Assembly (NCBI RefSeq): GCF_002266435.3
Contig: NZ_CP029426.2
Span: 5,796,001-5,860,000, forward strand
Source of the DNA: Bradyrhizobium amphicarpaeae
GTDB taxonomy: Bacteria; Pseudomonadota; Alphaproteobacteria; Rhizobiales; Xanthobacteraceae
Length of the DNA stretch: 64,000 nucleotides
Reading direction: 5' to 3'
This document shows positions 1-64,000 of the stretch, piece after piece (position 1 is the first letter of the stretch; each line of letters starts with the position of its first letter). Both the position numbers and the translations under genes were made by a program. Below the pieces are notes generated by a model that saw only the letters and a program-made list of their open reading frames with translations, made no database searches and was not told the DNA's origin.

Positions 1-1
1 C

Positions 2-1795
2 GCCTCCTATGCCGTGGCCGGACCCGGGTTCGGCATTGCTCAGGTCGCGGCCCTCATCGCAACCGCCGCGGTTGCAAATGTGCTCGTGCGGCTCTGCACA
101 CGCGCGATCGAGGCGTCAGAGCACAAGCGCGCCGCTACGCAATCGGCCGAGCTGGCGCAGGCCCGCAGCGACAGCGCGCAGATGATGCAAGCCGTCATCA
201 AGACCGCGCTCGATGCCTTCATTCAGATCGACGACAGCGGCGCCGTGCTGGAGTGGAGTTTTCAGGCCGAGGCCCTGACCGGATGGACGCGCCAGGAGGC
301 GCTCGGTGCCGACGCCGTCGATCTCATCGTCGCCGAGCCGCTGCGCGCCGCCTTCAGGCAGCGCATGGCGCGGCTGGTTCCGGAATTGTCGGACACACCT
401 TCCGGCCTGCGCTTCGAGCTCAACCTGATCCACAGGAACGGCGACCAGATCCTGGCCGAGGCGTCCAGCACGGTGTTGCGGCTGGGCGGACGCGTCATCG
501 TCAACACCTTCGTCAGGGACATCACCCGGAAGCGCGCTGCCGAGGAGCAGTTGGTGCAGTCCCAGAAGATGGAGGCGGTCGGGCAGCTCACCGGCGGCAT
601 CGCGCACGAATTCAACAACATGCTCACGGTAATCACGGGCACGATCGAGATCCTCGCCGACGCCGTCAGGGACAACCCGCCGCTTGCGACCATCACCAAG
701 CTGATCAGCGAGGCCGCCGATCGCGGCGCCGCGCTGACGTCGAGCCTGTTGTCCTTTGCCCGCAAGCAGGCGCTGCAACCGGCCGAGATCGACGTCAACC
801 AATTGCTCGAAGAGCTGGCCAAGCTGCTGCTGGCGACCTTCGACAAGAAGATCGAGATCGTCACCCGCCTCGACCGCAACGTCTGGCTCGCCTACGCCGA
901 CCGCGGCCAGTTGAGCTCGGCACTGCTCAACCTCGCCATTAACGCCCGCGACGCCATGCTGGAGGGCGGCAGGCTGACGCTGACGACACGCAACGTCGTG
1001 TTCGGCGTGCGCGAGGCCGTCGCGGTCGGCGCCGGCTATGCCGGCGACTATGTCGAGATCGAGATCGCCGATAGCGGCACCGGTATTCCCCAGGCCATCC
1101 TGGAGCGGATCTTCGATCCGTTCTTCTCGACCAAGGAGGTCGGCAAGGGCACGGGGCTCGGGCTCAGCATGGTGTTCGGCTTCGTCAAGCAGTCTGGCGG
1201 CGGCATCAAGGTCGCATCGGAAGAAGGCCGCGGCACCATCTTCACGCTCTATTTGCCGAAGGCGGAGATGAGCGCGCTACGCCCGACCGGCTATGACGAC
1301 CGCAAGATCGTGGGGGGCAAAGAAACCGTGCTCTGCGTCGAGGACGACCGCGACGTTCGCCACTACGTCACGGTCCAGCTCGAAGGCCTCGGCTACAAGG
1401 TCATCCCGGCCGCCAATGCGACCGAGGCGCTCGCAATTGCGGCCGAAGGCACGCCGTTCGACCTGCTCTTCACCGACATCGTGATGGCCGGCGGCATGAA
1501 CGGACGGGAGCTCGCCGAGCAGATGGTGGCGGCGCGGCCGTCACTGCGCGTGCTGTTCACCTCCGGCTACGCCTACGACTCGCTGCACACGCAGGGCCGC
1601 GCCACCATGGGCGCGCCGCTGCTGCGAAAGCCATATCGCAAGGCCGAGCTCGCCCGCATGCTGCGCCGCAGCCTCGACACCGCCGTCGATTCCGCCGGCG
1701 ACGCCATCCCGACGCCCTACTCGGTGCAGGCGGATGTCGAAGCGTTCCTGCGCAGGCAGGCGGCGGAGGACGACGGCACGCGACCACGGAAATAG
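2..1795 (+). CDS. Hybrid sensor histidine kinase (PAS-HisKA-HATPase-REC), 5' end outside window
   Basis: The reading frame is open from base 2, so the gene probably starts upstream of the window. A GTG at 14 is the first internal start candidate, but the residues before it and the hydrophobic stretch after it look like the end of a membrane sensor region. Numbering from that GTG, a PAS domain covers about 55-165. The HisKA H-box (GGIAHEFNN) has phospho-acceptor His198. The HATPase has an N box (NLAINARDAM) and G boxes (DSGTGIP, GKGTGLGLSM). The C-terminal receiver (about 440-555) has phospho-acceptor Asp488 in FTDIVM and a conserved Lys in RKPYRK. This is the layout of soluble-output hybrid kinases that self-phosphorylate and pass phosphate to their own receiver. 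The signal sensed cannot be told from the part visible. Confidence 0.9.
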   Translation, partial: ASYAVAGPGFGIAQVAALIATAAVANVLVRLCTRAIEASEHKRAATQSAELAQARSDSAQMMQAVIKTALDAFIQIDDSGAVLEWSFQAEALTGWTRQEALGADAVDLIVAEPLRAAFRQRMARLVPELSDTPSGLRFELNLIHRNGDQILAEASSTVLRLGGRVIVNTFVRDITRKRAAEEQLVQSQKMEAVGQLTGGIAHEFNNMLTVITGTIEILADAVRDNPPLATITKLISEAADRGAALTSSLLSFARKQALQPAEIDVNQLLEELAKLLLATFDKKIEIVTRLDRNVWLAYADRGQLSSALLNLAINARDAMLEGGRLTLTTRNVVFGVREAVAVGAGYAGDYVEIEIADSGTGIPQAILERIFDPFFSTKEVGKGTGLGLSMVFGFVKQSGGGIKVASEEGRGTIFTLYLPKAEMSALRPTGYDDRKIVGGKETVLCVEDDRDVRHYVTVQLEGLGYKVIPAANATEALAIAAEGTPFDLLFTDIVMAGGMNGRELAEQMVAARPSLRVLFTSGYAYDSLHTQGRATMGAPLLRKPYRKAELARMLRRSLDTAVDSAGDAIPTPYSVQADVEAFLRRQAAEDDGTRPRK

Positions 1796-1920
1796 CGCGG
1801 CGTCGGCAAAATCTTCATGCTGCACGGCAGCAGGCGCTTCGCGGATTCGTTTAGCGGATAGACAGGCGCCCCTTTGATGGCCGAAGCTCCAACCTCGCCG
1901 GAATCCAATGGGAGCATGCG

Positions 1921-2370
1921 ATGACTGCACTCGAAAAAGGCATTACCGCTAACGGCACGGGCTATGGCGGCAAGAGCTGGAACATTCTGGGCCAGGTCTA
2001 TTTCCCCAAGGCTGTCACCGACTCCACCTTCGCGTTCGAGACCAACAGCGATCCCGGCCAGTTCGTGCCGGTGCACATCCATCCGACCCAGGACGAGTTC
2101 ATCCTGGTGCAGGAAGGCACGCTCGACCTCAAGCTCGACGGCAAATGGGTCAAGGCTCACGCCGGCGATCTCGTGCGCCTGCCGCGCGGTATTCCGCACG
2201 GCTATTTCAACAAGTCCGACAAGCCGGCCCGCGCGCTGTTCTGGGTCTCGCCGATGCAGAAGCTGGAGGCGCTGTTCGAGCAGCTGCACAATCTGACCGA
2301 CCCTGCCGAGGTCGTGCGCATCTCGGCGCTGCACGAGGTCGACTTCCTGCCGCCCGAGGCCAACGACTAG
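1921..2370 (+). CDS. Cupin domain protein
   Basis: A 149-residue single-domain cupin. The metal-binding cupin motif 1 is visible as His52, His54 and Glu59 (VHIHPTQDE), and motif 2 contributes His93 (PRGIPHGY). The glycine-rich turns between strands (QEGTLDL, HAGDLVRLPRG) are typical of the cupin_2 family. It has no signal peptide, so it is probably cytoplasmic. A purine-rich stretch (GGGAGC) lies just before the ATG. Members include dioxygenases, isomerases and binding proteins, so neither substrate nor reaction can be assigned. The gene stands alone, 126 bases after the kinase and about 100 bases before the flavin monooxygenase. Confidence 0.85.
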   Translation: MTALEKGITANGTGYGGKSWNILGQVYFPKAVTDSTFAFETNSDPGQFVPVHIHPTQDEFILVQEGTLDLKLDGKWVKAHAGDLVRLPRGIPHGYFNKSDKPARALFWVSPMQKLEALFEQLHNLTDPAEVVRISALHEVDFLPPEAND

Positions 2371-2473
2371 CCTCCTCGTCCATCTTCATCGGCTTGCAGA
2401 ATCGCCGGCCGCGCGCCTTGCGGCCGAACGAGGCCGCTTGCGCGCGAAACACACATCGATTGCGAGCAATCCC

Positions 2474-3964
2474 ATGGTCAGCCCCAAGCATGTCTGCGTG
2501 ATCGGCGCCGGCGTCTCCGGCCTTGCTGCCGCCAAGGCGTTCTCCAGCCGCGGCCATCGCGTCACCATCGTCGAGCGCAGTGGCGATCTCGGCGGCGTCT
2601 GGGAGCCGGCGCGCTCCTATCCCGACGTACAGACCCAGAGCCCGAAGGAACTCTACCGCTACACCGACCGCGCCATGCCGGAGGCCTATCCGGAATGGCC
2701 GACCGGGCCGCAGGTTCATGCCTATCTCGCCGACTACGCCAAGAGCTTTGGTCTCGACCGTATGCTGCGCCTCGGCACCGAAGTTGCCGACATGGCGCGG
2801 CGTGCCGACCGCAGGCCAGGCTGGACGCTCGCGCTGAAGGACAAGGACGGCGCGAGCGCGAGCGAGGATTTCGATTTCGTCGCGGTCTGCACTGGCCAGT
2901 TCAACGAGCCGCGCGAGCTGCATTGCCCGGGCGAGGACGGCTTCCGCGCGCAGGGCGGCCAGATCCTGCACTCATCGAAATACGGCGATCCCGTGCTGGC
3001 GAAGGGACGCCGCATCGCCGTGCTCGGCGGCTCGAAATCGGCGACCGACATCGCGGTCAACGCGGTGAAATCGGGCGCGCGCGAGGTGACCATCGTGATG
3101 CGCGAGCCGGTCTGGCGCATCCCCTATTTCATCGGCGGCCTCGTGAATTTCAAGCGCATCCTCTACATCCGCGCGCAGGAGGAGATGTTTCCGGGCTGGG
3201 GCATCAGTGCGATGACACGGCTCGCGCACCGCATCGCGGCGCCGCTGGTGTGGGCGAACTGGCGCGGGCTGGAGAGCCTGCTGAAGGCGCAGCTCAAGCT
3301 TGGCCGCTGCAACATGGTGCCGAAGGAGCGGATCGAGGACGGCGTCAACTGCTCGGTGCCGATCGCAACGCCCGGCTTCTATCCGATGGTCGCCGACGGC
3401 CGCATCAAGGCCGTGTTCGGCACGTTCGATCATTATGACGGCGACAGCATCGTCATGAGCGGGGGCGAGCGCGTGGGCGCGGATGTCGCGGTGCTCGCGA
3501 TCGGCTACAAGCTCGGCGTGCCGTTCCTGCCGGAGGCCTACAGGAAGAAGCTGGTCGACGCCGACGGGCAGTACCGGCTCTACCGCCTGATCGCAAATCC
3601 TGATCTGCCCGAGCTCGGCTTCGTCGGCTTCAACTCATCGTTCTGCACCGTGCTCTGCGCCGACCTCGCCGCCAACTGGCTGGTGCGTTACGCCGACGGT
3701 CAGCTCGCCAACCAGCCGACGGAGCAGCAGATGCGCGACAACATCGAGATGATGCTGCACTTCAAGCGCGTCGAGCGGCCGGCCGCAGGCGTCTATGGCG
3801 GCCTCTGTGTCGCGCCCTATCACTACCGCCATTTCGACGAGCTGATGGCCGACATCGGCGCGAAGAACCAGAAGCGCGGCGGGCTCGCGGGGCACTTCCA
3901 GCCGCCGGACGCGGATGCCTATGCGACATTCCTGGCGACGGCGCCGGAATACCGGGCAGCATAA
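2474..3964 (+). CDS. FAD-dependent monooxygenase, FMO/Baeyer-Villiger type
   Basis: A 496-residue flavoprotein. The N-terminal FAD Rossmann motif GAGVSG is at residues 11-16. The NADPH-binding glycine motif (VLGGSKSATD) starts near 183. Between them the FMO-like fingerprint appears as the CTGQFNEP and ILHSSKYGD segments. FMO-type enzymes use NADPH and O2 to oxygenate soft nucleophiles or ketones; the substrate here is unknown. I chose the ATG at 2474 because it places the FAD motif at the usual distance from the N terminus. The frame stays open upstream to a TTG at 2438, and neither start has a strong ribosome binding site. No redox partner is needed or seen nearby. Confidence 0.85.
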   Translation: MVSPKHVCVIGAGVSGLAAAKAFSSRGHRVTIVERSGDLGGVWEPARSYPDVQTQSPKELYRYTDRAMPEAYPEWPTGPQVHAYLADYAKSFGLDRMLRLGTEVADMARRADRRPGWTLALKDKDGASASEDFDFVAVCTGQFNEPRELHCPGEDGFRAQGGQILHSSKYGDPVLAKGRRIAVLGGSKSATDIAVNAVKSGAREVTIVMREPVWRIPYFIGGLVNFKRILYIRAQEEMFPGWGISAMTRLAHRIAAPLVWANWRGLESLLKAQLKLGRCNMVPKERIEDGVNCSVPIATPGFYPMVADGRIKAVFGTFDHYDGDSIVMSGGERVGADVAVLAIGYKLGVPFLPEAYRKKLVDADGQYRLYRLIANPDLPELGFVGFNSSFCTVLCADLAANWLVRYADGQLANQPTEQQMRDNIEMMLHFKRVERPAAGVYGGLCVAPYHYRHFDELMADIGAKNQKRGGLAGHFQPPDADAYATFLATAPEYRAA

Positions 3965-4052
3965 CAATTCCGGCTGAGCGGGATTTGCATCTCGCCAGCC
4001 CTCACATTGGATGCTTACGATCCCTGGCCATCGAATCGACAGGGAAACGGCC

Positions 4053-5120
4053 ATGGGATCCAGACGTCTCGCAATCCTTGCGGCTATTGCCATCCTGGTC
4101 GCGGCACCCGCCGTCGCACAACAGCGCGCGCTCACGCCCCGGCAATCCGAGGCGGTCGGCGCCTATGACAAGGCGCTCGCCGATTTCAAATCGATCCTTG
4201 CCGAGCGGCGGCGCCAGATCGAGGCGAAGCAGCCGCTGCCGAACCTGCCGGGACAGGCGCTCTATCTGGCCCGCGTCGCCGTGATCAGCACCTACAAGGA
4301 TCTCACCGATGCGATTCCGTCGCGGATCGGGCGGCCCAACAAGTTCGAGATTCCGCCGGCCTATTTCGATGCCGATATCGAGCCGCTGATCGACGAATAT
4401 TCGAACTTGTTCGACGTCATGGAGGCGCCGCCCGCCAATGCGCAGAATTCGGCGACGCCGTTCAAGGACGTCGTCGATCTCGCCACGGTGATCGCGCGCG
4501 CCAAGGGACTTGCGCCTGAGCATGCCGCGGCTGCGGGTCGCATCAGCCTCGGGCTGTTCTTTGCCGAAACCAACGGCAAGCAGAACGTCCGCAACGGCCG
4601 CTCGAACACCTATATGGGCAGCTTCCAGACCGGCCCCTCCGAAGACCGCAACGGCCACAGGAAATGGCAGGCCATCAAGGGCGAGATCGCGGCGATCGAT
4701 CCGCACCTGAGCACGCGCGACGACAAGGAGGAGGCGCGCGCCCGCGGCACCGATCACCGCTTCAACCACTGGACCAACGTGCGCGACGGCCTGATGAACG
4801 CGCATGCGGATGTGTTCCGCGAGATCCCTGGAATCGTGAAGACGCTGCCTGATACGATCGACCAGATGAAGCTGTTCGAGCTGATCCAGATCGTGCCGAC
4901 GCCGACGCGCGCGGCGCTGAAGTCGGGCGATCTCCTGAATTACAGGGTGTCGAGCCCGACGATCATGAAGCACCTGCGCAACAACAGCATCTTTGCGTTT
5001 GGACAGGCCGACCGGGCGAAAACCTCTGCCAGCTACCGCGAGATCCTCGCGGCGATGTGGCTGTTCAACCGCAAGTTCGAGAAGGCGATGGCGAAATATG
5101 CGGAGATCAGAGGACGATAG
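4053..5120 (+). CDS. Secreted protein of unknown function, possibly lysozyme-like
   Basis: A 355-residue protein with a clear Sec signal peptide (MGSRRLAILAAIAILVAAPAVAQ). The ATG at 4053 is preceded by AGGGAAA at good spacing, so it is preferred over the longer frame. The mature part is soluble and mostly helical. A central segment contains an acidic residue followed by Asn/Gly-rich turns (FFAETNGKQN, then NTYMGSFQTGP). This loosely recalls the Glu-to-Gly-Ser/Gln pattern of goose-type lysozymes and lytic transglycosylases, but that is only a weak resemblance seen by eye. No enzyme function is claimed. A strong intrinsic terminator follows directly, so this is a single-gene unit or the end of one. 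Confidence 0.75.
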   Translation: MGSRRLAILAAIAILVAAPAVAQQRALTPRQSEAVGAYDKALADFKSILAERRRQIEAKQPLPNLPGQALYLARVAVISTYKDLTDAIPSRIGRPNKFEIPPAYFDADIEPLIDEYSNLFDVMEAPPANAQNSATPFKDVVDLATVIARAKGLAPEHAAAAGRISLGLFFAETNGKQNVRNGRSNTYMGSFQTGPSEDRNGHRKWQAIKGEIAAIDPHLSTRDDKEEARARGTDHRFNHWTNVRDGLMNAHADVFREIPGIVKTLPDTIDQMKLFELIQIVPTPTRAALKSGDLLNYRVSSPTIMKHLRNNSIFAFGQADRAKTSASYREILAAMWLFNRKFEKAMAKYAEIRGR

Positions 5121-5166
5121 TCTCGCCAGCGAACCTTATTGGCTTGCCACGGTCCGTACGTGCGAA

Positions 5167-5196
5167 GGGCGACCGGCTTGACCGGTCGCCCTTTTT
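5167..5196 (+). terminator. Rho-independent terminator
   Basis: A perfect 10-bp stem (GGGCGACCGG paired with CCGGTCGCCC) with a 5-base loop is followed at once by TTTTT. It lies 46 bases after the stop of the secreted protein gene that ends at 5120. The T tract is only on the plus-strand side, so it serves that gene and not the outer membrane protein gene converging from the right. Confidence 0.9.
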
Positions 5197-5253
5197 CTCA
5201 TTTTCACGTCGCCTGGATCAATGATGACAAATCCGCGGCCGCGCCAGTGGTCC

Positions 5254-6021
5254 TCAGTAACGCGACAAGCCCGGCCCGCCGAAGCGATAGTTGATGCGCG
5301 CAGTGACGATATCCAGGTCCTGACCAATGCTGTTGGTCGTGGCAACCCCCGCAGGGGCGGCCGCAAAGCCTAGAGTCCGACGATCGAGGAAGATGTGATC
5401 ATATTCCACGCCCACCGACCAATTGGGAGCGAAACCGTACTCCACGCCGGCGCCGACGGTAGCTCCCCACCGCGTATCGCTGCTGCTGTTGATCAACGCA
5501 TTGGTCGCCGTGAAGGTGTGGGTGTAGCGGCTATCCACCACGGCCGCGCCGCCCTTCGCATATAGCAGCACGTTGTTCCAAGCCCAACCGACTTGGCCCG
5601 TGAAAAGACCGAAGGCACGCACCCGGGAATTGATGGTGAGGTCGCCCGGCGCGAACACGAAGGCAGGCGACGACACCCGCGATCCGTTCAAGTCGGCCCA
5701 ATCACCCTGCGCCTCCAATCCGAACACCCAGGACGCCGACTGCCAGCGATATCCGATCTGACCGCCCGCGACGGCGCCGTCTGCATCGTGACATCCCTCG
5801 CTTGCCGTAGCGGGAACGCCTGCGAAGCTCACGAAGTCCCAGCAGTTGCGGCTGGTGCCGTATCCGCCGTTGCCGCCGATGTAGAAGCCGCTCCAATCGT
5901 AAAGCGCTGCGACCGCGGGCGGCGCTTTAACGTAGGGCCTTGCCGCCATATCAGCGGCGTCAGCATGGGTACTCAACGCCAGTGCCGCCACTGCGGCACC
6001 GGCAAGCATTGTTTTTTTCAT
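5254..6021 (-). CDS. Outer membrane beta-barrel protein (Omp31/OmpA-like porin family)
   Basis: A 255-residue protein. The chosen ATG at 6021 gives a classic signal peptide (MKKTMLAGAAVAALALSTHADA), and AAGGGGA lies 8 bases upstream of it. The mature protein starts with a short Pro/Ala-rich linker (RPYVKAPPA). It then shows the WSGFYIGGNGGYG opening typical of rhizobial Omp25/Omp31/RopB-type 8-stranded barrels, followed by alternating aromatic and glycine strands (WVFGLEAQGDW, VGAGVEYGFAPNWSVGVEYDH) and a C-terminal strand ending in an aromatic residue. Expected location is the outer membrane. Bradyrhizobium carries many paralogues, so a specific role cannot be given. Confidence 0.9.
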   Translation of the reverse strand: MKKTMLAGAAVAALALSTHADAADMAARPYVKAPPAVAALYDWSGFYIGGNGGYGTSRNCWDFVSFAGVPATASEGCHDADGAVAGGQIGYRWQSASWVFGLEAQGDWADLNGSRVSSPAFVFAPGDLTINSRVRAFGLFTGQVGWAWNNVLLYAKGGAAVVDSRYTHTFTATNALINSSSDTRWGATVGAGVEYGFAPNWSVGVEYDHIFLDRRTLGFAAAPAGVATTNSIGQDLDIVTARINYRFGGPGLSRY

Positions 6022-6230
6022 GTCTAGTCCCCTTGGGCTGAAATGCCGTAACAACTAGACACCATTGAGCGGCGCTTCGCTGTAACCGTGAAAACACGGG
6101 CATACTGGACGTTGGGCCGCGAGAGTTCCTCCCAGCGCTTAGCGTTCGGAACGAAAAACCGAACTGAATCAATGAAGCACAGCATCCGACGTGCCCAGCA
6201 TATCGGAACTCAGATTTGGCTGAGGCGGCG

Positions 6231-6410
6231 CTATCTGTCTTTCCGCACCGAAAAACGGTTCTTGCGCTTTTCGAACGCGAGGTACTTTTCGATCGTGGCC
6301 TGAAGTTCATCGGCCAATTCCAACCGCCGCTCAGGTGTGTTGAGGCCGCGCTGAAGTTCGAGCACCCGGCCGGCCATTTCCTGGCAGATCTTCGCAAGCG
6401 TTTGGTTCAT
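6231..6410 (-). CDS. Small hypothetical protein, 59 aa
   Basis: A short frame starting MNQTLAKICQEM, with GGAAG about 8 bases upstream of the ATG. The product is charged and predicted almost wholly helical (VLELQRGLNTPERRLELADELQATI is cut here by regular Leu/Glu spacing), ending in a basic tail. It has no signal peptide, Cys pair or recognisable domain. The frame extends 8 codons upstream, but the ribosome binding site favours the internal ATG. It stands alone between the outer membrane protein and the solute-binding protein genes. It reads like a real small protein, but no function can be named. Confidence 0.55.
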   Translation of the reverse strand: MNQTLAKICQEMAGRVLELQRGLNTPERRLELADELQATIEKYLAFEKRKNRFSVRKDR

Positions 6411-6555
6411 AGACAGCTTCCCTCGGTCTCTCAAACGAGAGGAAGTCGGTCTTGGATCACATCCAATCCAAGCCCAGGAGAACTCGTGCCCGGGCGAAGC
6501 GATCCGCGATTGCCCGTAAAAGGCAAGGCGATCGCGCGTCTCACTCCACCCGAAC

Positions 6556-7347
6556 CTACTCCGTCCGGATCGGCGAATCCTTCAAGCCGTTGTCGTCATA
6601 GGCTTTGCGCAGCGTGCCGTTGGTCGTCGCGTCCGTCATGAACTTGGCGACAAAAGCCAGCGCCTCCTTGTGGCCCAGCGGTACGGCGACGGCGGTCACC
6701 GTCTTCTTGAACGTCTCGTCCAGCACCTTTGTCCCCGGAATCTTCAACGCCATCTTGTTGAGCTGGTCGCGCGACAGGGCGAAGGCGTCGATCTCGCCGC
6801 TCTTGAGCAGCCCGAAGATCTCGTCATAGGTCTGATAGCCGGTGACCTTGGCGTGCTTCAGATGCGCGATGGCGCCGCGCATGGTGGTCGTGGCGTTGAC
6901 GGCGGCGACCTTGATGCCGGGCTGGTCGAGCGTTGCAAAGTCGGTGACCGCCGAGCCTGATTTGACGATGTAGGTGGCGTCGGCGACCTCGTAGATCGGG
7001 CCGAACAGCATCTTCGTCTCGCGCTCGGGATCCTTGGGCAGCCAAGTCACGTCCCATGTCCCCTTGCCGGCCGCATCGGTGATCTGCCCGGAATTCTGGT
7101 GCGCGACATATTCGACGGGGACGCCGAGCTGGGCGGCCATCGCCTTGCCGAGATCGACGGGCACGCCGGCATAGCCGGTGCCGGTCCTGGTCGACCAAAA
7201 CGCCCCGCCCGCGGGGCTGATGGCGATCGCGACCCGCAGTCTGCCGGTCGGCGCGATATCGCCCTTCAAGCCATCGGCTAGCGCGGGCATGGCGAGCATC
7301 GCGGCGAGAGCGAGGCCGGCGATGGCCGACCCGAGGGGCGCTGGCAT
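6556..7347 (-). CDS. ABC transporter substrate-binding protein, family 3
   Basis: A 263-residue periplasmic protein with a Sec signal peptide (hydrophobic run about 7-24 ending PALA). It has the two-lobed SBP_bac_3 pattern: RLRVAIAISP at the start of lobe 1, a GVPVDLGKAMAAQLG helix, WDVTWLPKDPER at the hinge region, then a KVAAVNATTTM ligand-binding loop and SGEIDAFALS in lobe 2. Such proteins usually bind polar amino acids or related small anions. GAGGAG precedes the ATG. No permease or ATPase gene is near, so it is an orphan here, working with a transporter encoded elsewhere or as a sensor input. It diverges from the RND adaptor gene across 258 bases. Confidence 0.85.
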   Translation of the reverse strand: MPAPLGSAIAGLALAAMLAMPALADGLKGDIAPTGRLRVAIAISPAGGAFWSTRTGTGYAGVPVDLGKAMAAQLGVPVEYVAHQNSGQITDAAGKGTWDVTWLPKDPERETKMLFGPIYEVADATYIVKSGSAVTDFATLDQPGIKVAAVNATTTMRGAIAHLKHAKVTGYQTYDEIFGLLKSGEIDAFALSRDQLNKMALKIPGTKVLDETFKKTVTAVAVPLGHKEALAFVAKFMTDATTNGTLRKAYDDNGLKDSPIRTE

Positions 7348-7605
7348 GTCATGGTCTCCTCGCCTGTTTTTCTTGTCATTTGATCTTCTTGGTTTTGATC
7401 TCGTCGCGCCGCCGTCATGGCGCGATGGCTGACATAATTCTGGTCGATCATGCGCCCGATGAAAAGCGCTTTGTCATGGGGGCCGTCGCAAGCACACCGT
7501 CGTTTCCGGCGCAAGGCCGATGACCGCCATGGCCATGGTGGTTCCACGGGCTGCGGTTTGTTGGTAGCCTGCCGCATCGACAAGATTTCCATCGGGGGCG
7601 ACCGA

Positions 7606-8799
7606 ATGACCTCAGCAAATCCCGCATCTTCCGCAAGGCGACATCGCGCGTGGAGGCATTCCGGGCTGGCTCTGGCCGCAGCGGCGTCCGTGGTTTTGCT
7701 GGCCGGCTGCGAGGACAAGAACACCTTCGTGGCGCCGCCGCCACCTAAGGTGGACGTGGCAACGCCGGTGCAGCGCGCCGTGACGCGCTACATCGAGGCC
7801 ACCGGCAACACCGCGCCGGTCAAGAGCGTCGACCTCGTCGCACGGGTGCAAGGCTTCCTGCAATCGATCGATTATCAGGACGGTACCTTCGTCAAGCAGG
7901 GCACCCAGCTGTTCACGATCGAGCCGGAGACCTACAAGCTCAAGCTGGAGCAGGCGCAGGCGGCCGAAGCCGGCGCGCAGGCCTCCGTCCGGCAGACGGA
8001 AGCCGATTACAAACGGCAGGCCGATCTGGTGCAACGCCAGGCGGTCTCGCAGGCCACGCTCGACACGTCGACTTCGAATCGCGACAACGCGCAAGCCAAT
8101 CTGCAGCAGGCGCAGGCCAACACCAGGCTCGCCGAGGTCAATTACGGTTACACCAAGGTGACGGCGCCGTTCGACGGCGTCGTCAGCGCCCATATGGTCT
8201 CGATCGGTGAGCTCGTCGGCGTTTCCTCCCCGACCCAGCTCGCCACCATCGTCGCGATGGATCCGATCTACGTGAACTTCACCGTCAACGAGCAGGATGT
8301 CTTGCGCATCCGCGCCGAAGCGACCCGCCGGGGATTGACGCCGGCCAACCTCAAGCAGTTTCCGATCCAGATCGGCCTTCAGACCGAAACCGGCTATCCG
8401 CACGAGGGCCATCTCGACTACGTCGCGCCGACTCTCAATCAATCGACCGGCACGCTGGCGGTGCGCGGCCTCATCCCCAATGACAAGCGGGTGCTGCTGC
8501 CCGGCTATTTCGCCCGGGTCCGCGTGCCCTTCGACCAGGAGAAGAGCGCGCTCCTCGTCCCCGACACCGCGCTCGGCAGCGACCAAGGCGGCCGCTATCT
8601 GCTGGTGGTCAACGGCGACAACGTCGTCGAGCAGCGCAAGGTGCAGATCGGCCCGGTCGACAACGGACTGCGCGTCATCGAGACCGGCCTCAAGCCGGAG
8701 GACCGCGTCGTCATCGCCGGGCTGCTGCGGGTGATCCCGGGCCAGAAGATCGATCCGCAGGTGACGAAGATCGAGCAGCCGCAAGCCTCGAACAAGTAA
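7606..8799 (+). CDS. RND efflux periplasmic adaptor (membrane fusion protein), lipoprotein
   Basis: A 397-residue AcrA/MexE-type adaptor. The N terminus has a lipoprotein signal with a lipobox (LLAGC), so it should be anchored in the inner membrane by a lipidated Cys. Then come the lipoyl half-motif (VKSVDLVARVQGFLQSI), a long Ala/Gln-rich coiled-coil hairpin (about 100-165), the second lipoyl half (VTAPFDGVVSAHMV), beta-barrel and membrane-proximal domains. The ATG at 7606, after GGGGG, was chosen because it gives the signal peptide; the open frame upstream has no support. It is 11 bases before the pump gene, forming one operon. No outer-membrane TolC-type gene is in the window. Confidence 0.93.
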   Translation: MTSANPASSARRHRAWRHSGLALAAAASVVLLAGCEDKNTFVAPPPPKVDVATPVQRAVTRYIEATGNTAPVKSVDLVARVQGFLQSIDYQDGTFVKQGTQLFTIEPETYKLKLEQAQAAEAGAQASVRQTEADYKRQADLVQRQAVSQATLDTSTSNRDNAQANLQQAQANTRLAEVNYGYTKVTAPFDGVVSAHMVSIGELVGVSSPTQLATIVAMDPIYVNFTVNEQDVLRIRAEATRRGLTPANLKQFPIQIGLQTETGYPHEGHLDYVAPTLNQSTGTLAVRGLIPNDKRVLLPGYFARVRVPFDQEKSALLVPDTALGSDQGGRYLLVVNGDNVVEQRKVQIGPVDNGLRVIETGLKPEDRVVIAGLLRVIPGQKIDPQVTKIEQPQASNK

Positions 8800-8810
8800 G
8801 GGCTGCAGCC

Positions 8811-11800
8811 ATGATCTCAAAGTTCTTCATCGAGCGGCCGGTCCTCTCGAACGTCATCGCGCTCCTGATGATCCTGATCGGCGGCGTCGCGCTGTTCAAT
8901 CTCGCGATCGCGCAATATCCTGATGTGGTGCCGCCGACGGTGCAGGTCACCACGCGCTATCCCGGCGCCAGCGCCAAGACCGTGATCGACACGGTGGCGC
9001 TGCCGATCGAGCAACAGGTCAACGGCGTCGAGGACATGCTCTACATGCAGTCCTACAGCGCCTCCGACGGCACCTATACGCTGACCGTGACGTTCAAGAT
9101 CGGCACCGACCTCAACTTCGCGCAGGTGCTGGTGCAGAACCGCGTCTCCAGCGCGCTGTCGCAACTGCCGGCGTCCGTGCAGAACCAGGGCGTCACCGTC
9201 CAGAAGAAGTCGACCTCGATCCTGCTGTTCGTGACGCTGACCTCGCCGGACAAGACCTTCGACAGTCTCTATTTGAGCAACTACGCCACCATCAACATCC
9301 GTGACGAACTCTCGCGCCTGCCCGGCGTCGGCAACGTCACGGTGTTCGGCGCCGGCCAATACTCGATGCGGATCTGGCTCGACCCGAACAAGCTGCAGGC
9401 GCGCGGATTGGTGCCGCAGGACGTCATCCAGGCGATCCAGCAGCAGAGCCAGCAGGTCTCCGCCGGACAGATCGGCGCACCGCCGACGCCGCCGGGCCAG
9501 GCGTTCCAGTACACGCTCAACGTCAACGGCCGGCTCGACGACACAAGCCAGTTCGAGAACATCATCGTCAAGACCGGCAGCAGCGGCGACGTCACGCGCG
9601 TGCGCGACGTCGGCTGGGTCGAACTCGGCGCGCAGACCTACAGCCAGATCTTCTCGCTGAACAAGCAGCCCGCCGTCGGCATCGGCGTATTCCAGTCGCC
9701 CGGCGCCAACGCGCTGCAAGTCGAGCAGGCCGTCGAGAAGAAGATGGTGGAGCTCGCCAAGCGCTTCCCCGAAGGCATGAAGTACGACACCCCGTTCGAC
9801 ACCACGAAATTCGTCGAGGCCTCGGTGCACGAGGTCTACATGACGCTGATCGAGGCCGGCCTGCTGGTGCTGGTCGTGATCCTGGTGTTCCTGCAGGACT
9901 GGCGCGCGATGCTGGTGCCGGCGACCACGGTGCCCGTCACCATCATCGGCGCTTTCGCGGCAATGGCGGCGCTCGGCTTCACCATCAACATGTCGACGCT
10001 ATTTGCGATCGTGCTGGCGATCGGCATCGTGGTCGACGACGCCATCGTCGTGGTCGAAGGCGCCGCCCACAACATCGAGCAGGGGATGAACGGCCACGAC
10101 GCCGCGATCAAGGCGATGGACCAGCTGTTCGCGCCGATCGTCGGCATCACGCTGGTGCTGATCTCGGTGTTCCTTCCGGCCTCGTTTCTGGCCGGTCTCA
10201 CCGGGCGCATCTATTCGCAATTCGCGCTGGTGATCGCGGCGACCGCGCTGCTGTCCGCCATCAACGCGGCGACCCTGAAGCCGACGCAATGCGCGCTGTG
10301 GCTGCGGCCGACCGTGCCGCCGGGGCAGCGCAACTTCTTCTATCGTGGCTTCAACAACGTCTATAACAGGGTCGAGCGCGGCTACACCCGGCTGATCACC
10401 TTCCTGGTGAAACACGCCACCGTGTCGGTCGCATTCGCGCTGCTGGTGATCGGGGCCAGCGGCTATGGCCTGTCGCGGGTGCCGACCGGCTTCCTGCCGA
10501 TCGAGGACCAGGGCTATCTGATCGCCGCGATCCAGCTGCCCGACGGCGCCGCGCTGGAGCGGACCCAGAAGGTGCTCGACCGGGCCAGCGAGATCATCAA
10601 GGAGACGCCCGGCGTGGCGCAGGTCATCACCATCGCCGGCATCTCCGCGCTCGACAGCAGCGCGAGCCTTGCCAATGCCGGCGTCGCCTACATCATCCTG
10701 AAGGACTGGGACGCCCGCAAAGGGTCCGGCGAGGATCTGCGCTCGCTGGTCTACGGCCTCAACGACAAGCTCGCGACCATCATGGAGGCCCGTACCATCG
10801 TGCTGCCGCCGCCGCCGATCCAGGGCATCGGCAACGCCGCCGGCTTCTCGATGCAGGTCGAGCTGCGCGACGGCAACAGCGATTTCGCCAAGCTGCAGGC
10901 CATCACCGGCGCGATGGTCTCAAACGGCCAGAGCCAGAGCGCGCTGCAGCGCGTGCAGTCCTCGTTCCGCTCCTCGGTGCCGCAGTTCAATGTCGAGATC
11001 GACCGCGTCAAGACCCAGACGCTGCACGTGACCACCGACCAGGTGTTCTCGGCGCTGTCGACCTATCTCGGTTCGTCCTATGTCAACCAGTTCAACAAGT
11101 TCGGCCGCGTGTTCCAGGTCTACACCCAAGCCGATCCCGCCTTCCGCGTCACCGAGCGCGACATCGCCAACATGCAGGTACGCAACTCGAACGGCGACAT
11201 GATCCCGATCGGCACCGTCGCCAAGATCACGCCGGCCACGGGGCCGTCGCTGATCAGCCTCTACAATCTCTATCCGTCCTCGACCGTGATCGGCCTGCCG
11301 GCGCAGGGCTATTCCTCCGGCCAGTCGCTGAAGCTGATGGAGGAGATCGCCGACAAGACGCTGCCGCCGGGCACCGGCTACGAATGGACCGCGATGTCGT
11401 ATCAGGAGAAGGCGGTCTCGAACCAGATCTACTGGGTGTTCGGGCTCGCCATGCTGCTGGTCTATCTCGTGCTCGCCGGACAGTATGAGAGCTGGTACGC
11501 GCCGATCTCGGTGATCCTCGCGGTGCCCCTGTCGCTGCTCGGGCCGATGCTGATCCTCAACGCGCTCAAGATCGACAATAATCTCTACTGCCAGATCGGC
11601 CTGATCCTGCTGATCGCGCTGTCCGCCAAGAACGCCATCCTGATCGTCGAGGTCGGTCTCGAGCTGCACGGCCGCGACGGCAAGCCGGTGCTGGAGGCCG
11701 CGATCGAGGCCGCCCGCGCCCGCTTCAGGCCGATCCTGATGACGTCGTTCGCCTTCATCCTCGGCGTGGTGCCGCTGGTGCTCGCCACCGGCGCCGGCGC

Positions 11801-11963
11801 CAGCGCCCGCAAGTCGATCGGCATCACGGTGTTCTCCGGCATGCTGGCTTCCACATGCCTTGCGGTGCTGTTCGTGCCGGCGTTCTTCGTGGTGGTGCAG
11901 CGCTTCGAGAACTGGCGGGCGGGCAAGAAGGCGCCGAAGGCGGTGGCGGTGGTGAAGCCTTAG
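8811..11963 (+). CDS. RND multidrug efflux pump, inner-membrane transporter (AcrB/MexF family)
   Basis: A 1050-residue HAE1-family pump of normal length. The N terminus MISKFFIERPVLSNVIALL is diagnostic. The proton-relay aspartates in TM4 are present as Asp409-Asp410 in GIVVDDAIVVVEG, and the matching TM10 lysine is in ALSAKNAILIVE. The two large periplasmic loops (about 30-340 and 560-880) and 12 TM helices are intact. It takes substrates from the periplasm or membrane and exports them by proton antiport through the adaptor encoded 11 bases upstream and a TolC-like channel. The substrate range is unknown; this branch often handles hydrophobic antibiotics, dyes or plant phenolics. No dedicated regulator is adjacent. 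Confidence 0.95.
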   Translation: MISKFFIERPVLSNVIALLMILIGGVALFNLAIAQYPDVVPPTVQVTTRYPGASAKTVIDTVALPIEQQVNGVEDMLYMQSYSASDGTYTLTVTFKIGTDLNFAQVLVQNRVSSALSQLPASVQNQGVTVQKKSTSILLFVTLTSPDKTFDSLYLSNYATINIRDELSRLPGVGNVTVFGAGQYSMRIWLDPNKLQARGLVPQDVIQAIQQQSQQVSAGQIGAPPTPPGQAFQYTLNVNGRLDDTSQFENIIVKTGSSGDVTRVRDVGWVELGAQTYSQIFSLNKQPAVGIGVFQSPGANALQVEQAVEKKMVELAKRFPEGMKYDTPFDTTKFVEASVHEVYMTLIEAGLLVLVVILVFLQDWRAMLVPATTVPVTIIGAFAAMAALGFTINMSTLFAIVLAIGIVVDDAIVVVEGAAHNIEQGMNGHDAAIKAMDQLFAPIVGITLVLISVFLPASFLAGLTGRIYSQFALVIAATALLSAINAATLKPTQCALWLRPTVPPGQRNFFYRGFNNVYNRVERGYTRLITFLVKHATVSVAFALLVIGASGYGLSRVPTGFLPIEDQGYLIAAIQLPDGAALERTQKVLDRASEIIKETPGVAQVITIAGISALDSSASLANAGVAYIILKDWDARKGSGEDLRSLVYGLNDKLATIMEARTIVLPPPPIQGIGNAAGFSMQVELRDGNSDFAKLQAITGAMVSNGQSQSALQRVQSSFRSSVPQFNVEIDRVKTQTLHVTTDQVFSALSTYLGSSYVNQFNKFGRVFQVYTQADPAFRVTERDIANMQVRNSNGDMIPIGTVAKITPATGPSLISLYNLYPSSTVIGLPAQGYSSGQSLKLMEEIADKTLPPGTGYEWTAMSYQEKAVSNQIYWVFGLAMLLVYLVLAGQYESWYAPISVILAVPLSLLGPMLILNALKIDNNLYCQIGLILLIALSAKNAILIVEVGLELHGRDGKPVLEAAIEAARARFRPILMTSFAFILGVVPLVLATGAGASARKSIGITVFSGMLASTCLAVLFVPAFFVVVQRFENWRAGKKAPKAVAVVKP

Positions 11964-12004
11964 GCGCGATGGGAGGGGACGAGCCCTCCGCGCGCTCGGT
12001 TTAA

Positions 12005-12123
12005 CCTCTCCCGCTTGCGGGAGAGGTCGGCGCGTAGCGCCGGGTGAGGGCTCCCTCCTCTGGGGGAGTGTCCCGATGCGGAGCCAGCCCTCTCCCCGAC
12101 CCTCTCCCGCAAGCGGGAGAGGG
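12005..12123. repeat. Intergenic palindromic repeat, family R1 copy 1
   Basis: A 119-base element bounded by two hairpins: CCTCTCCCGC-TT-GCGGGAGAGG on the left and a near-identical CCCTCTCCCGC-AA-GCGGGAGAGGG on the right. Between them lies a GC-rich core (GCGCCGGGTGAGGG, then CTCCTCTGGGGG). The same layout recurs at 23923-24039 and, more decayed, at 54142-54253. It sits between the convergent pump and antiporter genes, where the hairpins could protect or end transcripts. Confidence 0.85.
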
Positions 12124-12153
12124 GGCGCACTGCCCGCGCGGGCATGGCATGCC

Positions 12154-14421
12154 TCAGCCCTTCTCCGCTCCCGCCTGCCGCGCCTCGCCGCTCGACACCA
12201 GCAGCACCGAGACTTTCGCCTGCCGCAGCACGGCGTCGGCGACGCCGCCGAAGGAGAGATGATCGCCCTGGATGCGATCGACGCCCATGACGACGAGATC
12301 GACGTCGGTGGTTTCGATCTCGCGCAGGATCGCGGCTTCCGGTGCCCGGTTCACCCGCAGCGTGGTGGTAATGTCGACCTCGTAACGGGCGGCGAGATCG
12401 CTGGCGTCCTTGAGGATGCCGGTCTCCTGGCCGAGTCCGCGGGAGGTGCCACGCTGCGCGCCCTTGTCGCGCGTGGTTGCGACATAGATCACCCGGAGCG
12501 AGCCTGAACCCGCTTGCGCCAGCGCGACCGCGACCTCGGCGCCCCGCTTGGAGATGGCGCTGCCGGAGACGGGAACGAGAATATTGAGCGCGTCGGGGTT
12601 CGGCTGCTTCAAATGCTTGCCCTTTGCTGCGACCACCGCCAGCGGTCCCTCGAACTTCGCGGCAATGTCGTCGATCTTGCGGTCGAAGCGGTCCTTGTCG
12701 GCGATGACCTTGTCGATGCCGACAACCATGAGGTCGAAGCCCTTGCGCGCCTCCTCGGCGATGGTCTCACCAAGCTCCGTGCGCCGCGCCCGCGTGACGA
12801 TATCGACGCTGCCGGTGTCGTCTTCGGCGTTGGCGGACACCGTCTCGGCCGCCTTCTTCACCACGGCTTCGTGACTCTCCTCCGCGTCGCGGCCCTTCTC
12901 CTGCTGCTTCGCGTTTCTGCCGATATGCAGCACGGTAATCGGCAGGCCGCGCATGCCGGCGATCAGGCCCGCGATGTGGGCGGCAAAGGTGGCGTTGACG
13001 CTCTCGTCCACCGCCAGCAACGGGCGTTCGAGATTGGCGACGAAGCCGCGCTTCTCGAACTCCTCCCGCTCAAGCCTTTCCTTCTCCTCCTTGTTCATCG
13101 GCAGCCGCGCCAGCGCCGCGCGCAGCATCGGCGGCATCGCCATCGTGGTCACGATCGCCATGGTGACGATCATCGTGAACAGGTTCTGGCTGAGCACGCC
13201 GATGGACAGGCCGATGGTGGCGATGATCACCTCGGTCGAGCCGCGCGCATTCATGCCGCTCGCCAGCGCCAGCGACTCCTGTCTGGTCAGGCCGCCCAGC
13301 GTGCCGCCGACAAAGGCGCCGCCGAACTTGCCGACGCTGGCGATCACGACCAGCAGGCCGGTGAGCATCAGCAGATTGGGATCGCGCAGCACCGAGAGAT
13401 CCGCGGCAAGGCCGGCGAGCCCGAAGAACACCGGCATGAAGAAGCTGGAGATCAGCCCACGCAGGCGCTCGTCGATCTGCCGCGTCAGGATCGGGGACTC
13501 CCCGACCAGGATGCCGGCGACGAAGGCCCCGAGCACGGTATGCACGCCGATGGCATGCGTGATCATCGCCATCGCACACATCAGCAGCAGGATCACCGTG
13601 ATGACGGGCGCCGTGCTGACGAGATTGTCGTTCGCCCAGCGGATCAACTGGAACACCAGGCGGCGGCCGATCGTGAAGCTGACGGCGAGGAAGACGAGCG
13701 TGCCGAGCACCGCCTTCGCCACCGAGGCGATGTCCAGCGCGCCTTGCGCGGCGAGGCTGAAGATGACGGCGATGATGATCCAGCCGATGGTGTCGTCGAT
13801 CACGGCGGTCGCGACGATGATCTGGCCGACATTGCGGCGCATGAAGTTCATCTCGCGCACCACCACGGCCACGATCTTCACCGAGGAGATCGACAGCGCG
13901 GTGCCCATGAACAGCGAGGCCACCAGGCGGGCTTGCGGGTTCGGCAACAGCGAGTCGGGCAGGAATTCGCCGAGCGCGAAGCCGCAGGCAAAGGGCACGA
14001 GGATGCCCGCGATCGAGATCGTGATCGCCGCCTTGCCGACTTTCTTCACCAGCTTGAGGTCGGTCTCCATGCCCGTCAGCAGCAGGAGCAACAGGATGCC
14101 CACTTGCGCGATGCCGTCGATCATCGCCTTCTGCTCGGGCGTCTTCGGGAAGATCGCGGCTTGCGCCTCCGGCCAGATCCAGCCGAACAGCGACGGCCCC
14201 AGGATGATTCCGGCGAGCAGTTCTCCGATCACCGAGGGCTGCCCGATCCGCTGCATGATCTCCCCGAGACCGCGGCCGACCGCAATCAGCAGGATGATCT
14301 GGGCCACAAGCAGGAATTCGGACGGGCCGGCCGCCTTGCCTGTTTCAGCACCGGCCGCGATGGTCGTGAGTGCAAGCGCCGCGAGAACGAGCCCAGCCGA
14401 ACGGAGCAGGCGCCATGGCAT
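12154..14421 (-). CDS. CPA2 cation:proton antiporter with C-terminal tandem universal-stress-protein domains
   Basis: A 755-residue membrane protein. A signal-like first helix is followed by the Na+/H+-exchanger (KefB/CPA2) domain of about 12 TM segments, residues 35-440, with QPSVIGELLAGIILGPSLFG early and AFVAGILVGESP centrally. The cytoplasmic half has two UspA-like domains. The first (about 470-600) contains RPLLAVDESVNATF and FDLMVVGID. The second (about 620-745) contains NILVPVSGSAISKRGAEVA and VDLVVMGVDRIQGD. Usp modules often bind nucleotides, so they may gate ion flux in response to energy or stress state; this is inference. It may carry K+ or Na+ against H+. GAGGGGGA precedes the ATG. 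It stands alone between R1 copy 1 and a 310-base spacer. Confidence 0.9.
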   Translation of the reverse strand: MPWRLLRSAGLVLAALALTTIAAGAETGKAAGPSEFLLVAQIILLIAVGRGLGEIMQRIGQPSVIGELLAGIILGPSLFGWIWPEAQAAIFPKTPEQKAMIDGIAQVGILLLLLLTGMETDLKLVKKVGKAAITISIAGILVPFACGFALGEFLPDSLLPNPQARLVASLFMGTALSISSVKIVAVVVREMNFMRRNVGQIIVATAVIDDTIGWIIIAVIFSLAAQGALDIASVAKAVLGTLVFLAVSFTIGRRLVFQLIRWANDNLVSTAPVITVILLLMCAMAMITHAIGVHTVLGAFVAGILVGESPILTRQIDERLRGLISSFFMPVFFGLAGLAADLSVLRDPNLLMLTGLLVVIASVGKFGGAFVGGTLGGLTRQESLALASGMNARGSTEVIIATIGLSIGVLSQNLFTMIVTMAIVTTMAMPPMLRAALARLPMNKEEKERLEREEFEKRGFVANLERPLLAVDESVNATFAAHIAGLIAGMRGLPITVLHIGRNAKQQEKGRDAEESHEAVVKKAAETVSANAEDDTGSVDIVTRARRTELGETIAEEARKGFDLMVVGIDKVIADKDRFDRKIDDIAAKFEGPLAVVAAKGKHLKQPNPDALNILVPVSGSAISKRGAEVAVALAQAGSGSLRVIYVATTRDKGAQRGTSRGLGQETGILKDASDLAARYEVDITTTLRVNRAPEAAILREIETTDVDLVVMGVDRIQGDHLSFGGVADAVLRQAKVSVLLVSSGEARQAGAEKG

Positions 14422-14731
14422 GCAGTGATGTCCCCCTCACCCCGATGTCGGGGATGCCCGAACAGAACCCGCGGAGTACGGAACTGGTTCCAACAGCGGC
14501 TGTCGGCCGTGGGAGCAAAAGTGCGAAAACAACCCCATGCACAGTAGGCATGTATTTGAAGACGCTCATAATTTTTGACGGCTATTTCAGCCCATGCCCC
14601 GGCCGCAGCGCAGCGTCTCTTCGACGGTGCGCTGCAGAGCCGGGGCCCATCTCTTCGCGTGCCGTTGCTCTCTGAGTCCCGGCTCTGCGCTGCAGCGTTG
14701 CACGCTGCAGCGCGTCCGGGACACGAGAGCT
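14422..14731. other. 310-base intergenic spacer with a GC-rich hairpin
   Basis: No gene is supported here. The left part is the upstream region of the antiporter gene. At 14676-14722 lies a long imperfect palindrome (GTCCCGG...CCGGGAC arms, with GCTGCAGCG and CGCTGCAGC inside). It resembles dispersed Bradyrhizobium hairpin elements, but only this copy is in the window. It lies just past the stop of the MFS gene and may act as a 3' mRNA-stabilising or terminating structure. Confidence 0.6.
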
Positions 14732-15904
14732 TCACACCGGCTGCGGCGTCCTGATCTCGCGCGGCAGGATGATGGCGGCTGCGATGGCGAGCAGGCAGAG
14801 GCCGGCGAAGGCGTGCAGCATGGTGACGAAGCCGCCCTGCTCGTAAAGCCAGGCGACTAGGCCGACCGAGGCGCCGGCCGCGGTGAAGCCGATGAAATAG
14901 CGCACGGCATAGGCGCGCGAGCGCCATTCCTCGCTGGTGTATTTGCCGACCATGGCATCGTTCACCGTGACCTGCCCGAACGCGCCCATGACGATGCCGA
15001 TCGAGACCAGAATCAGCGGCAGATTGTTCAGGCTCGCGGCCAGATACAGGAACGGCGCCAGCATGAAGGACAACGGCAGCGCCACCGTCTTCAGCGAGTA
15101 ACGGTCGAGCAGCCGGCCGATCGTGTACTGCGTCATGGCGCCGAACACGTAGACACAGGCGGCGATGACCCCGAGCATCGCCGGGCTCCTGGTGAGATCG
15201 GCCAGCCGCTCCGCGAACAGTTTCGGCAGCGCGACCGTGACGGCGTTGAACGTGGTGGAGATCGCGATCACAACGATCAGCAGCGACAGCACAACGCGCC
15301 ACATGTCCTGTTTAGCCACCCGCGCCTGCGCCGCCGCCTGCTTCGAGCCCTTGCGGTCCTCGTGCACGACCATCATCGCAAAGGCGATGCCGATCAGGAT
15401 GGTGACGATACCGGGCACGATGAAGGCAAAACGCCAGCCGAAATACTGGCCGATCACGCCGGTGACCAGCGCCGACGAGGCCACGCCAAGATTGCCCCAG
15501 ACGCCGTTGATGCCCATCTCGCGGCCGAGCCGGTCGGCATAGGACACGATCATCGCCGTGCCGACGGGATGATAGATCGAGGCGAAAATGCCGATCGCGA
15601 ACAGCGCGGCACCGAGTTGTGCCGGGGTCTGCACGACGCCGACCGAGATCATCGACGCTCCGATTCCGACGAAGAAGATCAGCATCATGTGGCGGCGGCT
15701 CCAGCGGTCGCCGAGCCAGCCGGTCAGCAGCGAGCCGGCGCCGAAGGCCACGAACCCCGGCGTCGCATAGGGCAGAAGTTCCGAATACGCCATGCCGAGC
15801 GCCGGGCCCATGATGATCACCGCGGCGGCGAAGATCAGCATCGCGTAATGGTCGATGAAATGGCCTGCATTGACGAAGCTGATCACCCGGCTAGGGCTGT
15901 TCAT
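14732..15904 (-). CDS. MFS transporter (Fsr/fosmidomycin-resistance-like)
   Basis: A 390-residue, 12-TM major facilitator. The N-terminal NAGHFIDHYAMLIF and the family loop motif GWLGDRWSRRHMM between TM2 and TM3 are clear, followed by IGIFASIYHPVGTAMI, typical of the Fsr-like branch of drug and small-molecule exporters. GGAGAGGA lies 8 bases before the ATG. It diverges from an AraC-family regulator with only 53 bases between the two start codons. The regulator therefore probably controls this exporter. The substrate is unknown. Confidence 0.9.
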   Translation of the reverse strand: MNSPSRVISFVNAGHFIDHYAMLIFAAAVIIMGPALGMAYSELLPYATPGFVAFGAGSLLTGWLGDRWSRRHMMLIFFVGIGASMISVGVVQTPAQLGAALFAIGIFASIYHPVGTAMIVSYADRLGREMGINGVWGNLGVASSALVTGVIGQYFGWRFAFIVPGIVTILIGIAFAMMVVHEDRKGSKQAAAQARVAKQDMWRVVLSLLIVVIAISTTFNAVTVALPKLFAERLADLTRSPAMLGVIAACVYVFGAMTQYTIGRLLDRYSLKTVALPLSFMLAPFLYLAASLNNLPLILVSIGIVMGAFGQVTVNDAMVGKYTSEEWRSRAYAVRYFIGFTAAGASVGLVAWLYEQGGFVTMLHAFAGLCLLAIAAAIILPREIRTPQPV

Positions 15905-15957
15905 ATTCCGAATCCTCTCCTGCTCCGAAATGAGTTATATCTCCTCCCCGCGACGGG

Positions 15958-16788
15958 ATGCTGCCAATGACTGTCTTGGAAACGCCAACCTCGGAAAAGC
16001 CAACCCTGCGGGAGGTCCGGAGCAACCACCGCTCGCCGGCGGGCGTGCACCTGGTCGCGCGCGACTATCCCAGAGGCATGCGGATCGATCCGCATCTGCA
16101 CCGCGAGGCGCAGCTGATCTATGCGGCCAGGGGCACCATGCAGGTGACGACGCCCGGCGGCCGCTGGCTGGTGCCGCCGGACCGGGCGGTCTGGGTGCCG
16201 GCCGGTCTCGAGCACGCCATCGACCTGCTCGCCGACATCGAGATGCGCACGCTGTATTTCGACCTCGCCTGGCTCAAGCGCGAGCAGCGCTATGACGGCC
16301 TGACCCGGGAGTTCGTGGTGCGGGTGTCGCCGCTGCTCAATCAGGCGATCCTGGCGCTGTTCGACGCGCGCAACACCGCAGAGCGCACCGAGCTCCTGGT
16401 GCGGCTCGTCATGCTGGAATTGCACCAGGCCGAGGATTCCACGACCTTCGTACCGCTGCCGCATGAGCCGCGCTGCCGCCGCGCCGCCATGATCGTGCTC
16501 GACGATCCCACCGGCCTGCACGACATCGAGACGCTGGCGCGCGAGGTCGGCACCTCCGCGCGGACGCTGTCGCGGCTGTTCTCGACGCAGACGCAGCTGA
16601 GCTTCAAGAGCTGGTGCCAGCGCGCGCGGATCGCCGCGGCGATCCAGCGGCTTTCGATTGATGCCAACGTGTCGGTCAAGCAGCTCGCGACCCAGCTCGG
16701 CTATGCCAGCGTGCCGGCTTTTTCAGCCGCGTTTCGGCATGTGACGGGGCGCACGCCGACGGAGTTTGCCGGGAAGGACAGCTCGTAG
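15958..16788 (+). CDS. AraC-family transcriptional regulator with N-terminal cupin
   Basis: A 276-residue regulator. The N-terminal half is a cupin-like ligand pocket (HLHREAQLIYAARGTMQV, then PDRAVWVPAGLEHAI). The C-terminal 100 residues carry two helix-turn-helix motifs: LAREVGTSARTLSRLFS and VKQLATQLGYASVPAFSAAFRHVTGRTPTEF, the standard AraC/XylS signature. It should bind DNA in response to a small ligand and act on the divergent MFS gene 53 bases away. Two close ATGs exist (15958 and 15967) and neither has a strong ribosome binding site, so the exact start is uncertain by three codons. Confidence 0.9.
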   Translation: MLPMTVLETPTSEKPTLREVRSNHRSPAGVHLVARDYPRGMRIDPHLHREAQLIYAARGTMQVTTPGGRWLVPPDRAVWVPAGLEHAIDLLADIEMRTLYFDLAWLKREQRYDGLTREFVVRVSPLLNQAILALFDARNTAERTELLVRLVMLELHQAEDSTTFVPLPHEPRCRRAAMIVLDDPTGLHDIETLAREVGTSARTLSRLFSTQTQLSFKSWCQRARIAAAIQRLSIDANVSVKQLATQLGYASVPAFSAAFRHVTGRTPTEFAGKDSS

Positions 16789-16822
16789 GCACGCAATATC
16801 GAACCCCTGTTGATTGCGCTTC

Positions 16823-17014
16823 CTACAACCTGCGATCTGCCCAGTTCATGACTGCCTGTAGACGGACATTCAGCTTCTCGATCCAGTCGTCCTTCGTGTT
16901 CTCATTCCCGGCGGGACGATCGAACTGGTTCATGCAGGAGTATCGGTTTCTGTCCTCTACGAGCAATGGGTGATTCCCCGCCGCGTTGTGATTATGGCTA
17001 GCGCGGCGCATCAT
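16823..17014 (-). CDS. Possible 63-aa protein translationally coupled to the receiver-HWE kinase
   Basis: A 63-codon frame whose ATG overlaps the kinase stop codon as ATGA, an arrangement typical of translational coupling. The product starts MMRRASHNHN, is polar with no signal or TM segment, and ends in an amphipathic helix (DDWIEKLNVRLQAVM). The second half uses GC-rich third positions like its neighbours, the first half less so, leaving coding status open. I recognise no domain. It is not like the anti-sigma factor NepR, despite its size and its position next to an HWE kinase. Confidence 0.4.
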   Translation of the reverse strand: MMRRASHNHNAAGNHPLLVEDRNRYSCMNQFDRPAGNENTKDDWIEKLNVRLQAVMNWADRRL

Positions 17015-18159
17015 GCAGCCGCGATGACGGAGTTGAGCGGGACATCCAATGAGTACACGAACCCGGATGGCTCATAAGCGAGTTGAACCTGGCCACTCAA
17101 TTGCTGTCCGAGAGTTTCCATCATCCGGGTACCGAAACTTCGTCGTGTCGGCACCTCGACCGCGGGACCGCCACTTTCGGTCCAGGTCAGCCGGAGGCGG
17201 TGCTTCGTCTCGTCAATCGTCCACACAACCTCCACGCGGCCGGCCGGGTTTGAAAGAGCGCCGAATTTCGTGGTGTTGGTACACAGTTCATTGAAGGTCA
17301 TTGCAAGCGCAATGACGGCACCGGAGGTAATCCGAATGTCAGGCCCGTTGAAATGAAACCGCCTGCCGCCGTTACTGTCATACGGATCGGTTGCCCCGCT
17401 CAAGGTATGCGTGAGACTGGCGTTCGCCCAGCTGACTTGCAGGAGCAGATCGTGGGCGCGCCCCAACGCGATCAATCGGCCTTCCATGGCTTTCTGTCCG
17501 TGCTCGACACTCTTTGCGGCCCGGAAACTCTGCGATGCAATTGCGCTGACCGTGGCAAGTGTGTTCTTGACGCGATGATGCAGCTCCCCAAGGATGAGCT
17601 TCTGCAGCTTGTCGGATGCCTCGCGCTCCTTGGCGTCGATGCCGGCCTGGGTAAGCAGGGCACTGGCGTCTATTTCAGCCTGTTCAAGCAATAGCCGAAG
17701 GTTGTCATTTTCTGCCGTTAAGATGGCCTCATGCGCATTCGCACCCGCCATTGCTGCGTTTGGGACGATCCTCAATGCCCCCACACCGATCATCGCTTGC
17801 AGTTGGGCAGCCATTGCCTCGACTCCCAGCGGCTTTCCAAAGAAACGGCTTTCCGCCGGTCGTTCGGCCTCCGAAGGATTCACCTGACCGGAAACCAGAA
17901 TGATCTTAATGGCCGGCCAGCGGTCGTGGACCGCGTGGGCGAGTTTCAAGCCGTCCATGCTGCCTGGCATCTGAATATCGGTAAACAACAACGAGATATC
18001 CGAGCGCGCTTCGAGAATGGAAATTGCCTGGTCAGCATTGACGGCTTCGACAGCGCTGAACCCCGCATCCTCGACAATGTCCACCGCGCGCATGCGCAGC
18101 ACCATTTCATCTTCGACGACGAGGACGTTGGCTCGAGAACCGGTTAAATCCGATGACAT
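17011..18159 (-). CDS. Receiver-HWE histidine kinase
   Basis: A 382-residue cytoplasmic protein. The N-terminal receiver (about 10-125) has acidic pocket Glu16-Asp17, phospho-acceptor Asp61 (FTDIQMPG) and Lys109 (FGKP). A short coiled linker (about 145-190) leads to an HWE-type kinase core: GELHHRVKNTL with likely phospho-acceptor His195, NELCTNTTKFGALS as the N box, and LTWTESGG giving the W-x-E motif. The usual His of the N-box HEL is Asn here. HWE kinases are an alphaproteobacterial class tied to light and general-stress signalling; a receiver-first layout suggests it is switched by an upstream phosphodonor. The ATG at 18159 follows AGGAG and is preferred over the longer frame. A 63-codon ORF follows with overlap. 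Confidence 0.9.
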   Translation of the reverse strand: MSSDLTGSRANVLVVEDEMVLRMRAVDIVEDAGFSAVEAVNADQAISILEARSDISLLFTDIQMPGSMDGLKLAHAVHDRWPAIKIILVSGQVNPSEAERPAESRFFGKPLGVEAMAAQLQAMIGVGALRIVPNAAMAGANAHEAILTAENDNLRLLLEQAEIDASALLTQAGIDAKEREASDKLQKLILGELHHRVKNTLATVSAIASQSFRAAKSVEHGQKAMEGRLIALGRAHDLLLQVSWANASLTHTLSGATDPYDSNGGRRFHFNGPDIRITSGAVIALAMTFNELCTNTTKFGALSNPAGRVEVVWTIDETKHRLRLTWTESGGPAVEVPTRRSFGTRMMETLGQQLSGQVQLAYEPSGFVYSLDVPLNSVIAAA

Positions 18160-18284
18160 AGGGGAACTCCTGGAAAGGAGCCAAAATGATTGCCCACGCC
18201 AATTGCTCAGTGGAGTCGGGCTGAACGACATTCTGCCTGTCGCAGACGCAAGGCAGCTCTGGAGGTCTGCGAGAAGCGCCTCTA

Positions 18285-18533
18285 TCAGCGCTGCGCGATC
18301 AGGCGAGCTTCAGGCACCGGCATCCCTGATCTGACGTCGCGCAAGCAGGACGGATCGAGGTGCGGCCAAATCTGGCTCGAGCAACCTGGGACACCGGGCG
18401 GGATGGGAAGCCGATCCGCCTTCGCCAGGGCAGCTGGTTCGTCCGCGTTGGCTCGAGGCGCAACACCGGGCACCGCAATCACCGATGCGCCGAGCAGCGC
18501 CAGGATGGCGAAGGCCATGAGAGATTTGATCAT
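18285..18533 (-). CDS. Small secreted protein with two Cys, 82 aa
   Basis: An 82-residue protein with a signal peptide (MIKSLMAFAILALLGASVIAV, cleavage likely near ANA). The short mature domain holds two cysteines around a Trp/Pro segment (GCSSQIWPHLDPSCL). That C-xxx-WP-x-DPxCL pattern is a familiar small exported family in Bradyrhizobium and relatives, always annotated as hypothetical; the cysteines probably form one disulfide in the periplasm. The ribosome binding site is weak. On its strand, about 80 bases upstream, there is a GGAAC with a near-match -10 (TGTT) 16 bases on. That would suggest stress control, but one base is off. Confidence 0.7.
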   Translation of the reverse strand: MIKSLMAFAILALLGASVIAVPGVAPRANADEPAALAKADRLPIPPGVPGCSSQIWPHLDPSCLRDVRSGMPVPEARLIAQR

Positions 18534-18860
18534 TTGAGTTGTTACTTTGGCTGGTCGCCGATCCCGCTACGCTAGGGGATACTGGACTCCGCCAACAACC
18601 AAATCGATAAATGGTTCCATTCCACAACTTATGTTTGAGAAAACCATTTGCCGCGCCGTCGCCTTTGGTCAGACGAAGTCGCTGTCCAGGACTTGCGCTG
18701 CGGGGTCCCCGTGGCGGCGTTGTCGGAACGCATGAAAGTTTCCTCCAGGGACGAACGGACCAGCTCCGTTGCCAAAATCCCCCTAAATGATTGTGATCGG
18801 CTTCCGCCCAAATCCCGTGTAAACTTCTCGCAGCGCACAACCCGTTTTCGAAAGGCCAAG
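18534..18860. other. 327-base divergent intergenic region
   Basis: This region separates the small secreted protein (minus) from malonyl-CoA decarboxylase (plus). An open frame runs through its right half ahead of the decarboxylase, but it has no family similarity or ribosome binding site. An 8-bp inverted repeat, AAATGGTT (18609-18616) and AACCATTT (18642-18649), is the only structure I see. No RNA gene is recognised. Confidence 0.5.
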
Positions 18861-20213
18861 ATGGCGAACGCCTTCTTCTCTGACCTGCTCGCCACTATTT
18901 CCGAGCGCGGCCGCACCCTGCTTCGCGGCGGCGATTCCGCCGGCACCAAGCGGGATGCCGACGGGCTGCTCGAACTCTGCGATGCCCTGCTGTCGGGCCG
19001 CGGCGAAGCATCGGGCATCGCCATCGCGCGTGAGGTGCTCGACATCTACCGGGAACTGGATGCGGCAGGACGCCGCGCCTTTTTTGACGGACTGGTGCGC
19101 GATTTCGGCCCCGATCGGGAACGCCTGTCCAAGGCGATCGAGAAGTGGCGCGCCAAGCCGAGCGACGAGGACGCAAGCTCGCTGCACTTCGCCTCGGAGC
19201 CCCGGCGGCAGGAACTGATCCGCCGCCTCAACCGTGCGCCCGGCGGCACCGGCGATCTCGTCGCCATGCGTGCCGATCTGATCGGCATGTCGAAGGGGCA
19301 CAATGATTTCGCCGCGCTCGATCGCGACGTCTCGCATCTTCTCTCGTCGTGGTTCAACAGGGGGTTTCTCGTGCTGCGCCGGATTGACTGGTCGACCCCG
19401 GCCAATATCCTCGAAAAGATCATCCGCTATGAGGCCGTGCACGAGATTTCGGACTGGGACGATCTGCGGCGCCGCATCGATCCGGTCGACCGCCGCTGCT
19501 ACGCCTTCTTCCATCCGGCGATGGTCGACGAGCCCTTGATTTTCGTCGAGGTGGCGCTGACCGAGACGATCCCCGGCGCGATCGCGCCGCTGCTGGCCGT
19601 CGATCGTCAATACCTTCCGATCGAGAAGGCGCGCACCGCCGTGTTCTATTCGATCTCCAACACCCAGCGCGGCCTGGGCGGCATTTCCTTCGGAAGCTTC
19701 CTGATCAAGCAGGTGGTGGAGGAGTTGCGCCGCGAAACGCCCAAGCTCGACAGTTTCGTGACGCTGTCGCCGGTGCCCGGTTTCATGCCATGGCTGAGGC
19801 AGGACAAGGATTTGCCGCTGTCGGACGAGGACCGGGAGGTGCTGAAGCGCCTCGACGACCCCAAATGGTTCGAGAGCCCCGAGACGACGGCGCAACTGCG
19901 CGCCGTGATCGAGCCGCTCGCGGCACACTACTTCCTGAAGGCGCGCACGCCCAAGGGCAAGCTGATCGATTCCGTCGCCCGCTTCCATCTCGGCAACGGC
20001 GCGAGGCTGGAACGCATCAACTGGCTCGGCGATCTCTCGCCGAAGGGGCTTCGCGAGTCGGCCGGCGTCATGGTCAACTATCTCTATCGCCTCGACGACA
20101 TCGAGAAGAACCACGAAGCCTACGCCAACGAGGGCGAGGTCGTGGCCTCGAGCGCGGTGAAGAAGCTGCTGAAGAGCGAAGGGCGACGGTTGCTGGACAT
20201 GCGGTTGTCGTAA
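18861..20213 (+). CDS. Malonyl-CoA decarboxylase
   Basis: A 450-residue MLYCD-family enzyme converting malonyl-CoA to acetyl-CoA and CO2. A helical N-terminal domain (1-about 130) is followed by the GNAT-fold catalytic domain. Diagnostic blocks are visible: the Asn-Thr-Gln-Arg-Gly-Leu run followed by GISFGSFLIKQVVEEL, then SFVTLSPVPGFMPWL, and near the C terminus FHLGNGARLERINWLGD followed by GLRESAGVMVNYLYRL. The ATG at 18861 was chosen because family members start near MANAFFSDLL; the frame upstream is unsupported. In rhizobia the orthologue is called matA when next to matB and matC (malonate use). Here no mat genes adjoin, so it may instead relieve malonyl-CoA build-up. Confidence 0.93.
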   Translation: MANAFFSDLLATISERGRTLLRGGDSAGTKRDADGLLELCDALLSGRGEASGIAIAREVLDIYRELDAAGRRAFFDGLVRDFGPDRERLSKAIEKWRAKPSDEDASSLHFASEPRRQELIRRLNRAPGGTGDLVAMRADLIGMSKGHNDFAALDRDVSHLLSSWFNRGFLVLRRIDWSTPANILEKIIRYEAVHEISDWDDLRRRIDPVDRRCYAFFHPAMVDEPLIFVEVALTETIPGAIAPLLAVDRQYLPIEKARTAVFYSISNTQRGLGGISFGSFLIKQVVEELRRETPKLDSFVTLSPVPGFMPWLRQDKDLPLSDEDREVLKRLDDPKWFESPETTAQLRAVIEPLAAHYFLKARTPKGKLIDSVARFHLGNGARLERINWLGDLSPKGLRESAGVMVNYLYRLDDIEKNHEAYANEGEVVASSAVKKLLKSEGRRLLDMRLS

Positions 20214-20236
20214 GAAGCGCTCGATCCCGCGGCGCC

Positions 20237-20354
20237 GTCATTGCGAGGAGCCCTTGCGACGAAGCAATCCAGACTGCCTCGGTGGAAGGATTCTGGATTG
20301 CTTCGCTTCCGCCGTCGCTCTTCGAGCTATGGCGGACAAGCCGCTCGCAATGAC
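20237..20354. repeat. Intergenic palindromic repeat, family R2 copy 1
   Basis: A 118-base element with terminal inverted repeats GTCATTGCGAG and CTCGCAATGAC. Inner arms GAAGCAATCCAGA and TCTGGATTGCTTC also pair. The same element recurs at 21563-21648 and 38701-38786. It could fold into one long hairpin. This copy lies just downstream of tarD. Confidence 0.9.
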
Positions 20355-20366
20355 GGAGAGGCCCCC

Positions 20367-21536
20367 CTACTCCGCCAGCGCCTTCATCTCCTTGTAGAGA
20401 TCCGACTTGCCTTCGAAGCCGATGCCCGGGAGATCCGGCATGGTGATATGGCCGTTCTCGACGCGCACGCCGTCCGGGAAGCCGCCATAGGGCTGGAACA
20501 GGTCGGGATAGCTCTCGTTGCCGCCGAGCCCCAGGCCGGCGGCGATGTTGAGCGACATCTGGTGGCCGCCGTGCGGGATGCAGCGGCTAGGCGACCAGCC
20601 GTGCGTCTTCAGCACGTCCAGCGTGCGCTGGTATTCGCACAGGCCATAGGACAGCGCGCAGTCGAATTGCAGCCAGTCGCGATCGGGGCGCATGCCGCCG
20701 TAGCGGATCAGATTGCGGGCATCCTGGTGGCTGAACAGGTTTTCGCCCGTGGCCATCGGGCCCGGATAGAATTCGGCGAGCGCTGCCTGCAGCGCGTAGT
20801 CGAGGGGATCGCCGACTTCCTCGTACCAGAACAGCGGATAGTCGCGCAGCATCTTGGCGTAGGCGATGCCGGTCTCGAGATTGAAGCGGCCGTTGGCGTC
20901 GACGGCGAGCTGCGCGTCCTTGCCGATCTCCTTCAGCACCGCCTCGATGCGGGTGCGGTCCTCGGCGATATCAGCGCCACCGATCTTCATCTTGACGACG
21001 TTGTAGCCGCGATCGAGATAGCCGCGCATCTCGGCTCGCAGCATCGAGAGGTCCTTGCCGGGATAGTAATAGCCGCCGGCGGCGTAGACGAACACGCGCG
21101 GATTGGCTTTGACGCCGTGGCGTTCAGCGAGCAGGCGAAACAGCGGCTTGCCCGCGATCTTCGCCACCGCATCCCACACCGCCATGTCGATGGTGCCGAC
21201 CGCGACCGAACGCTCGCCGTGGCCGCCCGGCTTCTCGTTGGTCATCATCGCGCCCCAGACCTTGTCGGGGTCGAGATTGTCGCAGGCCTCGTTGAGCAGC
21301 GACTTCGGATCGGCCTCCGTGATGCGCGAGGCAAAGCGCTCGCGGATCAGGCCGCCCTGCCCGTAACGGCCGTTGGAGTTGAAGCCGTAGCCGACGACCC
21401 GCTTGCCGTCGCGCACGACATCGGTGACGACGGCGACCAGGCTCGTCGTCATCTTGGTGAAGTCGATATAGGCGTTGCGGATCGGCGAGGAGATCGGCTT
21501 GGTGATCTCGCGAACGTCGACGATGCGGACGGACAT
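20367..21536 (-). CDS. tarD: D-tartrate dehydratase, enolase superfamily
   Basis: A 389-residue mandelate-racemase-subgroup enzyme that dehydrates D-tartrate to oxaloacetate. The published catalytic set of the B. japonicum TarD can all be placed: Lys182 and Lys184 in VVKMKIGG, metal ligands Asp213 (VDANG), Glu239 (WYEEV) and Glu265 (TGENL), and His322 (IPHGGHQ). The overall sequence matches what I recall of that protein closely, which is the best species clue in the window. There is no adjacent transporter or regulator. The gene is flanked on both sides by copies of the R2 repeat, suggesting an independent unit. Expected location is the cytoplasm. Confidence 0.95.
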   Translation of the reverse strand: MSVRIVDVREITKPISSPIRNAYIDFTKMTTSLVAVVTDVVRDGKRVVGYGFNSNGRYGQGGLIRERFASRITEADPKSLLNEACDNLDPDKVWGAMMTNEKPGGHGERSVAVGTIDMAVWDAVAKIAGKPLFRLLAERHGVKANPRVFVYAAGGYYYPGKDLSMLRAEMRGYLDRGYNVVKMKIGGADIAEDRTRIEAVLKEIGKDAQLAVDANGRFNLETGIAYAKMLRDYPLFWYEEVGDPLDYALQAALAEFYPGPMATGENLFSHQDARNLIRYGGMRPDRDWLQFDCALSYGLCEYQRTLDVLKTHGWSPSRCIPHGGHQMSLNIAAGLGLGGNESYPDLFQPYGGFPDGVRVENGHITMPDLPGIGFEGKSDLYKEMKALAE

Positions 21537-21562
21537 GGGGGTGGCCTCTAACGGTTATGCTC

Positions 21563-21648
21563 GTCATTGCGAGCGAAGCGAAGCAATCCAGAGATGCATC
21601 CGCGGAGACAGTCTGGATTGCTTCGTCGCAAGAGCTCCTCGCAATGAC
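21563..21648. repeat. Intergenic palindromic repeat, family R2 copy 2
   Basis: An 86-base element with the same ends as copy 1 (GTCATTGCGAG and CTCGCAATGAC) and inner arms GAAGCAATCCAGA and TCTGGATTGCTTC. It lies between tarD and the DUF3297 gene, so tarD is bracketed by copies 1 and 2. Confidence 0.9.
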
Positions 21649-21668
21649 GAGGAGAGAGCGCGACGCGC

Positions 21669-21926
21669 TTACTTCTTGTCCCTGAAATACGGCTCCACCG
21701 GGCCATGCACCTTGATGGTCAACGGATTGCCGTGGCGGTCCTTGGCATTGCCGGCGGTGACGCGGACCCAGCCTTCGCTGATGCAGTATTCCTCGACGTT
21801 GGTCTTCTCGACGCCCTTGAAGCGGATGCCCACGTCGCGCGACAGGATGTCCGCATTGTAAAAGGGGCTGTTCGGATCGACCGACAGGCGGTCCGGAAAT
21901 TCGTCGCTCATGATTGTCTCGCTCAT
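21669..21926 (-). CDS. DUF3297 family protein
   Basis: An 85-residue protein of the DUF3297 family, recognised from its even charge pattern and the block FPDRLSVDPNSPFYNADIL followed by GWVRVTAG and HGPVEPYFRDKK. The function is unknown. The ATG at 21926 overlaps the stop codon of the glutathione peroxidase gene as ATGA, so the two are translationally coupled; an internal ATG at 21911 is the alternative start. It is last in the amidase-peroxidase operon. No Cys pair, metal site or TM segment is evident. Confidence 0.85.
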   Translation of the reverse strand: MSETIMSDEFPDRLSVDPNSPFYNADILSRDVGIRFKGVEKTNVEEYCISEGWVRVTAGNAKDRHGNPLTIKVHGPVEPYFRDKK

Positions 21927-22399
21927 AACAGGGTCTCGATTTGATTGCGCAATCCTTCGGGCCGTGCGGTCGGTGCGTAGCGCGCGATCACCTTTCCGGC
22001 ACGGTCCACCAGGAATTTGGTGAAATTCCATTTGATGGAGGCGCCCAGCAGGCCCGATTGCTGGTGTTTCAGGTACTCATACAGAGGATGCGCGTTGGTG
22101 CCGTTGACGTCGATCTTTTCGAAAAGCGGAAAGGTGACGTCATAATTGGTCGAGCAGAACGCCTGGATCTCACCCGCCTGCCCCGGCTCCTGCGCGCCGA
22201 ATTGGTTGCAGGGAAAACCTAGCACCGAGAAGCCGCGCGGCGAGAGATCGCGATGCAGATCCTCCAGACCACGATATTGCGGCGTGAAGCCGCATTTGCT
22301 CGCGGTGTTGACGATCAGCAGCACCTGTCCTTCGAAACGTTTCAGTGCGACCTCCTCGCCGGCCAGCGAGTTGGCCTTGAAGTCGTAGATGGCGGACAT
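21923..22399 (-). CDS. Glutathione peroxidase family (Cys-type, thiol peroxidase)
   Basis: A 158-residue GPx-fold enzyme. The peroxidatic residue is Cys36 in NTASKCGFTPQY, in place of the selenocysteine of animal enzymes. The catalytic Gln and Trp-Asn are present in LGFPCNQFGAQEPG and IKWNFTKFLVD. Another Cys at 64 and one at 82 could act in resolution; bacterial members often use thioredoxin more than glutathione. It is cytoplasmic, with no signal peptide. It starts 2 bases after the amidase stop and overlaps the DUF3297 start, so the three form one operon. Confidence 0.92.
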   Translation of the reverse strand: MSAIYDFKANSLAGEEVALKRFEGQVLLIVNTASKCGFTPQYRGLEDLHRDLSPRGFSVLGFPCNQFGAQEPGQAGEIQAFCSTNYDVTFPLFEKIDVNGTNAHPLYEYLKHQQSGLLGASIKWNFTKFLVDRAGKVIARYAPTARPEGLRNQIETLL

Positions 22400-22401
22400 C
22401 G

Positions 22402-23802
22402 CTAACCCACGGGATCGATCGGCGACGGCGGCACGCCGCCGGCCTCGATCGCCTCGCCTGCGAGCAGGCAGAGATCCTCGCGATAGCGGCCGGAGACGAT
22501 GTGCACGCCGACAGGCGCCTTGCCGACCAGACCGGTGGAGACCACGAGGCCCGGCAGACCCATGAAGGGAATGGCGATCTGCGGCAGCTGCGCTTCCCAG
22601 ACCCGCTTGAAGGATTCGTCGTCCTTGCGGTCGAGATGATCGGGGAACGGCAGTTCGCCGGACACCGGCGTCAGCAGCACGGCGTATTTTTCGAAGAACA
22701 GCATCCAGTCGCGGGTCAGGGTGGCTCTTCGGGTCAGCGCCTTGGCGTAATTGGCCTGATCCATCGGCGTGACCCTGGCGCGGTTGCCGCGCAGACACGC
22801 CAGCGCACCGGGATCGCCCTCGCGCTCGGCCATCTCGAGCTGCGCCTCATAGCCGTCGCCGAGCCAGAGCTTGATCTGCCACTCGACGGCTTCGCGCATC
22901 GACGGCGTGTTTTCGATCGTCTCGACCGTCCAGCCGGCACGCTCGAGCCGCTTGCCGGCATCGATCACCGCCGCCTTCACTTCAGGCGTGGTGGCAAGGC
23001 CGTCCGGATTGAGGCAGAGCGCGGCGCGCTTGTCCCGTGCGGGGCCTTCCAGCGGGGCCGGCACAAACCAGGGGTCGCGGATATCGCGGGCCGACATCGC
23101 GGCCAGCGAAATCCTGATGTCGTTGACGGTGCGCGCCAGCGGGCCCGAGACCGCCATGATCTGCGGCCCGATCGGCCGCTCCGGCAGCGCCGGGTTGAAG
23201 GCGGGAATGCGGCCGAGCGTCGGGCGCAGGCCGTGGACGCCGCAGGCATAGGCGGGATAGCGGATCGAGCCGGCGATGTCGGTGCCGTGGGCGATATGGC
23301 CGATGCCGGCAGCGACCGCCGAGCCGGCGCCGCCGGAGGAGCCGCCCGGGGTCAGCGAGGCATCGCGGGGGTTCTTGGTATCGCCATGGACCAGATTGGT
23401 CGTGAACCAGCGATAGGAGAAGGCCGGGCAATTGGTGCGCCCAAGGAGAATGGCGCCGGCCTTGCGGAAATTAGCGACCACCGGATTGTCCTCGCGCGCG
23501 ATCAGATCGCGCTGCAGCTTCAGGCCGTTGGTGGTGGCAAAACCCTCCTGGTCGACATTGGCCTTGATGGTAACAGGCACGCCGGCGAGCACGCCGGGGT
23601 CCTCGCCGCGCGCGATGGCGGCATCGACGGCGTCGGCCTGCTTGAGCACGTCCTCCGGCCGGTGGTCGATCACCGCGTTGAGCTTGGGATTGACGGCATC
23701 GAGCCGGGCGAGACCGGCCTTGGCCGCCTCCCTGGCGGAGACCTTTTTGGATTTGACGAGGGTGGCGAGGTCGGCAGCCGACAGGCGCCAGAGATCTTGC
23801 AT
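22402..23802 (-). CDS. Amidase, amidase-signature family
   Basis: A 466-residue amidase-signature hydrolase. The Ser-cisSer-Lys triad is visible: Lys in GVPVTIKANVDQEG, and the signature block TPGGSSGGAGSAVAAG followed by HGTDIAGSIRYPA. Length and order match plain AS amidases acting on small amides or aryl esters rather than GatA, which would come with gatB and gatC. The substrate is unknown. The ATG at 23802 has GGAG 8 bases upstream, and the longer frame is unlikely. It is first in an operon with the peroxidase and DUF3297 genes, only 2 bases from the peroxidase start. Confidence 0.88.
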   Translation of the reverse strand: MQDLWRLSAADLATLVKSKKVSAREAAKAGLARLDAVNPKLNAVIDHRPEDVLKQADAVDAAIARGEDPGVLAGVPVTIKANVDQEGFATTNGLKLQRDLIAREDNPVVANFRKAGAILLGRTNCPAFSYRWFTTNLVHGDTKNPRDASLTPGGSSGGAGSAVAAGIGHIAHGTDIAGSIRYPAYACGVHGLRPTLGRIPAFNPALPERPIGPQIMAVSGPLARTVNDIRISLAAMSARDIRDPWFVPAPLEGPARDKRAALCLNPDGLATTPEVKAAVIDAGKRLERAGWTVETIENTPSMREAVEWQIKLWLGDGYEAQLEMAEREGDPGALACLRGNRARVTPMDQANYAKALTRRATLTRDWMLFFEKYAVLLTPVSGELPFPDHLDRKDDESFKRVWEAQLPQIAIPFMGLPGLVVSTGLVGKAPVGVHIVSGRYREDLCLLAGEAIEAGGVPPSPIDPVG

Positions 23803-23922
23803 GGCTTGCTCCGTGTAACCGGCGTCTTTTAGCGCCGGGAACGCGGCAAAGCCATGCGGATTTCGCAGGGGCGAAGGGGGGAGGTGAGTGCAGCAAAGGT
23901 CTCGCCACGGGCACAACTGCAG

Positions 23923-24039
23923 CCTCTCCCGCGTGCGGGAGAGGCCGACGCGAAGCGGCGGGTGAGGGTTTTCTCCTCTCGGGGGTTCTCGATTGCGGAG
24001 ACACCCTCTCCCCAGCCCTCCCCCGCAGGCGGGGGAGGG
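23923..24039. repeat. Intergenic palindromic repeat, family R1 copy 2
   Basis: A 117-base element in the same orientation as copy 1: left hairpin CCTCTCCCGC-GT-GCGGGAGAGG, core with GGCGGGTGAGGG and CTCTCGGGGG, right hairpin CCCTCCCCCGC-AG-GCGGGGGAGGG. The right arm shows paired substitutions that keep the stem, suggesting the structure matters or the copy has been gene-converted. It lies between the amidase and DUF6894-like genes. Confidence 0.88.
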
Positions 24040-24057
24040 AGCGCACCTCGCGCGCCT

Positions 24058-24315
24058 CTAATGCCGCGTCGCAGACTTGTCGGGGATGTCCAGCAGGGCC
24101 TCGGTGAACGGGAACTCCAGTACGATCTCGCCTTCGCCGTCGGTCACCTCGATCACGGCATCCAGCAGGGCGCGCTGGGTGCCCTCGGACTTCACCACCT
24201 CCAGGATCATCTGGCGGGCCACCTCCCAGGCGTGGTCGGGGTTGCGCAGCTCTTCGCCTTCGGGATCCACGATCAATTCGTCGCCGATACGGGTGTTGAA
24301 GAAATATCTAGGCAT
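24058..24315 (-). CDS. DUF6894-like small protein
   Basis: An 85-residue protein beginning MPRYFFNTRIGDELIVDPEG, the hallmark of a small rhizobial family (DUF6894 type) whose members start MPRYFF and continue with DxxGxEL. The rest is a helix (DHAWEVARQMILEVV) and a strand-rich end (GEIVLEFPF). The function is unknown. Two adjacent ATGs (24318 and 24315) are possible; the second gives the family start. It is a single gene, divergent from the pqq operon. Confidence 0.75.
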   Translation of the reverse strand: MPRYFFNTRIGDELIVDPEGEELRNPDHAWEVARQMILEVVKSEGTQRALLDAVIEVTDGEGEIVLEFPFTEALLDIPDKSATRH

Positions 24316-24564
24316 CATCGAGATCCAGTTGGGTCGCCTGTACCGGAATGAAAGCTGCACTGCACTCACAACTGCTTTATCAGGACAGGGTTCGCGACCG
24401 AATGCGCCGGACGCAAGGCAGTGCCTCATAAGTAGTGTTCCCAGGGCCATTTTTCGCGGCGCAACATGGCTTTATCGGGAAAATTTCACTGGCGAACTTC
24501 TCAGCGCGCACTAACTTAACCCGTGGGCGGATACGTCCGAAATCGCGAAAAATGGAGTGCCAAA

Positions 24565-24645
24565 ATGGCTTGGAAAGCCCCGAAGATCGTCGAAGTGCCC
24601 TGCGGCATGGAAATCAACATGTATGTGAGCGCCACCCGCAAGTAA
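24565..24645 (+). CDS. pqqA: Coenzyme PQQ precursor peptide PqqA
   Basis: A 26-residue peptide from which PQQ is built. The two residues that become the cofactor are in register, Glu16 and Tyr20 (CGMEINMYVSATRK, spacing E-x3-Y). GGAG lies 8 bases upstream of the ATG. Between it and pqqB is a 133-base gap with an 8-bp inverted repeat, CAGGTGGA (24671-24678) and TCCACCTG (24745-24752). That could form a long-range stem and help keep pqqA mRNA in excess over pqqBCDE, as needed for a precursor peptide; this is inference. Confidence 0.95.
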   Translation: MAWKAPKIVEVPCGMEINMYVSATRK

Positions 24646-24778
24646 GCGGTTGGTGAGTTTGCGTTCTGCGCAGGTGGATCTTTCGGCCCGCGTTCTTCCG
24701 GTCGCGACAGGTTTCCGGAAGATTGGACGTGTGTCGGCCTGAGGTCCACCTGGCGACGTTGCTTCCAGGAGACGGATC

Positions 24779-25708
24779 ATGCTTCGCGTCGTCGTCCTGG
24801 GCGCCGCAGCCGGCGGCGGAGTGCCGCAATGGAATTGCGGCTGCGAGGGCTGCCGGGCGGCCCGTGCGAACGGTCACGAACTCCAGAGAACCCAGGCATC
24901 GGTCGCCTTCAGCGGTGACGGCGAGCACTGGTTCCTGATCAACGCCTCCCCTGACCTGCGCCAGCAATTGAATGCCACGCCGCAACTGCACCCCAAGGCC
25001 GGGGCGTTGCGCCATACGCCTGTCGCGGGCGTGATCCTGACCAACAGCGAAGTGGATGCGGTGGCCGGCCTGCTGTCGATGCGCGAGAGCTCGCCGTTCA
25101 CGATCTATGCGCACGACAAGGTACTGGCGATCCTTGCCAGCAACAGCATCTTCAACGTGCTGAACGAGAAGCACGTGCGGCGCCAGCCGATCGGCATCAA
25201 TGAGCCGTTCGAGCCGCGCCTCCCCGACGGTGCGCGCTCCGGACTGGAAGTGCTGCCCTTCGCAGTCCCAGGCAAGTCGGCCTGGTATCTGGAGGGCAAG
25301 GCGCATCCCGGCGGCGAGAGCGGCGACGGCGACACGCTGGGCCTGAAGGTCACCGACAAGGCGACCGGCAAATGTTTCTACTTCATCGCCGCCTGCGCCG
25401 AGGTAACCGACGCGCTCAAGGCCGAGATCGACGGCGCTTCGATGGTATTCTTCGACGGCACGGTCTGGCAGGACGACGAGATGATCAAATGCGGACTCGG
25501 CCAGAAGACCGGCAAGAGCATGGGACATGTCGCAATGTCCGGCGACGACGGTGCCATCGCACGGCTCGCCGATCTAAGTATCGACAGGAAGATTTTTCTG
25601 CATATCAATAACTCGAACCCGGCGCTGCTGCCTGCCTCGTCCGAGCGCAAGGCCGCCGAGGCGGCGGGCTGGCAGATACCGGCGGATGGAACGGAGATCG
25701 TGCTGTGA
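24779..25708 (+). CDS. pqqB: PQQ biosynthesis protein PqqB
   Basis: A 309-residue metallo-beta-lactamase-fold protein. The PqqB N-terminal signature is clear (VVLGAAAGGGVPQWNCGCEGC, with zinc-binding Cys residues), as is FLINASPDLRQQL. PqqB hydroxylates the Glu-Tyr-derived intermediate late in PQQ synthesis. AGGAG precedes the ATG at ideal spacing. Its stop overlaps the pqqC GTG start, so the genes are coupled. It has normal length and no missing blocks. Confidence 0.95.
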   Translation: MLRVVVLGAAAGGGVPQWNCGCEGCRAARANGHELQRTQASVAFSGDGEHWFLINASPDLRQQLNATPQLHPKAGALRHTPVAGVILTNSEVDAVAGLLSMRESSPFTIYAHDKVLAILASNSIFNVLNEKHVRRQPIGINEPFEPRLPDGARSGLEVLPFAVPGKSAWYLEGKAHPGGESGDGDTLGLKVTDKATGKCFYFIAACAEVTDALKAEIDGASMVFFDGTVWQDDEMIKCGLGQKTGKSMGHVAMSGDDGAIARLADLSIDRKIFLHINNSNPALLPASSERKAAEAAGWQIPADGTEIVL

Positions 25709-26484
25709 ACGCGGCGTCAATGACTGGAATGACTGCACTCTCGATCGGCAAGGATATCAAGCTCAACTCGGCCGAGGAGTTGGAGGCGACGCTGCGCCAT
25801 ATCGGGGCGACGCGCTATCACAGCCTGCATCCCTTCCATAGGCTGCTGCATGGCGGCAAGCTCAACAAGGGCCAGGTGCAGGCCTGGGCGCTGAACCGCT
25901 ACTATTACCAGAGCACGATCCCGATCAAGGACGCGGTGGTGATCTCGCGCTTCCGCGACCGTGCCACGCGGCTGGAATGGCGCCATCGCATCGAGGACCA
26001 TGACGGCGATGTCGGCAGCGAGGGCGGCATCGAGCGCTGGATCAAGCTGACCGAGGGCCTCGGGCTCGACACGGCTTACGTGGAATCGACCGAAGGCATT
26101 TTGCCGGCGACGCGCTTTGCGGTGGAGGCTTACGTCCATTACTGCCGCGAGAAGAGCCCGCTGGAGGCGATCGCCTCCTCGCTCACCGAATTGTTTGCGC
26201 CGAACCTGCATGAAGAGCGCATCGCCGGCATGTTGCAGCACTACGACTTCGTCAACCCCGATATCATGAGCTACTTCAAACGTCGTCTGACGCAGGCGCC
26301 CCGCGACGCCAATTTCGCGCTCGACTATGTTAAGGCGCATGCACGGACGCCGGAAGAGCGCGCCTCGGTCTGCAACGCGCTGATCTTCAAGACCAACGTC
26401 CTGTGGGTGCAGCTCGACGCGCTGCAGCACGCTTATGTCGAGGGCAATATTCCGCCGGGCGCGTTCGTGCCCAAAGCGGGCTGA
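25705..26484 (+). CDS. pqqC: Pyrroloquinoline-quinone synthase PqqC
   Basis: A 259-residue, all-helical, cofactor-free oxidase that performs the final eight-electron oxidation and ring closure. Family blocks visible are YHSLHPFHRLLHGGKLNKGQVQAWALNR in overlapping parts, YYQSTIPIKDA, RIEDHDGD and the active-site HYDFVNPDIMSYF region. The start is a GTG overlapping the pqqB stop (GTGA); an ATG five codons in is an alternative and would also leave an intact protein. It is 12 bases before pqqD. Confidence 0.95.
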   Translation: MNAASMTGMTALSIGKDIKLNSAEELEATLRHIGATRYHSLHPFHRLLHGGKLNKGQVQAWALNRYYYQSTIPIKDAVVISRFRDRATRLEWRHRIEDHDGDVGSEGGIERWIKLTEGLGLDTAYVESTEGILPATRFAVEAYVHYCREKSPLEAIASSLTELFAPNLHEERIAGMLQHYDFVNPDIMSYFKRRLTQAPRDANFALDYVKAHARTPEERASVCNALIFKTNVLWVQLDALQHAYVEGNIPPGAFVPKAG

Positions 26485-26496
26485 AGAGGAACTGGA

Positions 26497-26808
26497 ATGG
26501 CCGGGCCGCGGAACATCAGCGTCAGCGAGGCGAGCCGCCCCGTGCTGCCGCGGCATGCCAAGCTGAAATATGACGAGACGCGCAAGGTCTGGGTCATCCT
26601 GGCGCCGGAACGTGTGCTGGCACCCGACGAGATCGCGGTCGAGGTCTTGCAGCTCTGCAACGGCGAGCGCAATGTCGGCGACGTCGCGGACCTGTTGGCG
26701 ACGAAATATGCCGCACCGCGAGAGGCGATCCTCGCCGATGTCGTGGTCATGCTGCAGGATCTCGCCGACAAGGGATTCCTCACGGAAGCCCGGGAGAAGA
26801 CGACATGA
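26497..26808 (+). CDS. pqqD: PQQ biosynthesis peptide chaperone PqqD
   Basis: A 103-residue RiPP-recognition (RRE) protein that binds PqqA and presents it to PqqE. The family pattern RHAKLKYDETRKVWVILAPERV is recognisable in parts, with the winged-helix core (LQLCNGERNVGDVADLL, then VVMLQDLADKGFL). AGAGGA precedes the ATG. The stop overlaps the pqqE ATG (ATGA), consistent with PqqD and PqqE working as a complex. Confidence 0.95.
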   Translation: MAGPRNISVSEASRPVLPRHAKLKYDETRKVWVILAPERVLAPDEIAVEVLQLCNGERNVGDVADLLATKYAAPREAILADVVVMLQDLADKGFLTEAREKTT

Positions 26809-28004
26809 GCGATGTGCTCGGCAATCCCGGCATCCCCCCTGACGCCAGTGACAGCCTCGCGGTGCTGGAGAAGCAGCGCTCGACGGCGGAGACGTTTGGG
26901 ATCCCACTCGCGGTGCTGCTCGAGATCACCCATCGCTGCCCGCTGCAATGCCCCTATTGCTCCAATCCGGTCGAGCTCGATCGCTCGGGCAAGGAGCTGA
27001 CCACCGATGAATGGAAGAAGGTGCTGAGCGAGCTCGCCGAGATCGGCGTGCTGCAGGTGCATTTCTCCGGCGGCGAGCCGACGGCGCGCAAGGACCTCGT
27101 CGACCTCGTCAAGCATGCCAGCGACGTCGGCCTCTACACCAATCTCATCACCTCGGCCGTGCTGCTGACGCGCGAGAAGCTTGGCGAGCTCGCCGATGCC
27201 GGGCTCTGCCATGTGCAGATCTCTTTCCAGGGCATCGAGGAAGGCCTCGCCGATCGCGTCGCCGGCTACAAGGGCGGGCACCGCAAGAAGCTCGAGGTCG
27301 CAAAATGGACGCGCGAGCTCGATCTGCCGCTCACCGTGAACGCGGTGATGCATCGGCAGAATTTGCATCAGCTGCCTGATATCATCCAGATGTCCGTCGA
27401 TCTCGACGCCGACCGGCTCGAGGTCGCCAACGTCCAGTATTACGGCTGGGCGCTGAAGAACCGCGCCGCGCTGATGCCGACGGTGGCGCAGCTCGACGCG
27501 TGCACGGCCATTGTCGAGGCCGCGCGCGAGCGGCTGAAGGGCCGGCTGACGATCGACTACGTCGTGCCGGACTATTATGCGCTGCGGCCGAAGAAGTGCA
27601 TGGGCGGCTGGGGCCGGCAGTTCTTCAACATCTCGCCCGCCGGCAAGGTGCTGCCCTGCCACGCCGCCGAAAGCATCACCGGGCTCGACTTCGAATCGGT
27701 GCGCTCCAACCATTCGATCGCCTGGATCTGGCAGAACTCCGAGGCCTTCAACCGCTACCGCGGCACCGGCTGGATGAAGGAGCCGTGCAGGAGTTGCGAA
27801 TTCCGCGAGATCGATTTCGGCGGCTGCCGCTGCCAGGCCTTCGCGCTGACGGGCGATGCCGCCAACACCGACCCCGCCTGCGCGCTGTCGCCGCTGCACG
27901 AAACCATCTTCAAGCAGGCGGAGCGCGAAGCCGAGGGCGAGACCAACCGCTTCCTTTATCGCAACTTCGCCGGCGGCACCCTGGAATCCGAGAATGGCGC
28001 CTGA
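26805..28004 (+). CDS. pqqE: PqqA peptide cyclase PqqE, radical SAM
   Basis: A 399-residue radical SAM/SPASM enzyme that joins Glu and Tyr of PqqA by a C-C bond. The SAM-binding cluster motif CX3CX2C is at Cys45, Cys49 and Cys52 (HRCPLQCPYC). The C-terminal SPASM domain has its auxiliary-cluster cysteines in KKCMGGWG, LPCHAAE, CRSCEF and GGCRCQAF. It is translationally coupled to pqqD. The next gene overlaps its last 11 bases, so the operon continues past the classical pqqABCDE set. Confidence 0.96.
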   Translation: MSDVLGNPGIPPDASDSLAVLEKQRSTAETFGIPLAVLLEITHRCPLQCPYCSNPVELDRSGKELTTDEWKKVLSELAEIGVLQVHFSGGEPTARKDLVDLVKHASDVGLYTNLITSAVLLTREKLGELADAGLCHVQISFQGIEEGLADRVAGYKGGHRKKLEVAKWTRELDLPLTVNAVMHRQNLHQLPDIIQMSVDLDADRLEVANVQYYGWALKNRAALMPTVAQLDACTAIVEAARERLKGRLTIDYVVPDYYALRPKKCMGGWGRQFFNISPAGKVLPCHAAESITGLDFESVRSNHSIAWIWQNSEAFNRYRGTGWMKEPCRSCEFREIDFGGCRCQAFALTGDAANTDPACALSPLHETIFKQAEREAEGETNRFLYRNFAGGTLESENGA

Positions 28005-28980
28005 CGCCGACGCTGGGACGACCGCAAGACGCGCCGATCCCTTTGCGCCACTGACCTCCGACATGCTCGACGTCGGCGACGGCCATGAGCTCTATGTCGA
28101 GAGCGTCGGCCGCAGCGACGGTATCCCCGCGGTCTACCTGCACGGCGGCCCGGGCAGCGGCTGCCAGCCCGACCATCGCCGGCTGTTCGATCCCGAGCGC
28201 ATGCATGCGGTGCTGTTCGACCAGCGCGGCTGCGGCCGCAGCCGGCCGAAGGGCTCGCGCGAGCACAACACCACGGCGCATCTGATCGCCGACATGGAAA
28301 AGATCCGCGAAAAGTTCGGCTTCGAACGCTGGATGGTGGTCGGCGGCTCCTGGGGCGCGACGCTGGCGCTGGCCTATGCGGAGGCCCATCCCGAGCGCGT
28401 CTCCGGCATTGCGCTCCGCGCGACCTTTCTTGGCACGCGGGCGGAGGTCGAGACGGCGTTCAACGAGCGCCTGCCGCAATTCTATCCCGCGCTCTACGAG
28501 GATTTTCTGAGCGTGCTGCCACCCGGGGAACGTGCGCATCCGGTGCAAGCCTATTATCGCCGCATCCTCGATGCCGATCCGGCCGTGCATGGGCCGGCCG
28601 CCCGCGCCTGGCACGACACCGAGCGAGCCCTGTCGGAGCACAAGCCGGCGAAGACGCGGCTGGACCTGGCGTCGCTGAACGTCTGGCGAACGCTGCCGGC
28701 GACGCCGTTCATGGAGGCGCATTACTTCATCAACGACAGCTTCATGAGCGAAGACCAACTGCTGCGGAATGCGGACCGGCTCGCCGGCCTTCCCGGCATT
28801 ATCGTGCAGGGCCGCTACGACCTGCTGTGCCCTCCCGAGACGTCGCACGCGCTCGCGAAAGCCTGGCCGGGTTCCGAAATTCGCCTCGTGGAAGAAGCCG
28901 GACATTCGCTCTATGATGGCGGCGTGCGGGACGCGGTGATGAAGTCGATCGCCGACCTCGCGTCGAAGGCTGCGCGCTGA
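27994..28980 (+). CDS. Proline iminopeptidase-like S33 peptidase in the pqq operon
   Basis: A 328-residue alpha/beta hydrolase of peptidase family S33. Visible motifs are the oxyanion HGGPGSGC, the nucleophile elbow GGSWGA (Ser), the acid in GRYDLLCP (Asp) and the His in EAGHSLYDGG. The cap segment and length fit proline iminopeptidases, which release N-terminal Pro or other residues from short peptides in the cytoplasm. Its ATG lies inside the last codons of pqqE (11-base overlap), so it is co-expressed with PQQ synthesis. No pqqF/pqqG protease is in the window, so it may help process or recycle PqqA leader fragments. That role is inference. Confidence 0.88.
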   Translation: MAPDADAGTTARRADPFAPLTSDMLDVGDGHELYVESVGRSDGIPAVYLHGGPGSGCQPDHRRLFDPERMHAVLFDQRGCGRSRPKGSREHNTTAHLIADMEKIREKFGFERWMVVGGSWGATLALAYAEAHPERVSGIALRATFLGTRAEVETAFNERLPQFYPALYEDFLSVLPPGERAHPVQAYYRRILDADPAVHGPAARAWHDTERALSEHKPAKTRLDLASLNVWRTLPATPFMEAHYFINDSFMSEDQLLRNADRLAGLPGIIVQGRYDLLCPPETSHALAKAWPGSEIRLVEEAGHSLYDGGVRDAVMKSIADLASKAAR

Positions 28981-29004
28981 CGCGCAAAAAAGGACAACAA
29001 GAAA

Positions 29005-29682
29005 ATGCCGCTCGCCGGAAAGGGCATGCTGCTGACGTCGATGAACATCGACGCAGCCGATGAGGCCGATTTCAACCGCTGGTACGATCGCGAGCATCTC
29101 GAGGAGCGCGTCGCGATCGACGGCTTCCTGGAAGCGCGGCGCTATGTCGCGCATGCCGCCAACCCCAAATATCTCTCGCTGTATTCCACCGCGACGCTCG
29201 ACGTGCTCGACAGCCCCGCCTATCGCGCGCGGCTCGCCAACCAGACCGAATGGTCGCGACGGAGCATGGCTCACTTCAAGGACATGCTGCGCGTGGTCGC
29301 GCGCATTACCATCAGCAAGGGCACCGGCCGCGGTGCCGCGCTCGGCGTGGTGCGGCTGCGCCCGACAGCGGACAACGCAGGGGCATGGCGTGACGCACTG
29401 CAAGAAAAACTGGCACCGGAGACACGCGACGGCATCATCTCCATGCATCTGCTGGAGAGCGAGCCCGAATTGTCCGTCGCGACGGCGGACATTCCGGCGA
29501 TGCGCAACGAAGGCGCGCGCGACTGGTTCGTGTTGATCGACGGCACGCATGTCGGCGCGGTCTCGGCCGTGATCGCCGAGCGCTTTACCGGCCCTGCTGC
29601 ATCGCCCTTCCCGCTGCCCGTCTCGGTCGGCACGTACAGCCTGATGTGGGACCTTGCGAAGAGCGACATCGCGCGCGGCTGA
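29005..29682 (+). CDS. Uncharacterised alpha-beta-barrel (EthD/ABM-like) protein at the end of the pqq operon
   Basis: A 225-residue protein with no signal peptide. AAGGA precedes the ATG, 24 bases after the peptidase stop, so it is probably the seventh gene of the pqq operon. The N-terminal half reads like a dimeric alpha-beta barrel: GMLLTSMNIDAADEADFNRWYDREHLEER is the usual strand-helix with a WYxxEHL motif, and RRYVAHAANPKYLSLYSTA follows. The second half repeats a similar strand-helix pattern (ISMHLLESEPEL, then WFVLIDGTHVGAVSAVI), suggesting two fused barrel repeats. EthD/ABM proteins often act in quinone or aromatic oxidation, but no reaction can be assigned here. Confidence 0.7.
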   Translation: MPLAGKGMLLTSMNIDAADEADFNRWYDREHLEERVAIDGFLEARRYVAHAANPKYLSLYSTATLDVLDSPAYRARLANQTEWSRRSMAHFKDMLRVVARITISKGTGRGAALGVVRLRPTADNAGAWRDALQEKLAPETRDGIISMHLLESEPELSVATADIPAMRNEGARDWFVLIDGTHVGAVSAVIAERFTGPAASPFPLPVSVGTYSLMWDLAKSDIARG

Positions 29683-29822
29683 CGCGCTCGGGCGCATCGC
29701 AGCATATTGCACCGCACGCACCTCGCTTGCGGCGTTAATGCTGTGCGCGCTTGGCTCCCATGAAAGCCGGCGATCTCGAAACTTTGCCGTTGTACTTCGG
29801 AAAGGTTCTAATAAGCTAACCC

Positions 29823-29834
29823 AATGACGTCATT
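29823..29834. promoter_or_regulatory. Perfect 12-bp palindrome upstream of the oxidoreductase operon
   Basis: AATGACGTCATT is a perfect palindrome 88 bases before the start of the FAD/Fe-S oxidoreductase gene, in the 239-base spacer after the pqq operon. It is a plausible operator by position and symmetry. I know of no matching regulator motif, and there is only one copy. Confidence 0.35.
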
Positions 29835-29921
29835 CAGAAACCAGATCGAAGCGCGTTAAGCGCTCGCCAAGCTCAACAAAAGAGGCCGCCGGGTCTTTGA
29901 GCCTGCGCGGACAGGGTAGGA

Positions 29922-31721
29922 ATGAAACCGACCGATATTGCGGCCCCCGACTACTTTCACAAAGTGGTCGATTGCCAATGGGCCTGTCCCGCACACACCC
30001 CCGTCCCCGAATATATCCGACTGATCGCTCAGGGCCGCTACAGCGACGCCTACATGATCAACTGGAAATCGAACGTGTTTCCCGGAATCCTGGGACGCAC
30101 CTGCGATCGTCCCTGCGAGCCGGCATGCCGTCGCGGACGCGTCGAGGAGACGCCGGTGGCGATCTGCCGGCTCAAGCGCGTTGCCGCCGATTTCAAGGAC
30201 GATATCGGGCAACGCCTGCCGCGTCCCGCCGCGAAGAACGGCAAGCGCGTTGCGTTCGTCGGCGGCGGCCCCGCATCGCTGACGGTGGCGCGCGATCTCG
30301 CGCCGCTCGGCTATCACTGCACGGTGTTCGACGCCGATCCCCGGGCCGGCGGCATGATGCGCTCGCAGATCCCGAAATTCCGCCTGCCTGATTCGGTCAT
30401 CGACGAGGAGACCGGCTACATCCTGGGTCTCGGCGTCGAGTTCAAGGGCGGGCACCGCATCGAGAGCATGAAAGCGCTGCTCGCAGAGAAATACGACGCG
30501 ATCTTCGTCGGCACCGGCGCCCCGCGCGGACGTGAGCTCGACATTCCCGGCCGCAAGGAAGCCGCCGGCAACATCCACATCGGCATCGACTGGCTGTCCT
30601 CGGTGTCATTCGGTCACACCGACAAGATCGGCAAGCGCGTGATCGTGCTCGGCGGCGGCAACACCGCGATGGATTGCTGCCGCACCGCGCGCAGGCTCGG
30701 CGGCGAAGACGTCAAGGTCGTCGTGCGGTCCGGCTTCGAGGAAATGAAGGCCTCACCGTGGGAGAAGGAGGATGCGATCCACGAGGACATTCCGATCCTC
30801 AACTTCATGGTCCCCGTCTCCTTCGTGCACGAGGCCGGCAAGCTCACCGGCATCACCTTCCAGAAGGTGAAGGCGGAATACGACGCCAAGGGCCGCCGCA
30901 ACCTCGTGCCATCGGGCGAGCCGGACCAGACCATCGCATGCGACGACGTGCTGGTCGCGGTCGGCCAGGAGAATGCCTTTCCCTGGATCGAGCAGGATTG
31001 CGGCATCGCGTTCAACAAATGGCACATGCCGGAGGTCGATCCCAAGACGTTCGTCTCGACCAATCCGAAGGTGTTCTTCGGCGGCGACGCCGCCTTCGGC
31101 CCGAAGAACATCATCTGGGCGGTCGCGCAGGGCCATGACGCCGCGCTGTCGATCCACAAGATGCTCTCGGGCGAGGACATCACCGAGCGGCCGCTGCCCG
31201 ACGTGCATGTCTCCTCGCAGAAGATGGGCATCCACGAATGGAGCTATGACAACGACATCTCCAACGACAAGCGCTTCAAGGTGCCGCATCGCGACAAGGT
31301 GATCGCGCTGAAGGACATCCGCACCGAGGTCGAGCTCGGCTACGACGTCAAGCTCGCGCTCGGCGAGGCCGAGCGCTGCCTGAACTGCGACGTGCAGACC
31401 GTGTTCTCGACCTCGCTCTGCATCGAATGCGACGCCTGCGTCGACATCTGCCCGATGGACTGCATCACCTTCACCGGCAACGGTGAGGAAAGCGATCTGC
31501 GCCAGCGCTTGAAGGCGCCCTCGCTCCATCCGGACCAGGAGCTCTACGTCTCCTCGGACCTCAAGACCGGGCGCGTCATGGTCAAGGACGAGGATGTCTG
31601 CCTGCATTGCGGGCTGTGCGCCGAGCGTTGTCCCACCGGAGCCTGGGACATGCAGAAATATCTCATCGAAATGACTCACGCGGGATCGACATGTCCGACA
31701 AAAAGCCGCTCAGCAGCGTAA
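29922..31721 (+). CDS. FAD-dependent, Fe-S oxidoreductase subunit (GltD-like) of a 2-oxoacid oxidoreductase
   Basis: A 599-residue protein with three parts. The N-terminal Fer4_20-type Cys cluster (CQWACPAH, GRTCDRPCEPACRRG; residues about 18-70) and two Rossmann sites (FVGGGPAS for FAD; VLGGGNTAMDCC for NADPH) match glutamate-synthase small-subunit reductases. The C terminus adds two ferredoxin clusters (CIECDACVDICP and CLHCGLCAERCP). The next gene overlaps its end by 31 bases and encodes a 2-oxoacid:ferredoxin oxidoreductase alpha chain. It therefore most likely links that enzyme to NADP(H), as in the three-subunit 2-oxoglutarate:NADP+ oxidoreductase (KorABC) described for Azoarcus evansii. 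It has no glutamate synthase large-subunit partner nearby. Confidence 0.85.
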   Translation: MKPTDIAAPDYFHKVVDCQWACPAHTPVPEYIRLIAQGRYSDAYMINWKSNVFPGILGRTCDRPCEPACRRGRVEETPVAICRLKRVAADFKDDIGQRLPRPAAKNGKRVAFVGGGPASLTVARDLAPLGYHCTVFDADPRAGGMMRSQIPKFRLPDSVIDEETGYILGLGVEFKGGHRIESMKALLAEKYDAIFVGTGAPRGRELDIPGRKEAAGNIHIGIDWLSSVSFGHTDKIGKRVIVLGGGNTAMDCCRTARRLGGEDVKVVVRSGFEEMKASPWEKEDAIHEDIPILNFMVPVSFVHEAGKLTGITFQKVKAEYDAKGRRNLVPSGEPDQTIACDDVLVAVGQENAFPWIEQDCGIAFNKWHMPEVDPKTFVSTNPKVFFGGDAAFGPKNIIWAVAQGHDAALSIHKMLSGEDITERPLPDVHVSSQKMGIHEWSYDNDISNDKRFKVPHRDKVIALKDIRTEVELGYDVKLALGEAERCLNCDVQTVFSTSLCIECDACVDICPMDCITFTGNGEESDLRQRLKAPSLHPDQELYVSSDLKTGRVMVKDEDVCLHCGLCAERCPTGAWDMQKYLIEMTHAGSTCPTKSRSAA

Positions 31722-33538
31722 ACGACTTCGTCGTCCGCTTCGCCAACGTCAACGGCTCGGGCTCGGCCAGTGCCAACGAGATGTTCGCGCGCGCGATCCT
31801 GCGGCATGGCGTGCCGGTCAGCCCGCGCAACATCTTCCCCTCCAACATCCAGGGCTTGCCGACCTGGTACGAGGTGCGCGTGACCGAAGCCGGCCATCTC
31901 GGCGCCCGCGGCGGCGTCGACATGATGGTGGCGATGAACCCGCAGACTTGGGACAAGGACGTCGCCGGCATCGAGCCCGGCGGCTATCTGTTCTACGATT
32001 CCACCAAGCCGATGCCGTCGACCAAGTTCCGCGACGACATCACCGTGATCGGCGTTCCCCTCACGGCCATCACCAATTCGACCTATACCGATCCGCGCCA
32101 GCGCCAGCTGTTCAAGAACATCATCTATCTCGGCGCGCTCTCGGCGCTGCTCGACATGGACCCGAAGCTGATCGAGCAGCTGATCGGCGAGCAGTACAAG
32201 GGCAAGGAGAAGCTGCTCTCCTCCAACGTCCATGCGCTGCATCTCGGCCGCGACTGGGCACTCACGAACCTGAAATGCCCGATCGGGCTGCGCGTGAAGA
32301 AGTCCGACAAGGTCGGCGATCGCATCTTCATCGAAGGCAACAGCGCCGCTGCGCTCGGCGCCGTCTATGGCGGAGCCACCGTCTGCGCCTGGTATCCGAT
32401 CACGCCGTCCTCCTCGGTGGCCGAAGCCTTCACTGCGCACTGCAAGAAGTACCGGCACGATCCCCAGACCGGCAAGGCGAAATACGCCATCGTGCAGGGC
32501 GAGGACGAGCTGGCCTCGATCGGCATCGTCATTGGCGCCTCCTGGAACGGCGCCCGCGCCTTCACCGCGACGTCAGGCCCCGGCATCTCCCTGATGACCG
32601 AGTTCATCGGCCTCTCCTACTTTGCCGAGATCCCAGCCGTAATCATGAACATCCAGCGCGCCGGGCCTTCGACGGGCATGCCGACCCGCACCCAGCAATG
32701 CGACATCATCGCCTGCGCCTATGCTTCGCATGGCGACACCAAGCATGTGCTGCTGTTCCCGGAAGATCCGGCCGAAGCGTTCGAGTTTGCGGCTGCCGCC
32801 TTCGATCTGGCCGAGCGGCTGCAGACCACGATCTTCCTGATGCTCGACCTCGACATCGGCATGAACCACCGGCTCTGCCGACCGCTGAAATGGGACGATG
32901 CCAAGCAGTACGACCGCGGCAAGGTGATGACCGCGGAGATGCTGGACGAGGGCCGCGACTTCGGCCGCTATCTCGACGTCGATGGCGACGGCATCCCCTA
33001 CCGCACCTATCCCGGCACACACCCGACCAAGGGATCCTACTTCACCCGCGGCACTTCGCGCGATCGCTATGCGCGCTACTCCGAGGAAGGCTCGGTCTAC
33101 GCCGACAACATGCAGCGCCTGATGCGCAAGTTCGAGACCGCGCAGGACCTGGTGCCGCGGCCGTTGCAAGCCAATGCGGAACGGCCGACCAAATACGGCG
33201 TGATCTATTTCGGCTCGACCTCGCCGGCGATGGACGAGGCGATCGGCCAGTTGGAAGCGCGCGGGCATCAGCTCGACCGCCTGCGCATCCGCGCCTTCCC
33301 GTTCCATTCCAGCGTGGCGAGTTTCCTCGCCGAGCACGACTTCGTCTACGTCGTGGAGCAGAACCGCGACAGCCAGCTGCGCCAGCTCATCGTCAACGAG
33401 AACGGCATCGACCCGGTGCGACTGGTGCCGATCGTGCATTACGACGGCTCGCCCATCACCGCCCGTTTCATCGCAAAAGCCATTGGCGACCACCAGGATC
33501 ATCTCAAGGTGACCCCGCTGCGGAAGGCCGTGAGCTAG
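31691..33538 (+). CDS. korA: 2-oxoacid:acceptor oxidoreductase, gamma-alpha fusion subunit (KorA-like)
   Basis: A 615-residue fusion. The N-terminal gamma domain (about 10-200) has FANVNGSGSASANEMFARAI and GVDMMVAMNP; the alpha domain from about 220 has GNSAAALGAVYGG, WYPITPSSSVAEA and TATSGPGISLMTE, the substrate- and TPP-interface blocks of KorA/OorA. YPITPSS is typical of 2-oxoglutarate or generic 2-oxoacid enzymes. With the TPP-binding beta subunit it oxidises a 2-oxoacid plus CoA to an acyl-CoA, CO2 and low-potential electrons. The ATG at 31691 lies inside the upstream gene, so the two are coupled. The beta gene is not next; a secreted protease gene intervenes. 2-Oxoglutarate is the likely but unproven substrate. 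Confidence 0.88.
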   Translation: MSDKKPLSSVNDFVVRFANVNGSGSASANEMFARAILRHGVPVSPRNIFPSNIQGLPTWYEVRVTEAGHLGARGGVDMMVAMNPQTWDKDVAGIEPGGYLFYDSTKPMPSTKFRDDITVIGVPLTAITNSTYTDPRQRQLFKNIIYLGALSALLDMDPKLIEQLIGEQYKGKEKLLSSNVHALHLGRDWALTNLKCPIGLRVKKSDKVGDRIFIEGNSAAALGAVYGGATVCAWYPITPSSSVAEAFTAHCKKYRHDPQTGKAKYAIVQGEDELASIGIVIGASWNGARAFTATSGPGISLMTEFIGLSYFAEIPAVIMNIQRAGPSTGMPTRTQQCDIIACAYASHGDTKHVLLFPEDPAEAFEFAAAAFDLAERLQTTIFLMLDLDIGMNHRLCRPLKWDDAKQYDRGKVMTAEMLDEGRDFGRYLDVDGDGIPYRTYPGTHPTKGSYFTRGTSRDRYARYSEEGSVYADNMQRLMRKFETAQDLVPRPLQANAERPTKYGVIYFGSTSPAMDEAIGQLEARGHQLDRLRIRAFPFHSSVASFLAEHDFVYVVEQNRDSQLRQLIVNENGIDPVRLVPIVHYDGSPITARFIAKAIGDHQDHLKVTPLRKAVS

Positions 33539-33847
33539 CTGCGAAAGCCAATCCCGGGGCCAGAGCATGGAGCCCGGGCTCCAGCCGACGTGTCAGGTAG
33601 AGAGCGAGGCAATCCCTCTCGGTGGCCTGGTTCGGCCAACTGCCATGACTCCAGGGGCTGGGCTCTTCTCATCTCGCAAGTCTTAGATCAGGCGCTTCCG
33701 GCAGGAGGCGACTGACCTGTCGCGCCATTTTGTCGCGGGGCCTGCGCGACGTTCGGCGATTCGATGCGAAATGCTTCACACGTGCCCCCGTTCGAAGGTG
33801 AGAGGATCGAACGGCATATCGTCCCTGCGCGCATCGAGGAAACTGAT
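33539..33847. other. 309-base spacer between korA and the metalloprotease gene
   Basis: No gene is supported. It holds a perfect 14-bp palindrome (GGAGCCCGGGCTCC, 33569-33582) shortly after korA, without a T tract. The part before the protease ATG should contain that gene's promoter, but I cannot define one. An open frame extends the protease upstream to 33764 without signal-peptide logic. Confidence 0.5.
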
Positions 33848-36247
33848 ATGAAGGCAGTTGCACTTGCTTGTGTTCTTGGTCTCGTCGCGACCGGTCCCGC
33901 CGCGACCCAACCTGCCCCTTCACCCACACCGACCATCACCATCACGCCAAAGCCCCGCCCATCGACGCTGCGCCTTTTGAAAGTGACGGCGGCCATCAAG
34001 AACGACGCCCTGCGCCGCATCGACCGCGGCACCGTCGCTCGAAACCCCGGCGCTCCCTCGATGGCCGCGACAAAGCTGGTCGACACCCGGCTGGGAAGCG
34101 CGGTCGCGGGATTTCAGCAACAGTTCGAGCAAATGCGCTTGCGACAAGCCGCCGCAAACAAGCAGAATCCGCAATTCATCGGCGTCATCGATTCCATGAA
34201 GGTCGGCGAAACCGAGATCAGTCTCGAGCGCCGCAAGGTTCGCACCGGGCGCGGTGTCCAGAACCTGTTGCTGACCCGGTTCAACGGTCAGTATGTCTAT
34301 GACGGCGACTTGATCGTGCCGTGGACCGCGATCGAAACGGGCAACGCCACTACCTTCTCCGCAGGCGTGGCCGGCACGTTCGGAAAGGGGTCGCTGTGGG
34401 ATGACGCGATCATTCCCTTCGAGGTCGACTCCAACTTCTGCTGCAGGGACGCGCTTGCCGATGCGATCGCGTTCTACGAAGCGAATACCATCTTCCGTTT
34501 CGTCCCGCGCGACGGCCACGAGACTTATGTCCGCCTGGTCAACGCCGAGCCGTTCACCACCAGCCGGAGCGAACTCGGCAAGGCGCACGGCGAAAACATC
34601 ATTCGCATTCAGGGCACCAGGCTCGACGGGTCGCCAGCGGATTCTTCCTCTCTGAGCACAACCATTCAGCACGAAATCGGACACGAGCTCGGACTGATCC
34701 ACGAGCACCTGCGCTCCGATCGAGACAAGTTCATCGCCCGCAATCCGTCATGCGCGGTCAAAGACATATTCCAGGGCATCTATGAGGGCTGGATTGATGT
34801 CGGCCAGGTCGCCATTGTCGACGATTCGGCCGAACTCCTCACGGGCTACGATTTCGACTCACTCATGCACTACTCATTTGGGCTGGACACCAACGGCGAC
34901 GGCTTCGGCGACTGCTCGACCTGGGTGCGCATCGCCACTTGCCCTGGCCGCGATCCGACGTCGCCCCGCTGCAACAGCACTTTTTCGTCCTTTCAGCTCA
35001 CTCGCTCGGACATCGAAGGCCTGCACAAGCTCTATGGCCGCATACCCAACGACCCCGACATCCGGACCTTTGCGGGCGACAATGTGCGCTACCGCGGCCG
35101 CAAGGTCGATCACTGCCTGCAGGGGCTTCCGATCGGACAGAATGGCTGCTCGGCTGAATCGCGCGGCGCGGCCGCCGATGCATTCTGCAGGGCCAAGGGT
35201 TTCCAACATGGCGTCGGCATCACCAGCGAGAGCGCGTGGGGCGAACATTCCGGATATGATGTGGTGGTGGGCTGGAAGAACGTATGGGGGACTGACGTCA
35301 TCTCCTCGGTCACCTGCGAGGGTCGAAGCTCCGATCCCGAGAGAGTCAGCAGCGGCGATCTCGAAGCCCAGGTTTTTACCGGGGATGAGATCAAGGTCGG
35401 CGGCCGGCGGGTGGATCGCTGCGTTCATGGCGGCGGGATCGTCGGTGACCGCTGCAGCGAGGAGAACCAGGAACGAATTGCAAACAGGTTCTGCGAGCTC
35501 AAGGGCTTTGATCGCTCCTCGTCCGAAAGCACGGACTTCGCCGTGGAGATCAATGCGACCGGATTCCACCCGTCGACCAACGACTTCAGGAACGTCAGCA
35601 GCCTCGACATCTTCAACGAGGTGACCTGCGTGCGGCGCCCTCGCGCGACAGCCGCGACAAGCCTCACTTTCAGCGGTGCAAATGTCGTGCATCGCGGCAA
35701 GCGCATTGATCGGTGCTTGCAGGGCACCAGCTTTGGCGAGGATGGCTGCTCGGCAGCTGCGCAAAGGCGCGTGGCGACGGAGTTCTGCCGAGTCAAGGGT
35801 TTCCGCGACGCGAGCAACATCCAGCTGCAAGGCGACGTTGGCGAACACTCGATCTTCGACAAGGTGGTGGGATGGAAGAATGCCTGGGGGACCGACGTCA
35901 TTTCGGCCGTCACCTGCGAGAACGAGACGGAGGACGCTGAGGCCGTTCGAACCAACACGCTGGAAGAACGGAAATTCAGCGGAACAAGGGTTAAGCTCTC
36001 CGATCGTCATATCGATCGTTGCGTCCACGGGGACGGAATCTCGGGAGATCGCTGCAGCGTCGTCAATCAGCGGCGGATTGCGAACAAGTTCTGCGAGCTG
36101 AAGGAATTCGACCACGCTACGGTATTTGAGACGGACGGCAGCGTCGACTTGAACACGACGGGATTCCGGCCGAAAACCGACGACTTCCAGAACGTGAGCA
36201 GCCTCGACATCTTCACTCAGATCACATGCGTCCGGGCGCCGTCATAG
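33848..36247 (+). CDS. Secreted astacin-like metalloprotease with four C-terminal Cys-rich domains
   Basis: A 799-residue exported protein. The ATG at 33848 follows GAGGAAA and starts a signal peptide (MKAVALACVLGLVATGPAA). A Pro/Thr linker and pro-region precede an M12-type protease domain (about 160-400). It has zinc motif HEIGHELGLIHEH with His275, Glu276, His279 and His285, and the Met-turn LMHYSF at Met340, as in astacins. The C-terminal half is four related domains of about 85-90 residues: A 408-492, B 510-596, A' 608-692, B' 710-797. Each keeps four Cys (RCLQG/RCVHG, CS, FC, TC). The A-B pair repeats with a 200-residue period. The domain resembles the D-x-CL...C...FC pattern of small Cys-rich domains also known from plants, possibly glycan- or matrix-binding; this is inference. 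Confidence 0.88.
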   Translation: MKAVALACVLGLVATGPAATQPAPSPTPTITITPKPRPSTLRLLKVTAAIKNDALRRIDRGTVARNPGAPSMAATKLVDTRLGSAVAGFQQQFEQMRLRQAAANKQNPQFIGVIDSMKVGETEISLERRKVRTGRGVQNLLLTRFNGQYVYDGDLIVPWTAIETGNATTFSAGVAGTFGKGSLWDDAIIPFEVDSNFCCRDALADAIAFYEANTIFRFVPRDGHETYVRLVNAEPFTTSRSELGKAHGENIIRIQGTRLDGSPADSSSLSTTIQHEIGHELGLIHEHLRSDRDKFIARNPSCAVKDIFQGIYEGWIDVGQVAIVDDSAELLTGYDFDSLMHYSFGLDTNGDGFGDCSTWVRIATCPGRDPTSPRCNSTFSSFQLTRSDIEGLHKLYGRIPNDPDIRTFAGDNVRYRGRKVDHCLQGLPIGQNGCSAESRGAAADAFCRAKGFQHGVGITSESAWGEHSGYDVVVGWKNVWGTDVISSVTCEGRSSDPERVSSGDLEAQVFTGDEIKVGGRRVDRCVHGGGIVGDRCSEENQERIANRFCELKGFDRSSSESTDFAVEINATGFHPSTNDFRNVSSLDIFNEVTCVRRPRATAATSLTFSGANVVHRGKRIDRCLQGTSFGEDGCSAAAQRRVATEFCRVKGFRDASNIQLQGDVGEHSIFDKVVGWKNAWGTDVISAVTCENETEDAEAVRTNTLEERKFSGTRVKLSDRHIDRCVHGDGISGDRCSVVNQRRIANKFCELKEFDHATVFETDGSVDLNTTGFRPKTDDFQNVSSLDIFTQITCVRAPS
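35069..36244 (+). repeat. Tandem internal duplication of about 600 bases in the protease gene
   Basis: Unit 1 (35069-35668) and unit 2 (35669-36244) each encode an A-type then a B-type Cys-rich domain. Corresponding landmarks (first Phe of A and A', first Phe of B and B') are exactly 600 bases apart. A and A' share the WKNxWGTDVIS-VTCE ending, while B and B' share the NVSSLDIF-TCVR ending. The A/B split is therefore older than the tandem duplication. Confidence 0.85.
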
Positions 36248-36410
36248 CGACCCGCTCGCGCTTCCAAACCCGCCGGTGGATTGCTGCGGTGCAAGATAAT
36301 CGGCGGCCAGACCGGTTGGTGACCGCGCTGGTTCGCTCGGTCCTGTATCAATTTTCCTGCAGATTGGGTAACGTGGCTGTCGCTTCCACGAGGGCGAGGT
36401 GCGCCGGCAC

Positions 36411-37466
36411 ATGACCTACATTGCAAAGCCGAAATTCCATCATCCGGGCCTCAAAAAGAACGAGCTCGGCTACACGCATCGCGATTACGAGGGCAAGATC
36501 TCGACGCTGTGCGCGGGCTGCGGCCACGACTCGATCACGGCCTCGATCATCGAGGCCTGCTACGAGTTGTCGATCGAGCCGCATAGGGTGGCCAAGATCT
36601 CCGGCATCGGCTGCTCGTCGAAGACGCCCGACTATTTCCTCGGCAATTCGCACGGTTTCAACACCGTGCACGGCCGCATGCCCAGCGTGCTCACCGGCGC
36701 CAATCTCGCCAACCGCGATCTGATCTATCTCGGCGTCTCCGGCGACGGCGACAGCGCCTCGATCGGATTCGGCCAGTTCGCGCATTCGATCAGGCGCGGC
36801 GTCAACATGACCTATATCGTCGAGAACAACGGCGTCTACGGCCTGACCAAAGGCCAGTTCTCGGCGACCGCCGACCGCGGCTCGAAGTCCAAGAAGGGCG
36901 TCACCAACACCGACAACGCCATCGACCTCGTCGCCATCGCGCTCCAACTCGGCGCCACCTTCGTCGCGCGCTCGTTCTCGGGCGACAAGACCCAGCTTGT
37001 GCCGCTGATCGCGGCCGCGATCGGCCACAAGGGCGCCTCCTTCATCGACGTCATCAGCCCCTGCATCGCCTTCAACAACCACGCCGGCTCGACCAAGAGT
37101 TTTGATTATGTCCGCGAGCACAACGACGCGGTGAACCGGCTCGACGTGCTGGTCGGCCGCGATCCGATCGCGGTGGACTATGCCCCGGGCACGGTGCAGG
37201 TGGTCGAGCAGCATGACGGCAGCAAGATCGCGCTGCGCAAGATCGACGCCGATTACGATCCGCACGACCGGTTGGGCGCCCAGACGTTCCTGGCGCGGCA
37301 CGCCGCCAAGGGGCAGATCGTCACCGGGCTGCTCTACGTCGATCCCGATGCCGAAGACCTGCACGAGCATCTCAACACCGTCGAGACCCCGCTCAACACG
37401 CTGGAATCGGACACGCTGTGTCCAGGCTCGGCGGTGCTCGACAAGCTCAACGCCAGCCTGCGGTGA
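36411..37466 (+). CDS. korB: 2-oxoacid:acceptor oxidoreductase, TPP-binding beta subunit (KorB-like)
   Basis: A 351-residue beta chain. It shows the cluster and TPP blocks of the family: CAGCGHDSITASIIEAC near the N terminus, KISGIGCSSKTPDYF, the TPP motif GVSGDGDSASIGFGQF and the metal-binding ENNGVYGLTKGQFS. It completes the enzyme whose gamma-alpha chain ends at 33538. The frame opens at a GTG at 36399, but the ATG at 36411 gives the family start (MTYIAKPKFHHPG). It is separated from korA by the protease gene, and whether the three oxidoreductase genes share a transcript is open. Confidence 0.88.
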   Translation: MTYIAKPKFHHPGLKKNELGYTHRDYEGKISTLCAGCGHDSITASIIEACYELSIEPHRVAKISGIGCSSKTPDYFLGNSHGFNTVHGRMPSVLTGANLANRDLIYLGVSGDGDSASIGFGQFAHSIRRGVNMTYIVENNGVYGLTKGQFSATADRGSKSKKGVTNTDNAIDLVAIALQLGATFVARSFSGDKTQLVPLIAAAIGHKGASFIDVISPCIAFNNHAGSTKSFDYVREHNDAVNRLDVLVGRDPIAVDYAPGTVQVVEQHDGSKIALRKIDADYDPHDRLGAQTFLARHAAKGQIVTGLLYVDPDAEDLHEHLNTVETPLNTLESDTLCPGSAVLDKLNASLR

Positions 37467-37568
37467 CGGCCGGCGGTTGAACGCATCGCATCTCGAGCGC
37501 GACTAAGCTGCAACGGCCCTGCTCCGTTGCGGCGGGGCCCTCCGTCGCTCATCCCGTTCGAGGCGGTC

Positions 37569-38189
37569 ATGAAACTCGCTCTTGCCTGTGGTCTCGTGCT
37601 TTTCGCCCTGGCCGGCGTCGCCCATGCCGACGAGGCTGACACGGTCCGCGAGACCACCGCTGCCGAAGCCGATGCCTTCAATGCGCGCATCTATGCGGGC
37701 ACGCCCGGCAAGACCGCCTATGCCTGCTTCGTCCGCCATTACGATGCCGAGCACCTGGCGCGACACCCCAAGCAACGGGTCGCCGCGATGAAGCTGCTGG
37801 TCTCGGCGGAGACCTTTGAAGCTGACATGCAGCTCCACAACTCTTTCCGGCTCGGCTTCCGTTATCGCGACCGCAAAGGTGATTTCGACTCCAGCGGCTC
37901 GTGCCGCCACACGGTCTTCACCAGGGAGGGCACCGAGGTTCGCCTCGGCTGCGGCGTCGACTGCGAGGGCGGCGGCATCGGCATTGCGCTGTCGAGGGAC
38001 GACAAGTCGGTCATCGTACGGCTCCAAAGCATCAGGGTCTGGCTGCACAACAAGCCTGATGACGAGGCCGAAAGATCGCTGGTCGCGGGCAGCGACGACG
38101 GGATCTTCCGGCTCGACCGGACCGACAACAGCGAATGCGCTGCACTCGTGACCGATCGCAAGGAACTCGCCGCACTGCGCCACAAATGA
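37569..38189 (+). CDS. Secreted hypothetical protein, 206 aa
   Basis: The protein starts with a standard signal peptide (MKLALACGLVLFALAGVAHA), with GAGGCGG before the ATG. The mature part is soluble. It has six Cys (in YACFVRHY, SGSCRHTVF, RLGCGVDCEGGG and NSECAALV), suggesting disulfides and a periplasmic or extracellular location. The middle is strand-rich with conserved-looking aromatic and arginine positions (FRLGFRYRDRKGDF). I do not recognise the family. It is followed after 30 bases by a DsrE-like gene on the same strand. Confidence 0.75.
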   Translation: MKLALACGLVLFALAGVAHADEADTVRETTAAEADAFNARIYAGTPGKTAYACFVRHYDAEHLARHPKQRVAAMKLLVSAETFEADMQLHNSFRLGFRYRDRKGDFDSSGSCRHTVFTREGTEVRLGCGVDCEGGGIGIALSRDDKSVIVRLQSIRVWLHNKPDDEAERSLVAGSDDGIFRLDRTDNSECAALVTDRKELAALRHK

Positions 38190-38219
38190 TATGCCTTCGG
38201 CAAGTTGGAGGAGATCATC

Positions 38220-38669
38220 ATGAACCGCCGCAACATCCTGTGGAGCACCGTCTCGGCGCTCGGCGCAGCGTTGGCCGCCTCGCGCGCCAAGGCGGCGGCC
38301 GAGCCGACCAAGTCGGACAAGCTCAAGGTCGTCTACCATCTCAGCGACGCCGACAAAGTCAATTTCGTGCTCGGCAACATCCAGAATCACATCGACGGCG
38401 TCGGCGGTCCTGATCACGTCACGATCGCGCTGGTGATCCACGGACCGGCGCTGAAGGCGTTCCACTTGGGACAGGCCAACCCCGACATCAGCAAGCGCGT
38501 CGGCGAATTCTCCAAGGACGGCGTCGAGCTCGCCGCTTGCGGCAACACGATGAAGGCGCAGAACGTCACGCTGAAGGAGTTGCTGCCGGGCTTCGTCAGC
38601 GCGGAAAAGGGCGGCGTGGTTCGTTTGGCTGAGCTGCAGTCGCAAGGGTATTTGTATCTGCGGCCTTAG
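38220..38669 (+). CDS. DsrE-family protein with Tat-like signal
   Basis: A 149-residue protein; the ATG at 38220 follows GGAGGAG. The N terminus MNRRNILWSTVSALGAALAASRAKA has a twin Arg and a hydrophobic core and looks like a Tat export signal. The mature domain has the DsrE/YchN fold pattern: LKVVYHLSDADKVNFVLGN, VTIALVIHGPAL, GVELAACGNTMKA and a C-terminal GVVRLAELQSQGYLYLRP. One Cys sits in ELAACGNT at the position used for sulfur relay in some DsrE proteins. A periplasmic sulfur or redox role is possible but not shown. A copy of repeat R2 follows. Confidence 0.85.
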   Translation: MNRRNILWSTVSALGAALAASRAKAAAEPTKSDKLKVVYHLSDADKVNFVLGNIQNHIDGVGGPDHVTIALVIHGPALKAFHLGQANPDISKRVGEFSKDGVELAACGNTMKAQNVTLKELLPGFVSAEKGGVVRLAELQSQGYLYLRP

Positions 38670-38700
38670 CGTCTGCACTTGAGGCACCACCGTCTCCTTC

Positions 38701-38786
38701 GTCATTGCGAGCGCAGCGAAGCGGTCCAGAATCCGTCCGTTGAAGGCGGTCCGGATTGCTTCGTCGCAAGGGCTGCTCGCAATGAC
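38701..38786. repeat. Intergenic palindromic repeat, family R2 copy 3
   Basis: An 86-base element with ends GTCATTGCGAG and CTCGCAATGAC, the same as the copies flanking tarD. The inner arms here read GAAGCGGTCCAGA and GGTCCGGATTGCTTC, slightly diverged. It follows the DsrE gene and precedes the ArsR cassette. Confidence 0.9.
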
Positions 38787-38835
38787 AGCGGCGAAGGTGC
38801 GCCAGCGGTGACATCCTCCCCTTCCATCCTGGCGC

Positions 38836-38864
38836 TTGACTTATCTATAACTCCAGGGTTATGA
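38836..38864 (+). promoter_or_regulatory. Sigma-70-like promoter of the ArsR cassette
   Basis: TTGACT (38836-38841) and TTATGA (38859-38864) are separated by 17 bases, close to the housekeeping consensus. The -10 lies inside the right half of the first palindromic operator, so a bound repressor would block polymerase. It is 34 bases before the ArsR ATG. Confidence 0.65.
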
Positions 38865-38890
38865 GTTAATCCATAACTTCCTAGTTATGG
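38847..38890 (+). promoter_or_regulatory. Paired operators of the ArsR-type regulator
   Basis: Two copies of the same inverted repeat: ATAAC-N6-GTTAT at 38847-38862, and the longer CCATAAC-N6-GTTATGG at 38871-38890. Their centres are 26 bases apart, close to 2.5 helical turns. The first overlaps the -10 box; the second sits between promoter and start codon. ArsR repressors bind such AT-rich 12-2-12-like palindromes, so autoregulation is likely. Confidence 0.7.
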
Positions 38891-38897
38891 ATCTTCC

Positions 38898-39221
38898 ATG
38901 TCCCCCGCCCCCGATCTTCTGTTCCGGACGCTGGCCGACCCCACAAGGCGGGCGATCTTCGAGCGGCTGTGCCGCGAGGGCGAGCAAACCGTCGGGGCAC
39001 TGACGGCGCGCTCCGGCGTTTCCCAGCCGGCGGTCTCGAAACATCTCGGCGCGTTGAAGCAGGCGGGCCTGGTGCGCGACCGCCATGAGGGACGGCAGAC
39101 CCATTACAGCGCGCAGCCCGGCGCACTCGATCCGCTGATCGACTGGACCAGCCAGATGACCTCCTTCTGGCAGAGGCGGCTCGACGCGCTCGACGATCTC
39201 CTGAAGAGGATGGACCAATGA
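38898..39221 (+). CDS. ArsR-family transcriptional regulator
   Basis: A 107-residue winged-helix regulator: LADPTRRAIFERLCREGEQTVGAL, recognition helix QPAVSKHLGALKQAGLV, wing DRHEGRQTHYSA. It lacks the CxC metal site of arsenic sensors; the single Cys in RLCREG is not in a metal motif. It belongs to the subgroup paired with SRPBCC (AHSA1) proteins. The stop overlaps the next ATG (ATGA). It should repress its own operon through the two palindromes just upstream. Confidence 0.93.
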   Translation: MSPAPDLLFRTLADPTRRAIFERLCREGEQTVGALTARSGVSQPAVSKHLGALKQAGLVRDRHEGRQTHYSAQPGALDPLIDWTSQMTSFWQRRLDALDDLLKRMDQ

Positions 39222-39649
39222 CCGAAGCTTCCGCGGAGACCCGCTCCGTCGTGATCGAGCGCGAATTTGCCGCCCCGGTCGAGCGGCTCTGGCGCGCGCT
39301 GACGCAGCCCCATCTGATCGAGGAATGGCTGATGAAGAACGACTTCAGGCCATCAGTCGGTCATCGTTTCAACCTTCGCGGTGAATGGGGCGGCGTGCTG
39401 GATTGCGAGGTGCTCACCATCGAGCCACAGAAGACGCTGGCGTACAGCTGGAATTTCTCGCATGCGGACGCCGCGTTCGACCTCAAGAGCGTCGTCACTT
39501 TCACGCTGACGCCGACCGGCGCGGGCACGCATCTGCGCGTCGAGCAGGCGGGCTTCAGCCCGACGCAGAAGCAGGCTTACGGCGGCGCGCATGCCGGCTG
39601 GAAGCAGTTTTTGGCCAGGCTGGACGATCTGCTGGCGCGAGCCGCGTGA
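39218..39649 (+). CDS. SRPBCC (AHSA1/START-like) domain protein
   Basis: A 143-residue hydrophobic-pocket protein. Typical blocks are VIEREFAAPVERLWRALTQPHLIEEWL at the start, a central strand set (VGHRFNLRGEWGGVLDCEVL, KTLAYSWNFSH) and the long C-terminal helix (AGWKQFLARLDDLLARA). These proteins bind lipids or small hydrophobic ligands. It is translationally coupled to the ArsR gene, a very common pairing, so it may bind or convert the molecule that is sensed. The ligand is unknown. Confidence 0.92.
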   Translation: MTEASAETRSVVIEREFAAPVERLWRALTQPHLIEEWLMKNDFRPSVGHRFNLRGEWGGVLDCEVLTIEPQKTLAYSWNFSHADAAFDLKSVVTFTLTPTGAGTHLRVEQAGFSPTQKQAYGGAHAGWKQFLARLDDLLARAA

Positions 39650-39683
39650 GCACGCCCGTTTCGATCATTGCAAAGGAGACCCG

Positions 39684-39899
39684 TTGAACATGTGGATTCG
39701 ACAAACCCATCGCTGGTTGTCCATGGCGTTTACCGTCGCGGTGATCGCCAACATCGTCGCCATGGTCATGCAGCTCGATGCCGCCTGGATCGGTTTCCTG
39801 GCACTCGTGCCGCTGATCCCGCTGCTCGCGACCGGGCTGTATCTGTTCGCGCTGCCTTATCTCGGCCGGCGCGGCGCGCGGGGCGAGGCAAGGTCATGA
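39684..39899 (+). CDS. Small two-helix membrane protein, 71 aa
   Basis: A 71-residue protein with two predicted TM helices (WLSMAFTVAVIANIVAMVM and WIGFLALVPLIPLLATGLYLF), ending in a basic tail. AAGGAG lies 5 bases before a TTG at 39684 but 11 before the ATG at 39690, so I chose the TTG (adding Met-Asn). It sits between the SRPBCC and DUF1801 genes, and its stop overlaps the next ATG. Small proteins of this type recur in ArsR-SRPBCC cassettes; the function is unknown. Confidence 0.8.
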   Translation: MNMWIRQTHRWLSMAFTVAVIANIVAMVMQLDAAWIGFLALVPLIPLLATGLYLFALPYLGRRGARGEARS

Positions 39900-40330
39900 A
39901 GAAGGCGGTGGCGAAGACGAGCGCCGCGAAGGTGACGGATGGACCCTTGCCTGCAACGCTGATCGACGGCCGGATCAAGGAGCTCGGCGACTGGCGCGGC
40001 GAGATGCTGGCGCGGGTCCGCGGCCTGATCAAGCAGGCCGACCCTGGTGTCGTCGAGGAATGGAAATGGCGCGGCGTTCCCGTGTGGGAGCACGACGGCA
40101 TCATCTGCACCGGCGAGACCTACAAGGAGGTGGTGAAGCTGACCTTCGCCAAGGGCGCCGCGCTGGACGACCCGGCCGGCCTGTTCAATTCCAGCCTCGA
40201 CGGCAATGTGCGGCGCGCGATTGATATTCGCGAAGGCGAGAAGATCAACGAGAAGGCGTTGAAGGCGCTGATCCGGGCGGCGGTGGAGTTGAATGCGAGC
40301 AAGGTGAAGAAGAAGGCGGCGAAACAATAG
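39896..40330 (+). CDS. DUF1801 domain protein
   Basis: A 144-residue protein of the YdhG/DUF1801 family. Family-typical parts are a Lys/Ala-rich tail at each end, the helix GRIKELGDWRGEMLARVRGLI, EEWKWRGVPVWEHDGIICTGE, then VVKLTFAKGAAL and LDGNVRRAIDIREGEKI. Its ATG overlaps the stop of the membrane protein gene. The family has an iron-chaperone-like fold, but its biochemical role is unsettled. It is the last gene of the four-gene ArsR cassette. Confidence 0.88.
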   Translation: MKKAVAKTSAAKVTDGPLPATLIDGRIKELGDWRGEMLARVRGLIKQADPGVVEEWKWRGVPVWEHDGIICTGETYKEVVKLTFAKGAALDDPAGLFNSSLDGNVRRAIDIREGEKINEKALKALIRAAVELNASKVKKKAAKQ

Positions 40331-40366
40331 TGGAACAGCGAACCGAGGCACATTCCCGGCGGAGGT

Positions 40367-40508
40367 CTGAGCAAGCGCCTCGTCCTTCGAGACGACCGCT
40401 TCGCGGTCTCCTCAGGATGAGGCTGATCAGCGTCTCAGTATGAAGCTGCAGCCACACACTCCGTCCTCATCCTGAGGGCCCGCCAGAGGCGGGCGTCTCG
40501 AAGGATGG
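40367..40508. repeat. Composite inverted repeat, family R3 copy 1
   Basis: About 142 bases made of two halves. The left starts CTGAGCAAGCGCCTCGTCC and continues CTTCGAGACGACCGCTTCG with CTCAGGATGAGG. The right reads CCTCATCCTGAGG then GCCAGAGGCGGGCGTCTCG and AAGGATGG. The halves pair with each other through CTCAGGATGAGG/CCTCATCCTGAG and CCTTCGAGACG/CGTCTCGAAGG. The same composite lies at 54294-54437 in the opposite orientation. It lies between the convergent DUF1801 and spoVR genes. Confidence 0.88.
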
Positions 40509-40541
40509 GCCGCGTGGGCGAGCTAGTCATGCGTCGGCACC

Positions 40542-42080
40542 TCACGCCACCGCCGCCGGAATCGGGCGCGGGCTCACGACGTATTCGCGCAGCACCTTGT
40601 TGTTGGAATCGACCTCGATCAGCGCAACGTCGTAGGTCCAGAGATCGGCCAGATGCTGCAGCACGCGCTTGGCGTCGGTTTCGTTGAGCTGCGCGCCCTT
40701 GATGACGTGGTGGTGCAGGATCAGGCGACGGTCGCCGGAGAGATCGACGTCGACCACCTCGATGTTGGCGTCGATGTAGCCGACATCGTGCTGCCGCGCG
40801 AGTTCGCGCCGCACGCGGCGGAAGCCGCGCTCGTCGTGAATGGCATCGACACGGATGCCGGCACGCTCCTCGGGATCGTCGTGCAGATGGAACATGCGGA
40901 GCTGCCGCATCAATTTGGGGCTCAGGAACTGGCCGATAAAGCTTTCGTCGCGGTAGTTGGCCCAGACGTCGCGCAGCACACCCATCACGTCGTTTTTGCC
41001 GGCGATGTCGGGGAACCATTCGCGGTCCTCGTCTTCCGGACTGGTGACGATGCGTTCGATGTCCTGCATCATCGCGAAGCCGAGCGCATAGGGATTGAAG
41101 CCGGAGAAGCGCGGATCGTCGAACTCCGGCTGGAACACTACGTTGGTGTGCGACCCCAGGAATTCGAGGAAATTGCCGTCGCTGATGCGACCCTGCTGGT
41201 GCAGCTGGGTCATGATGCGATAGTGGACGTAGGTCGCCGTCCCCTCGTTCATCACCTTGGTCTGGCTCTGCGGGTAGAAATATTGCGCGATGTGGCGGAC
41301 GATGCGCAGCAACTCGCGTTGCCAGGGCGCCAGCCGCGGCGCGCTCTTCTCCAGGAAGTAGAGCAGGTTTTCCTGCGGCAGGCCGAGCAGCTTGCGGCGC
41401 CGTTCGAGCGAGATCGCGGAGCGGGTCTTCGAGGCGCCCTTGGGCACGGTGCGCCAGAGGTCGTTGAAGACCTCCTCCTCGTGCTGACGGCGACGCCCTG
41501 CCCGCTTCTCCTCCTCGCGCAGATCGAGCTTTTTCTTGCCGGGATAGCGATCGATGCCGTGCGACATCAGCGCATGCGCGGCATCCAGCGTGCGCTCGAC
41601 CTCGATGCGGCCGTAACGCTCCTCGCATTGCATGACGTAGTTCTTGGCGAAATCCAGATAGTCCAGAATGCCGTCGGCATCGGTCCACTGCTTGAACAGA
41701 TAATTGTTCTTGAAGAAGTGGTTGTGGCCGAAGGCAGCGTGCGCGATCACCAGCGTCTGCATCGTCGCCGTGTTCTCCTCCATCAGATAGGAGATGCAGG
41801 GCGAGGAGTTGATCACGATCTCATAGGCGAGGCCCATCAGGCCCTTGCGATAGGACGCTTCATGGTACGCGAACTGCTTGCCAAAGGACCAGTGCTTGTA
41901 GAACAGCGGCATGCCGACGGAGGAGTAGGCATCCAGCATCTGTTCGGCGGTGATGACCTCGATCTGGTTCGGATAGACGTCGAGCCCGAGGTCCTTCAGC
42001 GCCACCACTTCGCAGGCATCGGTGATGCGCTGCAAGGTGTGGAAATCCCAATCGGCGCCTTCGAACAATCGTTCCGTCAT
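40542..42080 (-). CDS. spoVR: SpoVR family protein
   Basis: A 512-residue SpoVR/YcgB-family protein. Diagnostic blocks include the N-terminal DWDFHTLQRITDACEV, FGKQFAYHEASYRKGLMGLAYE, VINSSPCISYLMEENTATMQ and HAAFGHNHFFKNNYLF, and the VMNEGTATYVHYRIM region with conserved His/Glu. The family's biochemical role is unknown; it is linked with PrkA and YeaH in stress and stationary-phase survival in many bacteria. The ATG overlaps the YeaH stop (ATGA), so it is third in a coupled operon. Confidence 0.93.
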   Translation of the reverse strand: MTERLFEGADWDFHTLQRITDACEVVALKDLGLDVYPNQIEVITAEQMLDAYSSVGMPLFYKHWSFGKQFAYHEASYRKGLMGLAYEIVINSSPCISYLMEENTATMQTLVIAHAAFGHNHFFKNNYLFKQWTDADGILDYLDFAKNYVMQCEERYGRIEVERTLDAAHALMSHGIDRYPGKKKLDLREEEKRAGRRRQHEEEVFNDLWRTVPKGASKTRSAISLERRRKLLGLPQENLLYFLEKSAPRLAPWQRELLRIVRHIAQYFYPQSQTKVMNEGTATYVHYRIMTQLHQQGRISDGNFLEFLGSHTNVVFQPEFDDPRFSGFNPYALGFAMMQDIERIVTSPEDEDREWFPDIAGKNDVMGVLRDVWANYRDESFIGQFLSPKLMRQLRMFHLHDDPEERAGIRVDAIHDERGFRRVRRELARQHDVGYIDANIEVVDVDLSGDRRLILHHHVIKGAQLNETDAKRVLQHLADLWTYDVALIEVDSNNKVLREYVVSPRPIPAAVA

Positions 42081-43360
42081 GGAGCGGCTTTCTCCTGTAC
42101 CGTTTCGCGGCGCTGGAACAGATCGTGGAACACCGGAAAGATCTCGCTGCGCTCGCTGACCTTGCGCATCGAGAGCGGTGCGCCCGAGTTGCGCAGGCGC
42201 TCATAGAGGGTCCAGAGCGAGGAGTCGGAGAGATCGAAGGCACTGCCACCGGATTCCCCGACCTCGAGATAGGCAAAGAACTGGCAGACCGGCAGGATCT
42301 TGTCGGTCAGCAACATGCTGGTGAGTTCGCCGTCGGAATAGGAATTGTCGCCGTCGGAGGCCTGCGCGGCGTAGATGTTCCAGTCCGACGGGTTGAAGCG
42401 CTCGCGCACGATCTCGTGCATCGCCTGCAGCGCGCTGGAGACCAGCGTGCCGCCGGAAGCCGGGCCATAGAAGAAGGTCTGCTCGTCCACTTCCTCGGCG
42501 CGGTCGGTGTGGCGGATGAAGACGATGTCGACGTGCTTGTAGCGGCGTTTCAGGAACACGTAGAGCAGCATGTAGAAGCGCTTGGCGAGATCCTTCATGT
42601 GCTCGGACATCGAGCCGGAGACGTCCATCAGGCAGAACATCACAGCCTGCGCCACCGGCTTCGGCACCGTCTCGAAGCGGCGATAGCGGATGTCGAGCGG
42701 ATCGATGAAGGGAATGCGCTTGGTCTTCGCCTTCAGCTTTTCGAGCTGGGCGAGAAGCACCAGACGTTCATCCTCGTCCGTGCAGGCGCCGATCGCGGCT
42801 TCGAGCTCCTCGATCTCTTCCTTGCTGGGACGCTTGAGCGCGATGCGACGCGCCATCGCGCGCCGCACCGTCCGGCCCACCGAAATATTGGCGGGCGAGC
42901 CCGACGTGGTGTAGCCCGCGCGCTGGATGCCCTCGCTTTCGGTTTGCGCGATCTTGCGCTTGGCCAGATCCGGCAATTCGAGATCGTCGAGGAAGAGGTC
43001 GACGAACTCGTCGCGGGAGAGCACGAAGCGGAAGGCGTCCTCGCTGTCGCCTTCGCCCGGGCCGGAATCCTTGGCGCTGCCCTGGCCGGAGCGTTGCAGA
43101 TAGTCGCCCTCGATGAACTTCTTGTTGCCGGGCAGCACCATGTCGCGCGTTCCGCCTTCGCGGCGGAAACGCGGCTCGTGCATGCCGTCGAGGGGGATCG
43201 TGACTTCCCCTCCCTCCAGGACGTCCTTGATGTCGCGTTCCTGCGAGGTCTTCTTGACGGCGCCCTGCACCAGGGATTTGGCCCGACGCAAGAACCGCTG
43301 GCGGTTCTCAAGACTCTTGCCGCCCGGATTCAGGCGCCTGTCAATAATGTGAATGGGCAC
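42077..43360 (-). CDS. yeaH: YeaH/YhbH family protein (DUF444, VWA-like)
   Basis: A 427-residue protein beginning IHIIDRRLNPGGKSLENRQRFLRR in overlapping parts, which is characteristic of YeaH/YhbH. The C-terminal half is a von Willebrand A-like domain with the MIDAS-type motif LMDVSGSMSEHMKDLAKRF. A GTG start at 43360 has GGATGG upstream. The stop overlaps the spoVR ATG, and the start is 24 bases from the prkA stop. YeaH works with the PrkA kinase in E. coli during sustained nitrogen starvation; how it does so is not settled. Confidence 0.93.
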   Translation of the reverse strand: MPIHIIDRRLNPGGKSLENRQRFLRRAKSLVQGAVKKTSQERDIKDVLEGGEVTIPLDGMHEPRFRREGGTRDMVLPGNKKFIEGDYLQRSGQGSAKDSGPGEGDSEDAFRFVLSRDEFVDLFLDDLELPDLAKRKIAQTESEGIQRAGYTTSGSPANISVGRTVRRAMARRIALKRPSKEEIEELEAAIGACTDEDERLVLLAQLEKLKAKTKRIPFIDPLDIRYRRFETVPKPVAQAVMFCLMDVSGSMSEHMKDLAKRFYMLLYVFLKRRYKHVDIVFIRHTDRAEEVDEQTFFYGPASGGTLVSSALQAMHEIVRERFNPSDWNIYAAQASDGDNSYSDGELTSMLLTDKILPVCQFFAYLEVGESGGSAFDLSDSSLWTLYERLRNSGAPLSMRKVSERSEIFPVFHDLFQRRETVQEKAAP

Positions 43361-43384
43361 TTGACCATCCGCCTCCCATTCGCC

Positions 43385-45328
43385 TCAACCGGCCTGCTTC
43401 ACGCGCATGTACCATTCGACGAGCCGGCGAACCTGACGCTCGGTGTAGCCGCGCTCCACCATGCGTGCGACGAACTCGCCGTGCTTCTTCTCCGTCTCGC
43501 CGTCCTTCTTCGACCCGAAGGAGATGACCGGAAGCAGGTCCTCGACTTGCGAGAATATCCTCTTTTCGATCACGTCGCGAATCTTCTCGTAGGAGGTCCA
43601 GGTCGGATTTTTGCCACCGTTCTGGGCGCGCGACCGTAACGAGAATTTGACGACCTCGTTGCGGAAGTCCTTGGGGTTGGCGATGCCCGCCGGCTTCTCG
43701 ATTTTCGTCAGCTCCTGGTTCAAAAGCTCGCGATCGAGCAGCTGGCCGGTGTCGGGATCCTTGAAGTCCTGGTCCTCGATCCATGCGTCGGCATAGTCGA
43801 CGTAGCGGTCGAACAGATTCTGGCCGTAATCCGAGTAGGATTCCAGATAGGCCTTCTGGATCTCGTTGCCGATGAACTCGGCGTAACGCGGCGCCAGATC
43901 CGCCTTGATGAATTCGAGGTAGCGCTTCTCGACCTCCTCCGGCAGCTGCTCGCGCTTGATCGACTGCTCCAGCGCGTACATCAGATGCACGGCGTCGGCG
44001 GCAACCTCCTGCGGATCGTGGTTGAAGGTGGCGGCCAGGATCTTGAAGGCAAAGCGGGTGGAGACCCCGTCCATGCCCTCGTCGACGCCGGCGGCATCAC
44101 GATACTCCTGGACGCTGCGCGCCTTCGGATCGGATTCCTTCAGGCTTTCGCCGTCGTAAACCCGCATCTTGGCGAACACCGTGGAATTCTCGTGCTTGCG
44201 CAGCCGCGACATCACCGAGAACCGCGCCAACGTCTCCAGCGTCGAGGGCGCGCAGGGCGCGGCCGCGAGCTCGGAGCCCTGGATCAGCTTCTCGTAGATC
44301 TTCTGCTCCTCCGTGATCCGCAGGCAGTAAGGCACCTTGATCACGCAGATGCGGTCGATGAAGGCTTCGTTGTTCTTGTTGGCCTTGAAGCTCGACCACT
44401 CCGCTTCGTTGGAGTGCGCGAGGATCACGCCGGTGAAGGGAATGGCTCCGATATTCTCGGTGCCGATGTAGTTGCCTTCCTGCGTCGCGGTCAGCAGCGG
44501 GTGCAGCATCTTGATCGGCGCCTTGAACATCTCGACGAACTCGAGCACGCCCTGGTTGGCGCGATTGAGGCCGCCGGAATAGCTGTAGGCGTCGGGATCG
44601 TTCTGCGCGTAGGTCTCGAGCTTGCGGATGTCGACCTTGCCGACCAGCGAGGAGATGTCCTGGTTGTTCTCGTCACCGGGCTCGGTCTTGGCGATCGCGA
44701 TCTGGCGCAGCCGCGACGGCTGGATCTTGGCGACGCGAAACTGGGAAATGTCGCCGCCAAAGGCCTCCAGTCGCTTGTAGCACCACGGGCTCATCAGACC
44801 GGTGAGACGACGGCGCGGAATGCCGTATTTCTCTTCCAGCATCGGCCCCAACTGATCGGGATCGAACAGGCTGAGCGGGCTCTCGAACACCGGCGAGAGC
44901 TCGTCGCCGGCCTTGAGCACGTAGACCGGATGCACTTCCATCAGCGACTTCAGCCGCTCGGCCAGCGAGGACTTGCCGCCGCCGACCGGGCCGAGCAGAT
45001 AGAGGATCTGCTTGCGCTCTTCGAGGCCCTGCGCCGCATGACGGAAGAAACCGACGATGCGCTCGATGGTCTCTTCCATGCCGTAGAAGCCGGCGAAGGC
45101 CGGATAGGTACGGATCGTGCGGTTCAAAAAAATACGGCCAAGGCGTGGGTCCTTGGCCGTGTCAATCGTCTGGGGCTCGCCGATCGCCGCTAGTAATCGT
45201 TCGGCCGCGTTCGCGTATTTCATGGGATCGCTTCGACACGATTCCAGGTATTCCGCCATCGACATGTCGTGCTGGCTTCTCGCCTCGAACGACCGAGCGA
45301 AAGCGTTGAATAGAGAATCGTTGTACAT
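43385..45328 (-). CDS. prkA: PrkA (YeaG) family serine protein kinase
   Basis: A 647-residue PrkA. The AAA-like N-terminal domain carries the Walker A GPVGGGKS at 113-120 (YLLGPVGGGKSSLAERL) and a B-like segment further on (GVILAHSNEAEW). The PrkA C-terminal kinase-like domain occupies about 420-647. Despite the name, some PrkA proteins have been reported as AAA proteases, so the activity is debated. GGAGAGGG lies before the ATG. It is first in prkA-yeaH-spoVR. A perfect GGAAC-N17-CGTT element on its strand, 35 bases upstream, points to control by the general stress sigma factor EcfG. Confidence 0.95.
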   Translation of the reverse strand: MYNDSLFNAFARSFEARSQHDMSMAEYLESCRSDPMKYANAAERLLAAIGEPQTIDTAKDPRLGRIFLNRTIRTYPAFAGFYGMEETIERIVGFFRHAAQGLEERKQILYLLGPVGGGKSSLAERLKSLMEVHPVYVLKAGDELSPVFESPLSLFDPDQLGPMLEEKYGIPRRRLTGLMSPWCYKRLEAFGGDISQFRVAKIQPSRLRQIAIAKTEPGDENNQDISSLVGKVDIRKLETYAQNDPDAYSYSGGLNRANQGVLEFVEMFKAPIKMLHPLLTATQEGNYIGTENIGAIPFTGVILAHSNEAEWSSFKANKNNEAFIDRICVIKVPYCLRITEEQKIYEKLIQGSELAAAPCAPSTLETLARFSVMSRLRKHENSTVFAKMRVYDGESLKESDPKARSVQEYRDAAGVDEGMDGVSTRFAFKILAATFNHDPQEVAADAVHLMYALEQSIKREQLPEEVEKRYLEFIKADLAPRYAEFIGNEIQKAYLESYSDYGQNLFDRYVDYADAWIEDQDFKDPDTGQLLDRELLNQELTKIEKPAGIANPKDFRNEVVKFSLRSRAQNGGKNPTWTSYEKIRDVIEKRIFSQVEDLLPVISFGSKKDGETEKKHGEFVARMVERGYTERQVRRLVEWYMRVKQAG

Positions 45329-45362
45329 GATCCCTCTCCGCGTGAGTTCCGCTACAAGCTGA

Positions 45363-45388
45363 AACGAAAGCAGTTACCGGACCGTTCC
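45363..45388 (-). promoter_or_regulatory. Sigma-EcfG-type promoter of prkA-yeaH-spoVR
   Basis: Reading the minus strand, GGAAC (45388-45384) and CGTT (45366-45363) are separated by exactly 17 bases. This matches the -35/-10 consensus reported for EcfG-dependent general stress promoters in Bradyrhizobium and other alphaproteobacteria (GGAAC-N16/17-CGTT). The -10 ends 34 bases before the prkA ATG, leaving room for a short leader with a strong ribosome binding site. Confidence 0.8.
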
Positions 45389-45625
45389 TCAGGCCGTTTC
45401 GAATCAGCGTGAGCACATGACGATCATTGGACACCCGGGTGCCGACACGACGCAACGCACAACGTAGGCACTCGCTGAGTTACGAACAGGCACCTGCCCG
45501 AATTTTGTGCGAATCTCTGTCTATATTGGCTCATTTCCAGAAAATGTCACTCGGTCGCAACATCCGGGCCTTACCGGGGATGAGACCATCCGGCGTTGCA
45601 GCATAGCGATCTGCGAACGGCGATC

Positions 45626-46258
45626 TTATGACGCTTGTACGGCGAAGCCTTGAGCGCCACCCTGGGTGCCGCGTTCATCTTCCTGCTGCAATGCGGCGCG
45701 CGGAGTGCTGGCGGCGTGAAAGTCGCGGCAAGCGCGCAGCAATGTATCAAAATCGGTCGCCAGGCCCTCCGACGGGATCACGATGCGATCGTTTCGCGCG
45801 CAACGGGCCAAATCGGGGACGCCGCGGAGCTGCCGCCGCAAGGCCGGCGTCGGCGTCAGCACGATCATGTTGTGGCCGCGGCTTTCCTCGACCGAAATCT
45901 CCGCAATCGAATCCCACGGCAGAAATTGATTGCCGATGCGGAGATCGCGGATGCCGTAGGGGGTAACGACCACCACTGCTCCCCGTTCGGCGGGGAGCAT
46001 CCAGATCAGCCAACAGGTGACCAGGCCGAACAGTGCGACGCCGGCGTAGCCAAGCGTCGTGTCGTATTCGCCGAAACCGTCCCACCAGTCGAAGGCGAGG
46101 CTCGCGCTGAGCAGGGTCATCGCAAAGCCCGCCGCGACCAGCAGCCGCAACTGCGCCACGCATCGACTGATTTCAAGATCGCGGGATGCGTCGATGCCCG
46201 CGGCCGATTGCTGGCTGTCGGCGGCGGCAAACGCCAGACCTTCAGGATGTGCGTGCAT
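45626..46258 (-). CDS. Inner membrane protein with PH-like cytoplasmic domain, 210 aa
   Basis: A 210-residue protein. The ATG at 46258 has GGGGACA upstream and was chosen over a longer frame. A soluble N terminus (1-about 45) is followed by two TM helices (LRLLVAAGFAMTLLSASLAF and TLGYAGVALFGLVTCWLIWM). Then comes a strand-rich domain (GAVVVVTPYGIRDLRIGNQFLPWDSIAEISVEE in overlapping parts), which resembles the PH-like domain of STM3941-type bacterial membrane proteins, and a Cys-containing helix at the end. The function is unknown. It is a single gene between the prkA operon and the pentose-phosphate operon. Confidence 0.7.
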   Translation of the reverse strand: MHAHPEGLAFAAADSQQSAAGIDASRDLEISRCVAQLRLLVAAGFAMTLLSASLAFDWWDGFGEYDTTLGYAGVALFGLVTCWLIWMLPAERGAVVVVTPYGIRDLRIGNQFLPWDSIAEISVEESRGHNMIVLTPTPALRRQLRGVPDLARCARNDRIVIPSEGLATDFDTLLRACRDFHAASTPRAALQQEDERGTQGGAQGFAVQAS

Positions 46259-46583
46259 GCTTGTCCCCAGCATGGCCATTCGCGACCGAGCCACGATGAA
46301 CCAGACGGACCGGAATCCGCTGGTGGCACTCCACGCAGCCACTAGCTGACGACGAAGCGGCCGACGTTACGCAACCAGACCTGGCCGCACCTTCGGCCAA
46401 TGACTTTTTACGCAACAACCGCTACTGCCGCATGGATCGCCATGATCGCGGCGGAGTTACACTGGAGGGTATGACGCCTGTACCCTTGATTGGTTCCCTC
46501 AGTTGCGCATGTAAGCTAGAGGATAGCGCGTCAGGACCGGCGCGGAAACCCCTCGCCCGCAGGCTTGGAGATAAATAAGCATC
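46259..46583. other. 325-base divergent intergenic region
   Basis: This region lies upstream of both the membrane protein gene (minus) and the tal-pgi operon (plus). No gene is supported. On the minus strand GGAAC (46497-46493) is followed after 16 bases by CGTC, one base off the EcfG consensus and more than 200 bases from the minus-strand start, so it is not called. No clear housekeeping promoter for tal-pgi was recognised. Confidence 0.5.
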
Positions 46584-49433
46584 ATGAATCCCGTCAAAGA
46601 ACTGGAAAAGCACGGACAAGCCGTCTGGCTGGACTTCCTGGCCCGTGGCTTCATCGCCAAGGGCGACCTGAAGCGGCTGATCGAGACCGACGGCGTCAAG
46701 GGGGTCACCTCCAACCCCTCGATCTTCGAGAAGGCGATCGGCAGCTCGGACGAATATGACGCCCCGATCGGCAAGGCGCTGAAGCGCGGCGACCGGACCG
46801 TGGCCGATTTGTTCGAGGCCGTCGCGGTCGAGGACATCCAGAACGCGGCCGACGTGCTGCGCCCGGTCTATGACCGCCTCAAGGGCGGCGACGGCTATGT
46901 CAGCCTGGAAGTCTCGCCCTATCTGGCGCTCGACACGCCCGGCACCGTCACCGAGGCGCGGCGGCTCTGGAAGAGCGTCGATCGCAAGAACCTGATGGTG
47001 AAGGTGCCGGCGACGCCCGAGGGCCTGCCGGCGATCGAAGAGCTGATCGGCGACGGCATCAGCATCAACATCACATTGCTGTTCTCCAAGGCGGTCTACC
47101 TCCAGGTGGCGGAAGCCTACATCGCCGGCCTCGAAAAATACGTCGCCGGCGGCAGCGATCCCTCGCATGTCGCGAGCGTGGCCAGCTTCTTCGTCAGCCG
47201 CATCGACTCCGTGGTCGACAAGCAGCTCGACGACAAGATCGCCCGCGCCAACGATCCGTCCGAGAAGGAGCGGCTGGCCGCGCTCAAGGGCAAGGTCGCG
47301 ATCGCCAACGCCAAGGTTGCCTACCAGGACTACAAGCGCCTGTTCTCGGGGCCGCGCTGGGACAAGCTCGCCGCCAAGGGCGCCAAGCCGCAGCGAATGC
47401 TGTGGGCCTCGACCGGCACCAAGAACAAGGATTACAGCGACGTCCTTTATGTCGAAGAATTGATCGGTCCCGACACCGTCAACACCGTGCCGCCGGCGAC
47501 GCTGGATGCGTTCCGCGACCACGGCAAGCCGCGCGACAGCCTGGAGGAGAACGTCGAGGACGCCTACCGCGTACTGGAAGAGCTGGAGCGTTCCGGCGTC
47601 TCGCTCGATGCCATCACCGAAGAGCTGGTCAAGGACGGCGTCAAGCAGTTTGCCGACGCCGCCGACAAGCTCTACGGCGCGGTTGCTCACAAGCGCGCGA
47701 CTGTGCTCGGGGCTGCGATCGACCGCCAGCAGCTTTCGCTCGGCGACGGGCTCGGCAAGGCGGTTGCCAAGAGCACCGAGGAATGGCGTGCCTCCGCCAA
47801 GATCCGCAGGCTGTGGCAGCGCGACAAATCGGTCTGGACCGGCGCGGACGAGGACAAATGGCTCGGCTGGCTCGACAGCGCGGCGAAAGCCGACGTCGCC
47901 GACTACGAGGACTACGCAAACCGGGTGAAGGGCCAGAAGTTCTCCGATGCCGTCGTGCTCGGCATGGGCGGATCGAGCCTCGGGCCGGAGGTGCTGGCCG
48001 AGACTTTTGGGAAAAAGGTCGGCTTCCCGAAGCTGCATGTGCTCGACTCCACCGACCCGGCGCAGGTGCGGGCGATGGAGGCGAAGATCGACATCGCCAA
48101 CACCGTGTTCATCGTCTCCAGCAAGTCCGGCGGCACCACCGAGCCGAATGCGATGAAGGACTATTTCCATGAGCGCGTTGCGCAAGCGCTCGGCCCGAAG
48201 GCGAAGACCGGCTTCCGCTTCATCGCGGTGACCGATCCCGGCTCATCGCTGGAGAAGGCCGCGAAGAAACTGAACTATGCCCGCATCTTTCATGGCGAGC
48301 CCTCGATCGGCGGACGCTATTCCGTGCTGTCGCCGTTCGGCCTCGTGCCGGCGGCAACCGCCGGCATCGACGTCAAGACCTTCGTCAAGCATGCGCTCTC
48401 CATGGCGCGCTCCTGCGGACCGGACGTGCCGCCCAGCGAAAACCCGGGCGTGCAGCTAGGCCTCGCCATTGGCCTTGCCGGCCTCGAAGGCCGCGACAAG
48501 GTGACGATCCTGACCTCGAAAAAGATCGCCGATTTCGGCGCCTGGGCCGAACAGCTCATTGCGGAATCGACCGGCAAGGAAGGCAAGGGCCTGATCCCGA
48601 TCGAGGGCGAGTCGCTGGGCGATCCCTCCGTTTACGGCAACGACCGGTTCTTCATCGACATCCGCGTCGAGGGCGAAGCCGACGCCGCCCATGATTCCAA
48701 GCTCGCCGCAGTCGAAGCGGCCGGCCACCCCGTAGTGCGCATCGTGATGAAGTCGATCGACCATCTCGGCCAGGAGTTCTTCCGCTTCGAGATGGCGACG
48801 GCGGTGGCAGGCTCGATCCTCGGCATCAACCCGTTCGACCAGCCGGACGTGGAAGCCGCCAAGATCAAGACCCGCGAGCTCACCGCGTCGTTCGAGAAGA
48901 CCGGCAAATTGCCGGAAGAGCAGCCGGTGGTCGTTACCGACGAGGCCGATCTCTACACCGACGAGGCCAACGCGACGGCGCTGCGCGCCGCCGGCGCCAA
49001 TGGCGACCTCACCTCCTGGCTGAAGGCGCATCTATCGCGCTCCAGCCACGGCGACTACGTCGCCCTGCTCGGCTATATCGCGCGGGACAAGGCAACCATC
49101 GACGCACTCCAGGCCATGCGGCTCGAAGTGCGCGAGAAGCGGCAGGTCGCGACCTGTGCCGAGTTCGGCCCGCGCTTCCTGCACTCTACCGGCCAGGCCT
49201 ACAAGGGCGGACCCGATAGCGGTGTGTTCCTTCAAATCACCGCTGACGATGCCAAGGATCTCGCCGTGCCCGGCCAGAAAGCCTCCTTCGGCGTGATCAA
49301 GGCGGCGCAGGCACGCGGCGATTTCGACGTGCTCACCGAACGCGGCCGGCGTGCACTGCGCGTGCACCTCAAGGGCGGTCTCAAAAAGGGGCTCGCGGCA
49401 CTCAATGCGGCGCTCAACGACGCGCTGAACTAA
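46584..49433 (+). CDS. tal-pgi: Bifunctional transaldolase / glucose-6-phosphate isomerase
   Basis: A 949-residue fusion. The N-terminal transaldolase (about 1-365) shows [16 protein letters not shown] and the Schiff-base lysine block [13 protein letters not shown]. The C-terminal phosphoglucose isomerase (about 400-949) shows [30 protein letters not shown] and a closing block with [16 protein letters not shown]. Fusion couples interconversion of sedoheptulose-7-P and fructose-6-P with fructose-6-P to glucose-6-P. That would recycle carbon into the oxidative pentose phosphate pathway encoded downstream. GGAG precedes the ATG. It is first in an operon with gnd, zwf, pgl and gntK. Confidence 0.95.
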
Positions 49434-49446
49434 GGGAATATTGCTG

Positions 49447-50448
49447 ATGCAACTCGGTATGATCGGCCTCGGCCGAATGGGCGGCAACATCGTTCGCCGC
49501 CTGATGCGCCACGGACATTCGACCGTGGTCTATGACAAGGACGCCAAGGCCGTCGCTGGCCTTGCCGCAGACGGCGCGGTCGGCTCGGCGACGCTGGAAG
49601 ACTTCATCTCGAAACTCGAGCGGCCGCGCACGGCCTGGGTGATGCTGCCGGCGGGGCACATCACCGAGACCACGATCAATACGATTGCGGGCGTGATGCA
49701 GGACGGCGACGTCATCATCGACGGCGGCAACACCTTCTGGCAGGACGACGTCCGCCGCGGTAAGGCGCTGAAAGAACGCGGCATCCACTATGTCGACGTC
49801 GGCACCTCCGGCGGCGTCTGGGGCCTCGACCGCGGCTATTGCATGATGATCGGCGGCGAGAAGCAGGTGGTCGACCGGCTCGACCCGATCTTCGCCGCGC
49901 TCGCGCCCGGCGCCGGCGACATTCCGCGCACCGAAGGACGCGAGGGCCGCGATCCCCGCATCGAGCAGGGTTACATCCATGCCGGTCCCGTCGGCGCCGG
50001 CCACTTCGTCAAGATGATCCATAACGGCATCGAATACGGCCTGATGCAGGCCTATGCCGAGGGCTTCGACATCCTCAAGAACGCCAACATCGAGGCCCTG
50101 CCAGCGGATCATCGCTACGATCTGGATCTTGCCGACATCGCCGAAGTGTGGCGGCGCGGCAGCGTGATCCCGTCCTGGCTGCTCGACCTGACATCGACGG
50201 CGCTCGCCGACAGCCCGCAGCTTGCGGAATATTCCGGCTTCGTCGAGGATTCCGGCGAGGGACGCTGGACCGTCAACGCCGCGATCGACGAGGCCGTGCC
50301 GGCCGAAGTTCTGACAGCCGCGCTGTACACACGTTTCCGTTCCCGCCGGGAACACACCTTCGCCGAAAAAATTCTCTCCGCAATGCGCGCGGGTTTTGGC
50401 GGCCACAAGGAGCCGAAGCAGCCGGGCGCCGCGAAGCCCAAACAGTAA
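49447..50448 (+). CDS. gnd: 6-phosphogluconate dehydrogenase, short (GndA) type
   Basis: A 333-residue decarboxylating 6-phosphogluconate dehydrogenase of the short class (long enzymes have about 470 residues). Visible are the NAD(P) motif [12 protein letters not shown] at the N terminus, [10 protein letters not shown], and the substrate/catalytic block [19 protein letters not shown] containing the catalytic Lys. It converts 6-phosphogluconate to ribulose-5-P and CO2; short enzymes often prefer NAD+. AAGGGAA fits the ATG at 49447, six bases inside the open frame. It follows tal-pgi by 13 bases. Confidence 0.93.
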
Positions 50449-50475
50449 GCGTCCCCAAGCGAAGGCCGACAATTC

Positions 50476-51987
50476 GTGACAAAAGACCCGCAAGCCAAGC
50501 GCAAGCCGGAAAATTGCGCCTTCGTCATCTTTGGCGTGACCGGCGACCTCACCCATCGCCTCGTGATGCCGTCGCTCTACAATCTCGCCGCCGAGAACCT
50601 GTTGCCGGAAAAATTCTGCGTCGTCGGCGTGGCCCGCAAGGGCCAATCGGATGACCAGCTGCGCGACAGCCTGATGAAAGGCCTACGCGAGTTTGCGACA
50701 AGGCCGGTCGACGACGACATCGCCAAACAGCTGCTGCAATGCGTCACCTTCGTCGAGGCCGATCCGAAGGACCCGCCCTCGTTCGACCGCTTGCGCGAGC
50801 ATCTGGACTCGCTGGAGTGTTCGCAAGGCACCGGCGGCAACCGCCTGTTCTATCTCGCAACCCCGCCCGCCGCGTTTGCGCCGACCGCGCGCGAGCTCGG
50901 CCGCACCGGCATGATGAAGGAGAACGGCGCCTGGCGGCGGCTCGTGATCGAAAAGCCGTTCGGCACCGACCTCGCCTCGGCGCGCGCGCTGAATGCCGAG
51001 CTGCTGAAGATCATGGACGAGCACCAGATCTACCGGATCGATCATTATCTCGGCAAGGAGACGGTGCAGAACATCCTGGTGCTGCGCTTTGCCAACGGCA
51101 TGTTCGAGCCGATCTGGAATCGCAACCACATCGACCACATCCAGATCACGGTGGAGGAGAAGCTCGGCGTCGGCCATCGCGGCGGCTTCTACGATTCCAC
51201 CGGCGCGCTGCGCGACATGGTGCCGAACCATCTGTTCCAGCTGATGTCGCTGGTCGCGATGGAGCCGCCGGCGCGCTTCGACGCCCATTCCGTGCGCTCC
51301 GAGAAGGCCGACGTGCTCAACTCGATCCAGCAGCCGAGCCGGGAGGAAGCGCTGAAGAATTCGGTGCGCGCGCAATATCTCGCAGGCCGCATCGGTGACG
51401 ACGAGATCACGGACTATCGCAAGACCGAGGATGTCAAGCCCGACAGCACCACCGAGACTTTCGTCGCGCTGAAGCTGATGATCGACAATTGGCGCTGGGC
51501 CGGCGTGCCCTTTTACCTGCGCACCGGCAAGGCACTCGGCCACAAGCGGACTGAAGTCGCGATCAAGTTCAAGCAGGCGCCACTGTCGATGTTTTCAGGC
51601 ACCGACATCGACCGCCTCTCGCAAAACTTTCTGACCATCGGCATCGCCCCGACCGAGACCATCGAACTGCAATTCAACGCCAAGATTCCGGGACCGAGCA
51701 TCACCATCGACGGCGTCGAGATGAAGTTCCGCTATGGCGATTATTTCCGGGCGGATCCCTCGACCGGCTACGAGACGCTGATCTACGACTGCATGATCGG
51801 CGACAACATCCTGTTCCAGCGCGCCGACGGCATCGAGGCCGGGTGGCAGGCGGTGCAACCGTTCCTGGACGCCTGGAAAAGCGCCGGCAACGACGGCATC
51901 GAGACCTATGAAGCCGGCAGCGACGGCCCGAAATGCGCCGACGAGCTGCTGCGGCGGGACGGGCGAAGCTGGCGGAAGTATTCGTGA
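50476..51987 (+). CDS. zwf: Glucose-6-phosphate 1-dehydrogenase
   Basis: A 503-residue G6PD. It has the N-terminal dinucleotide motif VIFGVTGDLTHR, the active-site signature RIDHYLGKETVQN with the catalytic His and Lys, and a C-terminal block DGVEMKFRYGDYF. It makes 6-phosphogluconolactone, which Pgl (next gene) hydrolyses. The start is GTG at 50476, 27 bases after gnd. Its TGA shares one base with the pgl ATG (TGATG), so the two are coupled. Length and blocks are normal. Confidence 0.96.
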   Translation: MTKDPQAKRKPENCAFVIFGVTGDLTHRLVMPSLYNLAAENLLPEKFCVVGVARKGQSDDQLRDSLMKGLREFATRPVDDDIAKQLLQCVTFVEADPKDPPSFDRLREHLDSLECSQGTGGNRLFYLATPPAAFAPTARELGRTGMMKENGAWRRLVIEKPFGTDLASARALNAELLKIMDEHQIYRIDHYLGKETVQNILVLRFANGMFEPIWNRNHIDHIQITVEEKLGVGHRGGFYDSTGALRDMVPNHLFQLMSLVAMEPPARFDAHSVRSEKADVLNSIQQPSREEALKNSVRAQYLAGRIGDDEITDYRKTEDVKPDSTTETFVALKLMIDNWRWAGVPFYLRTGKALGHKRTEVAIKFKQAPLSMFSGTDIDRLSQNFLTIGIAPTETIELQFNAKIPGPSITIDGVEMKFRYGDYFRADPSTGYETLIYDCMIGDNILFQRADGIEAGWQAVQPFLDAWKSAGNDGIETYEAGSDGPKCADELLRRDGRSWRKYS

Positions 51988-52736
51988 TGGCAACGGCCGA
52001 ACAGCCGAAGCTGATCGTTGCGGCTGATGCCGAAGCGCTGGCGCAGGCGGCGGCCGAGCGCGTGATGGCGCGGATCGCGGCAAATGCGGGCCGCATCGCG
52101 ATCTGCCTTACCGGCGGCTCCAGCCCGAAGAAGCTCTACCAATTGCTCGGCGGCGCGCCCTGGCGCGGCAAGATCCCATGGGACCGCGTGCACTGGTTCA
52201 TCGGGGACGAACGTTTCGTGCCTGACAGCGATCCCCTCAACAACATGGCGGTCGCGCGCGCGACGTTTCTCGATGGCAATGCGCCCGCCGGCCATATCCA
52301 CCCGATCCCGACCACGGCCGACAATCCGGACCGAAGCGCCGAGGCCTATGCCCTCGAGTTGCAGGCTTTCTACGGTTCTGAAAGCCTCGATCCAGCGCGG
52401 CCGCTGTTCGACCTGGTCCTGATGGGCGCCGGCCCCGACGGCCACACCGCCTCGCTCTTCCCGGGCTTCCCCGCAATCGAGGAGACCGAACGCTGGGTCG
52501 TGGGCGTGCCCAAGGCCAATGTCGCGCCCTTCGTACCGCGGGTCTCGCTCACCCTGCCCGCTTTGGCGTCCTGCCGCGAAATGCTGTTCGAGATCGCCGG
52601 ACACGACAAGCAGGCGATCTTGACGCGCCTCTTCAATGGCGAGACTCTGCCCGCATTACGCGCGCGCTCGAATGGTGAGACCGTTTGGCTGGTCGACAGG
52701 GCCGCGCTTCCGGAGGGAATTCGTGGGCCGCGTTGA
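51987..52736 (+). CDS. pgl: 6-phosphogluconolactonase
   Basis: A 249-residue lactonase of the DevB/Pgl type. Family blocks are ICLTGGSSPKKLYQLL, the VHWFIGDERFVPDSDPLNN segment and LMGAGPDGHTASLFPG. The ATG overlaps the zwf stop, and zwf and pgl catalyse consecutive steps. The last 14 bases overlap the start of gntK. It is cytoplasmic. Confidence 0.95.
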   Translation: MATAEQPKLIVAADAEALAQAAAERVMARIAANAGRIAICLTGGSSPKKLYQLLGGAPWRGKIPWDRVHWFIGDERFVPDSDPLNNMAVARATFLDGNAPAGHIHPIPTTADNPDRSAEAYALELQAFYGSESLDPARPLFDLVLMGAGPDGHTASLFPGFPAIEETERWVVGVPKANVAPFVPRVSLTLPALASCREMLFEIAGHDKQAILTRLFNGETLPALRARSNGETVWLVDRAALPEGIRGPR

Positions 52737-53268
52737 AGCACCTTGTGCATTGATCGTGATGGGCGTGTCGGGTTCGGGCAAGAGCACGGTCGCGGAAGCA
52801 CTTGGCGAGCGGCTTGGCTGGCGCTTCGAGGACGGCGACAGCTTCCATCCTGCCAGCAATGTCGAGAAGATGCGGGCCGGCCATCCCCTCACCGACGAGG
52901 ACCGCTGGCCCTGGCTCAACGCCATCGCCGACGAGATCGCGCGGGTTTGCAACGAAGGCGGGCACATCATCATCGCCTGCTCGGCGCTGAAGCACACCTA
53001 TCGCGACGTCTTGCTGCGCGGACGTGACGACGTCCGGTTTGTCTTCCTGAAGGGCACCAAGGAGCTGATCGCCGAGCGGCTCGCGCACCGCAAGGGCCAT
53101 TTCATGCCGCCCGGGCTTCTGACCAGCCAGTTCGACACGCTGGAGCCGCCGGAAGCGGGCGAGCACGTCATCACCGTCTCGATCGACGAAACCGTCGAAG
53201 CGATCGTGGACGGCGTGATACGGCAGTTGAAGCCAAGCGGGGCGAAGCGCCGAGACCTGGAAACCTGA
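52723..53268 (+). CDS. gntK: Gluconokinase
   Basis: A 181-residue P-loop kinase with Walker A GVSGSGKST near the N terminus, followed by FEDGDSFHPASNVEKM and GHPLTDEDRWPWL, the standard GntK signature. It phosphorylates gluconate to 6-phosphogluconate, feeding the same pool as Pgl. The GTG start at 52723 has GGAGGGA six bases upstream and overlaps pgl by 14 bases; the longer frame lacks support. It fits with PQQ-dependent glucose dehydrogenase chemistry in the periplasm, which would supply gluconate, but that enzyme is not in the window. Confidence 0.93.
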   Translation: MGRVEAPCALIVMGVSGSGKSTVAEALGERLGWRFEDGDSFHPASNVEKMRAGHPLTDEDRWPWLNAIADEIARVCNEGGHIIIACSALKHTYRDVLLRGRDDVRFVFLKGTKELIAERLAHRKGHFMPPGLLTSQFDTLEPPEAGEHVITVSIDETVEAIVDGVIRQLKPSGAKRRDLET

Positions 53269-53278
53269 AGGTTCTGTC

Positions 53279-54094
53279 ATGACGCAAATCTCACTGGTCG
53301 TCTCCGACGTCGATGGCACGCTGCTGACCAAGGACAAGACGCTGACGGACCGGGCGCGAGGCGCGGTGCAGCGGCTGCACAAGGCCGGTATCGGCTTCAC
53401 CATCACCTCCAGCCGTCCCGCGATCGGCATGCGCTTCCTGATCGAGCCGTTGGCGCTGTGGCTGCCCGTCGGCCCGTTCAACGGCTCCTCGATCGTCGAT
53501 CCCGAGATGAACCCGGTCGAGCAGCACCTGATCCCCGCCGGCGCGGCCGAGCGGTCTCTGCAGATTCTCCGGGACTTCGGCGCCGACATCTGGCTGTTCA
53601 CTTACGACAAATGGCTGATCGATAACCCCGGCGGCAAGTACGTTCCCCATGAGCAGCACACGATCCGGTCGGAGCCGACCATCGTGACGGACTTTTCTCC
53701 TTACCTGTCGAGCGCCTGCAAGATCGTCGGCGCCAGCGCCGATGCGGCAGGCCTGGAGGCTTGCGAGAAGGCGATGCAGGAGGCACTGGGCAGCGAGGCC
53801 ACCGCGGTGCGCTCGCAGACCTATTATCTCGACATCACCCCGCCCGGCTTCAACAAGGGCACCTTCGTCGAGGCGATGGCCAAGCGCCTGGGCATTGCGA
53901 CCGGCGCTGTCGCCACCATCGGCGACATGCAGAACGACCTCGCGATGTTCGCCGTCAGCGGCGTCTCGATCGCCATGGGCAATGCCACCGACAACGTCAA
54001 GGACCAGGCGACGCACGTCACGGCGAGCAACGAGCAGGATGGATTTGCCGAGGCGATGGAGATGATCTTGAAGCGGAATGGGGTGTGTAGCTAG
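53279..54094 (+). CDS. HAD-superfamily phosphatase, Cof type
   Basis: A 271-residue HAD hydrolase of class IIB. It has motif I DVDGTLLTKD (both Asp present), motif II SSRPAIG (Ser/Thr), a Lys in the cap/C region and motif IV GDMQNDLAMF. It probably dephosphorylates a sugar phosphate or related small molecule. It starts 11 bases after gntK, so it closes the pentose-phosphate operon; the exact substrate is unknown. Two intergenic repeats follow. Confidence 0.88.
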   Translation: MTQISLVVSDVDGTLLTKDKTLTDRARGAVQRLHKAGIGFTITSSRPAIGMRFLIEPLALWLPVGPFNGSSIVDPEMNPVEQHLIPAGAAERSLQILRDFGADIWLFTYDKWLIDNPGGKYVPHEQHTIRSEPTIVTDFSPYLSSACKIVGASADAAGLEACEKAMQEALGSEATAVRSQTYYLDITPPGFNKGTFVEAMAKRLGIATGAVATIGDMQNDLAMFAVSGVSIAMGNATDNVKDQATHVTASNEQDGFAEAMEMILKRNGVCS

Positions 54095-54141
54095 TGTCAG
54101 CTGACCTTGAGTCCGTTATTCGAGCCGCGGCCTTGCTTTAT

Positions 54142-54253
54142 CTCTCCCGCTGCGGGAGAGGTCGCCACGGAGCGGCGGGTGAGGGCTCTCTCCTCTGGGG
54201 GTTCTCGCCCAGCGAAAACACCCACCCCCGGCCCTCCCTCTCAAGTGCAGGGG
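54142..54253. repeat. Intergenic palindromic repeat, family R1 copy 3 (decayed)
   Basis: The left hairpin CTCTCCCGC-GCGGGAGAG is intact but shortened in the loop. The core (GGCGGGTGAGGG, CTCCTCTGGGGG) is recognisable. The right hairpin has decayed to CCCTCCCTCTC-AAGTGCAGGGG. It has the same orientation as copies 1 and 2 and lies after the HAD gene. Confidence 0.75.
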
Positions 54254-54293
54254 AATCGCATATAAGAAACCGTGGCGGGACTCTCGCCCGTAG

Positions 54294-54437
54294 CCATCCT
54301 TCGAGACGCCCGCCTCTGGCGGTCCCTCAGGATGACGGCGGAGTATGCAGCGGCCATTTTCCGCGGACCAACTGTAACTCAGCCTCATCCTGAGGGACCG
54401 CGAAGCGGTCGTCTCGAAGGACGAGGCGCTTGCTCAG
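54294..54437. repeat. Composite inverted repeat, family R3 copy 2 (inverted)
   Basis: The reverse complement of copy 1 at 40367-40508: CCATCCTTCGAGACGCCCGC with CTCAGGATGA on the left, and CCTCATCCTGAGG, GACCGCGAAGCGGTCGTCTCG, then GGCGCTTGCTCAG on the right. The variable stem interior (CGCCTCTGGCG versus CGCTTCGCG) is swapped exactly as expected for inversion. It lies between the HAD and GH15 genes, which converge here. Confidence 0.85.
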
Positions 54438-54500
54438 GCCCCATCCGAAAGTCATATGCGATTCCTTGCGCGAGCGGGGAAGGGAGTGAACCTCCACTCC

Positions 54501-56345
54501 TCACTTCGACCGCTGCATCGCCGGCTTCTCGCTCTTCTGTCTCGCCGCCGACAAATTTTGCGCCGTGTTGATCAGGGCAATGTGTGTCAGCGCCTGCGGG
54601 AAATTGCCGGTCTGGCGACGTTCGACAGTATCGTATTCCTCGGCCAGCAGCCCGACGTCGTTCGCGACGGCGGCGACGCGGTCGAGCAGAACCTGCGCCT
54701 TGTCGAGATCACCCGCCAGCACATGGGCGTCGGCGAGCCACAGCGTGCAAGCCAGGAACGCCCCTTCGAGCGGTGGCTGCCCTGCAGGCAGCTCGCGCGG
54801 ATCATGGCGCAGCACGAAACCGTCCCGCGTCGAACGTTTCTCCATCGCGGTGATGGTGCCGCGGATGCGCGGATCGTCTGCAGGCAGGAAGCCGACCGCC
54901 GGCAGCAGCAGCACGCTGGCATCGAGCAGCTTGGAGCCGTAGGACTCGACGAAGGCATTCTCCTCCGTGTCAAATCCCCTGTTGCAGACGTCTCGATGAA
55001 TGGCATCGCGCAGCGCGCGCCAATGCAGAAGCGGCGCCTTGAAACCGAACGTCTCGGCGCTCTTGATGCCGCGGTCGAAGGCGACCCAGGTCATCACCTT
55101 GGAGAAGACGTAGTGCCGGGGCTGGCCGCGCCGCTCCCAGATGCCGTGGTCTGGCTGGTCCCAGACTTCGGCGAGATGCTGGAGCACCGCGCATTCGAGC
55201 GCCCAGGTTTCTTCGTTCAGCTTCAGCTTGGCCATGCGCGACTGGTGGAAGGCGTCGATCAACTCGCCATAGACGTCGAGCTGAAGCTGCGCATGCGCGG
55301 CATTGCCGACGCGCACCGGCTGCGCGCCCTCATAGCCGTCAAGCCAGCCCGCCTCCCATTCCAAAAGGCGCCGCTGGCCCCAGATCCCGTACATGATCTG
55401 CATGTTCGACGGCGAACCGGCCGCTGCGCGCAAGAGCCAGTTATGCCAGGCCAAGGCTTCCTCGGTGTAGCCCGAGTTCATCAGCGCCAGCAGCGTGAAG
55501 GTGGCGTCGCGCAGCCAGCAGAAGCGATAATCCCAATTCCTGCTGCCGCCGAGTTTTTCCGGCAGTGAGGTGGTCGGCGCCGCAACGATCCCGCCGGTGG
55601 GGGCGAAGGTCAGCGCCTTCAGCGTGATCAGCGAGCGCATGACGAGGTCGCGATAGTCGCCGTCGCGCGTGCTACGGCTGCACCACTCCTGCCAGAATTT
55701 TTCGGTTTCCTGGAGCGCGATCTCCGGATCGATCGGCGCGGGCGGATCGAGATGCGAGGGACCGTAGGTCAGCACGAACGGCACGGTGTCGCCGGCCCTG
55801 ACCTCGAAGTCGGACACCGTGGTCAGGTCCTCGCCGCGGGTTTTGACCGGCGTGCGCAGCACGGTCATGTCCTGGCCGGCGATCGCCAGCAAAGAATGGT
55901 CGATTCGCCGCACCCAGGGAATGTCCACGCCGAAGCCGAAGCGGATCACGAGCTCCATCCGCATCTTCACCGTGCCGGTGACGCCGCGCACCAGACGCAC
56001 GATGTCCGACGCCTTGCCGCGCGGCGGCATGAAGTCGATCAGCGCGACGGTGCCGCTCTTCGTTTCAAACCGCGTTTCGAGGATGAGGGTATCGCCGAGA
56101 TAGCGGCGCGAAATTGTCGTGACGTCGTCGCCAGGCGCGATCAGCCAGCGACCATTCTTGTGGGTGCCTAGGATGGCGGCAAAGCAGGCGTCGGAATCGA
56201 AGGCCGGCCAGCACAGCCAATCGATCGAGCCGTCGCGTCCGACCAGCGCCGCGGTCTCGCAATCGCCGATCAGCGCATAGTCTTCAATTTTTTGGGTCAA
56301 TGTCTTTCGAGCCTGGAAGGTCCCCGCCCAATCAACTCCCGCCAT
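54501..56345 (-). CDS. Glycoside hydrolase family 15 (glucoamylase/trehalase-like)
   Basis: A 614-residue GH15 protein. Typical bacterial GH15 blocks are KIEDYALIGDCETAALVG and GSIDWLCWPAFDSDACF at the N terminus, then GGSRNWDYRFCWLRDATFTL, MQIMYGIWGQRRLLEWE and, towards the C terminus, SYGSKLLDASVLLLPAVGF. No signal peptide is seen, so it acts in the cytoplasm, either on glycogen-derived oligosaccharides or as a trehalase, as shown for some actinobacterial relatives. The ATG at 56345 overlaps the end of malQ by 14 bases; a TTG at 56300 would give the more usual family N terminus. It sits second in a malQ-GH15 operon. Confidence 0.9.
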   Translation of the reverse strand: MAGVDWAGTFQARKTLTQKIEDYALIGDCETAALVGRDGSIDWLCWPAFDSDACFAAILGTHKNGRWLIAPGDDVTTISRRYLGDTLILETRFETKSGTVALIDFMPPRGKASDIVRLVRGVTGTVKMRMELVIRFGFGVDIPWVRRIDHSLLAIAGQDMTVLRTPVKTRGEDLTTVSDFEVRAGDTVPFVLTYGPSHLDPPAPIDPEIALQETEKFWQEWCSRSTRDGDYRDLVMRSLITLKALTFAPTGGIVAAPTTSLPEKLGGSRNWDYRFCWLRDATFTLLALMNSGYTEEALAWHNWLLRAAAGSPSNMQIMYGIWGQRRLLEWEAGWLDGYEGAQPVRVGNAAHAQLQLDVYGELIDAFHQSRMAKLKLNEETWALECAVLQHLAEVWDQPDHGIWERRGQPRHYVFSKVMTWVAFDRGIKSAETFGFKAPLLHWRALRDAIHRDVCNRGFDTEENAFVESYGSKLLDASVLLLPAVGFLPADDPRIRGTITAMEKRSTRDGFVLRHDPRELPAGQPPLEGAFLACTLWLADAHVLAGDLDKAQVLLDRVAAVANDVGLLAEEYDTVERRQTGNFPQALTHIALINTAQNLSAARQKSEKPAMQRSK

Positions 56346-58293
56346 TCAGCGAACGTTCCCGCGTCGCCGCTCGCAAGGCCGTGAGGTCGACCTTCGAGGC
56401 GATCTGGTCGAGCGCGACGGGAAGTCGCTGGCGCCAGTTCGGATGCTCATCGATCGTGCCGGGGATGTTGGGCTGGTCGAGCACGCCGAGCAGATCCTCC
56501 ATCGACACCGCCAATAGCCGCGACGGCGTGCGCGACAGGAAGGCGAGCACCGAATAGAGGTCGTTGGCGGTAATGCCGTTCTGACCCAGGATCTCGTCGA
56601 GCATGCCGAGCGCATCCCAGCGGTCCTGCTCGTTCTCACCGGGATCGAGCCCGAGCGAGCGCTTCACCCTGAGATCGCTGAAGGAGCGCCAGCCCGCATA
56701 GGTGCAGAGATCGTGCGTGTTCAGCGTCACCAGCGCGTTCGGCCTGTAGAAGTCGGCGCTGCGGAAATGTCCGGCATCGTCACGCTCGAACATCATGACG
56801 AGATAGGACCAGATGCCGAAATCCTGCATGGTTTCGCGGAAACCTTCCGGCACGGTGCCGAGATCTTCGCCGATCACGATGCACTTATGCGCCGCGCTCT
56901 CGCGCGCGATGGCTCCGAGCAGCGCCTCGAACGGCATCTGCACATAGGCGCCGTTGTCGGGCTTGAAGCCGCGCGGCACCAGATAGAGCCGCTTCAGCCC
57001 GAGGACATGATCAATCCGGATGGCGCCGGCGTGGCGCATCGAGGCCGCCAGCATGTCGGCAAAGGGCACGAAGGACTGCGCTTCCAGGCCACCGGCATTG
57101 AAGCCGGCGAGACCCCAGTCCTGACCGGCTGTGTTGAGCACATCGGGCGGCGCGCCGACCGCGAGATGCCGCGAGATTGCGATCTGCTCGTTCCAGGCAT
57201 CAAAGCCATTGGACTGCACGCCGACGGCGACGTCGAGATACAATCCGACCCGCATACCGAGCTGGCTGGCAAGCTCCTTGGCGGCGTGAAGCTGGCTATC
57301 TGCCGTCCATTGCACGAATTCGACGAACTCGACCTCACGCCTGTCGGGACCGTTGCGCAACTCCGCGCATTTGGCATCGTCCGGCTGCTGCCATTCCACC
57401 GGCCATTCCCACCACGGCGACGCGAAACGATGGCGCAGCGCCTCGAAGCAGGCAAAGCGGGACAGCAGCGGCGCGCGGTCGGCGCGGAATGCATCGAACT
57501 GATTGCGGCGGACGCCGCTCGCCTTCGTCACGAAAGCGTCAAAGGCGGCGCGCAAGGCCCGCCATTTCAGCGCCGCCATGTCGGCATAGGGGACCCGGTC
57601 GCCCTCGCGCAGCCTAGCGGCGGTCGCTGCTGCATCCGGCACGACGTCTGCCGAGAATTCGGGGATCGCCTCGACGTCGATATAGAGCGGGTTGAGAAAC
57701 AGCCGGCTGTTCGGCGAATAGGGGCTGCAATCGGCCGGATGGTCGTCGAACAGGACGTGCAGCGGATTGAGCCCGACGCCGTCTGCCCCGAGCTGCTTGG
57801 CAAGCCGGACGAGACCGGCCAGATCGGTGAAATCTCCGATGCCCCAATTCCGATCGGAGCGAATGCTGTAGAGCTGCACGGCAAGCAGCCAGCCACGATC
57901 GAAATCACCCCCGAAGGCCCGCTCGGGCGCCACGATCATCGGGACTTCTTCCGAAGCACCTTCGGCGTCGGTCAACGTCAGCCGGTGATAGCCGAGCGGC
58001 AGGTCACTAGGCCATGCGATCACGGGCTCGCGCGTCTCGCCTTGCGCGATGACCTTCGCGTTGCCGGTGATTGTCCATTTGAGGGGCACCCGGCCGGTGG
58101 CCGCCAGTTCGGTGCGCGAATGCCTCAAGGCGCGCAGCACCACCGGTCCCTCGACAAAGCGGTAAACCCGCTTCTCCGGCAGGGCATCGAGGATGGATTT
58201 GAGCGCCACGGGGTCGGTGACCCGCAGCTTGCCGAGGGCGTCGACAAATTCGGATTGAACGCCCTTGATCCGGGCTTGAGCTAAAAGATCCAT
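56332..58293 (-). CDS. malQ: 4-alpha-glucanotransferase (amylomaltase), GH77
   Basis: A 653-residue MalQ. An N-terminal beta-rich extension (1-about 130) precedes the GH77 barrel. It has AVQLYSIRSDRNWGIGDFTD, NPLHVLFDDHPADCSPYSP in overlapping parts, the nucleophile in IRIDHVLGLKRLY, the acid/base Glu in IVIGEDLGTVPEGF and the third carboxylate in NTHDLCTYAGW. All catalytic residues are present. It transfers glucan segments between maltodextrins. It is divergent from the GlgE-like gene across about 200 bases and co-transcribed with GH15. Confidence 0.95.
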   Translation of the reverse strand: MDLLAQARIKGVQSEFVDALGKLRVTDPVALKSILDALPEKRVYRFVEGPVVLRALRHSRTELAATGRVPLKWTITGNAKVIAQGETREPVIAWPSDLPLGYHRLTLTDAEGASEEVPMIVAPERAFGGDFDRGWLLAVQLYSIRSDRNWGIGDFTDLAGLVRLAKQLGADGVGLNPLHVLFDDHPADCSPYSPNSRLFLNPLYIDVEAIPEFSADVVPDAAATAARLREGDRVPYADMAALKWRALRAAFDAFVTKASGVRRNQFDAFRADRAPLLSRFACFEALRHRFASPWWEWPVEWQQPDDAKCAELRNGPDRREVEFVEFVQWTADSQLHAAKELASQLGMRVGLYLDVAVGVQSNGFDAWNEQIAISRHLAVGAPPDVLNTAGQDWGLAGFNAGGLEAQSFVPFADMLAASMRHAGAIRIDHVLGLKRLYLVPRGFKPDNGAYVQMPFEALLGAIARESAAHKCIVIGEDLGTVPEGFRETMQDFGIWSYLVMMFERDDAGHFRSADFYRPNALVTLNTHDLCTYAGWRSFSDLRVKRSLGLDPGENEQDRWDALGMLDEILGQNGITANDLYSVLAFLSRTPSRLLAVSMEDLLGVLDQPNIPGTIDEHPNWRQRLPVALDQIASKVDLTALRAATRERSLNGGS

Positions 58294-58392
58294 TCGGCAC
58301 GCAGCTTGCAGGCCATTCTCTGGCCGGTGGCATTGATTTTAACGAGGTCGCGGAAGAGGTTAGTCAGGGGTAACTCGCAAGCCGCACCTGCC

Positions 58393-58406
58393 GTTCCCTC
58401 GGGAAC
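58393..58406. promoter_or_regulatory. Palindromic element between malQ and the glgE-like gene
   Basis: GTTCCC-TC-GGGAAC is a perfect 6-bp-arm palindrome in the divergent control region. A second, shorter copy of the motif, TTCCC-N5-GGGAA, lies at about 58450-58464. Two similar palindromes between divergent maltodextrin and trehalose genes suggest operator sites for a local regulator; none is encoded in the window. Confidence 0.4.
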
Positions 58407-58497
58407 CAATGACACACAAGCGGCTTTCTATAGTGGTATCAAGTGTAGGTTCCCGGCAAGGGAAACGGGCTCCTGCTTTCTTGTCAATGGCATCACC

Positions 58498-60444
58498 GTG
58501 AACAAGACAATTCAAACTGTCGAGAGCGCCGCTGCCGGCAGCGCTTTCCTCATCGAAGACATCTACCCCCTGATCGATAGCGGCCGCTTCGCCGTGAAAC
58601 GGATCGCGGGCGAACGGGTCGAGGTCTGGGCCGACATCTATCGCGACGGCGACGCCGTGGTCGGAGCCGCGTTGATCTGGCGACAGGAGCAGAACCGGGA
58701 ATGGCAGAGCGAGCCGATGATCCATCACGGCAATGACCGCTGGTCCGCCGCATTCACGCCGGTCGAGCCCGGCCAGTATGTCTACGCGATCGAGGCCTGG
58801 ACCGACGAGTTCGCCACCTGGTCGCATGGTGTCGCGCGCAAGCAGCGCATGGGTGCTGATGTCAGCCTGGATGCGATCGAGGGTGCGGGGCTCCTGACCA
58901 AGGCGCATGGCGCGCCACAGGACGCCGCGACGTTCATCGTCAAACAATGCGAGGATTATCTTCAGACCGGCGATGTCGCCCCGCTGCTTGCGGCCGAACT
59001 CGGCAATGCCATGGCGGAGAGCCAATCCCGGCCTGACCTGACCCGCTCGCAACTTTTTCCGCTGACCGTCGACCGCGACAAAGCGCGCTTCGGCGCCTGG
59101 TATCAGATGATGCCGCGCAGCCAGAGCCAAGTCGCAGGTCAGCACGGCACGTTGCGCGACTGCATCGCCCGCGTACCTGACATCGCCGCGATGGGTTTCG
59201 ACGTGCTCTATTTCACGCCGATCCACCCGATCGGCCGCACGCGGCGCAAAGGCCTCAACAATGCGCCGGTGGCGACCGAAGGCGGACCCGGCTCGCCCTA
59301 TGCGATCGGCTCCCCAGAAGGCGGCCACGATGCGCTGCATCCCGAACTGGGCACCATCGAGGATTTCCGTGCGCTGGTCGCAACCTGCCTCGAATATGGC
59401 CTCGAGCTCGCGCTCGACTTCGCCGTGCAGTGCTCGCCGGACCATCCCTGGCTGACGCAGCATCCGGAATGGTTCAAATGGCGGCCGGACCGCTCGGTGC
59501 GGACGGCCGATGGCCTTTATTCGGACATCGTGATCCCCGATTTCGCATCGGTCGACCGGGCTGGACTGTGGAATGCATTTCGCGACGCCATGCTGTTCTG
59601 GATCGACCATGGTGTCACCATCTTCGCCATCGACAATCACGACACCGCGCCCTTCCCGTTCTGGGACTGGCTGATCCGCGACATCCGCCGACGGCATCCC
59701 GAGGTGATCCTGTTCTCGAAGACGTTTGCCCGGCCGAAACTGATGAAGGGCCTCGCCAAGCTCGGCTTTGCGCAGTCCTTCTCCTATTTCCCGTGGCGCA
59801 CGACAAAATGGGAGCTGGAGCAATATCTCGGCGAGCTGACGCGCTATCCCGAGCGCGACTTCTATCGCCCGAACCTGTTCGTCAACACGCCCGACCTGCT
59901 GCCCTATCATCTCCAGAGCGGCGAAGCCTGGGCGTTCAAGTCGCGCGTTGCGCTGGCGGCGACGTTGTCGGGCAGTTACGGCATCTACAGCGGGTTCGAG
60001 CTGCTGGAACACGAAGCGATCCCTGGGCGCGAGGAGTATCTGGATTCAGAGAAATACCAGATCCGGCAACGCGACTGGGACCGGTCCGGCAACATCAAGT
60101 CCTACATCGCTGTGCTCAACCGCATCCGCAACGACAATGCCGCGCTCCAGCAAACGGCGAACTTGCGCTTTATCGGCATTGAAGACAGCGAGACGATCGC
60201 CTTCGTCAAGGAGGCGACCGATCTCGCCAACACCGTCGTGATCGTGATCGCTCTGTCGCGCCATGTGCGTGAATTCTGGCTGCCGCTCGGCGACGTCACC
60301 GTTGACGCGGGCGGTCAGCGGCACCATGTCACGACACTCGAAAACCTTCTCACCGGCGAACAGTCCCGCATCGAATGGGGCGGGATCAGGTTGCGTATCG
60401 ATCCCGACCGCGATCCCGCGCTCCTGTTCCGCTGCCTGGCGTAA
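58498..60444 (+). CDS. glgE: GlgE-like GH13_3 protein with missing catalytic residues
   Basis: A 648-residue protein with the GlgE architecture: an N-terminal DUF3416-type domain (about 1-185), a GH13 barrel with [15 protein letters not shown], and a C-terminal block ([19 protein letters not shown]). GlgE uses maltose-1-phosphate to extend alpha-glucans. Key sites differ from the GlgE motifs I know. The nucleophile Asp379 and third Asp466 (VNTPD) remain. The invariant Arg two residues before the nucleophile is Ala377 (FAIDN instead of FRVDN). The acid/base Glu is Lys408 (FSKTF instead of LAEAF). The phosphate-binding NPPKKY segment reads TADGLY. It may be inactive or have another role. The GTG start at 58498 is the best available. 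It is followed after 11 bases by treS. Confidence 0.82.
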
Positions 60445-60455
60445 GGGTCCACGCC

Positions 60456-63400
60456 ATGAATGTTCTGTCTTCCGTCGACACCAAGAAAGCCGAGGCTGCC
60501 GAGATCGTGGATGAGCTCTGGTACAAGGACGCCATCATCTACCAGCTCCACGTCAAGGCCTTCGCCGACAGCAACAATGACGGCATCGGCGATTTCGCCG
60601 GCCTGACCGAGAAGCTGCCCTATCTGCAGGAGCTCGGCGTCACCGCGCTGTGGCTGCTGCCGTTCTACCCCTCGCCCGGCCGCGACGACGGCTACGACAT
60701 CGGCGACTACGGCTCGGTCAATCCCGATTTCGGGACGATGAAGGATTTCAAGCGCTTCATCCAGGAAGCGCAGAAGCGCGGCCTGCGCGTCATCACCGAG
60801 CTGGTCGTCAACCACACCTCGGACCAGCACAACTGGTTCAAGCGCGCGCGCCGCAGCCCCGCAGGCTCGAGCGCCCGCAACTGGTATGTCTGGAGCGACA
60901 CCGACCAGAAATATCAGGGCACCCGTATCATCTTCACCGACACGGAGAAGTCGAACTGGACCTGGGATCACGAGGCCGGCGCGTTCTATTGGCACCGCTT
61001 CTTCTCGCACCAGCCGGACCTCAATTTCGACAATCCCCGCGTGGTCAGCGCGCTGATCCAGGTGATGAAGCGCTGGCTGGACGCCGGCGTCGACGGCTTC
61101 CGGCTGGACGCCATTCCCTATCTGTGCGAGCGCGAGGGCACCTCGAACGAGAATCTGCCCGAGACGCATGCCATCATCAAGCGCCTGCGCCAGGAGCTGG
61201 ATTCCTACTCCAAGGGCAAGCTGCTGCTGGCCGAGGCCAACCAATGGCCGGAGGACGTGCAGGAATATTTCGGCCGTGGCGACGAATGCCACATGGCCTA
61301 CCACTTCCCGCTGATGCCGCGCATCTACATGGCGATCGCGCAGGAGGACCGCTTCCCGATCACCGACATTCTGCGCCAGACGCCCGACATTCCCTCGAGC
61401 TGCCAATGGGCGCTGTTCCTGCGCAACCATGACGAGCTGACGCTGGAAATGGTCACCGACGTCGAGCGCGATTATCTCTGGACCACCTACGCCAACGACC
61501 CCCGCGCCCGCATCAATGTCGGCATCCGCCGGCGCCTCGCGCCACTGATGGACAATGACCGGCGCAAGATCGAGCTGATGAACTCGCTGTTGCTGTCCTT
61601 CCCGGGCACCCCGATCATCTATTACGGCGACGAGATCGGGATGGGCGACAACATCTATCTCGGCGACCGCAACGGCGTACGCACGCCGATGCAATGGAGC
61701 CCGGACCGCAACGGCGGCTTTTCGCGTTGCGACCCGGCGCGACTCTACGCACCGCTGATCATGGACCCGGTCTACGGCTATGAATCGGTGAACGTCGAGG
61801 CGCAGTCACGCAGCCTGTCGTCGCTGCTCAGCGCCACCAAGCGGCTGATCTCTGTGCGCAAGTCGACGCTCGCTTTCGGCCGCGGCACCATGACCTTCAT
61901 CCGCCCGGCCAACCGCGCCGTGCTCGCCTATGTCCGGCAGTATCGCGACGAAGTGATCCTCTGCGTCGCCAATTTGTCGCGCGCAGCGCAGGCGACCGAG
62001 CTCGACCTGTCGCCCTGGAAGGACCGCATCCCCCAGGAGATGCTCGGCCGCACCCGCTTCCCCGCGATCGGCGAGCTGCCCTACATGATCACGCTGGGGC
62101 CCTACGGCTTCTACTGGTTCCAGCTTCAGGAGCGCGACAAGTCCGAGCCGGTGACGCCGCGCGCGGTGCCGGAGTTCGAGACGCTGGTGGTGCCGGTGAA
62201 TTCCAACTGGGTGTCGCTCGCCCGCGAGCGCGGCGTGTTCGAGCGCGAGGTGCTGCCGGGATTCTTGTCGCGGACGCGGTGGTATCCCGAGCACGATCCC
62301 AAGCACATCAAGACCACACTGACCTCGGCGGTGCCGTTCTGCGACATCGGCGACAACAGGCCCTGGATCGCATTCTTCGAGTCGGCAGAGCAGGACGCCG
62401 CGTCACGCTACGTGCTGCCGATGCAGATCGAGTGGGTCCGCTTCGACCGCGAGCGCTTCAACCCGAGGGCTCTCGCCGCCGTGCGCCAGGGCGCGCGCGA
62501 GGGCACGCTGCTCGACGTTGCCACCGACCAGATCTTCATCGGCCTGTTCCTGCGCAATCTGTCGCAGAATCTGGTGGTGGAAGAGAACAATCTGCGGCTC
62601 GAATTCAAGGCGACCAGCCGCTTCACCGATTACACCATCAAGGAGCCCGAACGCATCCGCGCGATCGAGCAGGCGAACAGCACCGCGCTGGTCGACAACC
62701 AGTACGTCGCCAAGATCTACCGCCAGCTCGAAAGCGGCATCAACCCCGAGATCGAGATCGGCCAATATCTCACGGAGATCGCGCGCTTTGCCAATACGCC
62801 AGCACTGCTCGGCAGCGTCGAGCTGGTCGAGGGCGACCAGCGCAGCGCGCTCGGCGTGTTGCATGCCTATGTCGAGAACCAGGGCGACGGCTGGATCGTG
62901 ACCACCGGCTATCTCGATCGCTATATCGACGAGCAGCGCGTGCTGTCGGCGGGCGAAGCCCCCCGCGAGACCCAGGAACAAGCGCCGTATTTACACTTCA
63001 TCGCGCAGATCGGCAGGCGGCTCGCGGAGCTGCACGTTGCCCTCGCCGCGGCAAAGACCGACGATCTGGCCCCGGAGCCGATCGGCTCCGCGCACGTCAA
63101 GCGACTTGTGTCCGAGCTCAAGGCGCGGGCCGAGCGGGTTTTCGAACGGCTGGCCGACAGCCGCGACGGCCTGCGGGAGGCGCACCGGCCGTTGATCGAC
63201 CGGCTCGCCGCCGTGCGCGCGTCCCTGCCTGATCACCTGAATGCGCTATTGCCTTCCGGGATCGGCGGGCTGAACATCCGTCATCATGGCGACTTCCGCC
63301 TCGGGCAGACCCTGATCGTGAAGGACGATATCTTCATCATCGACTTCGACGGCGATCCGCGCCTGCCGCTGGCCGACAAGCGGCGCAAGCTGCCTGCCGC

Positions 63401-63749
63401 GCGCGACGTCGCCGGCTTGATCCGCTCGATCGACCTTTCGGTCAGCGCGGCACTGAGCCGCGCACTCACCGGTGCCTCCGACGAGCAGGGCCGGATCACC
63501 GCCGCGCTCGACGAATGGCGCGAGCGGGCCGCCGCAACCTTCCTGTCCGCCTATCGCGAAGCCATGACCGACCGACGTCTGTGGCCGGAAGATCGGAAAT
63601 CCGCGGAAGGCCTGTTAAGGTTTTTCCTGCTTGATCAAGCGTTCAATGAAGTAGAGTACGAGCTGTCCAACCGGCCTGAGGGGCTCCATGCGCCGCTGAC
63701 CGGACTGCTTCGCATTCTGTCCAGCGCCGGGAGCGAAGCCCATGCCTAA
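60456..63749 (+). CDS. treS: Trehalose synthase (TreS) fused to maltokinase
   Basis: A 1097-residue fusion. The TreS GH13 domain (1-about 560) has [15 protein letters not shown], the nucleophile in [13 protein letters not shown], the acid/base Glu in LLAEANQWP and the third Asp in [11 protein letters not shown], all intact. The C-terminal maltokinase (about 600-1097) has [16 protein letters not shown], the kinase catalytic loop [15 protein letters not shown] and the metal-binding IIDFDGDP. The first half isomerises trehalose and maltose; the second phosphorylates maltose to maltose-1-phosphate, the GlgE substrate. AAGGG precedes the ATG at 60456. Its stop overlaps glgB by 8 bases. Confidence 0.95.
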
Positions 63750-64000
63750 ACTACCTGCCGAGGCCTATGCGATCATCGAGGGCCGCCACTCCGACCCCTT
63801 CCACTATCTCGGGCTGCATCCCGAGGGCGATAAGAGCGTGGTGCGTGCCTTTCTCCCCGAGGCCTCGAATGTCGAGGCGCTCGGCGAGCATGGCGAAGTC
63901 GCGCCGCTCGACCGCGTGCATGATGCCGGGCTTTTCATCGGGGCCCTGCCCAACGGCTCGAAGCACTATCAGTTGCGTGCGAAATTCGCGGGCAATGTCG
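63742..64000 (+). CDS. glgB: 1,4-alpha-glucan branching enzyme, N-terminal part (cut by window)
   Basis: The first 86 codons of GlgB. After [20 protein letters not shown] comes HYLGLHPEG, the N1/CBM48 region seen at the start of long GlgB proteins, then VVRAFLPEA and [11 protein letters not shown]. The gene continues past the right edge. It overlaps the treS stop by 8 bases, so GlgE-like, TreS-Mak and GlgB form one coupled operon for making branched alpha-glucan from trehalose or maltose. Confidence 0.9.

Follow-up and report, generated by a model that had tools for sequence, protein, structure and literature searches.

A GlgE-like protein of Bradyrhizobium without canonical catalytic residues, and matching changes in the neighbouring TreS-fused maltokinase

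GlgE attracts interest as a drug target because its loss, in a cell whose kinase still works, floods that cell with toxic maltose-1-phosphate. What, then, is to be made of a gene that occupies the place of glgE in Bradyrhizobium amphicarpaeae and seems to encode a protein without the catalytic residues of GlgE? The first-pass annotation of the window (the whole 64,000-nucleotide stretch of DNA analysed here) described such a protein, with the general acid, the invariant Arg and the maltose-1-phosphate site missing, in an otherwise intact operon whose kinase would make maltose-1-phosphate. It offered three options, namely a regulatory or scaffold pseudoenzyme, an enzyme that catalyses something else, or another GlgE elsewhere in the genome.

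Active-site residues of the GlgE-like protein

The gene and its altered segments lie at the following window positions, with equivalent residues numbered as in Streptomyces coelicolor GlgE1.

58498..60444, + strand: GlgE-like (GH13_3) coding sequence, GTG start, 648 amino acids, without the acid/base Glu and the GH13 Arg
59503..59520, + strand: lid TADGLY (residues 336-341) in place of NPPKKY, aligned three residues shorter, ligands N352 and K355 gone
59623..59649, + strand: FAIDNHDTA (residues 376-384), Arg392 replaced by Ala377, nucleophile Asp379 kept, His397 replaced by Asp382
59713..59727, + strand: FSKTF (residues 406-410), acid/base Glu423 replaced by Lys408
59893..59895, + strand: third catalytic Asp, Asp466 (Asp480 in S. 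coelicolor), kept

The 648-residue frame translates with ILFSKTFA in one unbroken reading. S. coelicolor GlgE1 aligned with the protein at 490 bits over residues 18-643 (HMMER), the altered segments lying opposite AENPPKKY, IFRVDNPHTKP and IFLAEAF, and the GlgE N/S domain (GlgE_dom_N_S, PF11896) was recognised at 180.8 bits (cut-off 25). In a MAFFT alignment with the same enzyme, R392 (A377), P396 (H), H397 (D), K399 (A) and E423 (K408) were changed, D394 (D379), N395 and D480 (D466) were kept, and NPPKKY aligned with GL, a three-residue gap and Y. The substitutions first reported, Ala377 for Arg, Lys408 for Glu and TADGLY for NPPKKY beside a retained Asp379, were thus confirmed by translation and by both alignments, and so was the absence of Glu423, Arg392, N352 and K355 relative to a biochemically studied GlgE. 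Misalignment, which the annotation had itself argued against, and sequencing error were rejected because Lys423 recurs in 170 of 170 related rows (119 database proteins and 51 loci, in which one genome may count more than once).

The claim that the maltose-1-phosphate site is missing held for its phosphate half. Among the four phosphate ligands listed in the available part of PMC4526890 (N352, K355, Y357 and N395), N352 and K355 are lost and Y357 and N395 are kept. The sugar half is intact, with the -2 maltose subsite retained at K264, N268, S279, A282, D359, K534 and Y535 (MAFFT), likewise Q324 (MAFFT) and the acceptor Trp448; the roles of these residues in S. coelicolor GlgE follow excerpts of PMC4526890 and PMC5076824.

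Overall, the protein resembles GlgE (GH13_3, with S. coelicolor GlgE1 as reference) in its full-length homology, GlgE_dom_N_S, nucleophile Asp, third Asp, N395, -2 subsite and Trp448, and is unlike that enzyme in carrying Lys for the acid/base Glu, Ala for the GH13 Arg, a short lid without N352 and K355, and Asp for H397. Non-catalytic GH13 relatives that keep the fold without the full catalytic set are known in the SLC3 heavy chains 4F2hc and rBAT, which are subunits of animal membrane transporters and not members of GH13_3.

A maltosyltransferase that still works, with another residue supplying acid/base help, would be compatible with the kept nucleophile, D480, N395, Y357 and -2 subsite, and phosphate is a fairly good leaving group. 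Such an enzyme would nonetheless be very surprising, since Arg392, N352 and K355 are lost as well, the kinase that makes the donor is altered in every such locus read, and mutation of Glu423 leads to loss of activity in S. coelicolor GlgE according to excerpts of PMC5076824. The option of another GlgE is excluded for the source genome: a whole-genome search of its single 7.03 Mb contig found this one copy, and the sole other match was weak (34% over residues 186-322).

The operon and its fused kinase

The neighbouring genes and the kinase motifs lie as follows.

56332..58293, - strand: malQ (4-alpha-glucanotransferase), divergent neighbour, used as a control gene
60375..63749, + strand: TreS-maltokinase (TreS-Mak) fusion, likely true start ATG at 60453 (residue 27), right after the glgE stop
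62667..62681, + strand: kinase P-loop EQANS (residues 765-769), Ser136 replaced by Ala767 in the source genome
63285..63308, + strand: kinase catalytic loop HGDFRLGQ (residues 971-978), His307 replaced by Arg975
63342..63356, + strand: kinase DFE motif, here DFDGD (residues 990-994), Glu324 replaced by Asp992 and Glu326 by Asp994
63742..64000, + strand: start of glgB, a control gene that extends past the window end

As in GlgE systems, the GlgE-like gene stands in an operon with TreS-Mak and GlgB. The gene order (divergent malQ, glgE-like, treS-mak fusion, glgB) is the same in two loci with canonical GlgE, L060 and L069. Canonical Bradyrhizobium GlgE (P0120, L060) shares the locus, this gene order and about 67-72% identity with the GlgE-like protein; unlike it, the canonical form keeps every catalytic and phosphate-site residue checked and is accompanied by intact kinase motifs. 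TreS of the source genome retains its GH13 motifs. Of three such motifs looked for in glgB, two were recovered, and the acid/base one escaped the search string used. The longest TreS-Mak frame overlaps the end of glgE by 70 bases (60375-60453 region), and the true start is probably the ATG at 60453 because many relatives align only from residue 23-27.

Beside malQ, at 54501-56345, lies a gene for a GH15-type protein whose top NCBIfam hits, models of archaeal trehalases, score far under their thresholds. Canonical loci have this gene as well (18 of 20, with short contigs accounting for the remaining two); nothing new was therefore brought in at the variant locus, and gene gain beside the variant was rejected.

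The description of the operon as intact, with a kinase making maltose-1-phosphate, did not survive a reading of the kinase domain. The fused kinase matches the TIGR02457 putative maltokinase model (645 bits, cut-off 375) and, like Mak/Pep2 and other TreS-Mak fusions, keeps the HGD base Asp305, the Mg-binding Asp322, Gln310 and the phosphate-binding Lys149. Unlike Mak/Pep2, it has Arg for His307, Asp for Glu324 and Glu326 and, in the source genome, Ala for the P-loop Ser136. In mycobacterial Mak, His307 lies in the proposed maltose pocket and Glu324 contacts an Mg-bound water, changes of Asn137 or Asp322 abolished activity, and a change of Ser136 drastically reduced it (excerpts of PMC4306142). 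Site 136 drifts, since the source genome has Ala while other members of the clade with Lys423 (the Lys clade) keep Ser; Thr occurs there in some canonical loci elsewhere. Fourteen TreS-Mak columns separate 29 loci of the clade from 19 canonical loci, among them the change of His to Arg in HGDxHLGQ (975) and that of Glu to Asp in DFE (992). With Asp305, Asp322, Gln310, Lys149 and in most of the clade Asn137 in place, the fused kinase may still phosphorylate something. Because the main catalytic Asp residues are kept, one can be less sure that it is inactive than for the kinases of other lineages.

Joint states of GlgE and kinase across the genus

The variants form a fixed clade. In the same 170 rows, A392 occurs in 167, H396 in 169, D397 and D394 in 168 each, and D480 in all. 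Lys423 was found in 119 of the best 120 homologues listed, the exception being P0120 (canonical, 71% identity), and the best 120 matches listed for P0120 were all canonical at the checked positions. The 239 listed proteins divide into 120 with Arg392 and Glu423 and 119 with Ala, Val or Thr392 and Lys423, with no intermediate (mixed 392/423) state among them. Between 29 clade loci and 20 canonical loci, 22 positions are fixed differently (90% and 95% thresholds). Among the matches listed, the closest named homologues belong to Bradyrhizobium, and the Lys type includes proteins under the names B. japonicum and B. diazoefficiens (P0020, P0095, P0119).

A scan of 265 genomes of the genus gave matches in 223 and none in 42. 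Sorted by our own reading of the scan, a full-length open Lys-clade copy (at least 76% identity, no internal stop) is present in 130 of the 265, assigned by identity, with residues read in 64 of the 130; the remaining genomes carry canonical GlgE at the locus (31), canonical GlgE elsewhere only (9), a form in which HPPQRW or similar replaces NPPKKY (29, the HPPQRW type), an odd form (8), or only a weak match to another GH13 (16). The Lys type occupies the position that canonical GlgE holds, by synteny, in other Bradyrhizobium. Two genomes whose TreS places them in the Lys lineage have no whole glgE frame: in G240 (locus L242) it is split in two, and in G121 (locus L129) it is truncated to about 120 codons. 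Assembly errors are possible in both; the protein is therefore perhaps not essential in that lineage.

The state of the kinase follows that of GlgE at every locus scored. All 29 canonical GlgE loci scored in the genus have the intact motif set (19 + 10; L063 and L163, on contig ends with no whole kinase, are omitted from the count), and all 121 loci without a canonical GlgE at its place have an altered one. The latter comprise 48 Lys-clade loci (from 48 of the 130 genomes, 29 + 19), 29 of HPPQRW type, 8 odd loci (G240 and G121 included), 31 GlgE-less genomes (of 35 examined, from the 58 with no match, 42, or only a weak one, 16) and 5 of the 9 genomes with relocated canonical GlgE only. The HPPQRW type counts as non-canonical here despite its intact catalytic D and E; under D/E-only scoring these would be mismatch rows. 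The motifs were intact as well in 8 of 8 further kinases, three stand-alone Maks (G207, G236, G237) and five fused Maks from other genera in the family.

In a control across many phyla, 74 of 80 named loci had canonical GlgE, at least 8 of the 80 overlapping genomes of the genus set (2 of them canonical). An adjacent Mak was found for 60, and all 60 keep N137, D305, H307, Q310, D322 and E324 (DFE). Long match spans in GlgE of other phyla raised the possibility of an internal insertion, which tblastn left unconfirmed in 4 of 4 loci tried.

On a tree of the TreS domain alone (115 DNA rows, GlgE and Mak columns excluded), for which the software flagged a long branch to the outgroup, each trait changes 10 times and always together with the other, in counts that cannot separate gain from loss. 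No row of the trait table lies off the diagonal (91 and 24, which are row counts and not event counts), and seven independent pairs on well supported branches were all concordant (sign test, p 0.0156). From these residue patterns, loss of GlgE function appears to be confined to loci with an altered kinase, over about ten transitions on one tree.

The loci outside the Lys clade show how varied these changes are. HPPQRW-type GlgE, found in 29 genomes (named members B. embrapense, B. macuxiense, B. uaiense and B. viridifuturi) that we take to be the B. elkanii group, keeps Arg392, Asp394 and Glu423 and has lost phosphate ligands, and its kinases have Pro for Ser136 in 28 of 29 and His for Asn137 in 28 of 29; this form has possibly given up the use of maltose-1-phosphate. 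Loci of this kind are L132-L148, L150-L157, L171, L173, L175, L176 and L300-L304. Among the odd forms, D394K with N395D (G166, G096) is paired with a changed Mg-binding Asp322 in both kinases, and E423G with K534T (G219, G072) with Ser136Pro and Asn137His; G065 has D394T, N395D and E423G together, and G108 a diverged copy.

Where GlgE is absent, the fused kinase was altered in 31 of 31 genomes scored, and glgE was missing from between malQ and treS in 6 of 6 mapped. In at least nine Bradyrhizobium genomes the only GlgE is a different, canonical one at another place (L111-L113, L178-L183, L185). In the five of these that were scored, the fused kinase was altered in 5 of 5 and a second Mak match adjoins the relocated GlgE in 5 of 5; this stand-alone Mak was intact in 3 of 3 read. 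Such a pair is apparently a re-acquired GlgE pathway.

Constraint on the locus and the meaning of the changes

Median pairwise dN/dS, Lys clade versus canonical loci, was 0.175 versus 0.110 for GlgE and 0.257 versus 0.164 for Mak, and 0.050 versus 0.080 for TreS, 0.080 versus 0.098 for glgB and 0.155 versus 0.192 for malQ; these contrasts are approximate because of synonymous saturation in the canonical set (dS ~0.87). A second computation agreed for the Lys clade and gave 0.174 for HPPQRW GlgE and 0.132 for HPPQRW Mak, the latter below the canonical 0.164, and Mak of GlgE-less or relocated-GlgE genomes had 0.306. In the Lys clade it is GlgE and Mak in particular that are under weaker constraint, though both remain far from neutral, and HPPQRW Mak departs from this pattern. 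Ala377, His381, Asp382 and Ala384 stay the same although their codons show synonymous variation; Lys408 is AAG in 29 of 29 loci and therefore gives no signal of this kind. Ligand positions were kept at 12 of 19 and other canonical-invariant positions at 158 of 210, so that ligands are not clearly better kept, a result that neither supports nor strongly opposes retained sugar binding.

The raised dN/dS of both genes is what slow decay would produce, with GlgE and Mak as passengers whose frames stay open since glgE abuts treS-mak and Mak is fused to TreS. The split or truncated glgE of two Lys-lineage genomes and the absence of the gene from its place in the six mapped GlgE-less genomes fit as well. 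Decay is unlikely, however, given the full-length open copies in 130 of 265 genomes, a dN/dS of about 0.17, far below 1, and the four residues held against synonymous change.

Retention for a new catalytic function, that is, a remodelled GlgE (Lys423, Asp397, Ala392) and a re-specified kinase (Arg307) acting on another donor or in other glycosyl transfer, would fit too, in that the near-invariant Lys423, Asp397 and His396 look selected, D394 and D480 are almost always kept, and the kinase retains Asp305, Asp322 and Gln310. We consider it quite unlikely: Lys is a poor candidate for an acid/base and Arg392 is gone, in other lineages both partners show plain losses (D394K alongside loss of the Mg Asp, E423G alongside a changed P-loop), and constraint on the clade's GlgE and Mak is weaker than on their canonical relatives, not stronger.

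Lost catalytic residues, an open frame and clade-wide purifying selection together mark a retained pseudoenzyme, and all three are found here. We place at about 0.7 the probability that the GlgE-like gene descends from glgE and has been retained without catalytic function, and that the maltose-1-phosphate branch was shut down repeatedly and in coupled fashion, leaving GlgE and the kinase domain to persist beside TreS as non-catalytic components. Of the three options first offered, the pseudoenzyme has the best support. Against this reading stand the catalytic residues still present in the clade's kinase, the near-invariance of Lys423, Asp397 and His396, the split and truncated genes of G240 and G121, ligand positions no better kept than other invariant ones, the dN/dS of HPPQRW Mak, and the dependence of the coupling on how HPPQRW-type GlgE is scored.

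How might such a shutdown have come about? The maltose-1-phosphate branch may have become dispensable because another glycogen route is present, glgA being above cut-off in 251 of 257 genus genomes, the source genome included. In the clade of B. japonicum and B. diazoefficiens, the fused kinase would have altered its residues for making maltose-1-phosphate, and GlgE would have given up part of its phosphate clamp along with acid/base catalysis, with constraint maintained on TreS, GlgB and MalQ. The kinase would have had to go with or before GlgE, because maltose-1-phosphate is toxic when GlgE is missing (excerpts of PMC4526890 and PMC5076824), and this known toxicity is the likely driver of the coupling. 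We infer that neither the GlgE-like protein nor the kinase domain retains its old activity.

TreS would now deliver maltose to MalQ and other maltose users, with which the sugar levels of a B. diazoefficiens treS mutant are consistent (more trehalose and less maltose, in an earlier study cited in the available part of PMC8092242). The pseudo-GlgE and pseudo-Mak, with the -2 subsite and Trp448 kept, would serve as maltose- or alpha-glucan-binding or structural partners of TreS. Such partnership is probably the best reading of the retained proteins by analogy with mycobacteria, where Mak docks on TreS and is more active in the complex (excerpts of PMC6509496), and the GlgE-like protein may have a regulatory or scaffold role. 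That kinase and transferase were jointly turned into pseudoenzymes that sense or hold maltose or alpha-glucan and control TreS, with a rebuilt Lys423/Asp397 site, is a tentative extension to which we give well under even odds.

Among the open-access PMC papers listed as matches, no title or abstract opening described an inactive GlgE or maltokinase in Bradyrhizobium, and the available part of a 2024 review (PMC11046441) makes no mention of Bradyrhizobium. The available part of PMC8084333 suggests that a desiccation phenotype of B. japonicum may come from alpha-glucan made by GlgE and remarks on the complete glgE operon. Linked by species name, this suggestion rests on an operon with two key activities in doubt, and the remark needs revisiting.

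On our reading of the sequences, the maltose-1-phosphate module appears to be dying independently several times within Bradyrhizobium, and a loss of GlgE restricted to kinase-altered loci is what maltose-1-phosphate toxicity predicts. Automatic names such as maltosyltransferase are probably wrong in about half of the genus genomes scanned (the 130 of 265 assigned by identity, 64 of them with residues read), and those of them annotated with the GlgE glycogen route probably no longer run it. If the paired pseudoenzymes are real, the genus would be a natural experiment in which a pathway with a toxic intermediate has been dismantled only at both ends.
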